DNA of 64,000 bases. It comes from Bacteroidales bacterium. GTDB lineage: Bacteria; Bacteroidota; Bacteroidia; Bacteroidales; UBA932. The notes beneath the pieces were generated by a model, which saw only the letters and a list, made by a program, of their open reading frames with translations, searched no databases and was not told the origin of the DNA. The stretch spans positions 1 through 64,000 of the forward strand of contig JAGAKR010000008.1 in assembly GCA_017625535.1 (NCBI GenBank), written 5' to 3'. The position numbers and the translations under genes are program-made. Of the stretch, positions 1 to 64,000 are shown piece after piece (within the stretch, counting starts at the first letter, position 1; every line of letters starts with the position of its first letter).

Positions 1-213
1 AAAAGAAAGTTATCATCATTCTCTTTTGTCTGCAATTCTTTTTGTACCTTTGTGGCATCAGAGTTATCACATTGAAGCATAACAATGAAGAACTCAGAAA
101 TACGAACGGTTGCTATCTCGTTACCCAATTTTCAAGCAATCTGAATAACCGTTTAATTCTAAGATAATTGCAAATTCTGCGATTTTTTTCAAAAAAAAAA
201 TTATATCCTAACT

Positions 214-774
214 CTATTTGAGTTCTATAAATACAACCCCTTTTGACACATCTCCGTATTTTTTGAGTTCCTCTGTTTTCTTGCCGTCCTTGAAAACACT
301 AACTGCCTTTATATTGTTGGGATCAACATCCTTAACACTTTTCATCACAGTTACTTTCCCCTCACTGTCCTTTACCAGAATCAGAGGATCCACCTCCCTT
401 GAGCCGTCTGTCTTCTCTCCTCTTACCCTTAGTACCAGAGGCTCTGAAACCACAACTTTTTTTGCCGTATCCTTTGCCTCCCTTTGTGCAATCTCTCCGG
501 CCCTTATAGCTTTAACCTCACCAAAAAGTACGGCCAGTTTCTCCTTCTCTTCCTTCTTTACATTAACCACTATAGCCTGCTCTACCCCCTTATAAACATC
601 TATATTCTGGATAACCTCTGGCGGCAGTGCCTCAAAAGTTTTCTTGGAAACAGCTTTTCCATCTACTATATACAGGGTCTTCTCCTTTTCTGCCTGCTGT
701 GCGCCCTCCTGGTTCTGAGCCACGACAACCTGTGCAAGCATTGCCGCAATGGCCAACAATAAAATCTTTTTCAT
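214..774 (-). CDS. Secreted protein with two TonB-receptor-plug-like segments
   Basis: 186 aa. Residues 1-19 are a signal peptide ending in VVVAQ, so the product is exported. Two segments resemble the plug motif of TonB-dependent receptors: residues 33-75 (YIVDGKAVSKKTFEALPPEV, then NIDVYKG) and residues 131-186 (LILVKDSEGKV, then VDPNNIKAVSVFKDGK, then KYGDVSKGVVFIELK). There is no barrel, so it is not a receptor. Such isolated plug copies occur on Bacteroidetes periplasmic proteins and BlaR1-like proteins. It is transcribed divergently from the sensor kinase gene at 1017 and shares its regulatory region, so it is probably a target of that system. Function unknown. The start at 774 follows directly from a well-placed promoter (825-854). 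Confidence 0.75.
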   Translation of the reverse strand: MKKILLLAIAAMLAQVVVAQNQEGAQQAEKEKTLYIVDGKAVSKKTFEALPPEVIQNIDVYKGVEQAIVVNVKKEEKEKLAVLFGEVKAIRAGEIAQREAKDTAKKVVVSEPLVLRVRGEKTDGSREVDPLILVKDSEGKVTVMKSVKDVDPNNIKAVSVFKDGKKTEELKKYGDVSKGVVFIELK

Positions 775-824
775 AATCTTAGAGTGTTAATTTGATTATT
801 CTGTTTCAAACCGGTTTACGGATG

Positions 825-854
825 CAAATATATCCCTTCCACCCCTTCCGCAAT
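825..854 (-). promoter_or_regulatory. Promoter of the leftward plug-domain gene
   Basis: On the minus strand the -7 element is TATATTTG (825-832) and a -33-like ATTG lies at 851-854, 18 bp away. This fits the Bacteroidota consensus TTTG-N19-TAnnTTTG. The -33 abuts the first GTTAA repeat (855), so the array could influence this promoter as well as the rightward one. Confidence 0.6.
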
Positions 855-890
855 GTTAAACATACGTTAAAAAATGTTAACTAATGTTAA
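852..890. promoter_or_regulatory. Four helically phased GTTAA direct repeats (candidate response-regulator site)
   Basis: GTTAA occurs at 855, 866, 876 and 886, mostly as AATGTTAA. The spacings of 11, 10 and 10 bp place all copies on one face of the helix. OmpR/PhoB-family regulators bind direct repeats of this spacing. The array sits immediately upstream of the -33 region of the kinase/regulator operon and borders the -33 of the divergent gene. Binding by the regulator encoded at 2251 is an inference. Confidence 0.6.
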
Positions 891-895
891 AAAAC

Positions 896-925
896 TGTGG
901 CCCACATCAAAATTTATTAATTTTG
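896..925 (+). promoter_or_regulatory. Promoter of the two-component operon
   Basis: The -7 element TAATTTTG lies at 918-925. The -33 position holds TGTG (896-899), a weak match, 18 bp upstream. A weak -33 directly downstream of phased repeats is what one expects of an activator-dependent promoter. Transcription would start near 932, inside the palindrome at 925-945. Confidence 0.6.
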
Positions 926-972
926 GAAGTCGGGTACCGACTTCCTGGAAATCCGGGGACCGACTTTTAGGA
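925..972. repeat. Two 23-bp tandem units with a palindromic core (element R4)
   Basis: GGAAGTCGG (925-933) and CCGACTTCC (937-945) form a 9-bp inverted repeat around GTA. A second copy follows at exactly 23 bp, so ACCGACTT occurs at 936 and 959. The units span the predicted transcription start and 5-prime leader of the kinase gene. They could be an operator or a leader hairpin. The design resembles the 23-bp repeats at 34303 and 43343. Confidence 0.65.
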
Positions 973-1016
973 AAACAACCCTAATAATCAACGTATTACA
1001 AAGACAGCATCCGCAA

Positions 1017-2258
1017 ATGAACAGAAAATTTTTCATAAAAGTTTCAATTATTGCAATTGTGGCATTGGGGCTGCTGGCGCTGGTACAGTGCGTGTGGGTG
1101 GTGAAGATGTATACAGACCAAATTGGAGATTTCCAGAGGAGGGTGGAATCGGCGGCATACAAGAGCATCTACAAGGCGTTCAGGATGGATGCAATTCCGG
1201 GGCTGCAGGTGGCGGAGCAGATAAATATGGATCTGGATGAGTTTGCCCTCCATTTTGAGCCCAATCTGCTGGAACTGGATATTAAGGAGCCTTATACTGC
1301 AGAGATTCTGGAAATGACATCGGGGGAAGGGCGCACACTTATGCTCCACAGCAGCAGGGAGCCCCTTGGTGAGAAGGTGCACACCTGCACCATTCCTGTG
1401 GATGATGACGGGATGTTTGCCCTCCGCCTCACAATCCGCCTCCCTTACGGGCAGTTCTGGGGAAATATGTGGGGTCTGCTGCTCTGTTCGGTACTCATAG
1501 TTGTATTGCTGTCGGGAATATTATATTGGATGGTGAGGACAATGTTCCGCCAGAGGAGCCTGGAGGAGATGCGGCGCGATTTCACCAACAACATAACCCA
1601 TGAACTCAAGACCCCAATTTCGGTGGCAATGGCAGCCACAGATGCACTGCAGAATTACTCGGCAGAGGCAGATCCGGTGCGCAGGAGCCGCTATCTGCAG
1701 ATAATGGGCACCCAGTTGGAGCAACTGGCGGCAATGGTGGAAAAGATACTTACGGTATCTGTGGAGGGGCGTGAAGAGAAACTCAACAAGGAGAGATTCC
1801 TCCTCTTCCCGACAATTGGAAGCATAAAGGATGATACCGTAATGGGGATGGAAAACCCGCCTGAGATAAAGATCCAGTGCCCGGAGGAACTTTCCATTAC
1901 CGCAGACAGGCTGCACCTGAAGAATGTGATTGCAACACTGGTAAGCAATGCTGTGAAACACGCCTTCAGGGAGAGTGCTCCGGGGAATGAAGTTACAATC
2001 TCAGCCTGTACTGAAAATGGCAGGGCAAAGATAACAGTTGCAGACAACGGAATTGGAATTTCAAAAGAACACCTGAAGCATATTTTTGAAAAATACTACA
2101 GGGTACCGCAGGGGAACCTGCAGAAGGCCAGAGGCTACGGACTTGGCCTGTTTTATGCAAAAAGGGTGGTTGAAAGGCACGGCGGGACCATATCCGCCAG
2201 AAGCAAGATAGGAAAAGGGACAGAATTTATAATTGAATTGCCGCAGGATGATGAATAA
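1017..2258 (+). CDS. Sensor histidine kinase, RprX-like
   Basis: 413 aa inner-membrane kinase. Transmembrane segments lie at about residues 6-30 and 149-172 and enclose a sensor region of about 120 residues. The HisKA phospho-acceptor motif is NITHELKTP with His195. The ATPase part has an N box (LKNVIATLVSNAVKHA), a G1 box (DNGIGI) and a G2 box (GYGLGLFYAK). No HAMP domain is evident: the kinase helix follows the second membrane segment directly. It resembles the RprX group of Bacteroides but is shorter. The stop overlaps the start of the regulator gene, so the two are translationally coupled. The sensed signal is unknown. Confidence 0.93.
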   Translation: MNRKFFIKVSIIAIVALGLLALVQCVWVVKMYTDQIGDFQRRVESAAYKSIYKAFRMDAIPGLQVAEQINMDLDEFALHFEPNLLELDIKEPYTAEILEMTSGEGRTLMLHSSREPLGEKVHTCTIPVDDDGMFALRLTIRLPYGQFWGNMWGLLLCSVLIVVLLSGILYWMVRTMFRQRSLEEMRRDFTNNITHELKTPISVAMAATDALQNYSAEADPVRRSRYLQIMGTQLEQLAAMVEKILTVSVEGREEKLNKERFLLFPTIGSIKDDTVMGMENPPEIKIQCPEELSITADRLHLKNVIATLVSNAVKHAFRESAPGNEVTISACTENGRAKITVADNGIGISKEHLKHIFEKYYRVPQGNLQKARGYGLGLFYAKRVVERHGGTISARSKIGKGTEFIIELPQDDE

Positions 2259-3018
2259 ATACAGGATATTGCTGGTGGAAGATGAGAGGATGCTTGCCGA
2301 AATCCTCTCCGACACCCTTGGGGACCGGGAGTTTGACGTTACCCTGGCCTATGACGGTGTCCAGGCGCTTGAACTCACCCGGGATGCCGTTTATGATGTA
2401 ATTGTAACGGATGTTATGATGCCAGTTATGGACGGCTTCACCCTTACAAAGAAACTCCGCGCCAAGGGGATAACCACACCGGTACTCTTCCTTACCGCCA
2501 GATGTGCTACAGAAGATGTGGTAAAAGGGTTTGAACTTGGAGGCAACGACTACCTGAAGAAACCTTTTGCCATCGACGAACTTATTGTAAGGATAAAGGC
2601 TCTGGCAGCAAGGGGCAACTCCGGCTCCGCCACAGATGAAACACCAGTTCCTCAATATAAAAAGTATCTTCTTGGAGAGCTGGAATTCAACCCGGGGTAC
2701 TGCACACTATCACCCGTACACTGCGCTGCATCAGGCAATGACATAGTGGCAGGAGAACCCTCAGAGCAAGAAAAACATCCCGCAGTAAAACTCTCCGCCC
2801 GCGAGAGCGCTGTCCTTGAATATCTCTGCCGCCATATGGGGCACACCGTAGAGGCCTCCTCCCTCCTACAGGAACTCTGGGGAGACGACAACTGGTTCAA
2901 CCTCCGCAGCCTGAACGTATATATAACCCGCCTCCGCGGCCACTTAAAACAAGCCCAAGGGGTAAAAATAACGAGCATAAGGGGTATAGGCTACAAACTG
3001 CAGGTGCCGGAAAAGTAA
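2251..3018 (+). CDS. OmpR-family response regulator, RprY-like
   Basis: 255 aa from ATG 2251, which overlaps the kinase stop at 2256-2258; ATG 2248 is equally possible. The receiver domain (1-120) has the acidic pair E10/D11, phospho-acceptor D54 in VTDVMMPVMDG and Lys104 in YLKKPF. The C-terminal winged helix (about 170-253) ends with the typical LNVYITRLRGHL and IRGIGYKL motifs. About 20 extra residues (around 155-175, containing HCAASGNDIVAGEPSEQE) interrupt the start of the DNA-binding domain relative to the usual length. It is the cognate partner of the kinase and the likely binder of the phased repeats at 852-890. Confidence 0.93.
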   Translation: MNKYRILLVEDERMLAEILSDTLGDREFDVTLAYDGVQALELTRDAVYDVIVTDVMMPVMDGFTLTKKLRAKGITTPVLFLTARCATEDVVKGFELGGNDYLKKPFAIDELIVRIKALAARGNSGSATDETPVPQYKKYLLGELEFNPGYCTLSPVHCAASGNDIVAGEPSEQEKHPAVKLSARESAVLEYLCRHMGHTVEASSLLQELWGDDNWFNLRSLNVYITRLRGHLKQAQGVKITSIRGIGYKLQVPEK

Positions 3019-3026
3019 GGATTCAC

Positions 3027-3034
3027 TATCTTTG
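3027..3034 (+). promoter_or_regulatory. -7 element of the phosphatase gene
   Basis: TATCTTTG followed by CACC, 21 bp before the ATG at 3055, matches the Bacteroidota -7 element. No clear -33 TTTG lies at the usual distance, so the gene may also be read from the upstream operon. Confidence 0.5.
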
Positions 3035-3054
3035 CACCCACTTACAAGAGAGAT

Positions 3055-3564
3055 ATGAAAAAGATAACCTTCGTATGCCACGGCAACATCTGCCGCAGCC
3101 CTATGGCTGAATATGTTATGAAACACCTTGTGGCCCAGGCAGGGCTTGAGGGGGAGTTTGAGATTACCTCCGGAGCAGTATCAACCGAGGAGATTGGGAA
3201 TGACATCTACCCGCCGGCCAAAAGGAAACTGCACGAAAAGGGGGTAAAGTTCACCCGCCACGCAGCACACAAGATTACTCCCGACGAATTTGCGGACAAT
3301 GACCTGGTAATCCTGATGGACCATTCAAACCAGAGGCTTCTTGCCAGGATTGTACCAGGATGGGAAAAGACACCTGCAGGATCAGGGGTGGAAGGATGTG
3401 GCATTGGGGGAAAGGTGCACCTGATGATGGAGTTTGCCGGCACACCGGGCAAAGGTTCCCAGGCCCGCGACGTAGCCGACCCCTGGTACACCGGAGACTT
3501 TGAGCAGACATACCAGGATGTACTTGCCGGCTGCACCGGCTTACTGAAACTGATATCCAAATAA
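3055..3564 (+). CDS. Low-molecular-weight protein tyrosine phosphatase
   Basis: 169 aa cytoplasmic phosphatase. The P-loop CX5R(S/T) is CHGNICRS at residues 8-15 (nucleophile Cys8, Arg14), and the general-acid motif is DPWYTGDF near residue 142. Both catalytic elements are intact. About 15 residues (GSGVEGCGIGGKVHLMMEF, around 108-126) lie before the acid loop and make it slightly longer than usual. It lies 36 bp downstream of the response regulator with its own -7 element. Substrate unknown; family members often control exopolysaccharide kinases or act on small phosphates. Confidence 0.9.
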   Translation: MKKITFVCHGNICRSPMAEYVMKHLVAQAGLEGEFEITSGAVSTEEIGNDIYPPAKRKLHEKGVKFTRHAAHKITPDEFADNDLVILMDHSNQRLLARIVPGWEKTPAGSGVEGCGIGGKVHLMMEFAGTPGKGSQARDVADPWYTGDFEQTYQDVLAGCTGLLKLISK

Positions 3565-3565
3565 T

Positions 3566-3590
3566 AAATGTCCCGTTATCGGGACATTTT
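3566..3590. terminator. Bidirectional terminator between the phosphatase gene and potD
   Basis: AAATGTCCCG (3566-3575) pairs with CGGGACATTT (3580-3589), with T-runs on both strands. The loop TTAT contains the potD stop codon (3576-3578 on the minus strand), so the terminator overlaps the last codons of potD. Confidence 0.75.
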
Positions 3591-4898
3591 CTGTTGGTTC
3601 CTTTTCTTCCTCTTCTTGGCATACCTCTGCTGCCTTATCCTCTTTTTGGTGTATTTGTACACAACCGCAAAGATAAGCCCGGAGAATACCAGGAAGATGA
3701 GGATATATGTCCAGGCCGATGCACTATCGCCCTTAACGCGGCTCCACATCCTGAGGAGTTTCTCGGTTCCCACATCGTGCATTATGCCGCAACGCTCAAT
3801 AATTGCCCCATCAGGGTAAAGTACAGGACTCACACAAGCACTGTCTGCCTGCGGCCCAAAAAAGTAACTTACATCTATAGGGTCATATTCTTCTTCATCC
3901 ATCATGCTCTCCAGCACTTCATCACCGCCTATCGCACTCACATAACCGGTCATATCCATATTCCTGATGGCATTTTCCGGCATACACATATAGTTGATGA
4001 AATATCTGGCAGCCTTTACGTTCCTTGCATATTTGGGGATTACCCAACCATCAAACCAAACTGAACTTCCGGTAGAAGGGATTGAATAATCCAGTTCAAT
4101 GCCCACATCTGCAGCCTCATCCATAGCCCACTGGGCATCACCGCTCCAGGAAAGGTTGAGCCAGGCAAGTTCCTTGGTCATCTGCTCCTTGCCGAAATCG
4201 GCCTCCCAGCCTGCAACAGAACCCTTGAACCCGTTTATATACTCCTCAACCATAGCAATGGATTCATCAGAGACATCAAATGTAAGGGTGGCCAGGTCTT
4301 TTTCTCCCGATGACAATTCGTCTTCATTCAATGCTATGAGCAAAGAGGTGTAAATGTCCCTGAAGGCATCCTTTACAAGCAATTTGCCCTTGTAGGCAGG
4401 ATTGGCAAGGACATCCCAGGAATCAACCTCCTGCGGATCCACATACTTTGGATTGTAAAGCAGACCAACTGTACCCCACATATAACACACACAATAATCA
4501 TTGGCATCCTTGCCGTCACCCTCTATCTGGGTGAGTTTTTCTGCAATATACGGAGATACATTCCCCAGGTAGTTTGGGGTGGTACCGAAATCTTTATCTA
4601 TCGGGAGGATGAGGTCATTTTTGAGCATCCTCTCAATTATGTAGTCAGATGGGCATACAACATCATAGTCCTCGTGTCCAAGTTCAATCTTTGAGAGCAT
4701 TGTCTCATTGATGTCAAAGGTCTGGTAGATGATTGTCACATCCTCTCCGGTCTGCTCCTTGTACCACTGTTCAAATTCTCCAAGGAGATCCTCATCTATG
4801 TAGTCTGCCCAGTTGTACACCTTAAGGATATTCTCTCTCCCTTCCGAGCAGGCTGACAGCAACAGTGCCGCAGCAAATATGTATAGCAGTCTCTTCAT
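3576..4898 (-). CDS. potD: Polyamine-binding lipoprotein of the Pot ABC transporter
   Basis: 440 aa. A lipoprotein signal (MKRLLYIFAAALLLSAC, Cys17) is followed by the spermidine/putrescine-binding fold, opening with KVYNWADYIDEDLLGEF. It captures polyamines and delivers them to PotBC. It is about 90 residues longer than classical PotD, because a membrane segment (AWTYILIFLVFSGLIFAVVY, about 395-415) and a very basic tail (KKRIRQQRYAKKRKKR) are added at the C-terminus. Two anchors on one binding protein is unusual. It is the last gene of the potABCD operon, 5 nt after potC, and converges with the phosphatase gene. Confidence 0.92.
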   Translation of the reverse strand: MKRLLYIFAAALLLSACSEGRENILKVYNWADYIDEDLLGEFEQWYKEQTGEDVTIIYQTFDINETMLSKIELGHEDYDVVCPSDYIIERMLKNDLILPIDKDFGTTPNYLGNVSPYIAEKLTQIEGDGKDANDYCVCYMWGTVGLLYNPKYVDPQEVDSWDVLANPAYKGKLLVKDAFRDIYTSLLIALNEDELSSGEKDLATLTFDVSDESIAMVEEYINGFKGSVAGWEADFGKEQMTKELAWLNLSWSGDAQWAMDEAADVGIELDYSIPSTGSSVWFDGWVIPKYARNVKAARYFINYMCMPENAIRNMDMTGYVSAIGGDEVLESMMDEEEYDPIDVSYFFGPQADSACVSPVLYPDGAIIERCGIMHDVGTEKLLRMWSRVKGDSASAWTYILIFLVFSGLIFAVVYKYTKKRIRQQRYAKKRKKRNQQKMSR

Positions 4899-4903
4899 CT
4901 TAT

Positions 4904-5704
4904 TCAGCGGTTTTTTCTGGCATTGCGGATTTTCCTTATGTTAATTACAATAAGGAGCACCAACACACCAACAAACATAAGTGTGATCAACGGACGGAGT
5001 TCCGGGGTAAGGCCGCCCTTGCGTGCATCTGTGTAGATGTATGTTGAGAGGGTATCCAACCCTATTGTTCCCCTTGTAAAGAATGTTACCGCAAAATCAT
5101 CCAACGACATTGTGAATGCAAGTATGAATCCCGATATCATTCCCGGCTTGAGCATAGGGATGAGCACCTTCTTAAGGGCCTGGTACGGGGTTGCACCCAA
5201 ATCCAGGGCCGCCTCATAGATGTTGGGGTTCATCTGGGTAAGTTTCGGCAATACATTCAGCACCACATATGGGGTACAGAATGTGATGTGGGCCAATACC
5301 ACTGTAACATATCCCTGGCTCACGTGGAGGAAGACAAACAACAGGAACAGCGACACACCCGTAATGATATCGGGATTGAGCATAGGGATATTGTTCAGGA
5401 AAGTGATTGCCTGCTTGCCCCTCCCCCTCATATTGTGGATTCCTATGGCCGCAACGGTTCCCAGGAATGTGGATACCGTAGCTGCAATGAGGGCTATGAG
5501 AAGTGTATTCTCAATGGCAGACATAAGGGAAGCAGTCCCCTGCATGTCCCCTGTAAAGAGGTTGCTGTAGAGTTTTGTTGAAAATCCTGTCCAGTTTCCC
5601 AGCACCTTGCTCTCTGTAAACGAGAAGATTGCTATGAAAACTATTGGCGCATACAAAATAATGAGCAGCAGCCATATATAACATTGTGCAAAAAATCTTT
5701 TCAT
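4904..5704 (-). CDS. potC: Polyamine ABC transporter permease PotC
   Basis: 266 aa with about six membrane segments. The EAA loop (EAALDLGATPYQALKKVLIP) that contacts the ATPase lies near residues 160-185. The N-terminus is an uncleaved membrane anchor. It forms the membrane channel with PotB. The start codon (5702-5704) directly adjoins the potB stop (5705-5707), so translation is coupled. Confidence 0.93.
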   Translation of the reverse strand: MKRFFAQCYIWLLLIILYAPIVFIAIFSFTESKVLGNWTGFSTKLYSNLFTGDMQGTASLMSAIENTLLIALIAATVSTFLGTVAAIGIHNMRGRGKQAITFLNNIPMLNPDIITGVSLFLLFVFLHVSQGYVTVVLAHITFCTPYVVLNVLPKLTQMNPNIYEAALDLGATPYQALKKVLIPMLKPGMISGFILAFTMSLDDFAVTFFTRGTIGLDTLSTYIYTDARKGGLTPELRPLITLMFVGVLVLLIVINIRKIRNARKNR

Positions 5705-6481
5705 CTATACAATCCCTCCACTGACGTCTTTCTTGTTGTCCTGCAACAAGGATGTTATACCAATGATTACCAGCATTACCAATGAAAGTGCCGCTCCGTA
5801 GTTCCACATAGAGGAGTTGATGTTCTCCTGAATGATTGTACCAAAGAGCTTTATCTTGTTGTTGGTAAGGAATTCAGAAATTGCGAATGTGCTCACTGTT
5901 GGCATAAAGACCATCATTATGCCGCTCATAATGCCCGGCATTGAAAGCGGTACCTGCACTTTCCAGAACACCTGCCAAGGGGTTGCGCCCAAATCAGATG
6001 CCGCCTCTGCGTATGATTTGTCCATCTTGTTCAGGATGTTGTAGATAGGATAAATCATAAACGGCAGGTAGTCATATACCATACCCACAAGGAGGGTACC
6101 TTTGCCAAGCTGTATCCCCATTACGTGGAAAAGTTCCGCTGTAGCCAGTGTCCTCATAAGGGCATTGATCCACATTGGCATAATGAACAGCACTATTGTA
6201 ACTGCACTGCGGTTGAGTTTCTTGTTTGCCAGAATCCACGCAGCAGGATAGCCCAGAAGGATACAGATTATTGTATTCTCAATGGCCACCTCCAGAGAGA
6301 GGGCAAAGGTGCCTATTGCATCCGGATCTGCAAAGAACTTGGCAAAGTTTGCCAGAGTGAAGTTGCCGGATGTATCCTGGAAGGCATAAAGGATTATGAT
6401 GATGAGCGGGAGCGCCACAAACAATACCAGGAATATTGCATATGGAAGTGCCCAGGTGCTCCTTTTAGTCATTATGCTCAT
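5705..6481 (-). CDS. potB: Polyamine ABC transporter permease PotB
   Basis: 258 aa with about six membrane segments and the EAA loop [20 protein letters not shown]. It pairs with PotC. The start shown (6481) overlaps the end of potA by 17 nt; ATG at 6472 ([11 protein letters not shown]) is an alternative. The order potA-B-C-D is that of the classical spermidine/putrescine importer. Confidence 0.93.
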
Positions 6482-7862
6482 TGCGCTTCACAATTTTTAT
6501 GTCCGCTGGGGCTATGTTTATACCAACAAGGTCTCCCTTGTCCCAAATGTCTGTTGTATCAACCCAAATGTGGTCACCGTCATCGGTGAGGATGGTAAGA
6601 TGGTAATGGTCTCCCTTATAGATGAGGAAATGTACGTCTCCCTGCAGTTTTCCGTCCTCCTGATGGTCTATAAGATCCACCTTTGAAAAAGCAACCTGCA
6701 CATCCACCTTGTCTCCGTGGGCAAACCCTTCCGGTACGGTGCACTCAAATGTCTCATAAAGGAATTTAACGTGGTTCTCATCCACAATCTCACCCTCAAA
6801 AGTGTTGCAGGTGCGCTCCTTGTGCATTACCTGAATATCCGCAGGCCTTATGATGAGACCCACCTCCTGCTCAGGCTCAAATGCATTGTAGTCCTGGATC
6901 ATAAGTTCGTACCCCTTGTCAGTATCCACAAACATCTCATAGTGGACACCCTTGAAGGTGCACGATTTTACAGTTGCCATAAACTGTGCGCTCTCAAGAT
7001 TCCTTACAATATAGATATCCTCCGGACGGACAACCACATCTACCGGTACATTCTCGCCGAACCCTTCATCAACACACTCAAACTGGTGTCCTGCAAACTC
7101 CACAAGTTTGTCCTTTATCATTGTACCGTTGAGGATATTTGATTCACCTATGAAATCTGCCACAAATGAGTTCTGCGGCTCATTGTATATGTCTGTAGGG
7201 GTACCAATCTGCTGAATCTTGCCCTCGTTCATCACTATGATTGTATCTGAAAGGGTAAGGGCCTCCTCCTGGTCGTGTGTAACATATATGAAGGTGATGC
7301 CCAGTTTCTTGTGCATCTCCTTAAGTTCAATCTGCATATCCTTGCGCATCTTGAGGTCCAATGCCGCAAGAGGCTCATCCAGCAACAGCACCTTAGGCTG
7401 GTTTGCTATTGCGCGCGCTATGGCAACCCTCTGCTGCTGGCCGCCTGAAAGTGACTCCACATCCCTGTCTTCATAGTCTGTCATGCTCACCATCTTAAGC
7501 ACCTTGCGCACACACTTGTCTATCTCCGGGTCCGGAACTTTCTGAAGTTTGAGTCCGAACGCAATATTTTCATAAACATCCAGATGAGGGAAGAGCGCAT
7601 ATCGCTGGAACACAGTGTTCACAGGACGCAAATGAGGCGGCACATCAGTATAATCCTTGCCGTTTATCCTTATTTCCCCATTATCTGCCTTGCCGAAACC
7701 TGCCAAAAGGCGGAGCAACGTGGTTTTTCCGCATCCCGACGGTCCCAGAATTGTTACAAATTCCCCTTTTTTAACTTTAATGCTCACATCATCCAGAATA
7801 ACTTTGTCGCCAAAACTCTTGGATATATTGTTGAGTTCAATGATGTAGTCCTTGTTTTCCAT
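6465..7862 (-). CDS. potA: Polyamine ABC transporter ATPase PotA with an extended C-terminus
   Basis: 465 aa, about 90 residues longer than classical PotA. The ATPase domain has Walker [10 protein letters not shown] (40-48), signature LSGGQQQR, Walker B VLLLDEP and a switch histidine in YVTHDQEEA. After it lie two similar TOBE-like segments, each ending in a repeated motif ([22 protein letters not shown] and [11 protein letters not shown]), so the regulatory C-terminal domain looks duplicated. It powers polyamine import through PotBC. It is the first gene of the leftward operon; no convincing promoter was found upstream. Confidence 0.92.
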
Positions 7863-8262
7863 CCCCTTTCAAAAGATTAAGTGTAAAAAAAATACGGCAA
7901 ACCACTACTGGAACAGCATACGCTGAATCGCAGAAACGGATTCCGTACAAAAAAAGAGTGAATTCCTTTTCATCTACCTAGCCTACAGTAAAATACATAA
8001 ATACGTAAGTTGATTAGTGATATTTTTGTTAAAATACGAATCAAAATTAAATAAAATTCCCGACAATTGTATCCATTCTGTAAATAATTTGTTTCCAGCC
8101 TACTCTTTTTGGTTCCAATTCCTATCTTTGTGATATCTGCCGGGCCGCCTTACAAGGGAGATTTTGAGGCTGTTTTGTGCCCGGAGAGACGGAAGAAAGC
8201 CATCTGTGGCAGATTGCAGGAAAACAAAATGCCGGCAGGGTTGTTATAGAAAGAAAAAAGTT
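7863..8262. other. Intergenic region between potA and the aldehyde dehydrogenase gene
   Basis: About 400 bp without a convincing gene. It holds the divergent starts of potA and the dehydrogenase, a copy of TTCCCGAC at 8057, a -7 element at 8123-8130 and a leader of about 130 nt. In-frame ATG/TTG codons in the leader extend the downstream reading frame but lack family similarity. The stretch 7880-8050 is AT-rich with no recognised motif. Confidence 0.6.
8123..8130 (+). promoter_or_regulatory. -7 element of the aldehyde dehydrogenase gene
   Basis: TATCTTTG matches the Bacteroidota -7 consensus exactly. The nearest TTTG motifs upstream (8088 and 8108) are not at the usual 19-bp distance, so the -33 is unclear. 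The start would leave a leader of about 125 nt. Confidence 0.5.
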
Positions 8263-9729
8263 ATGGAAAATACATCTGTAGAGAGGATAAAAGGGATTGC
8301 CCGGACTCAAAGGGAATACTTCAGGAGCGGGGCCACACTGGAGATTGATTTCAGGAAAAGGATGCTCTCCAGACTTATGGAGGCACTTGAAGCGTGGCAG
8401 GAGAGACTTTCACAAGCCTTGTGGGATGACCTGCACAAATCCCCTCAGGAGGCATACCTTATGGAGTTCGGAATAATAAAGGAGGAGATTGCAACCCACC
8501 TGAAAAACCTCTCCAAATGGGCTGCCAGGAAAAAGGTACATTCTCCTGTAACGGTATTTCCATCAAAAAGTTACATAATAAAGGAGCCTCTGGGGTGCGC
8601 CCTCATCATTTCCCCCTGGAACTATCCGGTACAACTCCTTATGAATCCCCTCATCGGGGCAATCTCTGCCGGGTGCACTGCTGTGCTCAAACCGTCTCCG
8701 TATGTGCCTAATGTGAGTGAGGCTGTCGGGAAGATGATTTCAGAGACCTTTAATGAGGAGTATATTGCTGTGGTACAGGGAGACAGAGAGGTGAATACTG
8801 CCCTGCTTGAGGAGCGCTGGGATATGATTTTCTTTACCGGCAGTCCGGCACTCGGGCGCACTGTTATGGGTGCAGCCGCCAGGAACCTCACCCCTGTGGT
8901 ATTGGAACTTGGAGGCAAGAGCCCCTGCATAATAGACCGGACCGCAGATGTGAAGGCTGCGGCCAAAAGGGTAGTATGGGGAAAGACCATAAACAGCGGC
9001 CAGACCTGCATTGCACCGGATTACCTCATTGTACACAAGGATGTTAAGGAGGCTTTCATAAGGGCATTTGCCCACGCTGTATTTACCCTGCACGGAGAGG
9101 ACATTTTCAATTCAGAGCACTATGTGCATATGGTGAACCAGAAATCATATGACAGGGTATGCAGTTACCTCACCCAGGGGAACATAATCTACGGAGGGCG
9201 TACTAACCCTGCCACCAGATGCATAGAGCCAACCCTGCTGGATGATGTTCCGGAAGATGCACCTGTTATGCAGGAGGAGATTTTCGGACCAGTCTTCCCG
9301 ATAATCACTTTCACAGATTACCCTGCAGAGAAAAATCCTTCCGCAGATAAGCCTGCCACAGGCTCAGCATCTGCCCCCGGCACCTCTGCTGCAGAGAGGG
9401 TAACCTTTGCCCAACAGGCAGTCAATTACATAGTGGAGAGGGAGAAACCTCTGGCACTCTATTACTTCGGGGATGAAAAGACCGGCTGGGAAATAATAAG
9501 GAAAACTTCGTCGGGAGGAGGATGTATAAATGACGTTATAATGCATATTGCAAACGGGGACCTCCCTTTTGGGGGTGTGGGGAATTCCGGAATGGGACGC
9601 TACCACCACAAGGAGAGTTTTGAGTGCTTCTCGCACACCCGCTCAATACTGGTCTCATACAACTGGCCCGACCTGCCGTTCCGCTATATGCCGTACAGGT
9701 TCTTCAAATGGGTTAAGGGGCTTATGTAG
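8263..9729 (+). CDS. Aldehyde dehydrogenase, class 3 / fatty-aldehyde type
   Basis: 488 aa from ATG 8263, chosen because a purine-rich ribosome site (AGAAAGAAAAAAG) precedes it and the 33 residues upstream in frame match nothing expected. It oxidises aldehydes to carboxylates with NAD(P). Catalytic residues are present: Glu215 in LELGGKSP and nucleophile Cys249 in NSGQTCIAPDY. The short N-terminus and PWNYPVQL motif fit the class 3/coniferyl-aldehyde group. About 30 residues rich in Pro, Ala and Ser (from YPAEKNPSADKPATGSASAP) interrupt the region after the catalytic domain and look like a surface insertion. No operon partner: the next gene converges. Confidence 0.9.
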   Translation: MENTSVERIKGIARTQREYFRSGATLEIDFRKRMLSRLMEALEAWQERLSQALWDDLHKSPQEAYLMEFGIIKEEIATHLKNLSKWAARKKVHSPVTVFPSKSYIIKEPLGCALIISPWNYPVQLLMNPLIGAISAGCTAVLKPSPYVPNVSEAVGKMISETFNEEYIAVVQGDREVNTALLEERWDMIFFTGSPALGRTVMGAAARNLTPVVLELGGKSPCIIDRTADVKAAAKRVVWGKTINSGQTCIAPDYLIVHKDVKEAFIRAFAHAVFTLHGEDIFNSEHYVHMVNQKSYDRVCSYLTQGNIIYGGRTNPATRCIEPTLLDDVPEDAPVMQEEIFGPVFPIITFTDYPAEKNPSADKPATGSASAPGTSAAERVTFAQQAVNYIVEREKPLALYYFGDEKTGWEIIRKTSSGGGCINDVIMHIANGDLPFGGVGNSGMGRYHHKESFECFSHTRSILVSYNWPDLPFRYMPYRFFKWVKGLM

Positions 9730-9738
9730 AGGGCTCCC

Positions 9739-11019
9739 CTACTCCGCGGCCCCCTGCCTTACAACAAGAATCTTGTCTATACGGGCCCCGTCCATATCCA
9801 TTATCTCAAAACGGAACTCATCCCAGGTTACAACCTGCCCGGCGTGCGGAATCTCATTGAGAATGGCTATAAGCAGGCCGCTTATGGTGTTGTAGTCATT
9901 TTCCTGATACATATCCACCTTGTCAAACTCGGCAAGGAAATCGTAGAAAGAGTACTGGCCGTCCACAAGGATGCTGCCGTCTTCCCTTACCACCCAGTCA
10001 TTGGCATCATTCTCCTCAGGCATTGCACCTACAAGGGCCTCCAGAATATCTTTGAGGGTTACAATACCAACCACGCCACCGAACTCATCCGTTACAATTG
10101 CAGACTTCATCCTGCCGCTCTTGAACTTCTCCAGGGCATCATACACACTCATATCTTTTGGAAGGTAAAAGACATCCGCCAGAATATCCTGCAACTTGAA
10201 TCCAGGCAGATCCATTGTCCCAAAAAGGTTCTTCAGATGGGCCACACCCACTATATTGTCCGGCTCTCCTGAAATAACAGGATATGTATTGTAGATGTTC
10301 TCCTTTACCTTCAGTCTCAACTCTTCCACAGAATCCTCTATGTCCAGAAACACCACATCAGTCCTGTGGGTCATTATAGAACTCACATTGCGGTCTCCCA
10401 GATTGAACACCCTCTCCACTATATCATGCTCCACCTCATCAATCTCCCCATCATCCAGACTCTCCCTCATCACAGCCTTCACCTCCTCCTCAGTAACTTT
10501 ATTCTCCTCATCCTCCTTTATTCCCGACAGTTTCATTACAGCACTTGTACTTTTTGCAAGGAGCCACACCGCAGGATAGGTTATCCTTGAAAGGAGTGTC
10601 ATAGGCTTAGCAATAGTTTTGGAGATTGGTTCAGCCTTGGCAAGGGCAATCCTCTTGGGAACAAGTTCCCCGAACACAAGGGTAAGGTATGTTACAGAAA
10701 CTACAATTAGGATTTCTGAAATTCCGTAGGCATACCCCCCAATGAAAGGGACCTTCTCCAATACGGCTGCCAGATCGCCGGCAAACGCCTCCCCGGAAAA
10801 GAGACCGGTAAGGATACCTATAAGGGTTATCCCTATCTGTATTGCAGAAAGGAAATTGTCGGGATTCTCCGCAAGGTCAAGCGCCCTCTGCGCCCCCTTG
10901 TCCCCTTTTTTAGCCTCCATCTCCAATTTGGATTTTCGTGAAGAGACAACGGACATCTCAGCCATTGAGAGAAGTCCGTTCAACAATACAAGCGATATGA
11001 TTATTATAAGTTCCATCAA
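9739..11019 (-). CDS. CNNM/HlyC-CorC family membrane protein with CBS domains
   Basis: 426 aa. Residues 1-190 form the DUF21 membrane domain with four hydrophobic segments, opening with ELIIIISLVLLNGLLSMAEM. A pair of CBS domains follows (about 205-330; MTHRTDVVFLDIEDS and VYDALEKFKSGRMKSAIVTD), then a CorC_HlyC acidic domain (about 345-420, DGQYSFYDFLAEFDK). Related proteins are implicated in Mg2+/Co2+ efflux; the older name hemolysin is misleading. The start overlaps the end of rmuC by 4 nt (ATGA type), so the two are cotranscribed. Confidence 0.9.
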   Translation of the reverse strand: MMELIIIISLVLLNGLLSMAEMSVVSSRKSKLEMEAKKGDKGAQRALDLAENPDNFLSAIQIGITLIGILTGLFSGEAFAGDLAAVLEKVPFIGGYAYGISEILIVVSVTYLTLVFGELVPKRIALAKAEPISKTIAKPMTLLSRITYPAVWLLAKSTSAVMKLSGIKEDEENKVTEEEVKAVMRESLDDGEIDEVEHDIVERVFNLGDRNVSSIMTHRTDVVFLDIEDSVEELRLKVKENIYNTYPVISGEPDNIVGVAHLKNLFGTMDLPGFKLQDILADVFYLPKDMSVYDALEKFKSGRMKSAIVTDEFGGVVGIVTLKDILEALVGAMPEENDANDWVVREDGSILVDGQYSFYDFLAEFDKVDMYQENDYNTISGLLIAILNEIPHAGQVVTWDEFRFEIMDMDGARIDKILVVRQGAAE

Positions 11020-12608
11020 TTTTCAAGCATCCGGGTGTCATTATCATCCAGATATTCCACCTCCTCAAAAATATTGCCACTCTTCTTTTTGCTCTTGTCT
11101 ACCCTGGCGCCCGCTTTAAGGAGTCCTTTGGCAGCAACCACAATGCTTTGGCCGCTCTCTGCTGTAACCTTCTTGAGATCCTCCATCTCCTTAAGTGTAC
11201 CGGCCATCTTCTGCTCCACATTCTGGAACCTTTCTGCAAAAAGCTGCACACGTGAAATGATGGTATTTGCACACTTCATCATATCCTCCTGGCTCCTTAT
11301 CTGGCGTACCTGGGTCCACATGAGTTCCAGAATCCTCAAATTCATATACATAGTCTGCGGCCCCAGCACAAGCACCCCCTTGTCGTACGCCTCACGCCAC
11401 AATGTACCGTCATTGAGCAAGGCCAGGTTAAGTGCCCCCTCTGTGTGAATATACATTATCACAAAATTCAGTTTGCCGTACCCCGACTCCAGATACCTGC
11501 TGTAATCCTTGCCCGCCAGATTCTTCACCTGTGCCCTCACACTTGCAATATGCTCCTGCAGGTAGCGGCTCTTCTCCTCCTGGCTTTCGGTGTTCATATA
11601 CCTCTCATACGCGGTGAACGACATTTTGGAGTCTACTATAACATCCCTGTTGTTAGGGAAATGGAGTATGAAATCGGGAATGAGATTTTTCCCCTCATCA
11701 TCCTTTATGGCATTGCCCATCCTGTCTCTTAGGGCCTGCTGCGACGTAAACTGCTCCCCTTCCTTAAGCCCCAGATCCTCCAACAGCTGCCTCAACTTAA
11801 GCTCTCCAAAATTACCCTGGGCCTTCACCTCCCCGGTAAGGGCTCTGGCCAGACGGTCTGCAGAATCTGTAAGATGCTCATTCTGCTTCATATTTGCCTG
11901 TATTGTGGCATCCAGTTTATGCAGTGCCTCCTGCTGCTTCTCCTTGGAATCCTTCAACGCCTCACTCATCTGTCTGAGGCTCTGCTGCAGCGGATCCACA
12001 ATCTTTGAAACTTGCTCTCGGTTCACTGCCCCAAGCTCCTCCTGACGGCTCTTGAGCACCTTCTCGGAGGTGGTCTGCATCTGCTCCTTTATAAGATTCA
12101 ACTGGGTGTCCAGCTGCTCACGGTTCATCTGCTTCAATTGCTCCAGTTGCCTTGCACTCTCCTCCTTCACTGCCGCCAACTGCTTCCCGTAGGCCTCCTT
12201 TACATCCTCCAGTTGTTTCTGCAAATCAGCCCTCAACTGGGCAACTGCCTTTTCATTATCCTGTCTTTCCTGGTCCAACACTTTTTCTGCCTGCTCTCTG
12301 GTCTGCTCAAGTACCTTCTGCCCCTCCGCCTTTGCCTCTTCCAACTGCCTTGCGGCCTCCACCTTTGCCTGCAGGGCATTCTCCTTCTCCTCCTCCAACT
12401 GCTTCCGGGCATTCTCCTCATTGGCACGACTCACATCCCTCTGGGAAGTGAGGTCCCTCACCTGCACCAGAAGTTCCTCTATGCGGGCATCCTTTGCAGC
12501 AATCTCAGAAGACCTGTCGGGAATATGGACACTTTTCTTCCCGATAAAAAATGCCGCTCCCCCCACCAGTACAACTGCTGCCAGAACTATAACCAGATAA
12601 ATTTCCAT
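11016..12608 (-). CDS. rmuC: DNA recombination protein RmuC
   Basis: 530 aa. An N-terminal membrane segment (3-22) is followed by a long coiled coil (about 35-260, rich in Glu, Gln, Lys, Ala). The RmuC nuclease-like domain follows (about 260-480), with NFGELKLRQLLEDLGL, DFILHFPNNRDVIVDSKMSF and YGKLNFVIMYIHTEGAL. Family members limit DNA inversions at short inverted repeats, which may be relevant to a genome rich in small palindromes. It is cotranscribed with the CBS-domain gene (4-nt overlap). Confidence 0.92.
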   Translation of the reverse strand: MEIYLVIVLAAVVLVGGAAFFIGKKSVHIPDRSSEIAAKDARIEELLVQVRDLTSQRDVSRANEENARKQLEEEKENALQAKVEAARQLEEAKAEGQKVLEQTREQAEKVLDQERQDNEKAVAQLRADLQKQLEDVKEAYGKQLAAVKEESARQLEQLKQMNREQLDTQLNLIKEQMQTTSEKVLKSRQEELGAVNREQVSKIVDPLQQSLRQMSEALKDSKEKQQEALHKLDATIQANMKQNEHLTDSADRLARALTGEVKAQGNFGELKLRQLLEDLGLKEGEQFTSQQALRDRMGNAIKDDEGKNLIPDFILHFPNNRDVIVDSKMSFTAYERYMNTESQEEKSRYLQEHIASVRAQVKNLAGKDYSRYLESGYGKLNFVIMYIHTEGALNLALLNDGTLWREAYDKGVLVLGPQTMYMNLRILELMWTQVRQIRSQEDMMKCANTIISRVQLFAERFQNVEQKMAGTLKEMEDLKKVTAESGQSIVVAAKGLLKAGARVDKSKKKSGNIFEEVEYLDDNDTRMLEN

Positions 12609-12617
12609 AAAACTCCC

Positions 12618-13454
12618 CTATTTTGCGGCTGCCTTCTCAGCCTCAATCACATCAAACATTGTCTTGAAAGTGTACCCTTTCTCCTTAAGTTTGTCTATTA
12701 TCTCCCCAAGATATGTGTACGGACGGTCTGCATCTGTCCTGTCGGGATAGTTCATTGCATGGATAAGGAGAATCACCCCATTGAATGTATTTTTCTGCTC
12801 ATACTCCCACAACTGTTTCAGAATCATCTCTGTAGAGTAGTAGTTTGAGGCACCCGGGCTGGTCCAGTCCATACCTGTAATGAATCCGCTTGTAGGGTTT
12901 ACCAGACGGTAACCCATATCCTTCATAACATCAACTGCCTTCTGGTCGTATGTCTCATACGGCGGAATAAGCCAGCAGTACTGCTCTTTTGTAAGGCCGT
13001 ACCCCTCAAGGCGGTTCTCCATAATTGCAAAATCTGCCCTCAGTGAGTCTTCGCTTACAAGGGAGATGTTGCGGTCCTCTTCAGAGCAAAGCAGAAGATG
13101 TGCGTATGAATGGGACGATAGGTAGTGTCCGTTCTTTATTATCCTCTTTACAGGCTCCTGGTATTTCTCCACATCAAAACATACGCCTGTAGGGAAGAAC
13201 GAGCCTTTCACACCCCTCTCCTCCAATGTATTGAGCACCGGAGTTACACCGTCAAAATTCTCAAACCTTCCCGAATCCGCCTGGCTGTAATGTCCGGTAA
13301 ACACCAGATAAACCTCCTTCTCCTGCGGGTTTATCTTCTCCACAACGCCATATTCATCAGTTACAAAAACAGGGGCTGCAGGCTTCTTCTGCGAGCAGGA
13401 AATGATTGCGGATGCACTGAGCAGCAATATTGAAAATTGAAACAGTTTTTTCAT
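12618..13454 (-). CDS. NodB-like polysaccharide deacetylase lipoprotein
   Basis: 278 aa from ATG 13454, which gives a lipoprotein signal (LLLSASAIISC); the nine residues upstream are not signal-like. The NodB fold is visible: SSHSYAH is the metal-binding H-x4-H motif, and WLIPPYETY replaces the usual RPPYG. The first motif, normally TFDDG, reads VFTGHYSQADSG, so the usual catalytic base and metal Asp are not obvious. This variant occurs in a Bacteroidetes branch of the family. It is probably a periplasmic or surface enzyme acting on N-acetylated glycans, but activity is uncertain. It lies 9 nt upstream of rmuC. Confidence 0.8.
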   Translation of the reverse strand: MKKLFQFSILLLSASAIISCSQKKPAAPVFVTDEYGVVEKINPQEKEVYLVFTGHYSQADSGRFENFDGVTPVLNTLEERGVKGSFFPTGVCFDVEKYQEPVKRIIKNGHYLSSHSYAHLLLCSEEDRNISLVSEDSLRADFAIMENRLEGYGLTKEQYCWLIPPYETYDQKAVDVMKDMGYRLVNPTSGFITGMDWTSPGASNYYSTEMILKQLWEYEQKNTFNGVILLIHAMNYPDRTDADRPYTYLGEIIDKLKEKGYTFKTMFDVIEAEKAAAK

Positions 13455-13478
13455 GTCCTTAGATATTTTTCTCCCTAG

Positions 13479-13486
13479 CAAATATA
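13479..13486 (-). promoter_or_regulatory. -7 element of the NodB-like gene
   Basis: CAAATATA on the plus strand reads TATATTTG on the minus strand, 25 bp upstream of the start at 13454. It fits TAnnTTTG. A facing -7-like TATCTTCG (13498-13505, plus strand) precedes the ABC-F remnant. Confidence 0.55.
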
Positions 13487-13531
13487 GGTATTATTTCTAT
13501 CTTCGCAGTCCTAAAAAAGATATTAATATTT

Positions 13532-13831
13532 ATGGTTTCAGTAGACGGTCTTACAGTAGAATTCAGCGGCACAACCCTTTTCAAGGATATTTCTTTTGTA
13601 ATCAATGACTAGGACAGGATTGCCCTTATGGGGAAAAACGGGGCGGGAAAATCCACCATGCTCAAGATTCTGGCCGGAGTTAAGACCCCAAACAGAGGCA
13701 AGGTTACCGTAACTGACGGGGGCAAGATAGGCTACCTTCCGCAGCACCTTATGGTGGAGAACGGAAGGACCGTATTTGAGGAGGCCTGTCTGGCATTTGA
13801 GCACCTGTTTGAGATTGAGAGGAAGAACTGA
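13532..13831 (+). pseudogene. Truncated ABC-F ATPase remnant with an in-frame stop
   Basis: From ATG 13532 the frame encodes the N-terminus of an ABC-F ATPase (MVSVDGLTVEFSGTTLFKDI), then a TAG stop at 13610-13612. It continues in the same frame with RIALMGKNGAGKSTMLKILA (Walker A) and IGYLPQHL (Q-loop) and ends at TGA 13829-13831. Intact ABC-F proteins have more than 500 residues; only the first 99 codons remain. The TAG sits where a charged residue such as Lys is usual, one base from AAG. The end abuts the convergent EEP gene (1-nt gap at 13831/13832), so the rest was lost by deletion. A degenerate -7 (TATCTTCG, 13498) remains. Confidence 0.85.
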
Positions 13832-14806
13832 TTATAGTTCAAACTCAACCAATATAGGCCTGTGGTCAGACGGGTGCCAGAAGTTTGAGATCTTCTGAGG
13901 GTTGCGCACAGGGGTGGTGTAACTGTCCGAAATCACTTCCGCTTCTGTGATGGTTTTGTAAAGAGGCTCTGTGCAATAAAAGAAATCTATCCTGGTCTTG
14001 CCGCCTGTAGTGGTGAAGAATTCATTGGGGTATTTCTCCTTTATTACATCTATGTATGGAGTATTGCTGTGTATGTAATCGTGCACCAGGAATGCCGTTG
14101 TATCTTCCGGCCAGTTGTAGAAACTGTTGTCTGAACGGGATTTGGCATTAAAATCACCCATCATCATCCAATACTCATTTTGGGCATTGCCGCTCTGTGC
14201 AATGGTCTCTTTACAGATATACTCCATCTCCATACGGCGGTACTTGTCTCCGCCATTGGCATCCTTACTTGCCTCCCGCTCCTCTTTAGGGATACCGAAA
14301 GAGTATCTTTGAGGCCAGGTATGGAGGGTAACAATGTTCAGTTGCTTGCCATTGAATCTGATTCTGGCCCATCCTGCCCCGTGGGTTACAATGCTGTCCT
14401 GCCCGTTTCCGGTAATTCTCTTCATATTCTCTATCGGGAATCTGGAAGTTATCACCTGCGGATAATCATCCCTGTGCCCGCCCATATAAATATACTTGTG
14501 GCCGTAGCGGGCTGCCAATTCCGCCCAATTGCTGGGAAGATAACGCTCCTGCTGCGGCAGACTTTCCGCAGTATTGGTATAATACAGGGAAACCGACTCC
14601 GCCCACACGCACACATCCGGTTTCTGCTGCCCCACCCAATCCGTAAACCTCTGGTAATTGTCCGTCTGCCCGTCCCACATCCCATTCTGAATGTTCCAAT
14701 AAAGCACCCTCAAGGGCTTGGAGGTTGTGCAGGAGGTGAGGGAGGTGAGTGTTGCCAGCAGCAAAACTGTTACGGCTGTAAATATGAATGTGAGGTATCT
14801 TTTCAT
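13832..14806 (-). CDS. Endonuclease/exonuclease/phosphatase-family lipoprotein
   Basis: 324 aa from ATG 14806 (MKRYLTFIFTAVTVLLLA), with a lipobox ending LTSLTSC. The EEP fold motifs are WNIQNG (Asn), VWAES (Glu), a central Asp/His region, GDFNAKS and the C-terminal SDHRPI. All catalytic residues of the Mg2+-dependent phosphodiesterase family are present. Location at the envelope suggests a role on extracellular nucleic acid, lipid or sugar phosphates; the substrate is unknown. It has its own promoter (14839-14869). Confidence 0.88.
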   Translation of the reverse strand: MKRYLTFIFTAVTVLLLATLTSLTSCTTSKPLRVLYWNIQNGMWDGQTDNYQRFTDWVGQQKPDVCVWAESVSLYYTNTAESLPQQERYLPSNWAELAARYGHKYIYMGGHRDDYPQVITSRFPIENMKRITGNGQDSIVTHGAGWARIRFNGKQLNIVTLHTWPQRYSFGIPKEEREASKDANGGDKYRRMEMEYICKETIAQSGNAQNEYWMMMGDFNAKSRSDNSFYNWPEDTTAFLVHDYIHSNTPYIDVIKEKYPNEFFTTTGGKTRIDFFYCTEPLYKTITEAEVISDSYTTPVRNPQKISNFWHPSDHRPILVEFEL

Positions 14807-14838
14807 GGTTAGGATTTGATGGTTGGTTAACTGTCTGT

Positions 14839-14869
14839 CAAAAATAGGGAACAATTGGGAAAATTCAAT
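14839..14869 (-). promoter_or_regulatory. Promoter of the EEP lipoprotein gene
   Basis: Minus-strand -7 TATTTTTG (14839-14846) and -33 ATTG (14866-14869) are separated by 19 bp. The -33 touches the facing -7 TAACTTTG (14869-14876) of the gene at 14891, so the two divergent promoters share bases. Confidence 0.65.
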
Positions 14870-14876
14870 AACTTTG
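14869..14876 (+). promoter_or_regulatory. -7 element of the small membrane protein gene
   Basis: TAACTTTG lies 14 bp before ATG 14891, leaving a very short leader. No clear -33 was found. Confidence 0.5.
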
Positions 14877-14890
14877 CTAAAACCAGTATT

Positions 14891-15370
14891 ATGAAACAGC
14901 AGGTAATTCTAAGTACATTCAGCCTCATTATCACAGTTGCCAGCAATGCGCTGCTGATAGGTCTTATGTTTTTTAACAATCCTCCGGTATATGTACAGAT
15001 ATCACTTGGAGTTGTATTGGGGATGACACTCCTTGCCTCATTGTTCTATATGCCTATGAGCATTTCCGCTGATAAAAGTGCAATCTACATTAACCGCAGT
15101 CTTAAGATAAAGACTATTCCATTGCAGGATGTGCTGTCTGTTAGAATGTGTCCGCCAACTATGGGAGCCATACGCATTTGTGGAAGCGGCGGTTTCTTTG
15201 GTTACTGGGGTTGGTTCAAGGAGCGTGACTTGGGTAAATACTTTGCCTACTATGGCCGTTCAAGCGACTGCTTCCTTGTAGAACTCAAGGATGGGCGCAA
15301 ATATATGCTCGGCTGCAAGAATCCTCAAAAGATGGTGGAGTATATCAACGAAAAATTGAAAACAAATTAA
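14891..15370 (+). CDS. Small membrane protein with a PH-like domain
   Basis: 159 aa from ATG 14891, the first ATG after the -7 element. Two membrane segments (about 5-28 and 33-55) are followed by a soluble region. There, MSISADKSAIYINRSLKIKT and IPLQDVLSVR resemble bacterial pleckstrin-homology (bPH) domains, and LKDGRKYMLGCKNPQKMVEY closes the domain. It is a conserved hypothetical protein in Bacteroidetes with no assigned function. Confidence 0.75.
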   Translation: MKQQVILSTFSLIITVASNALLIGLMFFNNPPVYVQISLGVVLGMTLLASLFYMPMSISADKSAIYINRSLKIKTIPLQDVLSVRMCPPTMGAIRICGSGGFFGYWGWFKERDLGKYFAYYGRSSDCFLVELKDGRKYMLGCKNPQKMVEYINEKLKTN

Positions 15371-15835
15371 AAAGTCTGTAGAGGGGTTTGGGTGAGCGAC
15401 TGGCTTGGGGATGAGTAATGATATCACCACCATCCATTTTATGTAAATTCGGAGTGCAACTCCAGATTTGCATAAATCTATAACCGAAGTATGAATGTTT
15501 GTTCGGGAAATGATATGTTTTTCCGAACGGAAAGGCAATTTTTTGATGTTTCGTTCGGGAAAGAGGGTAGTTTTCCGGATGGAACTGATTGATTGGGGAG
15601 GAATGAGGCTTGATAAACCTTCACATAATTTTACGCTCAAAAAAAATGTCGGCAAGAATACCAATACAAATCATTTCTATGCATCGTAACATTGACCCGG
15701 TTGAAAATAGAATCTCGTTTAATTGCTTAAGTAGTCGTTTTCTTGATAAAAATTTGAGAAGTCGCAAAAAGGTGGTGACTTACCACCCTTAAAGGTGGTA
15801 TAAGGTTTATAAAACAAAAATTTAGGAACCTGTAC
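15371..15835. other. Gene-free region left of the defence-like operon
   Basis: No credible gene. It contains the R1 repeat pair (15498-15585) and a set of GGTGGT/ACCACC motifs (GGTGGT at 15771 and 15794; ACCACC at 15782 and 15838) that can form short hairpins. Short open frames over R1 are made by the repeat itself and have no ribosome site. Confidence 0.6.
15498..15585. repeat. R1 element, copy 1: two hairpin units with a 52-bp period
   Basis: Left arms GTTCGG start at 15501 and 15553. Right arms CCGAAC (15523) and CCGGAT (15575) lie 22 bp after each. The spacing 22-30-22 is identical to that of copy 2 at 38820, and the units also share GGGAAA after the left arm and GGAA after the right arm. 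Each unit can form a stem-loop. Confidence 0.8.
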
Positions 15836-15970
15836 TTACCACCTAAGCCACCCGTCTTCCTCTTTTTCTGTAAAATTGCCGAACTTGTCTATGTAGCCAC
15901 ACTTTTCTAGGGCTCTCAGTCAGTAGTTCATTATGCAATCCAACACGTCATACTGCACTACTTTTCCGTG
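15836..15970 (-). pseudogene. Unidentified gene remnant with an internal stop
   Basis: On the minus strand the frame reads VVQYDVLDCIMNY, then TGA (15920-15922), then LRALEKCGYIDKFGNFTEKE and EDGWLRW, ending at TAA 15836-15838. The residue pattern looks like real protein, but there is no start and one in-frame stop. The parent family is not recognised. Confidence 0.4.
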
Positions 15971-16086
15971 AGGTTATGGGGGAAAAAATTAAAAAATAAG
16001 TACAAACTTATTTCATTTGCCATATTGGAAGACTGTATTTCCAATAGAAAACAAAATGAAGGAAGAAATTATATCCCCTTAATAGG

Positions 16087-16248
16087 GTCATCAAAGAAGA
16101 CTACGACAACAAACACGGCGCCCCTAACGCCGCCGCTCCAAAGATCTTCATGAAGTACTTCTTCGTGAACACCAAAACCGGCGAAAAATCCGGCGAAATG
16201 CTCACCATGGTCAGACTCGACGAAGATGCCCCGGCCGACGGCGAGTAA
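16087..16248 (+). pseudogene. C-terminal fragment of an unidentified gene, GC-rich codons
   Basis: The frame from about 16087 reads VIKEDYDNKHGAPNAAAPKI, FMKYFFVNTKTGEKSGEMLT and MVRLDEDAPADGE, then TAA at 16246. Codon choice (GAC, GGC, GCC, ACC) differs sharply from the AT-rich neighbours. There is no start: the upstream sequence is AT-rich and broken by stops. A terminator follows 27 bp later. It looks like the 3-prime end of a gene whose body was replaced at a recombination junction near 16060-16090. Confidence 0.55.
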
Positions 16249-16275
16249 TCATTACCTCTCCGAATTTTATTGACG

Positions 16276-16314
16276 AAGCCTGCAGTGGAAAAAAATTACT
16301 CCGCTGCGGGCTTT
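16276..16314 (+). terminator. Terminator after the gene fragment, also facing the KAP gene
   Basis: AAGCCTGCAG (16276-16285) pairs with CTGCGGGCTT (16304-16313) with one mismatch and runs into TTTT. It lies 4 nt from the KAP stop and may serve both strands. Confidence 0.65.
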
Positions 16315-16318
16315 TAAG

Positions 16319-19243
16319 TTACTTGAATTTTTCGACTAACCTTTCTATTATTTCTTTATGAGCTGCTGGATGAGTGGTTTTAAATGTTTCAAGTGTACCA
16401 CCTATCATCTTAATACTTGCTCCAGATTCAAGATCTAACTTTTCTAGAATTCTCAGTGTCTCAGGAATCTGTTCGTTATTGTTTAGGTTGTTTGTACAAA
16501 GTGTTGCTACGCCTGTTTTTTGTTCTTCGGATCCATTACTTGCTATTATTCCTAAGTAGTCGAAATTGTCAGCAAAATCGTCTTTATTGTCATTTGTAAA
16601 TGCGTTAATTGCTAATGATAATAAATCTTCAGGAAGATTATTTATGTATTCTGATTTTCGACCTTTAATATCTTCTATTATTAGATTTCTACATAAAGCA
16701 TCGCTGGATATAGACTGAATTAATGAATGTACCTTTTCTTCAGTAATATTGTCTAGTAAGTCTTTGATTTTTCTCTTAGCTGTGTTAATATCAACTGTCC
16801 AGGTATTATTGAGTCTACTAAGCAAGCATCTTCTGATTAGTTCGATACTGAGTTCGTTTGCATAATCATTATCATTAAGGATTGTTGGATTGAATATAGT
16901 GATTGACAATCCTTCATTGGTTAATTTAATAATATGATTTTGTGATGCATCTTTTGCATGTTGATAGCAAGAGTTGATTACCTCATTACTTAATAATCCC
17001 TCTGTAATTCTATATATATCAAAGCATCCGCTTACAAGTCTAAGAAAAATGTTAGGCGTGTTCTGGTATTCTCCGAGGATTTTGAGATTATACCCATTGA
17101 CTCTTCTTTGACCATATATGTTTTCATATATAACCTTGATACTATTTGAATCTTTGAGTTGCTTATTGCCTATTGCGTTAAAAAACGGAAATAGTAAATC
17201 CAGGAATTGTAAAGTTTCTTCTTTTCTCTTGTTGGCAGTTATTAAACCGAATGTATTAAAGAATTTATCATACATTTCTGTGGATATATTCTTTTTATTT
17301 TGGAATATCCACAATAGATTTCTGTATTTAACACTTTCAATTTCGAGTTTAGCTTCTTCTAACAATGTGTCAAATAGATCTTCCGAGAATAGAGCGTTTT
17401 TCTGTTCTTCTGAATATTCGACATCTGTAAAAATCTCATTTGTTTGGAATACGGCTAAAGCTACCTTTGATAATGCTATTGCGTCTTCTCTACTTTGGAA
17501 TGTGCTCAAAACTGCTTTTACAGCAGTGTGATCATTATGGTTTGCTTCTACATGTGCTAATATAAGTTCCTTTAAATGGCTATTTTTATGTCTATTAAGC
17601 TGGTTCGCAAATTGGCACACATGAACATAATCCTTTGATGGTATATTTTTAATGACCATATCAAAAGAATCTTTGTATAATACAGTAATGCTATTAGCTG
17701 ACGTTAATGTAAGATCGCACGTATTAAAGAATTTGCATAGATAAATCAGTCGATTGGTCATTTGATTAATCGATCTGCTATTGATATCGTCTTGTAACTG
17801 CTTTATTGTCAGATCAATGATTGTTTCCGTCTCTGAAGCATATTTGTTGACAAAGTTGATGACAATGCTATCGTCATACGTTCTAATACCTTCAATAACC
17901 TCATTAGGAATGTTGCTGAACTGAGCACCTGAGTTGGTTAGAATGTGTGATATGTCACTTATTTCCGTCTGACTGAAATAAATGTCTGCGCTTCTCATAA
18001 ACGCATCAAGGCTGTCTTTAATGTTGTCATTTGAATATTGATTTTTATCAAATAGTAAATAAGGATTGTTAACTATTGTTTTATAATATGAGGTATACTC
18101 TTCTCTAAGAATTAAGAGTGCGCAAATAATTGCTTGATTCTTATCCGCAAATTCCGTTTCGTACAAACATAATTCAGAAGACAGGTTATTAAACAACTGT
18201 ACAATTCTTCGAGGATTGGTTGCAAATTCTTTTGTCGCTAATGCTAAAGTATCTGAATTGAAGTTTAGTTGGTATCTTTGATTCAATTCTTTTGCAAAGA
18301 AATGCATTTCCGTCGGCTGATGAGGTTTAATGCGGAGTGTAACATTGAAAAATTTTCTCAAAAATTCTTCCTTTTCTTTATCGCATTCTGCATTATTGTC
18401 TTTTATAAAGAGGTTTTTCTTTAATGCCTCGTCGTCTACAGGAATTACAAATACTAAATTATATTCTTCATCACACAAGAAGGTCTTTATGTCTGTAAGA
18501 AGCTGATAAGCCAATGTGTGATGGCACCTGTCGATATTGTCGATAATAATGACTATTCGATCTAAATCTCTTATCGATTTTTCCCCATAACAAACAAATT
18601 CTTTTATCCTTCCAATCCATGTACTATTTGAGAGAGATTTACTTATCATCTCCTTGAAGCAGTTCTCGAATTGTTCTGGAGCAAAAATCATCGGCTTGTT
18701 TAATTGTACCTTCAAACTGCCAATTATTCCACTAAGAGCTGTTATGAGAAGTCCACCAATGGTTAATATGCTGGAAATAGTAAGCTTGTTCTTAAGTTCC
18801 AACGGTAAAACGTTGATAAAAATAACAAGAAAAAGCAAGGCCATGCAAATGATAATTTGCCATCTATTTGATATATATGTTTTGGGCTCAGTCTCGACTG
18901 TTTCAGATTGGTAGAAACGGCTCATTTCTTCTGTCTGTTGAAAACGAAGTTCTTGCTGGACTTTGAGCAGGAACATCCTTCTAAATGAGTCGTTCACATA
19001 TTTCCATGCGTCATATTTTATAAACTTTACCTTTGGGTTATTCTTCTCAATAGAGTTTTGTGCAGTTTTAATTATTGATTATTTACCTGCGCCCCAATTA
19101 CCAAACAAACCTATCGTAAAGACTTTGTTTGTAGGAGCTTTCTTAATCATTTTAACTAATGACTCTGCGTACCCCGAAGTTTTCAAGGTATCGTTCTCAC
19201 CATTTAATATGATTTCATCATCTGGTATGAATTGCCTTTTCAT
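16319..19243 (-). pseudogene. KAP-family P-loop NTPase, interrupted by TAA in Walker A
   Basis: Read from ATG 19243 the frame gives MKRQFIPDDEIILNGENDTL, then FTIGLFGNWGAGK, then TAA (19079-19081, codon 55), then SIIKTAQNSIEKNN, and stays open for 919 codons to 16319. KAP proteins have Ser or Thr at codon 55, so one base (TCA to TAA) removes the Mg2+-coordinating residue. Two membrane segments (about 125-180) lie inside the NTPase domain, as usual for KAP, and Walker B is RIVIIIDNIDRC. The long C-terminal half is helical, without a known domain. It lies 19 nt after the RloB-like gene in one operon. An internal start near 18997 would give a protein without Walker A, unlikely to be an active NTPase. 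Confidence 0.85.
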
Positions 19244-19262
19244 AATATATTTCTTTAGGTAT

Positions 19263-19859
19263 TTACTTTTCTATTCCCAACATCTTAAACATCCTTCCCA
19301 GCTCCGAGAAACTATATCCTCTCTCCTCAGCAGTGGCCATTGACTTCTCTGCATTTGAGATTGCATCGTATATCGATCCGCCCTGCTGCGTGAAGAACTG
19401 GTGCAGAGGATGCTTTCTGAAGAAGTCGGTTGTCTTCATATAGCCGCATTCTTTGCTGAGGTCTGCTTCTACTTCGTTCGAGCGCTTGTACAATTTGGTA
19501 GTGTACCTGAAGTAGTAAAGGAAGAATAGCTCAGTACATCTTTCTGTCTCAAAGAATTCAATGCGGCAATCGATACCTTTCTTCGGTTTTGAGATATGCT
19601 TGCCGTGGTATTTCTTCTTCAGATTGACATAGTCGCTCTTGTTCTTGCCTTCTTTTTTATTATCAAGGTCGATCATACAGTAAACATGATTGTATCCCTG
19701 GTCTATGGCATTCTTGATTTTCAGTTCAAGTTCTGCCATGCTAGTATGCTTCGGATATTGAGGATCAATGTTCTGAAGCGTCCTGAATTCATCTTTCAGT
19801 GAAGTCAGAAAGAAGTATTCAGTAGGACCTTCGCCAATGATGATGAATGTTTCTTTCAT
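19263..19859 (-). CDS. RloB-like TOPRIM-type protein
   Basis: 198 aa. It opens with FIIIGEGPTEYFFLTSL, where Glu10 (GEGPTE) matches the conserved Glu of RloB/OLD TOPRIM folds. MIDLDNK (Asp64, Asp66) supplies the DxD metal site. These features fit the RloB family (Pfam RloB), thought to act as nuclease effectors. It is encoded 12 nt after an OLD/RloA-like ATPase, the usual partner, and 19 nt before a KAP NTPase. Such ATPase-TOPRIM pairs (RloAB, PARIS, Gabija, OLD) are known or suspected anti-phage systems. Effector activity here is inferred. Confidence 0.85.
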   Translation of the reverse strand: MKETFIIIGEGPTEYFFLTSLKDEFRTLQNIDPQYPKHTSMAELELKIKNAIDQGYNHVYCMIDLDNKKEGKNKSDYVNLKKKYHGKHISKPKKGIDCRIEFFETERCTELFFLYYFRYTTKLYKRSNEVEADLSKECGYMKTTDFFRKHPLHQFFTQQGGSIYDAISNAEKSMATAEERGYSFSELGRMFKMLGIEK

Positions 19860-19871
19860 AGGGCTTCATTG

Positions 19872-21095
19872 TTATTCGTTAAGAATAAAAGGTGAACCCA
19901 GAGCCGGTTTCGCTCCAAGTTTTCCTATCTTGTAAGCATTGTATAGTGACTGATTCTTATGTAGGCCATATTTGTCTGCTCTCTTACATGACGATGTCGC
20001 AGTCTCAAAATTCTTCTCTACAAAGTAAATCAAATCTCTCTGCTCGTTTATCAAATCCTCTGCCAGCAAAGATGTCAGGTGCGAGGCAATGATCATCTGT
20101 GATTTATCTGAATTATACAGAAATGCATTCAGGTAGAAGAGAAACAGGTCATAATGCAGGTCATTCTCAGGTTCGTCGAACAAGAAGATGTTATTTCCAT
20201 AAACCATATCATAAAGAAGCCTGGTTTTCTCCAAGAAAGCTATGGTACCTCCGGACTGATTGATGGTTTTCAGATCGAAACTATCTTTACCCGCAACGCT
20301 GGTGAACATAATATCTTTGGTCTTCTCGCCGCTCTGGAGTACAACAGAATCCTCATAGTGGAAGTCCACGATATTGAAGTCAGCCTTCTTGATCATCTGG
20401 AGGAAGAAACTCTTCATCTTTGGATCCTCATCAACCTTCCTCATCATATCCGCGAAAGTCTCGTCAGGATCGTGATAATCGTTGATACCGTGCATAGACT
20501 TCGTAATCCACGCAAAAAGGTCAGAAACAGCCTTTACATCCTCATCAAATGCCACTTTAGCATAAGTGGAGAGGACTGTATGGTTATTCAGAGTGTTGCT
20601 TACAAATGTGTTCTCGGCCTTCTTCTTAATCTCTGCACTGGTTCCGAATGTAATGTTTGCAGCTGATGACTCAGCAACAAACTCACGGGTGTAGAATGAA
20701 GCTTTATAGCCCTTTGGATAGAAAATCAAGGTCTCGCTAAGAATATAATCCTCATTGTATGAAATCTCATAATCATATCTGATTCCATTAACATAGAACG
20801 ACAGTCCCATCTTTGTAGGCTCACCTTTGGCCAATGCAAACGGATGGTAGCAGACAATCTTCTTATTCCTGGTTGACTTTGGTGTGATCAATAATCTGAA
20901 CACCGTCTGCAGAGCATAAAGAATGTTTGACTTACCGGACGCATTTGCTCCGTATAGGATAGCAATCTTGTTAAGCCTTACCTTATCATCTACCATAACA
21001 GAAGCAAAAGAGTCTGTGTTGCCCTTAGCCTCAAAGTTTAATGTCTGTCGATTCTTGATAGAGTAGAAGTTTTCTACCCAAAACTCCCTAATCAT
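19872..21095 (-). CDS. RloA/OLD-like AAA ATPase (AAA_15/AAA_21 type)
   Basis: 407 aa SMC-like ATPase. Walker A is GANASGKS (49-56) in the typical LYGANASGKSNILYAL context. Walker B is FLFDEPE (304-310), followed by the H-loop-like IIASHLTSLL (335-344). The N-terminus IREFWVENFYSIKNRQTLNF is the standard first strand of this family. Such ATPases pair with TOPRIM/RloB nucleases and are thought to sense phage products. It is the first gene of a leftward three-gene operon with its own promoter (21140-21170). AT-rich codon use sets it apart from the core genes and suggests transfer. Confidence 0.9.
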   Translation of the reverse strand: MIREFWVENFYSIKNRQTLNFEAKGNTDSFASVMVDDKVRLNKIAILYGANASGKSNILYALQTVFRLLITPKSTRNKKIVCYHPFALAKGEPTKMGLSFYVNGIRYDYEISYNEDYILSETLIFYPKGYKASFYTREFVAESSAANITFGTSAEIKKKAENTFVSNTLNNHTVLSTYAKVAFDEDVKAVSDLFAWITKSMHGINDYHDPDETFADMMRKVDEDPKMKSFFLQMIKKADFNIVDFHYEDSVVLQSGEKTKDIMFTSVAGKDSFDLKTINQSGGTIAFLEKTRLLYDMVYGNNIFLFDEPENDLHYDLFLFYLNAFLYNSDKSQMIIASHLTSLLAEDLINEQRDLIYFVEKNFETATSSCKRADKYGLHKNQSLYNAYKIGKLGAKPALGSPFILNE

Positions 21096-21139
21096 ATCCT
21101 AAATTTGATTAAAATTAGCCTTATTTCGTAAGTTTTTTA

Positions 21140-21170
21140 CAAAAATAAACGATTTTTCCATGTAAACAAC
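21140..21170 (-). promoter_or_regulatory. Promoter of the RloA-RloB-KAP operon
   Basis: Minus-strand -7 TATTTTTG (21140-21147) and -33 GTTG (21167-21170) are 19 bp apart, matching the Bacteroidota pattern. The leader is about 40 nt. Confidence 0.65.
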
Positions 21171-21421
21171 TAAAATTGGCAATAAGTTAATGAGTATACA
21201 ATGTAAATTTTCTATGCACTGAAGAAATTATAGTTTTCAACTGCAAGAAAAGAGATGAGTTGGTAGAATACGCCAATGAAATATTGAAAAAATAATAAAA
21301 TACCTGAACTTTTTGCTTTAACACTTGTTTACATAAGTGAAATAGTTTTTTAAGTTAGGTTAAGTCGGGCAATCCCCGCAGTCTCGGGATGAGGTTGCGG
21401 GGATTGTTTTTGTAAATTTAT
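21171..21421. other. Intergenic stretch with a small gene remnant
   Basis: Between the defence operon and the next operon there is no intact gene. The plus-strand frame 21194-21295 reads VYNVNFLCTEEIIVFNCKKR, then DELVEYANEILKK and a stop. It looks like the last 33 codons of a lost gene, but no start remains. CACTTGTTTACATAAGTG (21326-21343) is a small hairpin. A strong terminator follows at 21370. Confidence 0.45.
21370..21412 (+). terminator. Strong Rho-independent terminator
   Basis: CAATCCCCGCA (21370-21380) pairs perfectly with TGCGGGGATTG (21396-21406), followed by TTTTT. No intact gene lies upstream on this strand, so it may be left from a lost gene or end an unannotated small RNA. 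Confidence 0.8.
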
Positions 21422-21452
21422 TTTGAAATATGAAAAGTATGCTTTACATTTG
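21422..21452 (+). promoter_or_regulatory. Promoter of the membrane protein/Xre operon, overlapped by CTTTACA repeats
   Basis: -33 TTTG (21422-21425) and -7 TACATTTG (21445-21452) are exactly 19 bp apart. CTTTACA occurs at 21442 (overlapping the -7) and again 23 bp later at 21465. The same motif recurs as inverted pairs before the permease gene at 23414, so it is a candidate operator for the Xre regulator at 21924. Confidence 0.7.
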
Positions 21453-21481
21453 TTGTTAAGTAAACTTTACATATTCTAATT

Positions 21482-21931
21482 ATGAACAAAACAGACTTAT
21501 TGTTTCCGCACAAAATCCAACAGATTGGATGGGTAATTTTTGCAATGGTTATTATTGTTGCAATAGGCGGATGTATCTTCAATTATGGATCCGGCTTTTA
21601 TGCCCAATTGTCATTCGTTTTATGGACACTTGTATATCTTGCAGCCTTCCTTATAGGCTTCTCAAAAGAAAAGGATGATGATGAGTTCATAGAGGCCCTC
21701 AGATTCAAGTCCCTTAAAACAATGTTATGCGTAGAACTGGCAATTATGGTCCTGTCAGGAATAATGCTGGGTATTCCAGAAGTTGGAATCAATTATCCTA
21801 AAAAAATCTATACAGCATTCAGTGTTATAAATTACTTTTGCTGCAGAGTTGAATTCGCATTGCCGCTCTATATGCTCATATTTAAGTTAAGTGTATGGAA
21901 ATACAGGAAGGAGGCCGGATCAGATGAATAA
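21482..21931 (+). CDS. Four-helix membrane protein paired with an Xre regulator
   Basis: 149 aa with four hydrophobic segments (about 15-35, 42-62, 82-102, 115-140) and a charged loop KEKDDDEFIEALRFKSLKTM. The small membrane protein/HTH pairing is common in Bacteroidetes and Firmicutes, but no function is established. The stop overlaps the ATG of the regulator gene (21924-21931), so the two are coupled. Confidence 0.75.
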   Translation: MNKTDLLFPHKIQQIGWVIFAMVIIVAIGGCIFNYGSGFYAQLSFVLWTLVYLAAFLIGFSKEKDDDEFIEALRFKSLKTMLCVELAIMVLSGIMLGIPEVGINYPKKIYTAFSVINYFCCRVEFALPLYMLIFKLSVWKYRKEAGSDE

Positions 21932-22112
21932 CAGAATCAAGGAGGAGAGGAAACTCAGAAAAGTATCCCAACAGGAACTTGCAGAAGCAACAGGAGTTTC
22001 CCGACAGACTATCTATGCCATAGAAAAGGATATCTACATCCCATCAACAGAGCTTGCCCTGAAAATGTCAGCATTTTTTGGAAAGTCTGTGAACGAGTTG
22101 TTCTGGTTGTAA
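21924..22112 (+). CDS. Small Xre/HTH_3 transcriptional regulator
   Basis: 62 aa, almost only a helix-turn-helix: RKVSQQELAEATGVSRQTIY is the HTH, followed by AIEKDIYIPSTELALKMSAF. ATG 21924 has a good ribosome site (AGGAAGGAGG, 21905-21914) and overlaps the preceding stop; an upstream TTG in the same frame is less likely. It is YdcN-like in size. A likely role is autoregulation and control of the adjacent genes through CTTTACA sites. Confidence 0.88.
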   Translation: MNNRIKEERKLRKVSQQELAEATGVSRQTIYAIEKDIYIPSTELALKMSAFFGKSVNELFWL

Positions 22113-22132
22113 TCACCAAAAAATATAATGTT

Positions 22133-23101
22133 ATGAAAAAGCGGTTTTTACTTGCTTTGGCGATAGCTATGGTTTGTCTGTCGCAAAGCCTTTATGCTCA
22201 GGAAATAAAGATTACTGTCTCTGATAGGGATGAACCTGCATCATATGCCTTTATAAAGTTAAATGACAAATATGTGGGCATGGCAGATTCACTGGGTATT
22301 TTTATACTGTCTAAAGAACTGATACAAAAAGGAGATACTCTATCTGCAGAATATATAACACTACTTTCAGATAAAGTTTTGTATACACCCAGATCTGATG
22401 AATACAATTTGCAGATTAAAGAATTTGTTCTGGATGATGTACATATAAAAGCTGAAAAGTTACACACATTTGAAGAGTATGAGAAGATACTGAACAGAAA
22501 AGAGAATAGTTATAACTGGTCCCTGAATCATTATAAACTGGAGTATGAACAATCCATAAAAATTAATTTGTCGGACTCGTTATGGAGTTCTTCTGGAACA
22601 ATGGAGCTATCTATTCATTATTCAGAAAAGCCGCCTTACCGGATATTGAAACACACATTCAGTGGGGATACTTCAAAAATGGAAATGTATGTGGGTATAG
22701 CTACTCTTTTTACCAAAAGAACACTACACGGTATGCTTACAGATTGGGCTAAAACTTGGAGAAAAATAGGAAAACTTATGATTCATAAGATCAGTGGTGT
22801 TGAATCAGATAAGAGTTGCTATGGATTTATAGGTGGTGTACAAACTGATGACAGGATGATTGTCTATGTAGATAACATAACCGGAATAATCACCGAAGTA
22901 AGATTCCTGTCTCTTAAAGAAGGCTTCCTCCAGAGTTGTAAAATACTGGTTGAATACAACCCGGAGATAAAGTCTTCTTATCCAAAGGAAGTGTTTGTAG
23001 AACTTAATAATGGCAATGGCCTACATGTAAACACTCATCTGAAAATCAATTATATTGGACGTATAAGCAAAGGAAAGTCAAAACGGATGATGGAAGATTA
23101 A
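22133..23101 (+). CDS. Secreted protein with an N-terminal carboxypeptidase-regulatory-like domain
   Basis: 322 aa with signal peptide 1-22 (ending SLYAQ). Residues 24-85 (EIKITVSDRDEPASYAFIKL, YVGMADSLGIFIL) resemble the beta-sandwich that opens many Bacteroidetes outer-membrane proteins, where DxxGxF marks the domain. The rest has no recognised domain. It begins 20 nt after the regulator gene and is probably cotranscribed. AT-rich codon use matches the neighbours. Confidence 0.7.
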   Translation: MKKRFLLALAIAMVCLSQSLYAQEIKITVSDRDEPASYAFIKLNDKYVGMADSLGIFILSKELIQKGDTLSAEYITLLSDKVLYTPRSDEYNLQIKEFVLDDVHIKAEKLHTFEEYEKILNRKENSYNWSLNHYKLEYEQSIKINLSDSLWSSSGTMELSIHYSEKPPYRILKHTFSGDTSKMEMYVGIATLFTKRTLHGMLTDWAKTWRKIGKLMIHKISGVESDKSCYGFIGGVQTDDRMIVYVDNITGIITEVRFLSLKEGFLQSCKILVEYNPEIKSSYPKEVFVELNNGNGLHVNTHLKINYIGRISKGKSKRMMED

Positions 23102-23143
23102 ATAGGTATTGCTCAGAGTATGTTGTTTCCGTGGAACTCATTT

Positions 23144-23171
23144 GGGAGAAGTCTGCGGGGCAGACTCTCCC
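23144..23171 (+). terminator. Hairpin after the secreted protein gene
   Basis: GGGAGA-A-GTCTG pairs with CAGAC-TCTCCC around CGGGG. The stem is strong but no T-run follows, so termination is uncertain. Confidence 0.4.
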
Positions 23172-23298
23172 TTATCACTCGCACCACTTCCACAAAACAA
23201 CACACTTGCCTACAGAACTTCGTAGCAGAATTAGAAGATTAAAAAACTTAAACTGTAAAATCATATATAATCCCAGTTCCTTCAGATTTTACATATTT

Positions 23299-23436
23299 TG
23301 TAAAGTGTAAGGAAACTTTACAGAATTTTTTAGGTCTCAAGTAAACATCTTGTTGATATTAAGCGCATTAGTTATATTGGCACGGTTTTATCATAATATA
23401 TGGGAGTAACGTATTGGTTGTAAAGTTTCTTTACAA
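23299..23436. promoter_or_regulatory. Two GTAAAG/CTTTAC dyads before and at the start of the permease gene
   Basis: TGTAAAG (23299) and CTTTACA (23316) form one inverted pair with a 10-bp spacer. TTGTAAAG (23418) and CTTTACAA (23429) form an 8-bp perfect palindrome around TTT, which overlaps the possible TTG start at 23414. The same CTTTACA motif is present in the promoter at 21442-21471. The remainder of 23172-23413 shows no gene. Confidence 0.55.
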
Positions 23437-25867
23437 CCTATGGTTGTATACCTTACTGACCTATGATAAACTTATGAAGAAACTGTTCTCAATATTCGGA
23501 TTTGTAAATGTAGCAGGAATGTCCCTTGCTTTTGCATCATTATATATGCTACTGGTTCAGCTGGTATATGATGTGGGGTACAACAAGTATGGGATAAAGA
23601 ATGTGGAAAACATTTATGTCCTTACAATGAAAAATTCTTTTGACCATAGCAAGTATACTGCGTATCTCAGCAGAGCAATACCTTGGCGTGCAATAAATAC
23701 ATCATCCGTTGTAAAATCCGGAGGTCCTGCTGAATTATTGAATAAGGATAATGGCACCACATCAATATTTTTACAGAATGGTGAGGTGAATAATGAATTC
23801 CAGGCGGTGGTGTCAGATTTCACCATTTCTGCGCTGGATGTATTTTCATTTGAATTTGTTTCTGGAGACAAAAACAGTCTGAAGGAGCCAGGAACAATTG
23901 CCATATCTGAACGGATGGCAAGGGAACTGGATTTGAACATAGGTGATATTGTAAGTCTTAAGCCGGAGAATCAGGAGATTGTAACAGTCACCTGCATTTT
24001 TGAGAATTTTCCCAAGGCATCAGACCTTGGAGAAATAGATGTAATCAAATGTTCAAAATTTGAGAACCATGATGTTTCAGATATGAGGCTGTGGAACTAT
24101 ACCCACTTTGTAAAATTGGATTCTCCTGAGTCTGTAAAAGATTTTGAGACACATGCTGCACATGTGGCAATGGATATGTTGTGGAATTTCTGGGAGTTAG
24201 AATCTCTGTCGGATGAAGAAAGGAAGGAACATATAAGCATGAGGAACATTCATCTTGTGCCGTTCAAGAATCTGTACTTTACACGGGAACTTTCACAATC
24301 TGTCGGGAAGAAAGGGAATCCCCTCACTACATTTACATTGTTTATCCTTTGCGTGGTAATCATTGTCATTACCATTACAAATTTTATCAATTCTGTTTTT
24401 GCACAGGTTCCGCGACGGATTAGGGCGGTCAATACTCAAAAGATATTGGGTGCGTCCAGGGGTAATATAGTTTCGGCGTTCCTTTCTGAGGCTGCACTAA
24501 TGGTACTTGTTTCCATAGCTTTTGCCGGTGTAATTGTCTATTTTGTACAAGGGAGCAATATTGCAAATTTCATAAGCAGGGAACTTGGCTTTGCCAGTAA
24601 CATATCAGTCATAATACTTACAACTTTCATAGCATTGATAGTTACTCTTATTGCAGGAATATACCCAGCCAGATATATAACATCATTTCCACCTGCTTTT
24701 GCTCTTAAAGGGATGTCAAATGTGGGGAGAACAGGAATGAATTTGAGATATACTCTTCAGTGTGTCCAATTTACTGCCTCAATTATACTGATAATATGTA
24801 CAATGTTCCTCATTATGCAGAACAGATATATGATCAGTTATGATATGGGATTCAATAAAGAGAATCTGTTTATTGCAGAGATTCCCGACAGCATAACGGA
24901 AACCAAACAGGAAGATTTCTCAAATAAATTGCTCTCCCATCCGCAGATAAAGGATTTGGCCTGGTCACAAGGCCCTTTCTTGAGTGTATCCAAAGCTATG
25001 CAGTATGATGAGATTGAGGGGGAGAGAATACAATTTGACATACTTCCGGTTTCATATAATTTCTTGGATTTTATGGGAATTGGAATTGTTGAAGGACGTA
25101 ATTTCCAGAAGTCTGATGAAAACTCAGTGGACGGAGTTTATATTTTCAATAAAAAAGCAAAGGTGGATTTGGGAATAAATCCTCAGCTGAAGATAATTGG
25201 ACACAGAAACTGGACTGATGTAGCTGGAATATGCGAAGATTGCCAATATAAGCCGTTGCAATATGGAGTTGAGCCAATAGGGTTCTATGTTTATGGCCGT
25301 ACTCCGTGGAAACAGTTGAATAATTTGTATATAAGGGCACATGATGGAGTAAAATCAAAAGATGTAATGGCTATTATAGAGGAAACAGCAGCCAGTTTTG
25401 ATAATAATCCACACAGGACACCTGTTGATACACAAAGCTATGAGGATAGTCTAGGGACATTATATAAACAGGAAATACAACTTTCCAGACTCATTGCAAT
25501 GTTTGCTGTTATAGCCATAAGTATCTCCTTGTTGGGTGTAATAGGACTGGTTATGTATGAATCACTCTCCAAGATTAAGGAAATATCTGTGCGGAGGGTT
25601 TTGGGGGCAGAAGTCAGCACAATATTGCGGATGTTCAATACAAGGTTCATGGTCATAATTACCATTTGCTTTATGGTGGCAGCACCAATAAGTTACTATG
25701 TTATGAGTGAGTATCTGAGCACATTTACAGATAGAATTCCCATGTATTGGTGGATTTTTGCTCTTACTTATGTACTGATGCTGGGTGTGAGTAGTACCAT
25801 TGTTTCCTTGAGCTGTCTGAAGGCTGTGAGAGCAAATCCTGTAGAGGGTTTGAAAGTGGAGAATTAG
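23414..25867 (+). CDS. MacB/FtsX-type ABC transporter permease
   Basis: 817 aa at most. Layout: an N-terminal membrane segment (FVNVAGMSLAFASLYMLLVQ), a periplasmic MacB_PCD-type domain, three FtsX segments near residues 310-440, a second membrane segment with another periplasmic domain, and three final FtsX segments (690-810). Members export antimicrobials or act in envelope stress. No ATPase gene is adjacent, so the ATP-binding partner is elsewhere. The start is uncertain: TTG 23414 has GGGAG 7 nt upstream and keeps the usual amphipathic leader, while ATG 23474 is the first ATG. It is a paralogue of the next gene. Confidence 0.85.
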   Translation: MVVKFLYNLWLYTLLTYDKLMKKLFSIFGFVNVAGMSLAFASLYMLLVQLVYDVGYNKYGIKNVENIYVLTMKNSFDHSKYTAYLSRAIPWRAINTSSVVKSGGPAELLNKDNGTTSIFLQNGEVNNEFQAVVSDFTISALDVFSFEFVSGDKNSLKEPGTIAISERMARELDLNIGDIVSLKPENQEIVTVTCIFENFPKASDLGEIDVIKCSKFENHDVSDMRLWNYTHFVKLDSPESVKDFETHAAHVAMDMLWNFWELESLSDEERKEHISMRNIHLVPFKNLYFTRELSQSVGKKGNPLTTFTLFILCVVIIVITITNFINSVFAQVPRRIRAVNTQKILGASRGNIVSAFLSEAALMVLVSIAFAGVIVYFVQGSNIANFISRELGFASNISVIILTTFIALIVTLIAGIYPARYITSFPPAFALKGMSNVGRTGMNLRYTLQCVQFTASIILIICTMFLIMQNRYMISYDMGFNKENLFIAEIPDSITETKQEDFSNKLLSHPQIKDLAWSQGPFLSVSKAMQYDEIEGERIQFDILPVSYNFLDFMGIGIVEGRNFQKSDENSVDGVYIFNKKAKVDLGINPQLKIIGHRNWTDVAGICEDCQYKPLQYGVEPIGFYVYGRTPWKQLNNLYIRAHDGVKSKDVMAIIEETAASFDNNPHRTPVDTQSYEDSLGTLYKQEIQLSRLIAMFAVIAISISLLGVIGLVMYESLSKIKEISVRRVLGAEVSTILRMFNTRFMVIITICFMVAAPISYYVMSEYLSTFTDRIPMYWWIFALTYVLMLGVSSTIVSLSCLKAVRANPVEGLKVEN

Positions 25868-25915
25868 TTAGCATTGAATTTTTCTCTTTAATACTTGTTT
25901 ATATAGTTAGATAAT

Positions 25916-28345
25916 ATGTATATAAGAAATTTTATAACCTTGCTTAAACGCTATACTTCATCTTCATTGTTGAACATTGTGGGTATGGCTGTAGCTTTTG
26001 CTGCAATATATCTTATTGTTGTGCAAGTGAAATTTGATTTGTCATTCAATCGTGTAATACCAAATTCTGAACGTATATACCGGTTGGAGTATCCTTCATG
26101 GTCAAATAACGGGGGTTGGTGGGCAACATGGAACAGGCAGATGCCTGATGCTATGTGTGCGGCATGTCCACAGATAGAGACAGCCGGGTCAATTGATATG
26201 CTGTATAACAGCATGTACCAGGATGAGTATTCTATTGTGCGCAATTCTACAGTAGAGAATCTTACCATTGGAGTAGGTGGTGCCGAGCCTGATGCTTTGG
26301 CTGTATTTCCATTTGAGTTTACGCAGGGAGGATTGGATGGATTCACGCCAGATGATGGAATGATTATTTCTGAAACGGTAGCCAACCGTTTCAATCTTTC
26401 AGTGGGAGACAGACTCACTTATGGCCGAGGAGCAAAAATAAATGCACAAATATCCATCATTGGAATATATAAGGATTTTCCAAAACCATCTACAATGGCT
26501 ATGAGTGAAGGATATGTTTGTATGGCAGAGGCCACTGCTGATGATGAGCAGAGTTGGAATACTACATATTATGTGCTTTTACGTGAGGGGGTATCGGCTG
26601 AAGAGGTAGAAAAACAGATGTATGACTGGCTGGTGGATGATACACGGAAGAGGGGACTGTCGGGAAAAGATGCCCAACTGCAGATTGCCCGTACGACTCC
26701 CCGCCTTACTCCTATTTCAGATTTGTATTTTGCCGATGATACGATGCCTGAATCAATGCACGGCAGTAGAACCACTACTTATACTCTTATTGCAATTGCA
26801 GCGCTGATTCTGGTTATCTCTTTTATCAACTTTGTGAACTTTTTCTTTGCGTTGATTCCAAGCCGTATAAGGGCTGTAAACAATTATAAGATTTTTGGAG
26901 TTACGACTGCCCAGATGCGCTTGAATTTCCTTTTAGAGACAGTAGGGCTTATTGTGGTGGCACTTATTGTTGCTGCAGTAATAGTGGTGTTGTTCAGCGG
27001 TACATGGTTGGCCAATTACATCTCCGCACCGGTATCTATTGTGGAAAATTGGGAGGTTGCTGCATTAATGGCCATCGGCCTTTTGATTTTTGGGATACTT
27101 GTGTCACTATATCCTGCCTGGTACATTACAAGATTCTCACCGGCATTTGTCATTAAAGGAGATTTTTCAGCCTCACGTTCAGGCCGCATCATGCGCTATA
27201 TACTGGTTGGGATACAATACACTATATCCATTACTTTAATTGTTTGTGCATTGTTCATATGGAGACAGCACAAATATATGCTTTCCAGAGATATGGGATT
27301 TGACAAGGAGAATCTTTTGGCGGTGTCAATACCATATGAGGCCGTAAATGCAAAATGGAATTATGATACAGACTATTCAAAGCGTGATGCTGTACTTGAG
27401 CGCCTGAAACAGAATCCCCAGATTAAGGATATTGCTTTAGGACGCGGAAATTTTGTTGCTGCTGACCAAATGCAGTGGAGCCGGCAGATAGAAGATGGCT
27501 CACATCAGGTATTTGATGTTTATGTGGTATCGTGGAATTTCCTTAAAGTAATGGGCATTGATATTATAGAGGGGAGAGATTTCCTGATTTCAGATGACAG
27601 GAGTGAAACTGGTGCCTTAATTTTCAATAAGACTGCAGCCAGAGATTTGGGAATAACAACTGAAACAACAATTAATGGACATATGGAAAATGAAACTACA
27701 CCTGTAGTTGGCATATGTGAGGATTTCAACTTCCAGCCTGCGCAGTACAATATCAATCCTTATGCCTTTCTTGTTTTTGGCAAGCATTCCTGGGATATAC
27801 CAAGACATGCCTATGTCCGTACCAATGCTGGAGCAGAAATTGCTCAGATAAGGGAATATATCAGGAACTCAATAATGGAGATGTCACCTGATTCAGATCC
27901 GGAGAAGATAAAGATAAAATTCTTTGATGAGGAACTGGAATTCGTTTACCAGCGTGAAGACAAACTGTCGGTACTTATTACATTGTTCTCACTATTGTCA
28001 ATTGTAATATCCATTATAGGGGTGTTCGGTTTGGTGCTGTTTGAGACACAATACAGCCGCAGGGAAATAGGTATCAGGAGAGTGTACGGTGCTTCTGTGG
28101 GGGGAATCCTGCAACTGTTCAACCGCAAGTATATACAAATAGTTGTAATTTGTTCGGCAGTGGCAATACCTGCAAGTCATTATATCATTTCCGGCTGGAT
28201 GCAGCAATATGTTTATCGCACAACTATGTCATGGTGGGTATATGCAGTGGCAGTAGGTGCCATTCTGTTGATTACAATCTTTACTGTAGCTATCCGTTCA
28301 TGGAGTGCAGCAAACGAGAATCCTACAAATTCAATAATGCATTGA
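25916..28345 (+). CDS. MacB/FtsX-type ABC transporter permease (second copy)
   Basis: 809 aa with the same double FtsX/MacB_PCD layout as the preceding gene: first membrane segment LLNIVGMAVAFAAIYLIVVQ, and matching motifs such as IPSRIRAVNNYKIFG versus VPRRIRAVNTQKILG. The two are diverged tandem duplicates or obligate heteromeric partners. It starts 48 nt after the first and is probably cotranscribed. No ATPase is encoded nearby. Confidence 0.87.
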   Translation: MYIRNFITLLKRYTSSSLLNIVGMAVAFAAIYLIVVQVKFDLSFNRVIPNSERIYRLEYPSWSNNGGWWATWNRQMPDAMCAACPQIETAGSIDMLYNSMYQDEYSIVRNSTVENLTIGVGGAEPDALAVFPFEFTQGGLDGFTPDDGMIISETVANRFNLSVGDRLTYGRGAKINAQISIIGIYKDFPKPSTMAMSEGYVCMAEATADDEQSWNTTYYVLLREGVSAEEVEKQMYDWLVDDTRKRGLSGKDAQLQIARTTPRLTPISDLYFADDTMPESMHGSRTTTYTLIAIAALILVISFINFVNFFFALIPSRIRAVNNYKIFGVTTAQMRLNFLLETVGLIVVALIVAAVIVVLFSGTWLANYISAPVSIVENWEVAALMAIGLLIFGILVSLYPAWYITRFSPAFVIKGDFSASRSGRIMRYILVGIQYTISITLIVCALFIWRQHKYMLSRDMGFDKENLLAVSIPYEAVNAKWNYDTDYSKRDAVLERLKQNPQIKDIALGRGNFVAADQMQWSRQIEDGSHQVFDVYVVSWNFLKVMGIDIIEGRDFLISDDRSETGALIFNKTAARDLGITTETTINGHMENETTPVVGICEDFNFQPAQYNINPYAFLVFGKHSWDIPRHAYVRTNAGAEIAQIREYIRNSIMEMSPDSDPEKIKIKFFDEELEFVYQREDKLSVLITLFSLLSIVISIIGVFGLVLFETQYSRREIGIRRVYGASVGGILQLFNRKYIQIVVICSAVAIPASHYIISGWMQQYVYRTTMSWWVYAVAVGAILLITIFTVAIRSWSAANENPTNSIMH

Positions 28346-28446
28346 TGAACAATATGAGTTTCTGCAAGAAATCTAGTTTAAAGGGGCAGTAATTGCGGAT
28401 TTTGCACGTTTATTGTAAATGAAGAGAAATCAAAAAGAGTGACATT

Positions 28447-28800
28447 ATGAAACAATTTACTCAAATCTTATTATTGGCAATAGCCTTCATCTTCACAAGC
28501 TGCTTTGAAAAAGAGCCAAAAGACAAGATTGAAGAGGTTACAATGTATGTTTCTCACGAAACAGGTATATATTATGGAATGTTGTCCTCGCCGGTAGAAG
28601 GAATGCTCATAAAAGAAGAAGGATGGAAAGATTGGGAAAGCAGACCGTTTCAGGAGATTAGTGGTTTTGAATATATAAAGGGCCATAAATACACATTGCT
28701 GGTAGAGAAAACAACTCTGGCCAATCCTCCAATGGATGCTTCCAATGTGAAATATAAACTCATTTCTATAGTGGAGCAGATACCTGTGGGTAACCGATAA
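28447..28800 (+). CDS. DUF4377 lipoprotein
   Basis: 117 aa. Lipoprotein signal LLLAIAFIFTSC, then a single DUF4377 domain: YVSHETGIYYG, a short middle, ISGFEYIKGHKYTLLVEKT and NPPMDASNVKYKLISIVEQ. DUF4377 is often found next to META/HslJ heat-shock-like domains and is presumed to be envelope-located. Function unknown. Confidence 0.82.
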   Translation: MKQFTQILLLAIAFIFTSCFEKEPKDKIEEVTMYVSHETGIYYGMLSSPVEGMLIKEEGWKDWESRPFQEISGFEYIKGHKYTLLVEKTTLANPPMDASNVKYKLISIVEQIPVGNR

Positions 28801-28884
28801 ATCAGTAATTGAACCCGTAAACTGGTATTGAAAAATATTCAATTCTGTAATTTAGAAATCATATTCAAAATAACATCTAAAAAC

Positions 28885-29784
28885 ATGAGACGCTTTCTAT
28901 TATTACTTGTAGCAATACTGATTACTTTGCAATCATACGGTATTATTCCCGACAGAAAATATATCAGGTTACCTCAAGAAAGGGGACTTGTATACAAGAA
29001 CTTGCCAGTGGAAACCAAAGACGGCTACAAGATAGAGACCTGGTTCTTTCCTGCACAAGATATGCCCGATTATAAAGCAGGGCAAAAAAAGATGTTGCCG
29101 TATAAGACCAAAGACAACAAAAAAAGGCCAACTCTCATCATATGCAATGGAGATGCCGGTAACATGTCATACATGCAAATAGATTTGGCTGCTGTATATG
29201 CTGCAAACGGCTATAATGTTGTTACATTTGACTGGCGCGGCTTTGGGAACAGTTCCCAATTTGAGATGAACAAGGATTATCTCTGCTATACAGAAATGCT
29301 CCTGGATTATGCCGCTGTCATCAAAACTGTAGCAAAACAGCCTGAAGTGGACAAAAAGGAAATCTTCCTGCTGGGGTGGTCCACTGGTGCATATCTAAGT
29401 ATGATTACAGCACACAACAGCAGAAATGTGAAAGGATGTATTCTGCTGGGAACTCCATCATCATTTGAAGATGTAATTCCCCAACTTGTAAAAGTTCATC
29501 CAAAAGGAAAAACAGCAGCCAACCTTGTTGTTCCCGATAATTTTCAAAAAAATCAGATGCCATTTCATATTGCCCCAAAATTCAGGAAATCTGTATTCTT
29601 GATTGTCGGGAAGAATGACGACAGGACCCCAGTCTGGATGTCTGAAAAGATCTACAACGCATTGCCGGAAAAGGTGGATAAAAAGCTATCTGTTTATGAT
29701 AATGCCGGGCATGGTGGCAATCAATCTCCTATGGTAGTGGATTTTGAACGGTGGATGAAAGAGACACTGGATTTTATGGAATAA
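28885..29784 (+). CDS. Secreted alpha/beta hydrolase
   Basis: 299 aa from ATG 28885, giving signal peptide RRFLLLLVAILITLQSYG; the 19 codons upstream in frame are not signal-like. The alpha/beta-hydrolase triad is visible: nucleophile Ser in GWSTG, Asp in VGKNDDRTP and His in NAGHGG. The oxyanion motif is ICNGDAGNMS. It is likely an esterase or peptidase-like hydrolase of the periplasm. It follows the DUF4377 gene on the same strand. Confidence 0.85.
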   Translation: MRRFLLLLVAILITLQSYGIIPDRKYIRLPQERGLVYKNLPVETKDGYKIETWFFPAQDMPDYKAGQKKMLPYKTKDNKKRPTLIICNGDAGNMSYMQIDLAAVYAANGYNVVTFDWRGFGNSSQFEMNKDYLCYTEMLLDYAAVIKTVAKQPEVDKKEIFLLGWSTGAYLSMITAHNSRNVKGCILLGTPSSFEDVIPQLVKVHPKGKTAANLVVPDNFQKNQMPFHIAPKFRKSVFLIVGKNDDRTPVWMSEKIYNALPEKVDKKLSVYDNAGHGGNQSPMVVDFERWMKETLDFME

Positions 29785-29896
29785 ATGAAATTTGAGCAGT
29801 TCCTGCAATTCCAGTAATTAAATCTTATTATATTAACCTAACCCAAAAATAAACTTCCTGCTGATTTTAATCATATTATTTACACTGGAGTTTACT

Positions 29897-30109
29897 TTAA
29901 TAAAGGGACTCATATAATGCAACTGGTCCCAAATGCCACAATTTAGTCTCTTCCTTCTCCAATTGCTTGTACAGGTCAGACTTATAAAGAGTTTCTATAG
30001 CTTCAGTTATAGAAACCCCTTTATCCTCCACCATCAACATTGCCAACCAACTGATTTTGGAAGGGAGAAGCAGATATAAATTATCTTGAGTAATATTCAG
30101 GTTCATCAT
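29897..30109 (-). CDS. DUF3791 protein (downstream copy)
   Basis: 70 aa. LLLPSKISWLAMLMVEDKGV and TEAIETLYKSDLYKQLEKEE match the DUF3791 pattern of a small helical protein. Its start overlaps the DUF3990 stop by 4 nt (30106-30109), so it is coupled to the middle gene. In DUF3791-DUF3990 loci these small proteins are candidates for the antitoxin or a regulator. Confidence 0.75.
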   Translation of the reverse strand: MMNLNITQDNLYLLLPSKISWLAMLMVEDKGVSITEAIETLYKSDLYKQLEKEETKLWHLGPVALYESLY

Positions 30110-30591
30110 AATTTTACCTCCTCCGCTTGTATAAAATTCAATAATTTAAGAGAACGCTCAGTATGAAATAAAAACTGATCAACAAGTTTATATGTTTTAA
30201 GCTCTTTAATAAGAGTTGCCTTATCAATCAATCTTCCCTCATAGAGAGCAAATGCAGCATAAACTCTATCATTTGCAACCGGCCCATAAACTACATCATA
30301 ATCGTGGGTAAAATTTTTAATAGTACGATTACTCATCACAAAGTCAACCCATTCTTCTGAAGGTCCATCAAAAAAGAGAATATTCAAATTACTTTTCTCT
30401 TTTTGGTCATATTCATAAATATTAATATAACCACTGTCTGATTTACTTTCAGCGATTCTACGCTTCACCCAAGAAACTGCCTGATCATATGAGGATGTTG
30501 CATAGAAGCCAACTCCATAATCTAAAGTTCTGTTGGGTTTGCGAATTTCAGGGGCTTTTACAATGTCCAAACTCCCATGATAAATTTTCAT
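30106..30591 (-). CDS. DUF3990 protein, ADP-ribosyltransferase-like candidate toxin
   Basis: 161 aa. The N-terminus MKIYHGSLDIVKAPEI, followed by TLDYGVGFYATSSYDQAVSW, matches DUF3990. HG and YGVGFYAT resemble the NAD-binding first motif and STS-like strand of ADP-ribosyltransferases. Neighbours are two DUF3791 proteins in one operon (3 nt and a 4-nt overlap). A toxin role is inferred from context; an antiphage function is possible. Confidence 0.8.
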   Translation of the reverse strand: MKIYHGSLDIVKAPEIRKPNRTLDYGVGFYATSSYDQAVSWVKRRIAESKSDSGYINIYEYDQKEKSNLNILFFDGPSEEWVDFVMSNRTIKNFTHDYDVVYGPVANDRVYAAFALYEGRLIDKATLIKELKTYKLVDQFLFHTERSLKLLNFIQAEEVKL

Positions 30592-30594
30592 ATC

Positions 30595-30807
30595 CTACCT
30601 CCTCTTCTCAATAAATTCATCTATATCTTCCAGCAACCACTGATAACTTTGCGTATGTAGAATATCAAAATGATCTTTCAGATAATCCAGAACACCAAAT
30701 TTTACAAATATATCCAGGACCTCTGCTCCCGACAACCCTTTAGCTTTCTTGTATTGCTCTATACAGAATGATATAAAGTATGCTATGTCCTTATCCTTAT
30801 TATTCAT
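30595..30807 (-). CDS. DUF3791 protein (upstream copy)
   Basis: 70 aa from ATG 30807 (MNNKDKDIAYFISFCIEQYK); a TTG-initiated extension of eight residues lies inside the palindromic operator and is rejected. SGAEVLDIFVKFGVLDYLKD and YQWLLEDIDEFI complete the DUF3791 signature. It is the first gene of the three-gene module, with a 25-bp palindrome just upstream (30810-30834). Confidence 0.8.
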   Translation of the reverse strand: MNNKDKDIAYFISFCIEQYKKAKGLSGAEVLDIFVKFGVLDYLKDHFDILHTQSYQWLLEDIDEFIEKRR

Positions 30808-30809
30808 AA

Positions 30810-30834
30810 TTTTTGATGTTAATAACATCAAAAA
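30810..30834. promoter_or_regulatory. 25-bp palindrome upstream of the DUF3791-DUF3990 module
   Basis: TTTTTGATGTT (30810-30820) and AACATCAAAAA (30824-30834) are perfect 11-bp arms around AAT. The palindrome ends 2 nt before the start codon at 30805-30807. The position fits autoregulation by an antitoxin-type DNA binder. Confidence 0.7.
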
Positions 30835-30860
30835 ATCTTATAAAGTTATAAAATAAAACA

Positions 30861-30890
30861 AAAAAAGCATCCAATTTTGGATGCTTTTTT
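30861..30890. terminator. Bidirectional terminator after tRNA-Arg
   Basis: AAAAAAGCATCCA pairs with TGGATGCTTTTTT around ATTT. It terminates the leftward rplS-tRNA transcript; the A-run on the other side allows it to act in both directions. Confidence 0.8.
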
Positions 30891-30891
30891 G

Positions 30892-30965
30892 TGACCCCGA
30901 CAGGATTCAAACCTGTAACCTTTTGATCCGTAGTCAAATGCTCTATTCAGTTGAGCTACGGGGCC
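30892..30965 (-). tRNA. tRNA-Arg(ACG)
   Basis: 74 nt on the minus strand. The acceptor stem GGCCCCG pairs with CGGGGTC. The anticodon arm is TTTGA-CTACGGA-TCAAA with anticodon ACG, and the T arm has ACAGG-TTTGAAT-CCTGT. No CCA is encoded. Its 3-prime half (30892-30929) is repeated almost exactly, in inverted orientation, inside nadD at 40136-40173. Confidence 0.93.
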
Positions 30966-30979
30966 GATATGTAAGCTGA

Positions 30980-31348
30980 TTACTCAGCTTTGTTTCCACC
31001 GAAAGTGCGCTCTTTGATACGAGCTTTCTTACCGGTTAGATTTCTTAGGTAGAAAATTCTTGCTCTTCTTACTTTACCACGTTTCTCAAGAACGATTGAC
31101 TCAATGAATGGAGAAGCAAAAGGGAAAATTCTCTCTACGCCTACACCGTTTGAAACTTTTCTGATAGTGAAAGTCTCGGTTGAGCCCTGACCTCTTCTCT
31201 GGATAACTACTCCGCGGAATTTCTGAAGTCTCTCTTTGTCACCCTCTTTAATTTTGTAGGTAACTGTAAGTGTATCACCTGCTCTGAATTCTGGATACTC
31301 TTTTTTCTCGCCGGCCATTGCCTGCTCTGCAATCTTAATTAAATCCAT
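30980..31348 (-). CDS. rplS: 50S ribosomal protein L19
   Basis: 122 aa from ATG 31348 (MDLIKIAEQ), the usual L19 start; the longer frame adds nine codons without homology. Typical motifs are [33 protein letters not shown] and [20 protein letters not shown]. It sits at the 30S-50S interface. It is transcribed from a canonical promoter at 31436-31466 and is followed 14 nt later by tRNA-Arg. Confidence 0.97.
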
Positions 31349-31435
31349 TTCAATTAAATTTTTTAAGTGCAACATTACACCTTAAAAAACCATATTGCAG
31401 GTGCTTGTAAGAGGTTGCTTTATTTTTAGTGGGTG

Positions 31436-31466
31436 CAAAGGTAGGAATTAATTTTAATTCCGCAAA
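31436..31466 (-). promoter_or_regulatory. Canonical Bacteroidota promoter of rplS
   Basis: Minus-strand -33 TTTG (31463-31466), 19 bp, -7 TACCTTTG (31436-31443): an exact consensus match. The leader to ATG 31348 is about 80 nt. Confidence 0.85.
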
Positions 31467-31545
31467 TTTTTCTTCAAAAATTTATCAGCAACAAGAACTG
31501 GACAGCCACATACCTGCCCAGCTGATCAGTTTTGTCCGGAAAAAA

Positions 31546-32673
31546 CTAACGCACCCCTCCGGCCTTGTACAGCGCCCCGCCAATGCAGTTATACCTTGCA
31601 CCGGTTACAGAACTCATGCAGTTTGGCTCGTCCACAACATACAGAGCACCAAGGAAGGCAAATATCAGGGCCTCCTTGAAGTTGATTGTAAGTTTGTCGG
31701 GAACAAAATATTCACACTGAGGGGCATTGGCCTGCATCCTCTCCACAAGGAATTTGTTCAATGCTCCGCCTCCGGTAAGGAGTACCCGGCCTCCTGCAAT
31801 GTTGCGGGAGATCTGCTGGGCCACGTGTTCACAGAAGGTGCAGAGCAGGTCTGCACGGGAAAGGCCGTATGAATCCAGCAGAGGGAACACCTCTTTTTCC
31901 ACCCACTCCCTGGCAAGGGATTTGGGCCCCTCCTGGGTATAGAACGGCAAGTTGTTCAAGGCATCCAGCAACTCTGAGCATACAGATCCGCTGCGGGCAA
32001 GTTCTCCATCTTTATCGTACTCCTGTCCTATCTGCCTCATATAATGGTTCATCACATAGTTTACAGGTGAGATGTCGTATGCAATGCGGGTGGCCACACG
32101 TGAACCGTCGGGACCCTCTTTATAACTTTCAGAAGAGATGTTTGAGAAGCCTCCCATATTCAGACAATAGTCAAAATCCCCAAATAGGTTCCTGTCACCA
32201 ATTGGTACCAGAGGAGCCCCCTGGCCGTGCAGGGCAACATCTGTGGTACGGAAGTCACATACGCAGTCAACACCGGTCTCTGCTGCAATGCCAGCACCTG
32301 AGCCTATCTGTGTTGTAAAGCGCAATGCCGGCTGGTGGAATACGGTTGAGCCGTGGGAAGCCACAAAATGGGGCTGTATGCCGTGGCGGTCTATGAATGC
32401 CTTCACCCTCTCACCCAGGTAAATGCCGTAATCTGAATTGAGAAGTGCATAATCCAGAGCACTCATATTCTGGGCAGTTGCCAATTTGTGCTTCAGTTCA
32501 TCAGAATACCCTTCATCCTCTGCAATAAGGATATTGTACTCCCATTTTCCCCCAACTTTCTTGAACTCCACATAGCAGATGTCCAGGCCGTCCAATGATG
32601 TGCCGGACATGAGCCCTATTACCCTTATTCCCTCTTCTGCGCTGTAATGCAGACCTGTAGATGTTGTTGCCAT
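31546..32673 (-). CDS. anmK: Anhydro-N-acetylmuramic acid kinase
   Basis: 375 aa. VIGLMSGTSLDGLDICYVEF is the ATP-binding start of AnmK, and VASHGSTVFHQP, LNMGGFSNIS and RVLLTGGGALNKFLVERM are further family motifs. It converts anhydro-MurNAc from turned-over peptidoglycan to MurNAc-6-phosphate. It lies 30 nt downstream of an M23 peptidase gene, so the operon joins wall hydrolysis with recycling. The MurNAc-kinase-like and MurU-like genes at 55.5-57.7 kb suggest a second recycling branch. Confidence 0.94.
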   Translation of the reverse strand: MATTSTGLHYSAEEGIRVIGLMSGTSLDGLDICYVEFKKVGGKWEYNILIAEDEGYSDELKHKLATAQNMSALDYALLNSDYGIYLGERVKAFIDRHGIQPHFVASHGSTVFHQPALRFTTQIGSGAGIAAETGVDCVCDFRTTDVALHGQGAPLVPIGDRNLFGDFDYCLNMGGFSNISSESYKEGPDGSRVATRIAYDISPVNYVMNHYMRQIGQEYDKDGELARSGSVCSELLDALNNLPFYTQEGPKSLAREWVEKEVFPLLDSYGLSRADLLCTFCEHVAQQISRNIAGGRVLLTGGGALNKFLVERMQANAPQCEYFVPDKLTINFKEALIFAFLGALYVVDEPNCMSSVTGARYNCIGGALYKAGGVR

Positions 32674-32703
32674 ATATGTAATGTTTTTAAGTGTTTCCAG
32701 AAA

Positions 32704-34443
32704 TTACCACACAAAATTGCGTTTCACCCTTGCCACATTCCCGCAATTGTCCTCCAGTTCGAACACAAGAGAATGCTTTGTACCCTTCTTTATCCGGGCA
32801 TGCTGCAGCGGCACAATAACCCTCCTTGTCTTTGCATCGTGCTCTGCCAGAACCCAGTGGCCGTCAATTTCCACCCTGTATCCTTTTACTCCCGACAAAT
32901 TATCCCTTATCCTGAATACCAATGAATTCCCCTTTACGGCAGCATTGTTTGCCAGAGTGGAGGTTATCTGCGGAGGGACCATATCCACAGCCACAGTGAA
33001 ACTTCCCAATGAGAGGACATCTGCACTCATCATCCTGCTCTGTGGGTCATATTTTCCCCCTGCATACCCAAGTTTTCCCCCAGCATACACGTATGCCAGG
33101 AAGGCCTTTGAAACAAGACTGTCGGGAAGATTGCACTCTACCCCAACCGACACTGCGCTACGGAGGGCAACCCTGCTGCTCCCTGCATTCCATACCGGTG
33201 CAAACGGGGTAACCCTCTGCTCCAGGGTATCTATGTGCATAAAAATATTGTTGTATAAAACACCCAAAGGCATCCCCAACTTGAACCCTTTCCTGCTGTA
33301 CAGGTTAGGAAGGAACCAGATTGCCGCATTCTCCTTAAGGGTGTCCTGGATCTTGCCAATATACAGCGAGTCCACCCTCTTTACGGTATAACTCCTTACC
33401 GCACGGTTGTGCTCTATATCCTTAACCTCCACCTTAACCTTGTGCTTCAAGGTGTCCTGCAGTGTTATTACTCCGTAATTCTTGTGCTGTATCCTGTCCT
33501 GCAGCAGGTTTCCCGGCTCCACATAACTCTTTACATATGTTCTGCCGCGTACCACCTTCTGTTTGAACTCAATGAGGGAATTAATGTCCCTGCCCCAGGC
33601 CGACGGCACCTCGCCCAAAGTGAAATGGTAGATAAGGTCATCATCCAGATACACCTTGTACTCATTTACAGCAAGTTTTGCATTTGTCCCCTCCTGCTTG
33701 TCCACTGCATCTATACATATGTAAGAGTGTTCCGGAAGGTTTATTGCCCCGTTCTTGGGCATACCTATATAGTAACTTTCAGGAATCCCCTTGCTGTGCT
33801 CCAGCCCATAGAAAAGTATATTGTTGAAAATTGGAGGGGTTTTGTCGGGAATATCAAGATACCCCCTTGCAAAGGCATTTGTGCAGAGATTCTCCCCATC
33901 CCTTATTTCAAAATGGAGGTGTGGTCCTCCCGACGAACCTGTGTTGCCCGCCTTGCCTATATACTGCCCCTTTTCCACAGGGAACTGCTCGGGTGAAAGG
34001 GCAATGTCCTGCCTGAAACTCTCCTGCTCATACTGTCTTTCCCTTACAAACTCCGCTATCTCATCTGCAAAACAGTGCATATGCCCATAAACGGTCATAT
34101 ACCCGTTGGGATGTGTTATGTAAAGGGCATTTCCGTATCCCGACGGGCCTACTGTAATCCTTGAGACATACCCCTGCGCCGCCGCATAAATTGGAGCACC
34201 CACAACTCCCCCTACCCTAAAATCTATCCCTGAATGGAAATGGTTGCTGCGCAACTCTCCGTAATTTCCCGAAAGGCTCATAGGTACCGCCAGAGGGTAG
34301 CGGAACGATACAGTCGTGTCTTGATTGTACTTGTAGTCGTGTCTCGATTGTGCGTGCAGTCGTGTCTCGACTTCACCAAAAAAAGAGAGGGCAACAATAC
34401 CGGAAAGCATCATTACCCTCTTTAAAATATGTTTGAATTTCAT
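32704..34443 (-). CDS. M23 (LytM) peptidase with C-terminal beta domains
   Basis: 579 aa exported protein. The LytM domain (about 50-190) has zinc motifs HSGIDFRVGG (His, Asp) and GPHLHFEIRDGE (HxH). Large beta-rich regions follow (about 200-579), without a named family. It probably cleaves peptidoglycan cross-links. Residues 25-47, directly after the signal peptide, are encoded by three tandem 23-bp repeats (34303-34371) like those upstream of dnaK, so this stretch (EVETRLHAQSRHDYKYNQDT) arose from a repeat element. Confidence 0.9.
   Translation of the reverse strand: MKFKHILKRVMMLSGIVALSFFGEVETRLHAQSRHDYKYNQDTTVSFRYPLAVPMSLSGNYGELRSNHFHSGIDFRVGGVVGAPIYAAAQGYVSRITVGPSGYGNALYITHPNGYMTVYGHMHCFADEIAEFVRERQYEQESFRQDIALSPEQFPVEKGQYIGKAGNTGSSGGPHLHFEIRDGENLCTNAFARGYLDIPDKTPPIFNNILFYGLEHSKGIPESYYIGMPKNGAINLPEHSYICIDAVDKQEGTNAKLAVNEYKVYLDDDLIYHFTLGEVPSAWGRDINSLIEFKQKVVRGRTYVKSYVEPGNLLQDRIQHKNYGVITLQDTLKHKVKVEVKDIEHNRAVRSYTVKRVDSLYIGKIQDTLKENAAIWFLPNLYSRKGFKLGMPLGVLYNNIFMHIDTLEQRVTPFAPVWNAGSSRVALRSAVSVGVECNLPDSLVSKAFLAYVYAGGKLGYAGGKYDPQSRMMSADVLSLGSFTVAVDMVPPQITSTLANNAAVKGNSLVFRIRDNLSGVKGYRVEIDGHWVLAEHDAKTRRVIVPLQHARIKKGTKHSLVFELEDNCGNVARVKRNFVW
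34303..34371. repeat. R3 element inside the M23 peptidase gene: three 23-bp units
   Basis: Cores GTCGTGTC start at 34313, 34336 and 34359, exactly 23 bp apart. Read on the minus strand, the units match the three 23-bp units upstream of dnaK (43343-43411), with shared core GACACGACT. As 23 is not a multiple of 3, the three units are translated in three different frames. Confidence 0.8.
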
Positions 34444-34495
34444 ATAGGGATACCGCTTTATTATTTTGCGAATATACCACTATTTATGAAAATAT

Positions 34496-35659
34496 TTAAG
34501 AAAACATCCTCTTTATCCTGTCAAAGAAATTCTTCTCTTCACTTGAAGGTTTTGGGGAGAATGAACTTGAGTTCTTGAGTTTCTCCATCATACCCTTCTC
34601 TTCGCTTGTGATGTTCTTAGGAATCCAAACCTGTATGTAAACCAGCAGGTCTCCTGCACCGTATCCGTTCACATCCGGAACACCTTTTCCACGGAGTCTC
34701 AACACTTTGCCGCTCTGGGTTCCCGGTTCAATCTTTATGCGGAGTTTGCCATCTACAGACGGTATCTCTGCCTGGGTTCCCATAATTGCATCCGGAACAC
34801 TTATAAAGAGCGAGTAGATGAGGTCGTTGCCGTCTCTCTGCAGTTCCTTGTCCGGCTCCTCTTCAATTACCACAAGCAGGTCTCCGTTTATGCCGCCGGC
34901 CTTGGCCGCATTTCCTTTGCCCTGCACTGTAAGCTGCATTCCTTGCGCAACACCTGCAGGTATCTTGAATGAAATCTCCTCCGAATCCTTTACCAGTCCG
35001 CTTCCGTGGCACTTGCCGCAGGCCTTTGCAATCACCTTGCCTTCACCCTTACAAACCGGACACGCACCCTGGCTCTGCATCTGTCCGAACATTGTGTTCA
35101 CCACCTGGGTAACCACACCTGTGCCGTGGCAATGCTCACAAGTCTTTATATCGGCTTCAGAAACTGCACCTTTACCGTGGCAATCGGGACACAGGACACT
35201 CTTGTTTATCTTAACCTTCTTTTCAACCCCGTGCATAACCTCCTTAAGGGAGAGTTTCACACGAATCCTTATATCGCTGCCCCTTGGGACCCTGTGGGCG
35301 CGTCCGCCACCACCAAATCCGCCAAAGCCTCCGAATCCGCCTCCAAAGTGGCCTCCAAAGATGTCTCCGAACTGGCTGAAGATGTCCTCCATAGAGAATC
35401 CGCCTCCGCCAAATCCGCCGGCTCCGGCTGCGCCGTCAACTCCTGCGTGTCCGAAACGGTCGTAGCGCTGCTTCTTGTCGGCATTGCTCAACACATCATA
35501 TGCTTCAGCCGCCTCCTTGAACTTCTCCTCGGCCTCCTTGTCACCAGGATTTTTGTCGGGATGATACTGGATGGCCTTTTTCCTGTAGGCCTTCTTTATT
35601 TCATCTGCAGAGGCATCCTTGCTTACCCCAAGGACCTCGTAATAATCTCTCTTTGCCAT
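34496..35659 (-). CDS. dnaJ: Chaperone DnaJ
   Basis: 387 aa. J domain with HPD in YHPDKNPGD (residues 33-35), a Gly/Phe-rich linker (about 75-120), four CxxCxGxG zinc motifs ([32 protein letters not shown]) and the C-terminal substrate domains. Co-chaperone of DnaK (43542). It lies 111 nt after grpE on the same strand, as a grpE-dnaJ operon. Confidence 0.97.
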
Positions 35660-35770
35660 ATATTTTTCTCCTCTTCCCTACAAATTTTCTCTGCAGGGAA
35701 AACTAATTTCCTAAAATATCCGCCGGGCCTGATTCCTCCGCTGCAACTTCCTCCCCGGCACCGGTATGCC

Positions 35771-36409
35771 TTAAATTCCTACAACCACCTTGGCAAACCT
35801 TATAACCTTGCCGTTAAGGGTGTAGCCCTGCTGGGTAACATCAAAAACCTTGTTCTTCTTCTCAGGCTCCTGTACAGGGAACTGTGCAACTGCCTCGTGG
35901 AAATCTGTATCCAGTTCCTTTCCAACTGCCTCAATAGGTGCAAGCCCTTTTGATTTCAGATAGCCCATAAGTTTGTTGTAAATGAGTTCTGTACCCTCTT
36001 TTGCAGCCTTTGCGGCCTCTGTATCGGTAGATGAATTGAGCACCTGAAGAGCCCTCTCGCAGTCATCAAGTACAGGGAGGAGACCTTTTATCACATCCTC
36101 ACCTGCTGTTGAGATGAGATCCAGTTTCTCCTTTGCCACCCTGCGGCGGTAATTGTCAAACTCCGCTGCCAACCTTATATACTTGTCATTGGCCTCTGCC
36201 AATTTTGCTGTAAGCTGCTCCTCAGCTGTAGGCTGCGGCTGCTCCTGTGCAGGCTCCTCCCCTTCTGCTTCCCCTTTGTTTTCCTCTGCCGCATCCTGCT
36301 CTGAGGCTGCCTCTTCCTTAGTTACATTCTCCTGGCTGCCAGTCTCTTGAGCAGCATCCTTAACCACTTCCTCCTTGTTTATATCCTCTTGCTTTTTAGA
36401 CTTGAACAT
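35771..36409 (-). CDS. grpE: Nucleotide exchange factor GrpE
   Basis: 212 aa. An acidic, Glu/Gln-rich N-terminus (1-65) is followed by the long coiled coil (DKYIRLAAEFDNYRRRVAKE) and the C-terminal beta wing (DFHEAVAQFPV, GYTLNGKVIRFAKVVVG). It releases ADP from DnaK. It is the first gene of grpE-dnaJ. No clear promoter was seen. Confidence 0.96.
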   Translation of the reverse strand: MFKSKKQEDINKEEVVKDAAQETGSQENVTKEEAASEQDAAEENKGEAEGEEPAQEQPQPTAEEQLTAKLAEANDKYIRLAAEFDNYRRRVAKEKLDLISTAGEDVIKGLLPVLDDCERALQVLNSSTDTEAAKAAKEGTELIYNKLMGYLKSKGLAPIEAVGKELDTDFHEAVAQFPVQEPEKKNKVFDVTQQGYTLNGKVIRFAKVVVGI

Positions 36410-36496
36410 ATCTATATTGTTTTTCTTTATTCTTCAATTTATCTGTATGCCTCACTAAAGGCAAATAATCTGCCAAAACCTCTCTGCGACAAAATG

Positions 36497-37285
36497 TCAT
36501 AGTAACCCAAAATGTTGCAGTGCCTTTACAACACCTGCATCATCAACATCTGCTGTAACATAAGCAGCAGATGCCTTTACCGCATCGTTGGAGTTCCCCA
36601 TTGCAATTCCGTAAGGGACGTGCTGCAGCATTGGTATATCATTGCCGCCATCCCCGAACGCCATTGCACACTCCAGCGGAATGCCAAAATGCTCCAGCAT
36701 CTTGTCTATACCCAACTGCTTGTTCATCCCCTTAACATTCACATCTGCAAAATACTCTATCCAACGCATCCCCACACAACCCGGAAGGGTCTCCTCAATA
36801 ATCCTCTGCAGATGCGGCTCATCCACATAAATGCACAACTGATAAACATCCTCCTTAATGATCTCCTCCACAGGCCTCTCAATGGGTGGCTCAACCTCAA
36901 CCACCTTTGCCACACGTGCAACAATCTCCGCCAGATAATTCACATACATCTCATCCTTGCACATGAACGACACCGGAAAATCATCCCACTTGAGCCTCTC
37001 CACCAGAGCCTCCAGTTCATCCTGCGGCACAGTATTCTTGAAAATCACATTCTCCTTTGTGGAATCCACACACAGTGAACCATTATATGTAATATACCCG
37101 TCAAACTCAATGTCATTGAGCACCTCCACCATCTTCAGCATCCTCCCTGTAGCCACAAACACCTTTACCCCCTGTTCCCGGAGCCTCTTTATGGCATCCT
37201 TTGTCTCCTGCGGCACCTGATGTGTCTTGAAACTCACCAATGTACCGTCAATATCAAAAAATACCGCCTTAATCTTATCCTTCAT
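36497..37285 (-). CDS. Cof-type HAD phosphatase
   Basis: 262 aa. HAD motif I is FFDIDGTLVS (Asp nucleophile), motif II is in VFVATGR, and motif IV is FGDGGNDIPML. The C2B cap between motifs marks the Cof/YidA group, which hydrolyses sugar phosphates and other small phosphates. It stands alone; the substrate cannot be told. Confidence 0.92.
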   Translation of the reverse strand: MKDKIKAVFFDIDGTLVSFKTHQVPQETKDAIKRLREQGVKVFVATGRMLKMVEVLNDIEFDGYITYNGSLCVDSTKENVIFKNTVPQDELEALVERLKWDDFPVSFMCKDEMYVNYLAEIVARVAKVVEVEPPIERPVEEIIKEDVYQLCIYVDEPHLQRIIEETLPGCVGMRWIEYFADVNVKGMNKQLGIDKMLEHFGIPLECAMAFGDGGNDIPMLQHVPYGIAMGNSNDAVKASAAYVTADVDDAGVVKALQHFGLL

Positions 37286-37457
37286 CTTCCCGATAAATTT
37301 TCAATTTTACAAACGGCCGCAAAGATACTAAAAACCTGAATAAATGCCCCAAGACTGAACAATCATCCCAATCATCTCCTGCTCCTCCCATATTCCTCTC
37401 CTCTCCGGCTCCTCCCATACTCCTCGCCTTTCCCCGCCTCGCCTGCTTCTCTCCTGC

Positions 37458-37540
37458 TTTGTGCAGATAATGCCTATTCCCTGCACAAAATTCCACTTGC
37501 CTTACTATTTTGTGCAATAATCACTCTGTTTCTGCACAAA
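37458..37540. repeat. R2 element, copy 1: TTTGTGCA/TGCACAAA dyads, 51-bp period
   Basis: TTTGTGCA at 37458 and 37509 alternate with TGCACAAA at 37482 and 37533. The offsets are 24, 27 and 24 bp, identical to those in copy 2 (63163-63295). Each pair is an 8-bp inverted repeat with a 16-bp loop. Confidence 0.85.
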
Positions 37541-37632
37541 CTATGCAATCCATCCGGCTTCTGCTATGCCCAAAACACCGATATACGGCACCCCCTTCCA
37601 CCCAGCAGAGTCCCTTGTGGTGCCGGTGATGC

Positions 37633-37669
37633 AAAAAAAAGCCCCTGTGCAAAAAGCACAAGGGGCTCC
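37633..37669 (-). terminator. Terminator of fbaA
   Basis: On the minus strand AGCCCCTTGTGC pairs with GCACAGGGGCT and is followed by eight T residues. Confidence 0.85.
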
Positions 37670-37690
37670 AAATATCTGTCGGGAAGCAGA

Positions 37691-38695
37691 CTAGCACTCA
37701 AGTTTGCCGTCTGAACCAAGCACGTTGATGATTTTGTGCTTGTACATCTTCTCCATATTGTCTCTTGCAGGACCAAGGTATTTACGAGGGTCGAACTCTG
37801 CAGGTTTCTCCACAAATGTTTTGCGGATTGCAGCAGTCATAGCAAGACGTGAGTCTGAATCAATGTTGATCTTGCAAACTGCAGATTTTGCAGACTCCCT
37901 CAACCAAGGCTCAGGAATACCGATTGCAGCCTTCAAAGCACCGCCGTATTTGTTGATTGTCTCAACCTCCTCCTCTGGAACTGAAGAAGAACCGTGAAGT
38001 ACGATAGGGAAACCAGGAAGTTTCTCCTCAACAGCCTTAAGAACGTCGAATGCCAATGGAGGTGGAACCATCTTGCCGGTCTGAGGATCAATTGTACACT
38101 GCTCAGGGGTGAATTTGTATGCACCGTGAGAAGTACCAATTGAGATAGCCAATGAATCACAACCTGTACGGGTAGCAAAATCAACAACCTCCTCAGGGTT
38201 GGTGTATGTGTGGTGGTCTGAAGAAACCTCATCCTCTACACCTGCAAGAACGCCAAGTTCGCCCTCTACAGTTACATCAAACTGGTGTGCGTAATCAACA
38301 ACTTTCTTTGTAAGTGCAACGTTCTCCTCATATGGAAGGTGTGAACCGTCAATCATAACTGAAGAAAAACCTGAATCTATACAGCTCTTGCAAGTCTCAA
38401 AAGTGTCACCATGGTCCAAGTGAAGTACAATCTCAGGTTTCTCGCAACCCAACTCTTTTGCATACTCAACTGCACCCTGAGCCATATAGCGCAAAAGTGT
38501 AGCATTTGCATACTGGCGTGCACCTTTTGAAACCTGAAGGATAACTGGTGATTTTGTCTCAACGGCAGCCTTGATGATAGCCTGCATCTGCTCCATATTG
38601 TTGAAGTTGAAAGCAGGAATGGCATAACCGCCCTTAATTGCTTTGGCAAACATCTCTCTTGTATTTACCAAGCCCAACTCTTTGTAAGAAACCAT
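37691..38695 (-). CDS. fbaA: Class II fructose-bisphosphate aldolase
   Basis: 334 aa. Zinc-dependent aldolase signature YAIPAFNFNNMEQMQAI, then VLHLDHGDTF (zinc His/Asp), EGELGVLAGVED and IVLHGSSSVP. It cleaves fructose-1,6-bisphosphate in glycolysis. The promoter (38740-38770) is an exact consensus, and a terminator follows 22 nt after the gene, so it is monocistronic. Codon bias is strong, as for highly expressed genes. Confidence 0.96.
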   Translation of the reverse strand: MVSYKELGLVNTREMFAKAIKGGYAIPAFNFNNMEQMQAIIKAAVETKSPVILQVSKGARQYANATLLRYMAQGAVEYAKELGCEKPEIVLHLDHGDTFETCKSCIDSGFSSVMIDGSHLPYEENVALTKKVVDYAHQFDVTVEGELGVLAGVEDEVSSDHHTYTNPEEVVDFATRTGCDSLAISIGTSHGAYKFTPEQCTIDPQTGKMVPPPLAFDVLKAVEEKLPGFPIVLHGSSSVPEEEVETINKYGGALKAAIGIPEPWLRESAKSAVCKINIDSDSRLAMTAAIRKTFVEKPAEFDPRKYLGPARDNMEKMYKHKIINVLGSDGKLEC

Positions 38696-38739
38696 TTTAT
38701 TTCTATGTTTTTTGTTAATGAATATCTTTTTTACGGGCG

Positions 38740-38770
38740 CAAAAATAGGAAATATCTATAGAAATTCAAA
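38740..38770 (-). promoter_or_regulatory. Canonical promoter of fbaA
   Basis: Minus-strand -33 TTTG (38767-38770), 19 bp, -7 TATTTTTG (38740-38747). It lies back-to-back with the gmk -7 at 38782, so the two polymerases would compete. Confidence 0.8.
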
Positions 38771-38781
38771 AGGGACTTTAT

Positions 38782-38789
38782 TATCTTTG
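38782..38789 (+). promoter_or_regulatory. -7 element of the gmk operon
   Basis: TATCTTTG followed by CACA. The leader of about 135 nt to ATG 38931 contains R1 copy 2, so gmk mRNA would carry the two R1 hairpins. Confidence 0.6.
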
Positions 38790-38816
38790 CACACCTCCCA
38801 CCCTGCAGAAAACATT

Positions 38817-38902
38817 TTGGTCCGGGAAACCACCCATTTTCCCGAACGGAAAGCGCTGAGGCGGGAAGTTGGTTCGGGAAACCACTAAAAAACCCGGACG
38901 GA
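38817..38902. repeat. R1 element, copy 2, in the gmk leader
   Basis: Left arms GTCCGG (38820) and GTTCGG (38872) are paired with right arms CCGAAC (38842) and CCGGAC (38894). The spacing 22-30-22 is the same as in copy 1 (15501). It would be transcribed as two stem-loops before gmk. Confidence 0.8.
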
Positions 38903-38930
38903 ATTGATAATGACAAGAAATTTAACTGAT

Positions 38931-39497
38931 ATGGATAAAAAAGTAATTATATTCTCTGCACCGTCGGGAGCAGGAAAAAGTACAATTGTAAGACATCTGC
39001 TTACCAAATTCAACTGCCTGGAGTTCTCCGTTTCGGCAACTTCAAGGGCTCCGAGGGGGCAGGAGGTTGATGGAAAGGATTATTACTTTTTCAGCACCGA
39101 GGAGTTTGAGAACAAGATCCGCAAAGGTGATTTTGTTGAGTATGAGGAGGTATACAAAGGCTCATATTACGGCACACTTGTTTCCGAAGTGCAGCGCATC
39201 TGGGAGAAAGGGAACATCATCATTTTTGATATTGATGTGAAAGGCGGAGTGAATCTTAAGCGCCTTTACGGCAAGAATGCCCTTGCCGTATTCATCCAGC
39301 CGCCTTCAGTGGAGGAGTTGCGCAACAGGCTCGTAGGACGCGGCACAGATGCTCCTGAGGCTATTGAGAGGCGTGTTGCCAAGGCCGAAGAGGAACTCAC
39401 ATACGCAGACAAGTTTGATGTGGTACTCATAAATGACCAGTTGGAGGAGGCACTTGCCACCGCAGAAAAGATTGTTGGGGAGTTTGCAGCAAGGTAA
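38931..39497 (+). CDS. gmk: Guanylate kinase
   Basis: 188 aa from ATG 38931 (MDKKVIIFSAPSGAGKST); ATG 38910 and a TTG further up are weaker. The P-loop is SAPSGAGKST; GMP-binding residues are in SATSRAPRGQEVDGKDYYF and YEEVYKGSYYGT. It phosphorylates GMP. It is followed 3 nt later by the ArsC-NadD fusion; gmk-nadD adjacency is common in Bacteroidetes. Confidence 0.96.
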   Translation: MDKKVIIFSAPSGAGKSTIVRHLLTKFNCLEFSVSATSRAPRGQEVDGKDYYFFSTEEFENKIRKGDFVEYEEVYKGSYYGTLVSEVQRIWEKGNIIIFDIDVKGGVNLKRLYGKNALAVFIQPPSVEELRNRLVGRGTDAPEAIERRVAKAEEELTYADKFDVVLINDQLEEALATAEKIVGEFAAR

Positions 39498-39500
39498 AAT

Positions 39501-40535
39501 ATGAGAATCCTTATCCTTTGTACCGGCAACAGTTGCCGCAGCCAGATGGCCCACGGCTTCCTGCAGTCATTCAGCCCTGCGCTGAAAGTTTACTCCGCCG
39601 GAACCAGACCTGCCGCCCAGGTGAACCCCACCGCTGTAAAGGTAATGCTGGAGGCAGGTATTGACATTTCCAGCCACAAGCCGCACAACGTGGAGGAATA
39701 TCTTGGACAGGAGTGGGATTATGTGATTACCGTCTGCGGAGGGGCAAATGAGAGTTGCCCGGCATTTATAGGCAAAGTGAAGCACAGGCTGCACATAGGA
39801 TTTGAAGACCCTTCAGAGGCAACCGGCTCACCGGAGTTCATTTTGGGCGAATTCCGCCGCATAAGGGATGAAATAAAGGAGAGGTTTCTGGAATTTTACC
39901 GCATAGATATAAAGAGGCTCACAGTATTGTACTTCGGCAGTTTCAATCCGTTCCATATAGGACACGCCTCAGTGGCAAAACACGTGGCCGCCCTCCCTTG
40001 GGTGGAGGAACTGTGGTTTGTACTCAGCCCCAAGAACCCCGTAAAGGAGAGCAACACCCTGCAGGATGCAAACCTCAGATGGGATGACCTGCAGAGAGTG
40101 GTTGCGAGGCTCAACAGGGAATGCCAAATTACTGAGGATCAAAAGGACACAGGTTTGAATCCTGTCGGGGTCACGCCAGCCACAAAAATTATCGGGAAGA
40201 AAACAAAATTCTCAGCCTGTGACATTGAGTTCCACCTGGAGCCGCCTCTGTATACATACAATACCCTGGAGAGGCTTTCAAATGATTTTCCCGACAGAAA
40301 CTTTGCCCTCCTTATGGGCGGGGACAATATAAACATCCTGCACAGATGGTACAGGGGGGAAGAGATAATGGCAAAATACCCCGTACTTGTATATCCCCGT
40401 GAGGGGGTGGATACCCCGGCCCTGTGCAAGGAAAAGGGGGCAATATACATTGATGCCCCACAGGTGGATGTCTCATCAACCCAAATCCGCAACTTGCAGC
40501 AGCAGGGTGAGGATGTTTCACACTTGAGATACTGA
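39501..40535 (+). CDS. nadD: Fusion of thioredoxin-type arsenate reductase and NadD, with a tRNA-derived insert
   Basis: 344 aa in one frame. Residues 1-138 are an LMW-phosphatase-fold arsenate reductase: CTGNSCRS (Cys7, Arg13) plus the redox pair Cys79/Cys86 in TVCGGANESC, spaced as in thioredoxin-coupled ArsC. Residues 140-344 are nicotinate-nucleotide adenylyltransferase (YFGSFNPFHIGHASV, SPKNPVK, MGGDNINILHRWY, VDVSSTQIR), which makes NaAD in NAD synthesis. Between RVVARLNRECQ and CDIEFHLE about 25 extra residues (from ITEDQKDTGLNPVGVTPATK) are present; their DNA (40136-40173) matches the 3-prime half of tRNA-Arg at 36 of 38 positions. Coupled to gmk (3-nt gap) and the acyltransferase (2 nt). 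Confidence 0.9.
   Translation: MRILILCTGNSCRSQMAHGFLQSFSPALKVYSAGTRPAAQVNPTAVKVMLEAGIDISSHKPHNVEEYLGQEWDYVITVCGGANESCPAFIGKVKHRLHIGFEDPSEATGSPEFILGEFRRIRDEIKERFLEFYRIDIKRLTVLYFGSFNPFHIGHASVAKHVAALPWVEELWFVLSPKNPVKESNTLQDANLRWDDLQRVVARLNRECQITEDQKDTGLNPVGVTPATKIIGKKTKFSACDIEFHLEPPLYTYNTLERLSNDFPDRNFALLMGGDNINILHRWYRGEEIMAKYPVLVYPREGVDTPALCKEKGAIYIDAPQVDVSSTQIRNLQQQGEDVSHLRY
40136..40173 (+). repeat. tRNA-Arg 3-prime segment embedded in nadD
   Basis: 38 nt identical to the 3-prime half of tRNA-Arg(ACG) (30892-30929, inverted) except TT replaced by AC. It starts in the 3-prime anticodon stem (GGATCAAA) and ends at the discriminator base (GGGGTCA). It is read in frame as residues 212-224 of the fusion protein. 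Confidence 0.85.
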
Positions 40536-40537
40536 CA

Positions 40538-41656
40538 ATGAATTCAAAACCGCATTTCAACATTCTTGACGGGCTCCGAGGAGCGGCTGCCCTTATGGTA
40601 GTATGGTACCACGTATTTGAAGGATTCGCCTTTGCAGAAGGCTCTGCCATAACCACATTCAACCACGGATACCTGGGGGTTGACTTCTTCTTTATGCTGT
40701 CGGGATTTGTAATAAGTTATGCTTACGATGACCGCTGGGGCAAAGGGCTCAGCACCTGGGACTTCTTCAAGAGAAGGCTCATCCGCCTCCACCCTATGGT
40801 GGTGCTGGGTGCCGTTATAGGGACAATCTCTTTCCTCATTGGGGGAAGCCTCAGATGGGACGGGGCAGAGACATCCCTCGGATGGGTTATGGTTGCAATG
40901 CTAATGGGGATGCTCCTGCTCCCTGCCTGGCCGGGTGCCGGATATGATGTAAGGGGCAACGGGGAAATGTACTCACTCAACGGCCCAACCTGGTCGCTCT
41001 TTTTTGAATACATAGGTAATATAATGTATGCCCTGTTCCTTAGAAGACTGTCGGGAAGAGGACTGGCAATTATGGAAATCCTGCTGTGCGGTGCAATGGT
41101 TTCATTTGCAGTTACTGATGTATCGGGTTACGGGATGATTGGGGTTGGGTGGACCCTGGATACAGTAAACTTTTTGGGTGGATTTATAAGGATGATGTTC
41201 CCGTTCACAATGGGAATGGTTCTGCGCCGCGAGTTCAAACCCCTGAAAGTAAGGGGAATCTTCTGGATTGCAATTGCCCTGCTCTTTGCCCTCTTCTCTG
41301 TACCTTACGTTCCGGCCTGCGGGAATATCTGCATGAACGGAGTATATGAGATGTTCTGTATAATAGTCTTCTTCCCTATTATCATCTGGCTTGGAGCCTC
41401 AGGCGCCACAACCGACAAAATCTCCACCGGCATATGCAAATTCCTTGGAGAAATCTCCTACCCTCTCTACGTTGTCCACTACCCGATAATGTACCTCTTC
41501 TACCAATGGCTCATTAAAAACGAGTCATACACCCTTGGCAGCTGCTGGCCAATTGTGCTGGGGGTAATTGCCACAAGCCTTCTTCTGGCCTGGTGCTCAA
41601 TGAAATTCTGGGAAACCCCGGTAAGGAAGTGGCTTGGGGAGAAATTTGGGAAGTAA
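40538..41656 (+). CDS. Acyltransferase family 3 membrane protein
   Basis: 372 aa with about ten membrane segments. NILDGLRGAAALMVVWYHVF is the family start; the active His lies in WYH, and FFMLSGFVISYAYDDRW, RRLIRLHPM and SYPLYVVHYPIMYLF are further motifs. Such enzymes acetylate surface or exported sugars. It starts 2 nt after nadD and is therefore cotranscribed with gmk-nadD. Confidence 0.9.
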   Translation: MNSKPHFNILDGLRGAAALMVVWYHVFEGFAFAEGSAITTFNHGYLGVDFFFMLSGFVISYAYDDRWGKGLSTWDFFKRRLIRLHPMVVLGAVIGTISFLIGGSLRWDGAETSLGWVMVAMLMGMLLLPAWPGAGYDVRGNGEMYSLNGPTWSLFFEYIGNIMYALFLRRLSGRGLAIMEILLCGAMVSFAVTDVSGYGMIGVGWTLDTVNFLGGFIRMMFPFTMGMVLRREFKPLKVRGIFWIAIALLFALFSVPYVPACGNICMNGVYEMFCIIVFFPIIIWLGASGATTDKISTGICKFLGEISYPLYVVHYPIMYLFYQWLIKNESYTLGSCWPIVLGVIATSLLLAWCSMKFWETPVRKWLGEKFGK

Positions 41657-41668
41657 ATATTCCGTCAA

Positions 41669-42406
41669 CTACAAGCAACTCTTCATCACCGGACAGAATG
41701 GCGGGGCAACAATTTCCATCTCTTCTTTGCGGACAGGGTGGATGAACCTTACGTGGCGGGAGTGGAGGGAGATGCTGCCGTCGGGGTTGGAGCGTGGGGC
41801 GCCGTATTTGAGGTCACCTTTTATTACGCACCCTATTGCAGAGAGCTGGGCCCTTATCTGGTGGTGGCGGCCGGTGAAGAGTTCAACTTCCAGGAGGAAG
41901 TACCGTTCTGTGGCGGTAAGGAATTTATAGCGCAAGCGGGCCTCTTTTGCCCCCTGTTTTGGGGTGAGGCTGGTGTAGGTCTTGTTCTGTTTTTCGTTTC
42001 TGGTTAGATAGTGTGTGAGGAGTTTTTCATCCTCTTTGGGGCGGTTGCATACAACTGCCCAGTATGTCTTGTGCATCTGGCCTGTGCGGAATGCTTCGTT
42101 CAGGCGTCCAAGGGCTTTGGAGGTCTTGGCAAAGATTACGGCTCCGCTTACAGGGCGGTCGAGACGGTGCACCACACCCATAAATACGGCACCGGGCTTG
42201 TGGTCCCTCTGGGCCACAAAAGCCTTTAGGGTTGTGCTCAGGCACTCGTCCTCGGTTTTGTCTGCCTGCACAATCTCTCCGGAGCGTTTATTGAAAACAA
42301 GCAGGTGGTTATCCTCATAGAGGATCCTGCCTGCTATATCATTGAATTCCTGTTGTCCCATTGTACGGTACACAGGTGAAGTCTGACCCATTTCCTGCAC
42401 TGCCAT
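41669..42406 (-). CDS. RluA-family pseudouridine synthase
   Basis: 245 aa. VVHRLDRPVSGAVIFAKTSK carries the catalytic Asp (HRLD), with AVVCNRPKEDEKLLTHYL and VELFTGRHHQIRAQL downstream. No S4 domain is present, so it resembles the short RluA/RluC branch. It modifies rRNA or tRNA uridines; the site cannot be told. It converges with the acyltransferase gene. Confidence 0.9.
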   Translation of the reverse strand: MAVQEMGQTSPVYRTMGQQEFNDIAGRILYEDNHLLVFNKRSGEIVQADKTEDECLSTTLKAFVAQRDHKPGAVFMGVVHRLDRPVSGAVIFAKTSKALGRLNEAFRTGQMHKTYWAVVCNRPKEDEKLLTHYLTRNEKQNKTYTSLTPKQGAKEARLRYKFLTATERYFLLEVELFTGRHHQIRAQLSAIGCVIKGDLKYGAPRSNPDGSISLHSRHVRFIHPVRKEEMEIVAPPFCPVMKSCL

Positions 42407-42462
42407 ATTATCAGTATTGGTTTTCTTCTTCCCGATAAATTGTCGGGAGGAAAATTCTGCGT

Positions 42463-43278
42463 TTAATATGCCTCCCTCTCATTAGGGAAGTCGCAGTTCT
42501 TTACATCTGCCACATAGTTGCGGATAGCATTGAGCGACTCTTCGTGAAGGTTTGCATACCTACGTAAAAACCGCGGAGAGAAGGAATTGTTCAATCCAAG
42601 CATATCGTGCATCACCAGAACCTGGCCGTCGCTATGAGGGCCGGCACCAATTCCTATTGTAGGAATCTTCACTGCCTCAGAGACTTTCTTTGCCAATGCC
42701 GCAGGAATCTTCTCCAATACTATGGCAAAACAGCCGGCCTTTTCAAGTGCTATTGCATCCTCTATGAGTTTGTTGGCCTCTGCCTCCTCTTTTGCCCTTA
42801 CGGCGTAAGTTCCGAACTTGTGGATTGACTGCGGTGTAAGTCCCAGGTGTCCCATTACCGGAATTCCTGTAGAGAGGATACGCTCAACACTCTCCATAAT
42901 CTCGCTTCCGCCTTCAAGTTTCACTGCATCAACCTCAGACTCCTTCATAATTCTGATGGCGCTCCTTACAGCCTCTTTAGGGTTTCCCTGGTATGTACCG
43001 AACGGCATGTCACAAACTACCAGCGGGTTCTTTACTGCACGCATCACACTCTGTGCGTGGTAAATCATCTGGTCTATGGTAATAGGCAGTGTTGTCTCGT
43101 GTCCTGCCATTACGTTTGCAGCTGAATCTCCCACAAGAATAATGTCAATTCCCGCCTGGTCAACTATTCCGGCAAAAGTATAATCGTATGCGGTGAGCAT
43201 TGCAATCTTCTCACCTCTTACTTTCATTTCCAAGAGTTTATGGGTAGTGATCACCCTCTGTTTTCCCTCTACTGACAT
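42463..43278 (-). CDS. panB: 3-methyl-2-oxobutanoate hydroxymethyltransferase
   Basis: 271 aa from ATG 43278 ([20 protein letters not shown]); 75 upstream in-frame codons run through the R3 repeats and lack homology. Motifs: [34 protein letters not shown] (metal Asp), [15 protein letters not shown] and [12 protein letters not shown]. First step of pantothenate synthesis. It is divergent from dnaK. Confidence 0.96.
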
Positions 43279-43342
43279 AATGTTATTTTTTAGAGTTAAA
43301 TCAATCTGCAAAGCAACTGAAAAAAAACAATAAAAGCAAAAA

Positions 43343-43411
43343 GTCGTGACACGACTACAGTTACAGTCGTGACACGACTGCAATGTCACCCGTGACACGA
43401 TTGTAGTGACA
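43343..43411. repeat. R3 element between panB and dnaK: three 23-bp units
   Basis: The palindrome GTCGTGACACGAC occurs at 43343 and 43366 and as a degenerate copy at 43389, exactly 23 bp apart. The units match those inside the M23 gene (34303-34371). They lie 131 bp before dnaK and 65 bp before panB. A regulatory role is possible, but the second copy sits inside a gene. A single degenerate copy (GTGACACGAAC) also follows the esterase gene near 52016. Confidence 0.8.
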
Positions 43412-43541
43412 AAGTGGCAGAGATTTCCGTTTGGCACAAAGTTGGCTTTAAAGAGAAGTGTCCGCGGCAGGGTGTAAATCTGTCGGGAAGAACTTGAAAA
43501 CATAGAAAACGAAAAAATATAAAATTTAAGGAGAAAGAATT

Positions 43542-45455
43542 ATGGGAAAAATTATTGGAATTGACCTTGGTACTACCAACAGCTGCGTAGCAGTTATGGA
43601 GGGAAATGAGCCTGCAGTTATCATTAACAGCGAGGGCAAGAGAACTACCCCATCTGTAGTTGCATTTACAGAGGGTGGAGAGAGAAAAGTTGGTGACCCT
43701 GCAAAGAGACAGGCTATTACCAACCCTACAAACACCATTTTCTCTATAAAGAGATTTATGGGTGAGACATATGACCACATAAAGAATGAGATTGAGAGAG
43801 TCCCTTACAAAGTTGTAAAGGGTGACAACAATACACCAAGAATTGACATCAACGGCAGAATGTACTCTCCACAGGAGATTTCTGCAATGGTTCTTCAGAA
43901 AATGAAGAAAACTGCAGAGGATTACCTTGGCCAGGAGGTGAACGAGGCTGTAATTACAGTTCCTGCATACTTCAACGATGCCCAGAGACAGGCTACCAAA
44001 GAGGCAGGTGAGATTGCAGGCCTTAAAGTAAGACGTATCATCAACGAGCCTACAGCCGCTGCTCTTGCATACGGTCTTGACAAGAAGGACCAGGAGTCTA
44101 AAGTTGCTGTATTTGACCTTGGTGGCGGTACTTTTGATATCTCTATCCTTGAGTTGGGTGACGGTGTATTTGAGGTGAAATCAACCAACGGTGACACACA
44201 CCTTGGCGGTGATGACTTCGACCACGTAATCATTGAGTGGCTTGTAAGCGAGTTCAAGAGCGAGAATGACGGCATTGACCTTTCAAAAGACCCAATGGCC
44301 CTACAGAGATTGAAAGAGGCTGCTGAGAAAGCTAAGATTGAACTTTCGAGCCAGACTTCAACTGAGATCAACCTCCCTTACATCATGCCTGTAAACGGTA
44401 TTCCAAAGCACTTGGTAAAAACCCTTACAAGAGCAAAATTTGAGCAGTTGGCTGATTCATTGATCCAGAGGACAATTGAGCCTTGCCGCAAAGCCCTTTC
44501 AGACGCAGGACTTTCTGCATCTGACATCAACGAGGTACTTTTGGTTGGAGGTTCAACCCGTATCCCTGCAATCCAGGAGATTGTGAAGAAGTTCTTTGGC
44601 AAAGAGCCTAACAAGAGCGTAAACCCTGATGAGGTAGTTGCAATTGGTGCTGCAATCCAGGGAGGTGTGCTTACAGGTGATGTAAAAGATGTGCTTCTTT
44701 TGGACGTTACCCCACTTTCTTTGGGTATTGAGACATTCGGCGGCGTGTTCACAAAACTTATTGAGAGCAATACCACCATCCCTACAAGAAAGTCACAGGT
44801 ATTCTCTACAGCTGCAGACAACCAGCCTTCAGTTGAGATCCACGTGCTTCAGGGTGAGAGGCCAATGGCAAAAGATGACAAGACCATAGGACGTTTCCAC
44901 TTGGACGGCATCACTCCTGCCCCAAGAGGTGTGCCACAGATTGAGGTGACTTTTGACATTGACGCAAACGGTATCCTTAATGTATCTGCAAAAGACAAGG
45001 CTACAGGAAAAGAGCAGCAGATCAGAATTGAGGCATCATCAGGATTGTCTGAGGAGGAGATCAAGAGAATGCGCGATGAGGCAAAGGCAAACGAGGCTAA
45101 AGATAAAGAGGAGCGCGAGAGGATTGACAAACTGAACAACGCAGACGCAATGGTGTTCCAGAGTGAGAAGAACCTTAAAGAGTACGGCGACAAGATTCCT
45201 GCAGAGAAGAAATCTGCAATTGAGGATGCTACCAACAAACTCAAAGAGGCTCACAAGGCAGGCAACATTGCAGAGTTGGACAAACTTACCGAGGCTTTGA
45301 ATACAGCATGGCATGCAGCAAGCGAGGATATGGCAAAAGCTGCTCAGGCTGCAGGCCCTCAGGGTGGCGCACAGGGTCCTAACCCAGGTGCAGGTGCCCA
45401 GAACGGCGGCAAAGACGGCGAGGTAACTGACGTGGATTTTGAGGAGGTAAAATAA
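43542..45455 (+). CDS. dnaK: Chaperone DnaK (Hsp70)
   Basis: 637 aa. ATPase domain signatures [33 protein letters not shown] and [14 protein letters not shown] are present. The substrate domain begins near [16 protein letters not shown], and the Gly/Ala/Gln-rich tail ends in [10 protein letters not shown]. The ribosome site AAGGAGAAAG is strong and codon bias indicates high expression. It works with DnaJ and GrpE (34.5-36.4 kb). A strong terminator follows. Confidence 0.98.
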
Positions 45456-45523
45456 GGCACAGCCTTAGGCAACCCACATCAAAATAACAAAAAACACACT
45501 TATTTATAAGTTTTTAGCACTAG

Positions 45524-45560
45524 CCGGAGAATGGAAGCAATTCTGTTCTCCGGTTTTTTT
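45524..45560 (+). terminator. Terminator of dnaK
   Basis: CCGGAGAA (45524-45531) pairs with TTCTCCGG (45546-45553), followed by seven T residues. Confidence 0.88.
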
Positions 45561-45571
45561 GCGCAAAAGAA

Positions 45572-46471
45572 TTACTCCGCTGCACGGCTCTTGTTAACAA
45601 TAAACACGCCGGCAAAAACCATTAGGGCGGCAAGAATTTTCTGCCAGGTTACAGAGTCCATACCCATACAGATGCCCAGTACGGTGGCAATGACAGGCTG
45701 TACATAGCTGTACATACTCACCAGTGTGGGGCGGATCCTCTTCTGCCCGATGGGGATAAGGAAATAACTTACAAATGTTGCCAGCAGCACAAGGAAAACC
45801 AGTTCCCATAACTGCACCGCAGGGATGCGGGTCCACGCAAAAGAAAACACCTCACCATAAGAGAACGGCAGGGACATAAGGATTGAGAAGAGGAAAATCC
45901 ACTTCATGAATGTAACCACCGAGTATTTTACAATCACCGGACGGAACACACCCAGATAAAGGGCAAAACTGAGACCATTGAGGATCATCAATAATATTCC
46001 CGACAACTTGCTCTCTGCCACCCCTCCGCCAGAAGCATTGTTCAAAATGAGGAATACCACTCCGCACAGACTCAGCAGCACACCGCCACCCTTCTTGAGG
46101 GTGAGGGGCTCCTTGAGCACCACCGCCGCAATGAACATTGTATATACCGGAGTAAGGGCACTTATTATGGAGCAGTGCATAGGGGTGATGTCAGGGATAG
46201 CCTCCAGAAATGTAAGCTGGGTAAGGAAAAATCCAAGGAAAGAGGCCAGGAAGATTTTTGGCAGGTCGCGCAAATCCACCTTCTCCCGCGGCATAAAAAG
46301 GGAGAGAATCCAAAACAGCAATCCGGCTCCCAATGAGCGGAGTGTGAATATGGCAAGTGGCGAGACCAGATGTCCCCCCATAAGGTCCTTACATACTATG
46401 ATGTTGAACCCGAAGATGGCATAAGCCCCAAAGCAGGCCAGATGCCCTGCCAATTTTCCGTTCTCTTTCAT
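45572..46471 (-). CDS. EamA/DMT-family transporter
   Basis: 299 aa from ATG 46471 (MKENGKLAGHLACFGAYAIF). Ten membrane segments in two EamA halves (about 9-145 and 155-295). FLTQLTFLEAIPDITPMHCS and PVIATVLGICMGMDSVTWQK are typical. It probably exports amino acids or other metabolites; substrate unknown. It lies 25 nt after luxS and may be cotranscribed with it. Confidence 0.88.
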   Translation of the reverse strand: MKENGKLAGHLACFGAYAIFGFNIIVCKDLMGGHLVSPLAIFTLRSLGAGLLFWILSLFMPREKVDLRDLPKIFLASFLGFFLTQLTFLEAIPDITPMHCSIISALTPVYTMFIAAVVLKEPLTLKKGGGVLLSLCGVVFLILNNASGGGVAESKLSGILLMILNGLSFALYLGVFRPVIVKYSVVTFMKWIFLFSILMSLPFSYGEVFSFAWTRIPAVQLWELVFLVLLATFVSYFLIPIGQKRIRPTLVSMYSYVQPVIATVLGICMGMDSVTWQKILAALMVFAGVFIVNKSRAAE

Positions 46472-46496
46472 AAAAGGATAATTTGTCGGGAAGAAA

Positions 46497-46982
46497 CTAT
46501 TCCTGGCAATAAGGGTATTGGCTGCAGAACTCCTCTGATGTAAAATTAGGGACAATTACCCCTTTAATGAAGTTTTTTGCCTCCTGCAGGTTAAAATATT
46601 CCCAGTTGCCGCAGGTGAGTTCCGATGCTCCCGGTATAACCTCCTCTCCAAGGATATACTCCATACACTCCAGCATCAGTTTGCGCAAGAATTCCGGATC
46701 ATATGGTTTTGAAGTGAGGAGATAGAATCCTGTAAGGCATCCCATAGGGCCCACATACAGCACTGTAGAGGAGAACTCTTCTGTTGTCATTGTCCTGAGG
46801 TAATGGGCCATGAAGTGCTCCAGAGTATGGGCAACCTTCGGATCCATAAACAGCCCCTTATGGGCTGCATCCTGCGGACGTACAAATCTTATGTCATAAG
46901 TGAAGATGCCGTTCACAGCACACTCATAAATGCCCGGCACCAGTTTCTTGTGGTCAATGATGAATGAATTTACCTTCTGCAT
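46497..46982 (-). CDS. luxS: S-ribosylhomocysteine lyase LuxS
   Basis: 161 aa from ATG 46982. Metal ligands His52 and His56 (HTLEH) and Cys124 (LTCGNWEYF), and catalytic Cys82 (GPMGCLTGF), correspond to the known enzyme. It cleaves S-ribosylhomocysteine to homocysteine and the AI-2 precursor. Its promoter lies at 47000-47029, with a perfect palindrome at 47046-47067. Confidence 0.96.
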   Translation of the reverse strand: MQKVNSFIIDHKKLVPGIYECAVNGIFTYDIRFVRPQDAAHKGLFMDPKVAHTLEHFMAHYLRTMTTEEFSSTVLYVGPMGCLTGFYLLTSKPYDPEFLRKLMLECMEYILGEEVIPGASELTCGNWEYFNLQEAKNFIKGVIVPNFTSEEFCSQYPYCQE

Positions 46983-46999
46983 TTTTAAAGAATTTGCTG

Positions 47000-47029
47000 C
47001 AAAGGTACATTTTTCCCGGCTTGGGCAAT
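47000..47029 (-). promoter_or_regulatory. Promoter of luxS
   Basis: Minus-strand -7 TACCTTTG (47000-47007) and -33 ATTG (47026-47029) are 18 bp apart, 18 bp before the start codon. Confidence 0.7.
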
Positions 47030-47045
47030 AAATTTTTGAATTCAG

Positions 47046-47067
47046 GACACAAATCTGCATTTGTGTC
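47046..47067. promoter_or_regulatory. Perfect 9-bp inverted repeat upstream of luxS
   Basis: GACACAAAT and ATTTGTGTC flank CTGC. It lies 16 bp upstream of the luxS -33 and before the gene at 47121, so it is a candidate operator for either. Confidence 0.5.
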
Positions 47068-47120
47068 ATAACCTGTCAAAACTGCGGGGCATTTTTGCAG
47101 AAATTCAAAATTTGCGCAGT

Positions 47121-47435
47121 ATGAAGAGAATTAAGAACACAGGTTTCAGAATCACAATTGCCCTTAAGGGAGACGGTGGAATGGCAGGAAATATATCAAC
47201 CTCCACAGCACACTACATTGTGGAGAACCTGCTCAAAAGGCACGAGGCCTACAACACCTCAATAAAGGAGATGCCGGGAATAATACACAGTTCAGACTGC
47301 AACTTCCATACAGCAACCATCCTGCTGGCAGATTTCCATTCTCCCGACGAATCTTCAACTTCCCGCCTTGCCGAGCAACTTGAAGAACTAACAGGGAGCG
47401 ACGTTTTTGTGCAGAAATACCAGATTGCCGGATAA
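47121..47435 (+). CDS. Hypothetical protein, 104 aa
   Basis: 104 aa from ATG 47121 (MKRIKNTGFRITIALKGDGG). No signal peptide, membrane segment or known domain. The sequence is mixed alpha/beta with HSSDCNFHTATILLADFHSP, containing several His, Cys and Asp residues that could bind metal. It is divergent from luxS. The even composition and orderly pattern suggest a real gene. Confidence 0.65.
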   Translation: MKRIKNTGFRITIALKGDGGMAGNISTSTAHYIVENLLKRHEAYNTSIKEMPGIIHSSDCNFHTATILLADFHSPDESSTSRLAEQLEELTGSDVFVQKYQIAG

Positions 47436-47466
47436 TAGGGTGCTTCCTGCACCCTGACCGGGAGGC

Positions 47467-47889
47467 TCACTTACCCTTCTCCACACTCTCGAACAGGGAA
47501 TTGTCCGCGGCAGATGAAGGGAACCAGGCTGCAACACGCTCCCTGGCCTGCTGCTTCACGCCTGGGGTGATATTGTGCATTACCTTGGAGATGGCCCAGG
47601 CAAGGGCCGCAAAGTCATCGGTGAAGCCGGCAAATGGGAGCAGGTCATGGATAAAATCGAACGGGAGGATGAAGTATCCCAAGGCCCCGTAGATGATGCT
47701 TTTGTCTTTGGTGGAAATTGACGGGCTGTTAAGGGCATAATAAAGGAGCAGCACCGCATACACCACCTTCAGGCCTGCCCTGCGTGCCACTTTTCCAAGT
47801 TTCTCCCTGAGGCCCTGCTCAGAGTACTGTACCTGTGATTTCTCAATTATCACAGGTAGGTTTTCATTGAATTCTTCCTTCCCTTTCAT
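47467..47889 (-). CDS. DUF1232 (YkvA-like) membrane protein
   Basis: 140 aa. The DUF1232 motif is GALGYFILPFDFIHDLLPFA followed by GFTDDFAAL, between two hydrophobic segments (about 52-70 and 84-120). YkvA-type proteins are widespread and of unknown function. The 47902 gene ends 12 nt upstream on the same strand, so the two may form an operon. Confidence 0.85.
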   Translation of the reverse strand: MKGKEEFNENLPVIIEKSQVQYSEQGLREKLGKVARRAGLKVVYAVLLLYYALNSPSISTKDKSIIYGALGYFILPFDFIHDLLPFAGFTDDFAALAWAISKVMHNITPGVKQQARERVAAWFPSSAADNSLFESVEKGK

Positions 47890-47901
47890 TTTCCCATCAT
47901 A

Positions 47902-48897
47902 TTATATGACTGCAGGAATCACCCCCTGCAGCGGTTCAAAACAATGTGTCCCCTCTCCCAGCCCCAATTCCTCCGCGTGGAGATCAAATATATTGCGGGC
48001 AACGTGCCCCATTGTCATCCTTAAATTTATCTCCACTGACGGATTGTACAGCGGCACCTCTCCCTGGCCCCTCCTGCAGATGAACTGGTCCACCCCCACA
48101 TATCCCCGCAGTATCCTGCACCCCTGCCCTACAGCTTCATCCAGCCTCTCCTGCAAAAACCTCTCCACCCCACAACGCACCTTTTCCAGAACATCCGGAG
48201 CAACCCATTTCCCAAGCAGCCCCTCAATATGCCCATTGGAAGCCAGCAGATTCCACTTATATGCCCCGTTGGCAGCATAGAAAAGAGAATACCCTACAAA
48301 TCTCACCTCTGCATCCGGACCATACCCGAAAAGCATTGCAAACTCCTGCTCCACATCCAGTCTCTGTTCCACCACAACACCCCCCTGCCTCTCCAAAGTT
48401 CTCCTGCACCACCCACGGTCAGTCTCCATAAGTTCCCCCGCAACAAACCTTATCCCCTTTCCGCTTCCCGACAAAGGTGACTTCAGCACCACTCTCCCCA
48501 TCCTCCCCAGGAACTCCTCCACTTCCTGAATGTTCCGCGCCACAATCCTGTACTCCGGTGAAACTATCCCACTTTTCCAGGAATCTCCGCCGTCATTCCA
48601 TAGTTGCCCCAGCAGCTCCACAGCCCCCTCCCTACGGGAATTGCTGCGAATGAAACCAAGGAATTTGTCATCGGGAAGAGAATCCGCCGGGCACCCCTCC
48701 TGCAACAGCCTTTTCCTCAGGGCACTGTTCCACCCCCACGGCACAATCTCCCCTCCGGCACTCGCCCCATCCGCCATATATCTTTCAATCCAACGGCACT
48801 GATGCGCAAACTCCACCGCAGAAGCCGGTGGAATATAATCCACCTCCCCCGACGCAAGGCACAAATCGTGCTCCGGATTGAAAATATATCTTGCCAT
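47902..48897 (-). CDS. ATP-grasp-like protein
   Basis: 331 aa from ATG 48897 (MARYIFNPEHDLCLASGEVD). ATP-grasp features: VVLKSPLSGSGKGIRFV (phosphate-binding loop with Lys), EQRLDVEQEFAMLF (adenine-side strand), GYVGVDQFIC and SVEINLRMTMGHVARNIFDL (metal-binding Glu/Asn). The ligand it joins is unknown; this is a conserved Bacteroidetes family. A -7 (TACATTTG, 48905-48912) lies only 8 nt before the start codon, so the mRNA may be leaderless. Confidence 0.75.
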   Translation of the reverse strand: MARYIFNPEHDLCLASGEVDYIPPASAVEFAHQCRWIERYMADGASAGGEIVPWGWNSALRKRLLQEGCPADSLPDDKFLGFIRSNSRREGAVELLGQLWNDGGDSWKSGIVSPEYRIVARNIQEVEEFLGRMGRVVLKSPLSGSGKGIRFVAGELMETDRGWCRRTLERQGGVVVEQRLDVEQEFAMLFGYGPDAEVRFVGYSLFYAANGAYKWNLLASNGHIEGLLGKWVAPDVLEKVRCGVERFLQERLDEAVGQGCRILRGYVGVDQFICRRGQGEVPLYNPSVEINLRMTMGHVARNIFDLHAEELGLGEGTHCFEPLQGVIPAVI

Positions 48898-48904
48898 AAC
48901 AATA

Positions 48905-48912
48905 CAAATGTA
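48905..48912 (-). promoter_or_regulatory. -7 element of the ATP-grasp gene, leaderless
   Basis: CAAATGTA on the plus strand reads TACATTTG on the minus strand. With the start codon at 48897 there is no room for a ribosome site. Confidence 0.55.
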
Positions 48913-48926
48913 AACATTTTCCATAA

Positions 48927-48960
48927 TGACGTTGACATTATTTCCACAATGTCAACGTCA
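48927..48960. promoter_or_regulatory. 13-8-13 palindromic operator of the gluconate locus
   Basis: TGACGTTGACATT (48927-48939) and AATGTCAACGTCA (48948-48960) are perfect 13-bp arms separated by 8 bp. It lies over the -33 positions of both divergent promoters (-7 at 48905 and 48973). This is the place for a repressor such as a LacI- or GntR-type gluconate regulator, but no such regulator gene is in the window. Confidence 0.8.
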
Positions 48961-48972
48961 CAAAAAAAAGCA

Positions 48973-48980
48973 TACCTTTG
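48973..48980 (+). promoter_or_regulatory. -7 element of the gluconate symporter gene
   Basis: TACCTTTG, 27 bp before ATG 49007; its -33 position is covered by the palindromic operator. Confidence 0.65.
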
Positions 48981-49006
48981 TATGCGGCAAACAAAAACCA
49001 GGAACA

Positions 49007-50368
49007 ATGCTTACCGGAACAACACTTATAATTGTTTTTGCACTGGCAATAGTGCTCCTTATAGTTTCAATTTCAAAATGGGGTGTGCACCCGTTCCTGG
49101 CCATTATGGGGATTTCCCTTGTGCTGGCCATAAGCATAGGGCTGCCGCTGGAGACAATCCCTGCAACAATAGGGAAAGGGTTTTCATCAATCTTTGCCAG
49201 CATTGGAATTGTAATCATATTTGGAACACTCATAGGAATAATACTGGAGAAGACCGGAGCTGCAATACGCCTTGCAGATGCAATAATCCGCATCATAGGT
49301 GAAAAGCACCCCCAACTGGCCATAATGCTCATAGGGTGGCTCATATCGGTTCCCGTATTCTGCGACAGCGGATTTGTAATTGTAAACCCTATCCGCAAAT
49401 GGCTCAGCCGCAAGACAGGGTTCTCATCTGCAACCCTTACAGTTGCCCTGGCGGCCGGCCTGTATGTTTCACACGTATTTGTACCCCCTACCCCCGGTCC
49501 AATTGCAACCGCAGGCCTCATAGGACTTGAAAGCAATCTGCTGCTGGTAATTGCAGTGGGAACGGGAATCTCCATTTTCCCCCTCATTGCAGCATTTTTC
49601 TTTGCCACATATATGGGGAAAAAGGTAAAATCAACAGAAGACCTGGATGTGGAAAGTATCTCAAAATCCTATAATGAGCATGACCTGCCAAGCACAGCAG
49701 CCAGCATAATCCCTATCCTCCTCCCGATAATCCTTATGGCCGGAGGCTCCATTGCCACATTTGCAAAAATGGAGGGACAGGCGGCAGAACTTCTCATTTT
49801 CCTTGGGAAACCTGTAATTGCCCTGGCCGCAGGACTCGTATCATCCCTGCCGCTGCTGTGGCGCAGCAAAATGGGCAAGGAACTTTACAACCTCACTCAG
49901 GATGCACTCAAAACATCCGGACCAATCATCTTCATAACCGCATCGGGAAGTGTACTGGGGCAGATAATTGTAGAGGCCGGATTCGTACAGTACATACAGC
50001 AGAATGCGGCATCGCTCACTGGCATAGGGCTTTTCTTCCCGTTTGTGGTGGCGGCAATAATAAAGACAGCCCAAGGTTCCTCAACAGTGGCAATGACCAC
50101 CACTGCCGGAATAATGGGACTCTATTTCTCGGATGCCTCACTTATGGCAGCCCTGGGAATGACAACCCCGCTTGATGCAGCCCTTGCCGTTATGGCAATA
50201 GGTGCCGGAGCAATGACAGTATCGCACGCAAATGACAGTTACTTCTGGGTAGTCACCAACTTTGGCGGCCTTACCCCACAGGACGGATACAGGACACATA
50301 CACTTGCAACGCTTGTAATGGGTATAACATCCATTGTTGCACTCTACATTTTCTCACTTTGCATATAG
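49007..50368 (+). CDS. GntP-family gluconate:H+ symporter
   Basis: 453 aa from ATG 49007 (MLTGTTLIIVFALAIVLLIV). About 12-14 membrane segments. Family motifs: GVHPFLAIMGISLVLAISIG, ISVPVFCDSGFVIVNPI and VSHVFVPPTPGPIATAG. It imports gluconate or a related aldonate. The adjacent esterase/beta-propeller gene starts 11 nt later, and the palindromic operator at 48927 suggests substrate induction. Confidence 0.92.
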   Translation: MLTGTTLIIVFALAIVLLIVSISKWGVHPFLAIMGISLVLAISIGLPLETIPATIGKGFSSIFASIGIVIIFGTLIGIILEKTGAAIRLADAIIRIIGEKHPQLAIMLIGWLISVPVFCDSGFVIVNPIRKWLSRKTGFSSATLTVALAAGLYVSHVFVPPTPGPIATAGLIGLESNLLLVIAVGTGISIFPLIAAFFFATYMGKKVKSTEDLDVESISKSYNEHDLPSTAASIIPILLPIILMAGGSIATFAKMEGQAAELLIFLGKPVIALAAGLVSSLPLLWRSKMGKELYNLTQDALKTSGPIIFITASGSVLGQIIVEAGFVQYIQQNAASLTGIGLFFPFVVAAIIKTAQGSSTVAMTTTAGIMGLYFSDASLMAALGMTTPLDAALAVMAIGAGAMTVSHANDSYFWVVTNFGGLTPQDGYRTHTLATLVMGITSIVALYIFSLCI

Positions 50369-50378
50369 AACCATAAAG

Positions 50379-52013
50379 ATGATAAGGACTCTCATAACAA
50401 TATGCCTTGCAGCACTCTGCATAACGGCATCCGCCCAGCAGAAACATAATGCCAGAACCCCAGATGACCCGGCAAGGGCAGCCCTTGCAGAAAATGACAG
50501 GCCTCTTGTCATTGACACTGTACTCACTAGTTCAAAAATATACCCCGGCACAAAAAGGGGGATACAAGTGGTGGTTCCCAAGGAGTATGACGGCAAAACA
50601 CCGGCATGTCTCACCCTTGGATTGGACGGCAACCTCTTTGGTGCGGCAACGGTAATTCCCAATCTGATAAGGAGCGGGGAGATGCCTGTAACAATTGCCA
50701 TATTGCTGCAGCCCGGCACTAGCTGCAGCCAGGATGGGGAAGTTCTCCGCTACAACCGCAGCAACGAGTTTGACCGCACAGACAGCCGCCTTGCAACATT
50801 CATAGAGACAGAAGTCATCCCATTTGTGGAAGGGCTCCTTCTTCCCGACAGCAGGAAAATACTAATCTCCACCAATCCTAATGACCGTGCAATTACAGGT
50901 GCCAGCAGCAGCGGCATTGCCGCATTCACAGTTGCCTGGGAGAGGCCCGACCTATTCTCCAGAGTATATAGTTCTGTAGGGACCTTTGTGGCAATGAGAG
51001 GAGGTAACGAATACCCTGCAATAATAAGGAAAACCGAACCGCAACCATTGCGGATCTATCTGCAGGACGGTGTAAACGATACCTGGAACTACATTTTCGG
51101 CGACTGGTGGGAGCAGAACCAGCTTATGGCCTCCGCACTCAACTATGCCGGATATGAATTTGATTATAAATGGGACCGCGGAACCCACAGCATCACCTAC
51201 GGCACCCGAGCCTACCCAGATGCAATGCGCTGGCTATGGAGGGGGTGGCCTGCCCCTGTAAAGGCCGGCAAGAGTATGAACGGCACACTTCAGGAACTGC
51301 TTCCTGAAGACGGCAGCGGCTGGGAAGAGGTTAACCCACTCAATGCAACAGGATTTACTGAAGAATTTGCCGTACTTATGACAGATCCTGCAGGGCTGCA
51401 CAAACTCTCTGCAAAATCTGGAGCCAACAAACTTATAAAGCACAATGGCACTGATGTCTCAAAATATGTGGCAAATCCCTACAGGGTGCTCCCTATGCAC
51501 AACGGGAACAAATACATCACAAATACAGAGGGGGATATTTTCCTCCTTGAGAAAGGGTCCAAAAAGGTGATGAAACTTGAGGCTCTTGAATCATCGGGAA
51601 GAGAAATTGCACTCTATCCCAACGGTAAAATACTTGTGGCCTCTGAGAAGAATTCCAACTGGCTAATCAGTTACCTCATTGCTCCCGACGGCACTCTGCA
51701 TTCAGGACAGCAGTTCTACTGGCTGCACAACACAGACAACCACAACCATACCCCATACGGGAACTTTACATTTGACAAACAGGGGAACCTCTATGTTGCA
51801 ACCCCTATAGGGATACAGATTTGTGACCAGAACGGCCGCGTGAGGGGAATCCTTCCACTTCCCGGCCCTTGCCGCAGCGTTGAAGCCATTGCATTCCTTG
51901 GCGACACCCTTTATGCCCGCAGCGGAGGCAAACTCTTTGCCCGCAGGCTTAATGCCAACGGCTGGAACAGTTGGGATGCCCCAATTGACGTAAAATCCCA
52001 GGGGCAAGGGTAA
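50379..52013 (+). CDS. Secreted esterase with a C-terminal SMP-30/gluconolactonase-like domain
   Basis: 544 aa from ATG 50379 with a signal peptide ending ITASAQ. Residues about 50-300 form an alpha/beta hydrolase of the Fes/feruloyl-esterase group (Ser in GASSSGIAAF, acid in YLQDGVNDTWNYIFGDW, His in RGTHSITYG). Residues about 320-544 resemble an SMP-30 beta-propeller (GREIALYPNGKILVASEKNS, HNHTPYGNFTFDKQGNLYVA). With GntP next door, it probably releases and opens sugar-acid esters or lactones for import. Confidence 0.85.
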   Translation: MIRTLITICLAALCITASAQQKHNARTPDDPARAALAENDRPLVIDTVLTSSKIYPGTKRGIQVVVPKEYDGKTPACLTLGLDGNLFGAATVIPNLIRSGEMPVTIAILLQPGTSCSQDGEVLRYNRSNEFDRTDSRLATFIETEVIPFVEGLLLPDSRKILISTNPNDRAITGASSSGIAAFTVAWERPDLFSRVYSSVGTFVAMRGGNEYPAIIRKTEPQPLRIYLQDGVNDTWNYIFGDWWEQNQLMASALNYAGYEFDYKWDRGTHSITYGTRAYPDAMRWLWRGWPAPVKAGKSMNGTLQELLPEDGSGWEEVNPLNATGFTEEFAVLMTDPAGLHKLSAKSGANKLIKHNGTDVSKYVANPYRVLPMHNGNKYITNTEGDIFLLEKGSKKVMKLEALESSGREIALYPNGKILVASEKNSNWLISYLIAPDGTLHSGQQFYWLHNTDNHNHTPYGNFTFDKQGNLYVATPIGIQICDQNGRVRGILPLPGPCRSVEAIAFLGDTLYARSGGKLFARRLNANGWNSWDAPIDVKSQGQG

Positions 52014-52086
52014 CTGTGACACGAACGCACGCCCTAGAATATAATATATTTATTATCAATTAATTAGACAAAAGGACGACATAAGA

Positions 52087-52989
52087 ATGAACCGTAGCCT
52101 TATATTGCCGTTGGCCGTATTGTTCGGCTTTCTGTGCCACCAGTGGTGTACAACTCTTGTTGTTTTTGTACCATACCTCATATTTACTATTCTGCTGCTC
52201 AATTTTACGGCAGTTGAAATCCGGAAACTGCGGCTGCTCCATATGACAGGGATGAACATAGCCCTGCTGTTGTTTCAGATTGTAGTGAGCCTTGGGGGAT
52301 ACCTCCTTACAAAGGTTCTTGGCGGAGATGAAATTATTGCACAGGGAATCCTCATTGCCATAATATGTCCTGTGGCAGCCTCTTCTGTTGTAATTTCGTG
52401 TTATCTGGGGGCAAACAGGGAGACTGTTACAGCACACGTCATTCTGGGAAACCTTATGGTTGCAATAGTGGCCCCTATCTTCTTCTCATTCATAGGGGTG
52501 CAGCAGCAGATGCCGTTCCTGGAATCTTTCTGGCTTATCCTCAAAAGGGTAAGTCCAATAATAGCGTTCCCTTTCTTCCTGGCTCTGGGGCTCCAGATGT
52601 GGATACCTGCTGCCAACGCATTCATAAACAGGTTCAAGGGATACTCCCTTTACATCTGGGCACTGGCACTGGCAATTACCCTTGGCCAGACCATAAACTT
52701 CATATTTGTACACGGAGGTGAGAACCGCCAGAGCATAATTATACTTGGCATTGTGTCTGTACTCATCTGTGCAGTACAGTTTGGAGTGGGAAAACTTATA
52801 GGGCACAAATACGGCGACACCGTTGCCGGAGGACAGATGCTTGGGCAGAAGAACTCGGCACTGGGAATATGGATGGCAAACATCTACCTGTTCCCGCTGG
52901 CATCGGTTTCAATTGCACTCTATTCCATCTGGCAGAACCTGTTCAACAGCTGGCAGATGTATATGTACGAGAAAAAGCACAAAAAGTGA
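52087..52989 (+). CDS. SBF-family (bile acid:Na+ symporter-like) transporter
   Basis: 300 aa with about ten membrane segments. ICPVAASSVVISCYLGAN and LGQKNSALGIWMANIYL correspond to conserved SBF segments. Substrates vary (bile acids, pantoate, 2-oxoacids); none can be assigned. It follows the esterase gene by 73 bp, where a single degenerate R3 unit lies. Confidence 0.85.
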   Translation: MNRSLILPLAVLFGFLCHQWCTTLVVFVPYLIFTILLLNFTAVEIRKLRLLHMTGMNIALLLFQIVVSLGGYLLTKVLGGDEIIAQGILIAIICPVAASSVVISCYLGANRETVTAHVILGNLMVAIVAPIFFSFIGVQQQMPFLESFWLILKRVSPIIAFPFFLALGLQMWIPAANAFINRFKGYSLYIWALALAITLGQTINFIFVHGGENRQSIIILGIVSVLICAVQFGVGKLIGHKYGDTVAGGQMLGQKNSALGIWMANIYLFPLASVSIALYSIWQNLFNSWQMYMYEKKHKK

Positions 52990-52996
52990 TTACTTT

Positions 52997-53680
52997 TTAC
53001 TTTGCCAATGCCTTGAAAAATTCCTGTACAGGTTCTATGGCATTGAGATTCGGCTTGTGCTCATCAATATAGGCCTCTATGAAATCCTTCTTCTTTGGGA
53101 AGCATTTCATGAGGTTCTTTTTTGTTACAGGGAGCATCTGGCCATTCCCTTTCTGGATATAAGGAGCCTTTGTATAGGAGAAAGGCTTTACGTTTTTTGA
53201 ATTCAGGTCTATCCTGTATCCGCTGGCATCAATGTAGTTCACCCTCTGCACAGTGGCGTTCTGCCTCTTCTGTCCATATGCCCCAGTCTGCACGTTCTCA
53301 AGGAAATCAATCCTCTGCAATTGTCCAAGCAGAACATCTTCATACAGGTCCAGCACCTCAACATATCCGTTTGCGGTATTCAGATAGGTTTTTCCCTTTA
53401 TGAACACCCTGTTCACATTGTCATTGTCCTTGAGCACAAGGGTATCCTTGCCGGAGGTTATGAAATATACCTTCTGGTCTATTGTACAGATGTTCATTGT
53501 ACCTGTAGACTGCTTGCTGTCCTTGAACACCACTATTCCGTTCGCATAATTCGGGTTCACAAATTTTACACTGTCAAAAAGTCCAATGCTCTGCTCGTCC
53601 GGTTCAACAAATGTAAGTATCTGTGCGCTTGCAGAAAATGCCAGGGACAGCATAAGGGAAATCATAATAATCTTTTTCAT
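52997..53680 (-). CDS. Secreted Bacteroidetes protein, paralogue A
   Basis: 227 aa from ATG 53680 (MKKIIMISLMLSLAFSASAQ, a signal peptide). No named domain. It is clearly paralogous to the protein at 54803: shared TIDQKVYFI/TIDQKVHFI, NRVFIKGKTY/SRVFIKGRSF, GYVEVLD/GYIEVYE and LMKCFPKKKDFIEAYIDEHK/LQKCFPDKKEAIDKYIEEND. The two flank an M28 peptidase gene, in opposite orientation. -7 element TATTTTTG at 53701-53708. Confidence 0.75.
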   Translation of the reverse strand: MKKIIMISLMLSLAFSASAQILTFVEPDEQSIGLFDSVKFVNPNYANGIVVFKDSKQSTGTMNICTIDQKVYFITSGKDTLVLKDNDNVNRVFIKGKTYLNTANGYVEVLDLYEDVLLGQLQRIDFLENVQTGAYGQKRQNATVQRVNYIDASGYRIDLNSKNVKPFSYTKAPYIQKGNGQMLPVTKKNLMKCFPKKKDFIEAYIDEHKPNLNAIEPVQEFFKALAK

Positions 53681-53762
53681 AACACTCCTTTTATCAATCA
53701 CAAAAATAACAAAATAGAGCACTCCTCCACCAATTAAAATTCATAATGTTGCCAACAATCCT

Positions 53763-53770
53763 TAAATTTG
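53763..53770 (+). promoter_or_regulatory. -7 element of the M28 peptidase gene
   Basis: TAAATTTG, 22 bp before ATG 53793. CCAACAA (53752) and TTGTTGG (53768) form an inverted repeat around it, possibly an operator. Confidence 0.5.
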
Positions 53771-53792
53771 TTGGAAATATGACTCATTTTTT

Positions 53793-54749
53793 ATGAAAAG
53801 ACTATTTACAGCCGTTTTACTGTGTATGGCTACAATTACATTTGCACAGAGTGTGCAGGAGGGTGATTTTAAAAAACAGTTTGAAGTGTACAGCAACAAA
53901 TATGCCCAGGAGGTAGTGGATTTCATGACACACAAGAAATTCAAGGGAAGGGAAGCGGGTACAAAGGAGAACTTCAAGATTATGGAGTTCATAAAAGGTG
54001 AATTCACTGCTGCCGGCCTTGATGTGCAGGTGCAGGAGATTACAGCAGAATCCCTTGCCGAAACAATAGGTGAGCCTAAACCTGGAAAAACATATCCTGA
54101 AAATATGGGCAATGTGATTGCCCGCATAAAGGGAAAACAGCACAACAAATATGTGATTGTGGGTGCCCATTATGACCATCTTGGCAAAAAGAAGGGGTTG
54201 GGGATACATCCCGGCGCGGATGACAACGCATCGGGCATTGTGGCTCTGCTCTCATTGGCAAAGATGATGAAATCATCGGGAATAACACCAGAATACACCA
54301 TTCTCTTCTGTGCCTGGGACGGTGAGGAGAAGGGGCTTCTTGGATCAAAATATTTTGTAGAGAAATGGTTCGTTACCCGTGCGGCATCTGATTCAATATG
54401 CTATTATATGAATTTTGATATGGTGGGCCGCACCGCTACACCTGAGCATCCTGCAGTTACATTTGCCTGGAATGACAATTATCCTTACCTGAAGGAGCAG
54501 TGCACCAAAGTGGCGGAGAAGATTCCCGGGCCTTTCAGAATCCTGTACGACCAGCGCTTCGGAGACGGCAAGGGAGGTTCGGACTATGCACCTTTCTCTG
54601 CCCGCAACATCCCGTTTGTGGCGTGGATGGAGGATGAGATGCACGAAGATTACCACAAACCCACAGATACTCCCGACAAAATCCACTGGATAAAATTGCG
54701 CAAGACCGTGCTGCTTGCCTACGGCATCCTTTTTGGATGGGTGAATTAG
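53793..54749 (+). CDS. Secreted M28-family metallopeptidase
   Basis: 318 aa with signal peptide 1-19 (ending TFAQS). Zinc ligands of the M28 fold are present: VGAHYDH (His), GADDNASG (bridging Asp), DGEEKGLLGS (catalytic and ligand Glu), NFDMVG (Asp) and a C-terminal His in HEDYHKPTDT. It is an aminopeptidase or glutaminyl-cyclase-like enzyme. It lies between two paralogous secreted proteins. Confidence 0.92.
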   Translation: MKRLFTAVLLCMATITFAQSVQEGDFKKQFEVYSNKYAQEVVDFMTHKKFKGREAGTKENFKIMEFIKGEFTAAGLDVQVQEITAESLAETIGEPKPGKTYPENMGNVIARIKGKQHNKYVIVGAHYDHLGKKKGLGIHPGADDNASGIVALLSLAKMMKSSGITPEYTILFCAWDGEEKGLLGSKYFVEKWFVTRAASDSICYYMNFDMVGRTATPEHPAVTFAWNDNYPYLKEQCTKVAEKIPGPFRILYDQRFGDGKGGSDYAPFSARNIPFVAWMEDEMHEDYHKPTDTPDKIHWIKLRKTVLLAYGILFGWVN

Positions 54750-54780
54750 TTGGTACATCCGGCGGAATATCTTATTTTTG
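54750..54780 (+). promoter_or_regulatory. Promoter of paralogue B
   Basis: -33 TTGG (54750-54753) and -7 TATTTTTG (54773-54780), 19 bp apart. Confidence 0.6.
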
Positions 54781-54802
54781 CAAGTTATAAAAACAGAGAA
54801 TG

Positions 54803-55486
54803 ATGAAAAAGATACTTATTGTTGCCCTTATGGCTTTTATGGGCTCATACGCTTACTCACAGACAGTTGCATTTACAAGTCCCAATGCCGAGAGCCAGAA
54901 GATGCTCGACAGCGTAAAATATATCCTGCCGGAATTTTCTGCAGGAATGGTGATTTTTGAAAATGGAGAGCAGTCGAACGGTGCGGTAAACATAAACACC
55001 ATAGACCAGAAGGTGCACTTCATAGACCCCAACGGAAAGATTCTTGTACTCTCAAACAATGAGCAGGTGAGCAGAGTGTTCATAAAGGGACGCTCGTTCA
55101 TAAACAGCAGATACGGCTACATAGAGGTGTATGAGACTGCAGGCGACACATTTATGGGAGAGTTGAGGAAAGTCGGCTTCATCTCAGAATCAAAAACAGG
55201 TGCTTTCGGTTCAAAATCACAGACAACTGCTATCCAGACCGTGAACTCCGTACAGACAAGCGGCGGCTATATGGTAGATTTTGAGAAACAGAAGAACAGT
55301 CCTTACACATACAAGAAAATCCCTTACCTGTGCAGGAAAGGGATGTTCCAGACAGTGACCAAAAAGACCCTCCAGAAATGTTTCCCGGACAAGAAGGAGG
55401 CAATTGACAAATATATTGAGGAGAATGACATCAACCTCAATCACGTGGATGATGTGAGGAAACTTTTCAAGGCACTTTCAAAATAA
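54803..55486 (+). CDS. Secreted Bacteroidetes protein, paralogue B
   Basis: 227 aa from ATG 54803 (MKKILIVALMAFMGSYAYSQ, a signal peptide); ATG 54800 just before is an alternative. Paralogue of the protein at 52997-53680, with about the same length and the same motifs. No named domain. It lies 15 nt upstream of the AmgK-RapZ-like gene and is likely the first gene of the operon that runs to the transglycosylase. Confidence 0.75.
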   Translation: MKKILIVALMAFMGSYAYSQTVAFTSPNAESQKMLDSVKYILPEFSAGMVIFENGEQSNGAVNINTIDQKVHFIDPNGKILVLSNNEQVSRVFIKGRSFINSRYGYIEVYETAGDTFMGELRKVGFISESKTGAFGSKSQTTAIQTVNSVQTSGGYMVDFEKQKNSPYTYKKIPYLCRKGMFQTVTKKTLQKCFPDKKEAIDKYIEENDINLNHVDDVRKLFKALSK

Positions 55487-55501
55487 ACGGAAAAGCAAGG
55501 A

Positions 55502-56923
55502 ATGAAGGAGTTAGAGAAATTATTTGAAGAATATACCAGGCAGAAGCCTGAAAACATATATGAATTGCCCTCAAGCGGCAGCAACCGCAGATATTTCCGT
55601 ATAACCGGAAGCGGAATGTCGCTCATAGGCGCCAAGGGTCTGGATGTTGATGAGAACATAGCCTTTATGGAGATTGCAAAGCATTTCAGGCTCAAAGGGC
55701 TCCCTGTACCTCAGGTATTGTGTGCAAGCGAAGACAAGATGTTCTACCTGCAGGAGGATTTGGGTGACATAACCCTTTTCAATACAATCCAGCAGGGAAG
55801 GGAGACAAGCCATTTTTCTCCCGATGAAATTGCGCTGCTGAAAAAGACCATTGCAACCCTCCCCAAACTCCAGTTTGAAGGTGGCAAGGGGTTGGATTAC
55901 AATGTATGTTTCCCTCAGCCGGAATTTGACGAGAGGAACGTATGGTTCGACTGCAACTACTTCAAATACTGTTTCCTGAAGACCACCGGAATAGAGTTCA
56001 GCGAGATAAAACTCCACGATGACCTTACCAAAATGGCGGCAGACCTGCTGGAAGGGGGGAATGAAGAGACTTTCATGTACCGCGATTTCCAGGCCAGGAA
56101 TGTTATGCTGGTAGACGGCAACCCATATTTCATAGATTTCCAGGGAGGAAGAAAAGGTCCTCTTTACTACGATCTTGCATCTTTCGTATGGCAGGCAAAG
56201 GCCAACTACCCCACTTCACTTAAGGAGGAACTTATTGAGACCTATCGGGAAGCGCTGAAGAAATATGTGGATATCCCAAGGGAGACATTCTACAAGAAAC
56301 TCCGTCTGTTTGTACTGTTCCGCACAATGCAGGTGCTTGGGGCATACGGCTTCAGGGGGTATTTTGAGAAGAAGCCCCACTTCCTGCAGAGCGTTCCGTT
56401 TGCAATAGACAATCTGCGCAAACTTATACAGGAAGAGCCGTTTTATGAGTACCCGTACATACAGCAGTTGCTTGTTGAACTTACTAATATGCGCCAGTTC
56501 TCGGACCTTAGGGCAGAGCGCAAACTTGAGGTGAGGATATTCAGTTTCTCATACAAAAAGGGAATTCCTGTAGATACCAGCGGAAACGGCGGAGGATATG
56601 TTTTTGACTGCCGCGCCATAAACAATCCGGGGAAATATGACCATTTCAAACATTTTACCGGACTTGACAAAGAGGTAATTGAATTCCTTGAGACTGACGG
56701 TGAGGTTACAAAATTCCTCTCTCACGTCTATGACCTTGCCGATGCACACGTTACACGCTATATGGAGCGCAAGTTCACCAACCTTATGTTCTGTTTCGGC
56801 TGTACCGGAGGACAGCACCGTTCTGTATATTGTGCACAGCATCTGGCAGAATATCTGGCAAAGAAATACAACATTACAGTTAAAGTATATCACAGGGAAC
56901 AGGATATAAGTCAAGAGTTTTAG
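55502..56923 (+). CDS. Fusion of an AmgK-like sugar kinase and a RapZ C-terminal domain
   Basis: 473 aa. Residues 1-330 are an aminoglycoside-phosphotransferase-fold kinase: ELPSSGSNRRYFRI, catalytic loop YRDFQARNVML and DFG-like FIDFQGG. This resembles AmgK, which phosphorylates MurNAc/GlcNAc at C1. Residues 345-473 are the RapZ C-terminal domain (VRIFSFSYKKGIPVD, GNGGGYVFDCRAINNPG, FCFGCTGGQHRSVY). In E. coli RapZ that domain binds GlcN6P and partners. The RapZ N-terminal kinase part is absent. The next gene (5 nt) is MurU-like, as expected of the AmgK-MurU recycling route. Confidence 0.88.
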   Translation: MKELEKLFEEYTRQKPENIYELPSSGSNRRYFRITGSGMSLIGAKGLDVDENIAFMEIAKHFRLKGLPVPQVLCASEDKMFYLQEDLGDITLFNTIQQGRETSHFSPDEIALLKKTIATLPKLQFEGGKGLDYNVCFPQPEFDERNVWFDCNYFKYCFLKTTGIEFSEIKLHDDLTKMAADLLEGGNEETFMYRDFQARNVMLVDGNPYFIDFQGGRKGPLYYDLASFVWQAKANYPTSLKEELIETYREALKKYVDIPRETFYKKLRLFVLFRTMQVLGAYGFRGYFEKKPHFLQSVPFAIDNLRKLIQEEPFYEYPYIQQLLVELTNMRQFSDLRAERKLEVRIFSFSYKKGIPVDTSGNGGGYVFDCRAINNPGKYDHFKHFTGLDKEVIEFLETDGEVTKFLSHVYDLADAHVTRYMERKFTNLMFCFGCTGGQHRSVYCAQHLAEYLAKKYNITVKVYHREQDISQEF

Positions 56924-56928
56924 GAGTT

Positions 56929-57720
56929 ATGAGGGCAATGATTTTTGCAGCGGGGCTTGGTACAAGGCTCAAGCCCATAACGGACACCATTCCAAAGGCA
57001 TTGGTTCCTGTATGCTCACAACCATTGCTCAAACACCTTATAGACAAACTGAAGGATGCAGGTTATACCGATGTTGTAATAAATGTGCACCATTTTGCAG
57101 AGAAGATAAGGGAATATGTTGCACAGAACGGCAATTTTGGGATAAATGTCTACTTCTCCGACGAAACTGACCTCCTGAGGGAGACAGGTGGCGGCATAAG
57201 GCACGCCGCACAACTTCTGAATGACGGTGAACCATTCCTTGTGCACAATGTTGACATCCTCTCCAATCTGGATCTTGAAGATTTTTATGAAGCCCATATG
57301 GCAGCATCAATCTCTGTGGACACCCCTCTAGCAACCCTTCTGGTAAGTGAAAGGGAGACTGCCAGGTATTTCCTGTTTGATGCGGAGAACAACCTTGTGG
57401 GGTGGATGAACAAATTGTCGGGAGAAGTGAAATCACCTTACAGGGAACTTGCAAGGGGGGCTTCTGAAAATTTCAACTGGGAAGAGTTCCTTAAAATGCA
57501 CTCTTTGAAGAAATATGCATTTGCCGGAACGCACATTCTCTCCCCTGAAGTGTTCAGGATTATGGAAAAATGGCCTGAGAAATTCCCCATTGTAGATTTC
57601 TATCTTCAGATGGCAGACAAATATATTATAAAGGGTTATGTGAAGAATGACCTTAAGATGGTTGATGTGGGGAAACTGGATTCTCTGGATGAGGCCGAGA
57701 AGTTTTTATTAAGCAAATGA
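56929..57720 (+). CDS. MurU-like sugar-1-phosphate nucleotidyltransferase
   Basis: 263 aa. The NTP-transferase signature AAGLGTRLKPITDTIPKALV opens the protein. ETGGGIRHAA and HNVDIL (metal Asp) follow, with FPIVDFYLQMA near the end. MurU joins MurNAc-1-P and UTP to UDP-MurNAc in the AmgK pathway; the gene order kinase-transferase supports this role, but a hexose-1-P substrate is also possible. The stop overlaps the porin start by 4 nt. Confidence 0.85.
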   Translation: MRAMIFAAGLGTRLKPITDTIPKALVPVCSQPLLKHLIDKLKDAGYTDVVINVHHFAEKIREYVAQNGNFGINVYFSDETDLLRETGGGIRHAAQLLNDGEPFLVHNVDILSNLDLEDFYEAHMAASISVDTPLATLLVSERETARYFLFDAENNLVGWMNKLSGEVKSPYRELARGASENFNWEEFLKMHSLKKYAFAGTHILSPEVFRIMEKWPEKFPIVDFYLQMADKYIIKGYVKNDLKMVDVGKLDSLDEAEKFLLSK

Positions 57721-60002
57721 GAAAAGTATCATATATATCAAATGTTTTTGTCCTGCTTGCAGCAATGCTGCTTCTGGCAGGGAGCGGCGCTTTTGCCCAG
57801 AATCCTGATTCTCTCAAGAAGAATCTTCCGGTGGCGGATACCCTCAAGGCCGTTATTGCAGACACACTTGCGGTTGCGGCAGATTCCCTTGTTGCGGCAT
57901 CTGATTCGCTTGCGGCCGCACAAGACAGTGCCGCAATTGTAATCCTCACCCCAAAAGAGATAAAAAGGCTCCAGAGGGACAGTGTACGTGCCTACCGCGA
58001 CAGTGTAATAAGGAACACGCCGAGGATACTCCTCACCTATGTATTTGATGACTCCACAAGAAACCAGAGGATGTTCCTGTGGAATGCGGATACATATTTC
58101 AACAAGCCTGTAAGCATAGATCCCGACACAACATTCAACGACTGGTTCATTGAGACTCCCGACAGGAAAAATGATGTTGGGGCAGCCTCACTTGGAGTAT
58201 CGGGTTCTGCAATGCAATACAACAACTGGTTCCTGAGGCCACAGCAGCAGATATTCCCGTTCTTTGATGTATATCTCCCATATTCCTACACCCCGGAGAC
58301 ACTCCCTTTCTACAATACAAAGACACCATACACAGAGTTGGGATACTGGGGAACACTCTTTGCAAACAAGAAGATGGAGGAGACAAACATAAGGTTCCTG
58401 CACACGCAGAACTTCACCCCTTCATTCAACATCAACTTCCTATACCAGAGGTTTGGTGCAGCCGGTATGCTTGAGCACGAAAAGACCGACAACAGAACCC
58501 TGGCCCTTACAGGAAACTACCTTGGAAAGAGATATATGGCCCAGGGAGGATATATTTTCAACAGGATAAAGAGGGATGAGAACGGAGGAATATCAGATCC
58601 TACAATGGTCCTTGACACCCTGCTGGATGCAAAGGTTATCCCAATAACCCTGAAGAATGCAAACAACACGCTAAAGAGGAACACACTCTTCCTCACTCAC
58701 TCATATGGAATTCCGTTCAAGTTCCTGCAGAAGAAGGGTGGAATGCTGCCGGATTCTCTTGCCCTAGCAGCCGATTCGCTTGCAGCAAGCGGGGATGCCG
58801 GAAAGATGGTTGCCACTACAGGAGTGAAACCTGATTCACTTATTTTTGGAGAGGGAACTATGGCATATATTGGGCACAGCATAGATGCCTCCTTCTATAG
58901 CAAGAAGTATACGGATGCCATTGGGCTGGACGATTCTCTTGGCCGGGCACTGTACCACAACAAATTCTACATAAACCCTACAGAGAGTGCAGACTCTATG
59001 AGGGTGTTCAAACTGGAGAACAGGTTCTTCATAAATATGCAGCCGTGGGCCAAGGAGGCTCTGGTTTCCAATGTGAGTGCAGGTATTGGACACCAGTATC
59101 TGAGCCTGTACGGGTTCAAACAGGATTATTTCCTGGAAGGGAACTCCAACACCACCCAGAACAATATGTATATGTATTTTGGTGCAGGTGGAAAACTGAA
59201 GAAATATTTCTCTTGGGAAGGGCTGGGTGTATACAACTTTGCCGGATATTATCAGAACGACTTCTCTGTAGACGGAAAAGTTACATTCTCTTCATATCCT
59301 AAAACTATGAAGCGGGGAATACACCTTACCGGAAAACTGCACATATCCCAGCAGAGGCCCAATTGGTTCTACAACAACGCATATACCAACCATTATGTAT
59401 GGGAAAATGACTTTGCCAAAACCACACAGACCAGAATTGAGGCAAAACTGGATATCCCGGACTGGAAGATGGAGGCATTCTTCGGTTATGCAATGCTGAA
59501 GAACAACACCTACTTTGATTCGCTCTCCGTTGTAAGGCAGAACCCGGAGGCAATGAGCATCCTTACCGCATATCTGAGAAAGGACTTCAAGTTGTGGAAA
59601 TTCCATATGGACAACAAGATACTGTTCCAGGTGTCATCTGATGAGGATGTGGTTCCGCTCCCTGAAGTGGCACTTGACCTGAGGTATTATTTCCAGTTTG
59701 AACTTGTAAAGAATGTCCTTACCGCGCAACTTGGTGCAAATGCCACATTTACTACAGAATACTATGCTCCCGGGTATTCACCTGCCCTTGGAGTATTCTA
59801 TAACCAGAAAGTTGAAAAGATTGGCGAGACACCATATGTAGACCTCTTTGTGAACCTGCAGTGGAAACGTGCATCAATTTTTGTCAAATATGTTAATGCA
59901 GCATTGGGATGGCCCGACAATGACTATTTCAGTACATTCAGGTATATAAGGTCTCAGAAGGCCCTGAAGTTTGGAATACATTGGCCGTTCTACGTAAAAT
60001 AA
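57717..60002 (+). CDS. Bacteroidetes putative porin
   Basis: 761 aa with a signal peptide (ending GAFAQ). A spacer rich in Ala, Asp, Ser and Thr (about 30-75) contains repeated ADSL/ADTL units. The remainder is beta-strand-rich with alternating aromatic residues, and the C-terminus ends FRYIRSQKALKFGIHWPFYV, as in the Porin_10 family. A second short ADSLAAS-type patch lies near residue 345. The ATG overlaps the MurU-like stop. It may admit wall fragments or other small solutes. Confidence 0.85.
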   Translation: MRKVSYISNVFVLLAAMLLLAGSGAFAQNPDSLKKNLPVADTLKAVIADTLAVAADSLVAASDSLAAAQDSAAIVILTPKEIKRLQRDSVRAYRDSVIRNTPRILLTYVFDDSTRNQRMFLWNADTYFNKPVSIDPDTTFNDWFIETPDRKNDVGAASLGVSGSAMQYNNWFLRPQQQIFPFFDVYLPYSYTPETLPFYNTKTPYTELGYWGTLFANKKMEETNIRFLHTQNFTPSFNINFLYQRFGAAGMLEHEKTDNRTLALTGNYLGKRYMAQGGYIFNRIKRDENGGISDPTMVLDTLLDAKVIPITLKNANNTLKRNTLFLTHSYGIPFKFLQKKGGMLPDSLALAADSLAASGDAGKMVATTGVKPDSLIFGEGTMAYIGHSIDASFYSKKYTDAIGLDDSLGRALYHNKFYINPTESADSMRVFKLENRFFINMQPWAKEALVSNVSAGIGHQYLSLYGFKQDYFLEGNSNTTQNNMYMYFGAGGKLKKYFSWEGLGVYNFAGYYQNDFSVDGKVTFSSYPKTMKRGIHLTGKLHISQQRPNWFYNNAYTNHYVWENDFAKTTQTRIEAKLDIPDWKMEAFFGYAMLKNNTYFDSLSVVRQNPEAMSILTAYLRKDFKLWKFHMDNKILFQVSSDEDVVPLPEVALDLRYYFQFELVKNVLTAQLGANATFTTEYYAPGYSPALGVFYNQKVEKIGETPYVDLFVNLQWKRASIFVKYVNAALGWPDNDYFSTFRYIRSQKALKFGIHWPFYVK

Positions 60003-60020
60003 GCATTGCACACACCCGTT

Positions 60021-61103
60021 ATGGGCAAATTATGGAGAAATAGATTTTTTCAGTACTCACTGGCATTCATACTTGCATTCTGTTTCATCTCCCTCCCCGA
60101 TTGGGAGGCCGAAAAGACAGATGTCCCCTCTCCTTTGCTCTTTGCCGGAGACACTTTAAAGTGCTCCATAATGCTTGACAAGACCCTTGGGGCAAAAGGG
60201 TACAGCATAGGATACCTGTATGAACTGTTCCAGAAGTTTGAGGAGCACCAGAGGTGCAAGATAAACCTGAACATAGTTGAGCAGAATGCCATGGCCCAGT
60301 GGGTGCAGCTCATTACAGGCAAAACCGATATGCTCATCCTCAATTCAGAAAAGGATACCGTACCCACCATTTTTGAAGATGAGGTTGTATCCAGTTCCAT
60401 TCTGGACCGCAGCAATGACGTGTGTGTGGTGAGGAAAGACAAGTATAACATAGTTCAGACACTCAACTACTGGTTCCCATATTTCAAACAAACACAGGAT
60501 TATTCCAATACACAGCGCTACCACAAGAGCTACAGGATACAGGACCGCAACGGGGCCCCCATTTCAAGAACCACAATCTCCCCTTATGATATCTATGTAA
60601 AGAAATATGCAGATATCCTGGGTTGGGACTGGAGGCTCATATGCTCCCTCATATATCAGGAGTCCAAGTTCAAGATGGGTGTCAGTTCCAGCCGCGGCGC
60701 CATAGGACTTATGCAGATAAAGGAGGCGGTGGCCAAGACTTACGGCATAAATGACATCTATGACCCGGAGCAGAACATAAAGGCAGGAATATGCCATCTT
60801 GCACGTCTGCAGAAAATATACAGGAAGGCGGGGGCAGATCCGGATAATCTCATAAAACTCACACTTGCTTCATACAACTGCGGGGAGGGACGCCTTGCAG
60901 ACTGTATGGCTCTGGCCAAAGAGAAGGGGCTCGACCCTCTTGTATGGGAAAATCTTGCAGAGGTGATACCGCTTATGAAAGAGGAGGAGCACTACAAGAG
61001 CGATGTTGTAAAACTTGGCCGTTTCAACGGAGGTGAAACCCTCAAATTTGTGGAACTCATTCTGGAGAGGTACGGGCAGTACTGCCAGTCTGTGGAAAAA
61101 TAG
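60021..61103 (+). CDS. MltF-like lytic transglycosylase
   Basis: 360 aa from ATG 60021 (a TTG five codons earlier is an alternative). Membrane anchor at about 10-28. Residues 40-150 resemble a solute-binding SBP3 domain. The SLT domain (about 190-340) has the catalytic Glu in YQESKFK, then SSSRGAIGLMQIKEA and TLASYNCGEGRL. It cleaves murein to anhydro-muropeptides, the substrates that AnmK and the recycling genes use. It starts 18 nt after the porin. Confidence 0.9.
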   Translation: MGKLWRNRFFQYSLAFILAFCFISLPDWEAEKTDVPSPLLFAGDTLKCSIMLDKTLGAKGYSIGYLYELFQKFEEHQRCKINLNIVEQNAMAQWVQLITGKTDMLILNSEKDTVPTIFEDEVVSSSILDRSNDVCVVRKDKYNIVQTLNYWFPYFKQTQDYSNTQRYHKSYRIQDRNGAPISRTTISPYDIYVKKYADILGWDWRLICSLIYQESKFKMGVSSSRGAIGLMQIKEAVAKTYGINDIYDPEQNIKAGICHLARLQKIYRKAGADPDNLIKLTLASYNCGEGRLADCMALAKEKGLDPLVWENLAEVIPLMKEEEHYKSDVVKLGRFNGGETLKFVELILERYGQYCQSVEK

Positions 61104-61104
61104 C

Positions 61105-62343
61105 CTATTTCACCCTCATTGTGGATGCAGGGTCTATCCTTGAAATGAAGTGGCAAGGGAGGAGCATTATGAGCATAATTGCTGCAAATGCAATGAGGTT
61201 CATTGCCAGTATCCAGGCAAGGGAGAATTCTATTGGTACGGATGACACAAAGTAGTTGTCGGGATTAAGGGAAATCACCCCAAAATGTTTCTGTACAAGG
61301 CAAAGGAGCACTGCAATTGCATTTCCCCACAACATTCCCCTTAGCACCACCATTGCCGATTTGGTGAGGAAAATTCCTGCAACCGCCCTGTTGGTCATTC
61401 CCATAGATTTGAGGAGCCCTATCTGGGAAATCCTCTCAAACAGCATTATAAGGAGCCCGGAAACCATATTGAAGCCGGCCACTGCAATCATAAGGGCCAG
61501 TATTATAAAGACATTCAGATCCAACAGATGTAGCCAGTCGTAAAGGACATAGTATTTATCCTGCAGTGATGTTGGAACAAGAGGGGTATCTGTCTCTTTC
61601 TGGTTCCCAAAGATTACACCCTCTATGGCAGCCATCTCCTTTTCCCCAGCCTCTTTTTCCAGGAAAAGTTCAAAGCCGGAAACTCCGTTACCCCACCCGT
61701 TAAGGCGGCTTATGTGCCTTATATCCCCTATTGCAAGGAATTTGTCCAACTGCTCCAACTGAGCATCAAAAATCCCCACCAGGGTAAAACTGCGCACCCT
61801 CACCTGCTCCCCCACAAAGTATGCAACCACCCGGTCCCCCACCTTGTAATGGAGCATATCCGCCACTCTTCCCGACAGAATTATCTCATTTGAGATGCTT
61901 TTGCCTCCAAGGTTTAGCAACCGCCCCTCCCTGAGGAACTCTCCGTAGAACTCCATATTGTATGTGGAATCCACCCCTTTCAGAAGGAGGCCCCCTATCT
62001 CATTGTCTGTTTTGAGGATCCCCTGCTTGTATGCCACAGGACTCACCCTCTCCACAAACGGGAGTTCCTCCAGCTTGTTCCTGTACGAAAGGTCTGCCGG
62101 TACCGGCCCGCTCTCAGATGTTATCTCCAGCCCCGGCTCCGCCAGCACCACATCCCCCGCAAACCCGCGCGCCTTGTTGCCAATCTCGCTCCTGAACCCG
62201 TTTGAGACCGCCACCGCCACAATGATTACGGCAATGCTCAACGCCACGGAAACAACAGATATCACTGTTCCCGTACGGCTGAGCCTGCCTGTGGAATCGG
62301 CCTTGCTCCCTATTTTATTTGCCAGAAAAAGATTCAGGTTCAT
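61105..62343 (-). CDS. LolC/LolE-like FtsX-type ABC permease
   Basis: 412 aa with four membrane segments (about 25-50, 275-300, 320-345, 375-400) and a large periplasmic MacB_PCD-type domain. GTVISVVSVALSIAVIIVAV and GLLKSMGMTNRAVAGIF are typical. It resembles the lipoprotein-releasing system; the LolD ATPase is not adjacent. A -7 (TATCTTTG, 62349-62356, minus) lies only 6 nt before the start codon, so the transcript may be leaderless. It converges with the transglycosylase (1-nt gap). Confidence 0.85.
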   Translation of the reverse strand: MNLNLFLANKIGSKADSTGRLSRTGTVISVVSVALSIAVIIVAVAVSNGFRSEIGNKARGFAGDVVLAEPGLEITSESGPVPADLSYRNKLEELPFVERVSPVAYKQGILKTDNEIGGLLLKGVDSTYNMEFYGEFLREGRLLNLGGKSISNEIILSGRVADMLHYKVGDRVVAYFVGEQVRVRSFTLVGIFDAQLEQLDKFLAIGDIRHISRLNGWGNGVSGFELFLEKEAGEKEMAAIEGVIFGNQKETDTPLVPTSLQDKYYVLYDWLHLLDLNVFIILALMIAVAGFNMVSGLLIMLFERISQIGLLKSMGMTNRAVAGIFLTKSAMVVLRGMLWGNAIAVLLCLVQKHFGVISLNPDNYFVSSVPIEFSLAWILAMNLIAFAAIMLIMLLPCHFISRIDPASTMRVK

Positions 62344-62348
62344 GGGTA

Positions 62349-62356
62349 CAAAGATA
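62349..62356 (-). promoter_or_regulatory. -7 element of the LolC/E-like gene, leaderless
   Basis: CAAAGATA on the plus strand reads TATCTTTG on the minus strand. The start codon at 62341-62343 leaves no space for a ribosome site. The alternative is transcription from higBA. Confidence 0.5.
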
Positions 62357-62365
62357 AATTCTAGA

Positions 62366-62710
62366 CTACAACACTGCAGCTACTTTCCTGATATTTGCCA
62401 GGCGTTCCATAAACGATTTGTCTGATTTAGCCACCTGCATATCATAATCTGCCTGCATACGTATCCACACATTTGCATCTATACCAAGTACAGCTTCAAA
62501 AAGAAGTGCATACTCTGTAGAGACCCTTCTTCTACCATTCAATATCTCATTCAGAAGACTTGGCGACATTCCCATCTCAACTGCCAATTGTTTCTGTGTA
62601 AGACCACGGAACTCTATTTCATCCTTTATCATTTCTCCCGGATGAACCGGTTCGGCAGACATCAGGTTATTTGCTATCATCTTTGAATCAATTCCTTCTA
62701 TCGTAATCAT
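62366..62710 (-). CDS. higA: HigA-family antitoxin
   Basis: 114 aa. VHPGEMIKDEIEFRGLTQKQ, then LAVEMGMSPSLLNEILNGRR, is the HigA-type Xre helix-turn-helix. It neutralises HigB and represses the operon. The N-terminal 17 residues may be absent if ATG 62662 is used. It lies 6 nt after higB; toxin-first order is typical of higBA. Confidence 0.92.
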   Translation of the reverse strand: MITIEGIDSKMIANNLMSAEPVHPGEMIKDEIEFRGLTQKQLAVEMGMSPSLLNEILNGRRRVSTEYALLFEAVLGIDANVWIRMQADYDMQVAKSDKSFMERLANIRKVAAVL

Positions 62711-62716
62711 ATAGTT

Positions 62717-63034
62717 TTATTGATAATGGTTTGATAATTCCAGAATATTACAAATAGTTATAATGGATTCTTCACGGTATTCTCTGACAAGAAACTCCAA
62801 CCTGTACTTATTGTTCACTCGAATTGAAGATATTCCCTCCTTATCTCCTTTCAGAACTTCATAGTTCAACGAATTGATTTGTTTCAATATCTCCACAGAA
62901 TCCGATGCAATCAAGAATTTCACACACTTTATGTAACGCTTCACTATATCGGGCTGGAAGCGGTGTTTCTTATCGCTTGTTTTCCCGAATTCATAAAGCT
63001 CCCTAAGGTATTCCTTGTCAAATATAACTACCAT
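62717..63034 (-). CDS. higB: HigB-family toxin (RelE superfamily)
   Basis: 105 aa from ATG 63034 (MVVIFDKEYLRELYEFG). RYIKCVKFLIASDSVEILKQ, LNYEVLKGDKEGISSIRVNN and KYRLEFLVREY match HigB/RelE, with basic residues in the C-terminal half for ribosome-dependent mRNA cleavage. Promoter and palindrome lie at 63056-63099. Confidence 0.9.
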   Translation of the reverse strand: MVVIFDKEYLRELYEFGKTSDKKHRFQPDIVKRYIKCVKFLIASDSVEILKQINSLNYEVLKGDKEGISSIRVNNKYRLEFLVREYREESIITICNILELSNHYQ

Positions 63035-63055
63035 AAAATCCTCCCTACTATAACA

Positions 63056-63099
63056 CAAAAGTAAGGATACTTTTCTTAATTCACAAATATGTGAATTAA
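63056..63099 (-). promoter_or_regulatory. higBA promoter with a palindromic operator
   Basis: Minus-strand -7 TACTTTTG (63056-63063) and -33 TTTG (63084-63087). TTAATTCACA (63076) and TGTGAATTAA (63090) are perfect 10-bp arms around AATA, centred on the -33. Binding by HigA would block the promoter. Confidence 0.8.
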
Positions 63100-63162
63100 T
63101 TTTGGTTTAGAATGCGCAAGAAGGTCGTCGGGAAGATTATAGAGATCCTATTCAAATGCTAC

Positions 63163-63295
63163 TTTGTATAAAAAAATGCCAGAATTCGTACAAAATTTTT
63201 CCGGCGGAACAACTTTGTGCAGAAAAGTGTCACCTATTGCACAAAGTTCATCTGCAAATGCAAGTTTGTGCAATTCAAGGCCATTTGCTGCACAA
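63163..63295. repeat. R2 element, copy 2: three 51-bp units
   Basis: TTTGTATA/CGTACAAA (63163/63187, degenerate), TTTGTGCA/TGCACAAA (63214/63238) and TTTGTGCA/TGCACAA (63265/63289). Offsets are 24, 27, 24, 27 and 24 bp, as in copy 1. Confidence 0.85.
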
Positions 63296-63336
63296 TTTTG
63301 GGTAAGGTGATGGGAGAGATAGGATTTGGCCTCCGG

Positions 63337-63464
63337 CATTCCCTCCGACCCGGCGGGATTGTGCTCGCCCTGCGGGCTGCGCATTCCACGCATCCGCGGG
63401 ATTGTGGCTCCACCATTCCCTCCGTTCCGGCGGGATTGTGCTCGCCCTGCGGGCTGCGCATTCC
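63337..63464. repeat. Direct repeat of 51 bp, 77 bp apart
   Basis: Units 63337-63387 and 63414-63464 differ at two positions (GACCC versus GTTCC). Both contain CGGCGGGATTGTGCTCGCCC. A shorter related piece (GCGGGATTGTGGCTC) lies between them. Confidence 0.8.
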
Positions 63465-63537
63465 CTTCCCACTCGCCGCGGGGGCGCTTTCAAAAGAATA
63501 GGCAGAATGAGGGCAGGGCAGCTTTGCTGCTCCTGCT

Positions 63538-63597
63538 TTTTTTTATGCGTTTTCCTCCCTGGAAGCAAGCTTCCGGGAGGGGCAACGCATAAAAAAA
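63538..63597. repeat. Long imperfect hairpin beside the tRNA-Gly terminator
   Basis: Arms (T)7-ATGCGTT / AACGCAT-(A)7, CCTCCC / GGGAGG and GGAAGC / GCTTCC close around AA. The stem is over 25 bp. It could be a bidirectional terminator or a small mobile-element end. Confidence 0.65.
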
Positions 63598-63617
63598 GGC
63601 ATCGCTGTTGCGATGCC
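63591..63617 (-). terminator. Terminator of tRNA-Gly
   Basis: On the minus strand GGCATCGC-AACA-GCGATGCC is followed by seven T residues, 22 nt after the tRNA. Confidence 0.85.
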
Positions 63618-63638
63618 CTCATTGCTGGTGTTCTTTTG

Positions 63639-63711
63639 AGCGGAAAACGGGATTCGAACCCGCGGCCCTCAGCTTGGGAAGCTGATGCTCTACCAACTGA
63701 GCTATTTCCGC
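63639..63711 (-). tRNA. tRNA-Gly(CCC)
   Basis: 73 nt on the minus strand. Acceptor GCGGAAA pairs with TTTCCGC. The anticodon arm is TCAGC-TTCCCAA-GCTGA with anticodon CCC; the T arm is GCGGG-TTCGAAT-CCCGT. No CCA is encoded. Confidence 0.92.
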
Positions 63712-63782
63712 AAAAGCGTTGCAAATGTAGAAACTTTTTGCCTCTATTCAAAGATTTTCTCTTCCCAATGAGTGATTTTTCC

Positions 63783-63790
63783 TAATTTTG
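63783..63790 (+). promoter_or_regulatory. -7 element of the terminal partial gene
   Basis: TAATTTTG, 17 bp before ATG 63808; no clear -33 at the usual spacing. Confidence 0.5.
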
Positions 63791-63807
63791 TATAAACACC
63801 AGAAGTT

Positions 63808-64000
63808 ATGGAAGAGTTCATCATAAGGAAACTTACAGGGAAGAGCCATTCTGCCCATCCGCACCAGATGGAGGGAGTGGTGAGTCCGCACGGGCATCCG
63901 GGGGGACCTCATCCGGGACAAGAGCCGCAGATGCCTCTTCAGCATCCCCAAAGGGCACCCCACGGGCCGGCACGCTCTCCTATGCATCATTTCTTTTTCC
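63808..64000 (+). CDS. Partial gene: His/Pro-rich N-terminus, runs off the window
   Basis: The frame from ATG 63808 (MEEFIIRKLTGKSHSAHPHQ) stays open to the window end. The 64 visible residues contain about a dozen His and many Pro and Gly (HGHPGGPHPGQEP, ending SPMHHFFF). A -7 element and an AGAAG purine run precede it. The His-rich segment could bind Ni, Zn or Cu, or be a disordered linker before a membrane domain. The family cannot be named from this part. Confidence 0.55.
   Translation, partial: MEEFIIRKLTGKSHSAHPHQMEGVVSPHGHPGGPHPGQEPQMPLQHPQRAPHGPARSPMHHFFF

What the first reader, a model, noticed from the sequence alone, without database searches (positions are those of the whole stretch)
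16319..21095. RloA-like ATPase, RloB-like TOPRIM protein and KAP NTPase in one operon: candidate three-part defence system
Gaps of 12 and 19 nt and a single promoter (21140-21170) join an OLD/RloA-type ATPase, its RloB partner and a membrane KAP P-loop NTPase. ATPase-TOPRIM pairs (RloAB, PARIS, OLD, Gabija) and KAP NTPases are each linked with phage resistance, but I know of no described system joining all three. AT-rich codon use and decayed gene pieces on both flanks fit a transferred defence island. The KAP protein could be a membrane-disrupting or signalling arm.
Basis: partly seen in the sequence, partly recalled or inferred. Interest (0 to 1): 0.75.

Follow-up and report, generated by a model that had tools for sequence, protein, structure and literature searches.

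The report
RloAB defence cassette with KAP gene
Two known anti-virus genes that seem to act as an interchangeable front end for many bacterial defence systems sit here ahead of a third, now broken, membrane defence gene; the trio is real but looks like one combination of a mix-and-match kit rather than a fixed three-part machine.

Summary
The KAP gene is broken by an in-frame stop in its Walker A motif. The same order recurs, KAP motif intact, in one other Bacteroidales genome (L086). It is not an obligate trio: of 16 loci with this long KAP type 2 have RloAB next to it; the KAP tree rejects the two trio KAPs as sisters (AU p 0.0005) although their RloAs group together; the RloA nearest to L086's has no KAP behind it. 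What recurs is RloAB as leader: of 112 RloAB pairs examined, 48 have a same-strand ORF within 100 nt downstream, and 20 of the 48 belong to defence families of many kinds (QatA, CBASS, GajA, HamA, SIR2, HsdR, PifA). Close RloAB copies carry different cargo, homology ending near the rloB stop. Best reading: an AbiL-type cassette with its own promoter-like site, onto which a KAP gene was joined. New variant of a known kind; the leader-cassette pattern is the interesting part.

The parts
21128..21147 (-). promoter/operator-like site: -7-type box TATTTTTG (21140-21147) overlapping an inverted repeat GTA-N7-TAC (21128-21140), 32 nt before the rloA start
   Evidence: sequence; GTA-N7-TAC is present within 150 nt upstream of rloA in 30 of 116 loci against a mean of about 5 (maximum 12) in 200 single-base shuffles, and 0-9 at the nine other spacings tested. 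The -7 consensus TAnnTTTG is recalled, not from a call; (sigma-70 consensus) does not cover such promoters.
19872..21095 (-). RloA / AbiLi-like ATPase, 407 aa, Walker A GANASGKS (residues 49-56), DE at 307-308
19263..19859 (-). RloB / AbiLii-like TOPRIM-related protein, 198 aa, motifs GEGPTE (9-14) and DxD (64, 66)
   Evidence: the relation of RloB to OLD-type TOPRIM domains is from PMC10440598 (passage read)
16319..19243 (-). KAP P-loop NTPase gene, long type (complete relatives about 1000 aa), broken: in-frame TAA at 19079-19081 inside Walker A; two hydrophobic stretches follow it
   Evidence: intact relatives exist (e.g. L076, L086, L114)
16087..16245 (+). 53-codon gene remnant abutting the 3' end of the KAP gene
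   Evidence: sequence; no Pfam match

Best explanation
The locus is an RloAB (AbiL-type) defence cassette with its own promoter-like site and operator-like repeat, followed in the same direction by a KAP NTPase gene that is separate defence cargo. Proposed working: RloA, an ABC/SMC-like ATPase, senses infection and keeps or releases RloB, a TOPRIM-type nuclease, giving abortive infection or nucleic-acid cleavage as proposed for AbiL (inferred from the family). The cassette also supplies transcription, and because of the short gaps probably translation, to the defence gene right behind it; among related RloAB pairs that gene differs from genome to genome, with the joint near the rloB stop codon. 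In this genome the cargo is a membrane-inserted KAP NTPase of different base composition, and it is at present disabled by a stop codon, so only RloAB is expected to work. Shown here: gene identities, spacing, recurrence, different cargo behind close RloAB copies, sharp joints, the broken KAP. Inferred: co-transcription, the sensing and nuclease roles, any functional help between RloAB and cargo.
For: Same-order trio in L086. Conflicting histories: RloA of window, L086 and L175 form one clade (SH-aLRT 100), but window + L086 KAPs as sisters are rejected (p-AU 0.0005); the nearest KAP is L114 (60% over 358 aligned positions), without RloAB beside it. Different composition: GC3 0.49-0.53 for RloAB, 0.31 for KAP. 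RloAB leads many cargos: 48 of 112 pairs have a same-strand downstream ORF within 100 nt; 20 of the 48 are PADLOC defence families (17 by direct hit, 3 by 80% or more identity to a hit; 20 others scanned without hit; 8 not scanned). Twelve close RloAB loci (RloA 80-99% identical) include ones before a CBASS cyclase, QatA, GajA, HamA, SIR2-HerA, Thoeris-like and AbiLi-like genes; in 37 of the 38 pairs printed (of 66 possible) DNA homology ends within 57 nt of the rloB stop, the exception being two loci that share cyclase cargo. Asymmetry: 14 of 110 RloA have a same-strand ORF within 100 nt upstream; of 10 of these 14 scanned, 1 is a defence family.
Against: 28 of 48 tight downstream ORFs had no defence hit or were not scanned, and several look by eye like housekeeping genes; 59 of 112 pairs have no tight same-strand ORF downstream and 5 more lie at contig edges, so RloAB often stands alone, also among close copies (L145 opposite gene, L144 gap 131 nt; L209, 60% RloA identity, opposite gene; L208, 81%, no RloB ORF found). 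Defence genes cluster in islands, so defence neighbours are expected above the genome average without any functional link; I had no island-matched control. The operator-like repeat was not found before the five RloA of the sister group L157/L159/L161/L162/L164. No expression, structure or phage data. The trio itself rests on two genomes.
Confidence: 0.57

Rival explanations
1. Chance neighbours in a defence island: RloAB and KAP are two independent defence genes that landed next to each other, with no shared expression or function.
For: KAP and RloAB differ in composition and history; most KAPs of this type stand apart from RloAB (2 of 16 adjacent); the KAP is broken while RloA and RloB are open frames.
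Against: Gaps of 12/19 nt here and 1/12 nt in L086 on one strand; RloAB precedes KAP-type genes in 5 further fetched loci (L129, L141, L148, L151, L237); more defence hits among tight downstream than tight upstream neighbours (20 of 48 against 1 of 10 scanned).
Confidence: 0.25
2. A dedicated three-part system: RloA senses, RloB cuts, KAP disrupts or signals at the membrane, each needed.
For: Same order and short gaps in L086; RloAB beside several KAP kinds: long KAP, QatA, PifA.
Against: 14 of 16 long KAPs lack adjacent RloAB; KAP tree rejects joint descent; L175 keeps RloAB without KAP behind it; RloAB has many other neighbours (onward); KAP broken here.
Confidence: 0.13
3. RloAB is a toxin-antitoxin-like stabiliser or regulator carried with defence cargo to keep it in the population or to control its expression, rather than a defence system in its own right.
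For: RloB and AAA partners were placed in a toxin-antitoxin network by PMC10440598 (passages read); operator-like repeat before rloA; leader position.
Against: AbiL is described as a phage abortive-infection pair (PMC10440598 passage); 59 of 112 RloAB pairs have no tight downstream ORF.
Confidence: 0.05

Closest known systems
AbiL (AbiLi/AbiLii), Lactococcus; RloA/RloB of Campylobacter type I RM loci
   Same: ATPase followed by RloB/TOPRIM-related partner; PADLOC AbiLi 3.8e-57, AbiLii 2.5e-10; rlo genes inside an hsd locus are described in PMC2928727 (one passage read), and RloAB stands directly before an HsdR-type gene in 4 fetched loci
   Different: followed by a KAP gene here; exchange of cargo beyond type I RM did not turn up in the paper searches (mostly listings)
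QatABCD (QatA is a KAP NTPase)
   Same: KAP NTPase in a defence operon; RloAB stands directly before QatA in L129, L141, L148, L151
   Different: window KAP is about 1000 aa in complete relatives, matches QatA models only at 0.001-0.002, and has no QatB, QatC or QatD behind it
PifA (F plasmid T7 exclusion; that role is recalled)
   Same: single KAP NTPase as defence gene; L237 has RloAB directly before a PifA-type KAP
   Different: window KAP has no PifA match at the limit of 0.01
Gabija, PARIS, OLD ATPase-TOPRIM systems
   Same: ABC-type ATPase with TOPRIM nuclease
   Different: RloA's AriA match (5.1e-17) is far below its AbiLi match; RloB is a separate Pfam family

Membership tests
AbiL / RloAB | AbiLi/RloA-type ATPase with Walker A and B | tested here: met
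   PADLOC AbiLi 3.8e-57; GANASGKS and DE conserved with L086
AbiL / RloAB | RloB/AbiLii partner encoded directly downstream | tested here: met
   Pfam RloB 1.8e-18 over its cut-off, gap 12 nt
AbiL / RloAB | abortive infection on phage challenge | not testable with these tools
   bench test needed
QatABCD | QatA-type KAP NTPase | tested here: not met
   best match 0.0011-0.0017 with the 892-aa ORF after the stop; 17.7 bits against an NCBIfam cut-off of 600
QatABCD | QatB, QatC, QatD downstream | tested here: not met
   no ORF of that size and strand follows KAP; the next feature is a 53-codon remnant on the other strand
KAP P-loop NTPase family | KAP_NTPase domain with transmembrane segments between Walker A and B | tested here: met
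   Pfam 4.7e-13 on the ORF after the stop, 7.2e-31 by the whole-frame search; two hydrophobic stretches at about residues 68-97 and 99-124 of the piece after the stop, before the IDNIDRC stretch that I take for Walker B
KAP P-loop NTPase family | intact Walker A | tested here: not met
   in-frame stop at 19079-19081; motif conserved in relatives
Dedicated RloA-RloB-KAP system | the three genes recur together and descend together | tested here: not met
   together in 2 of 16 long-KAP loci; joint descent of the two trio KAPs rejected

The most novel reading that the evidence does not exclude
A clade of RloAB pairs is a general front-end cassette of bacterial immunity: it carries its own operator-controlled promoter, is placed directly ahead of very different defence systems (CBASS, Thoeris, Gabija, Hachiman, Qat, SIR2-HerA, KAP and PifA NTPases, type I RM), and is functionally coupled to them as a shared sensor, regulator or fail-safe that fires when the cargo is defeated. 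The window's RloAB-KAP is one such combination.
Probability: 0.3. Interest if true: 0.8.

Novelty: new variant of a known kind. Interest (0 to 1): 0.5.

Why it matters
Known immune modules are usually catalogued one system at a time. If one ATPase-nuclease pair is repeatedly put in front of unrelated systems, with a sharp joint at the rloB stop codon, then either it guards or controls them, or it is a preferred landing site for defence cargo. Both are testable, and the first would help explain why rlo genes have been seen inside restriction-modification operons. It also warns that neighbourhood-based discovery can take such combinations for new fixed systems.

Tried and rejected
Rejected: (1) 'Short KAPs beside RloB are the same kind as the window's': PADLOC shows QatA with Qat partners behind. 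(2) 'Trio inherited as one unit in window and L086': AU test p 0.0005. (3) Window KAP as QatA or PifA. (4) Trio on viruses or plasmids: no confirmed match for KAP, RloA or RloB in viral contigs (pattern-based scans that can miss relatives); three partial matches (20% of the query) to KAP on haloarchaeal plasmids. A first genome-contig scan with the single KAP sequence found nothing; the second with a two-row alignment gave 14 loci. (5) Solved structures by sequence: none matched KAP or RloB, only chance-level hits for RloA.

Literature, open-licence PMC papers only: RloB with KAP in no paper; 'RloAB' in 2 (listing seen: one on unrelated proteases, one on Helicobacter islands); RloB with phage in one; searches with AbiL, Gabija, Qat, island, TOPRIM and KAP NTPase terms listed no title or abstract start on this combination, several lists being capped. 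PMC10568477 (two passages) does not discuss RloA; PMC3387028 (two passages) mentions a plasmid KAP NTPase with possible phage exclusion, not RloAB.

Counting limits: of 97 RloB rows I fetched 80 (left out: the window's own copy, one fetched earlier as L109, and 15 others, mostly fragments or low-score rows); of 46 rows I fetched 40. Eight fetched loci gave no RloAB pair of ORFs. ORFs were called mechanically, so some neighbours may not be genes. The Fisher test (8 of 13 against 4 of 60, p 3.5e-5) used a clade picked after seeing the tree, rows are not independent, and L145, whose RloA is only a fragment but whose RloB is of the same kind, was counted among the 60; moving it gives 8 of 14 against 4 of 59 (not recomputed).
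Full report
What is there. On the minus strand lie an RloA/AbiLi-type ATPase (19872-21095, 407 aa), an RloB/AbiLii-type protein (19263-19859, 198 aa) and a KAP NTPase frame (16319-19243), with gaps of 12 and 19 nt. Pfam and PADLOC agree on the first two (AbiLi 3.8e-57; RloB 1.8e-18; AbiLii 2.5e-10) and Pfam names the third (KAP_NTPase 4.7e-13). The KAP gene is interrupted by an in-frame TAA at 19079-19081, inside Walker A; one search finds the same stop with a profile of relatives. In the alignment with 13 relatives the motif is nearly invariant, so intact copies exist; whether the stop is real or an assembly error cannot be told without reads.

Composition. GC3 is 0.488 for RloA, 0.533 for RloB and 0.308 for KAP; 25 other ORFs of at least 300 aa in the window, outside 15.4-31 kb, average 0.549 +- 0.047. 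The pair and the KAP gene therefore look as if they came from different sources. Two hydrophobic stretches follow the Walker A motif of the KAP protein, as expected for this family (recalled).

Is the trio found elsewhere? A scan of genome contigs with an alignment of two KAPs gave 14 loci. One, L086, a Bacteroidales MAG, has a tyrosine-recombinase-like ORF (named by eye, not scanned), then RloA (46% aligned identity to the window's; 44% by BLAST), RloB (47%) and a KAP with intact motif, gaps 1 and 12 nt. Counting window, L076-L089 and L114, 16 loci carry this long KAP; 2 of 16 have RloAB next to it and one more (L076) has a different RloAB about 4 kb away with other genes between. The KAP type is rare: 2 of 344 genomes of the order at E up to 1e-30, one of them the window's own. 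No confirmed match in viral contigs.

Do the parts descend together? RloA of the window, L086 and L175 form one clade, with L086 and L175 nearest each other (SH-aLRT 100 and 99, quick tree). The KAP of the window is nearest to L114 (60% over 358 positions) and L076 (56%), and 41% to L086. A tree in which the window and L086 KAPs are sisters is rejected (log-likelihood 32.3 lower, p-AU 0.0005; only 5 of 18 inner branches of that tree are starred). L175, whose RloA is 74% identical to L086's, is followed at 121 nt by a reductase-like gene (named by eye) and has no KAP behind it. So the trio was put together at least twice or taken apart repeatedly.

What RloAB sits in front of. In 299 genomes of the family, 75 have an RloB match (97 rows), and KAP-family matches were mapped in the same genomes. 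Besides the window's own, four places had RloB directly before a KAP; these are QatA genes (L090-L093; PADLOC finds QatA, QatB, QatC in L090 and QatA, QatC, QatD in L093; L091 and L092 by layout and identity). Other Qat-like loci without RloAB also occur (L094-L097 by layout, L094 scanned). I then fetched 80 of the 97 RloB places and 40 of the 46 rows of a second search with a related RloA in 344 genomes of the order. Of 112 RloAB pairs with both ORFs, 48 have a same-strand ORF within 100 nt downstream, 28 a looser one, 31 an opposite one and 5 lie at an edge. Of the 48, 20 are defence families: QatA (L129, L141, L148, L151), CBASS cyclase (L138, a short ORF, and L207), Cap15 effector (L157), AbiLi-like ATPase with a DUF3226 partner (L139), GajA (L142, L149, L188, L242), HamA (L150), SIR2 (L159, L206, the latter with HerA), type I HsdR (L218, L228, L231, L236) and PifA-type KAP (L237). 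Seventeen are direct PADLOC hits (two of them scanned under the overlapping loci L090 and L093), three (L141, L149, L151) rest on 80% or more identity to a hit; 20 more were scanned without hit and 8 were not scanned. Outside this sample, a Phocaeicola vulgatus plasmid has RloAB overlapping a ThsB_TIR gene, then a SIR2-STALD gene and another TIR gene, i.e. Thoeris-like. Plasmids of Bacteroides fragilis, Persicobacter and Acinetobacter carry RloAB without tight defence cargo.

Leader position. Upstream of rloA 14 of 110 pairs have a same-strand ORF within 100 nt; of 10 of these scanned, one is a defence family (TIR, L194). In a subclade of 14 RloA (chosen after seeing the tree), 8 of 13 pairs away from a contig edge have defence cargo against 4 of 60 other family pairs (Fisher p 3.5e-5, rows not independent).

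Sharp joints. Among twelve close RloAB loci (RloA 80-99% identical), 38 of the 66 pairs were printed; 37 of the 38 lose DNA homology within 57 nt of the rloB stop, and the exception, L138/L207, shares cyclase cargo and runs on for 492 nt. Most begin 1-140 nt before the rloA start; L141/L142 (-278) and L144/L150 (-663) share more. L141 and L142 are 99.3% and 98.0% identical in RloA and RloB, yet one precedes Qat and the other Gabija genes. Against the pattern: L145 and L209 have an opposite-strand neighbour, L144 a 131-nt gap, L208 no RloB ORF, and L143's neighbour has no family match.

Operator-like site. GTA-N7-TAC occurs within 150 nt upstream of rloA in 30 of 116 loci; single-base shuffles give about 5 (maximum 12 in 200 rounds), and the nine other spacings from 3 to 12 give 0-9. 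Related loci inflate the count. The site is present in the window, L086, L175 and all twelve close loci of the preceding paragraph, but in none of the five loci of their sister group (L157, L159, L161, L162, L164). In the window it overlaps a TAnnTTTG-like box (that consensus is recalled). It could be an autoregulatory operator; no binding partner is known.

Mechanism. RloA probably acts as ATPase sensor/holder and RloB as TOPRIM-type effector. PMC10440598 (passages read) links RloB to OLD-type TOPRIM domains, to type I RM operons and to AbiLii, and describes AbiL as abortive infection by the TOPRIM effector. PMC2928727 (one passage read) reports rloA and rloB inside a Campylobacter hsd locus. 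QatA, a KAP in a defence operon, binds DNA, appears to form heptamers or octamers and affects the range of phages rather than being needed for all defence (PMC13279940, passages read). PMC3387028 (passage read) names phage exclusion at the membrane as a possible role of plasmid KAP NTPases. By analogy the long KAP is most likely a range-widening or stand-alone membrane NTPase; this is inference. In the window it is not expected to work.

Verdict. In the library searched I found no paper that joins RloB with KAP, and the listings showed none on RloAB as such a cassette (listings, several capped; passages only where stated).

Noticed in passing
G000:C19:5015-6906 (L108): The window's genome has a second RloAB pair of another RloA clade, near an HsdR gene on the opposite strand.
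   Followed up: partly
L141:2182-6940: RloAB followed by a Qat-type operon in which the QatA frame also holds an in-frame stop ('1 TGA'; two ORFs).
   Followed up: no
L114:4466-8703: The KAP nearest to the window's overlaps an AbiH gene (Pfam AbiH 1.7e-24) directly downstream and follows a methylase-type gene: another KAP-defence pairing, without RloAB.
   Followed up: partly
L089:3852-11983: An archaeal long KAP (partial ORF) sits between a DUF6079 protein and a DNA methylase in one tight gene row, possibly a BREX-like context (the BREX link is recalled).
   Followed up: no
L202:7001-11509 (Phocaeicola vulgatus plasmid pPvulCL10_1): RloAB overlapping a Thoeris-like TIR / SIR2-STALD / TIR set.
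   Followed up: partly
window 13628-13828: ATG-led 67-codon fragment of an ABC-transporter ATPase (Pfam ABC_tran 2.7e-9), a likely gene remnant.
   Followed up: partly
L143:3464-5032 and L144:3442-4905: Genes behind close RloAB copies without a PADLOC hit: a 522-aa protein with no Pfam match, and a DUF6119 protein before a cytosine-methylase-like gene (the latter named by eye); candidate unrecognised defence cargo.
   Followed up: partly
phage records MK422453 and MN534320: RloA relatives (29% and 26% identity) lie in a Klebsiella phage and a Lactococcus phage record.
   Followed up: no
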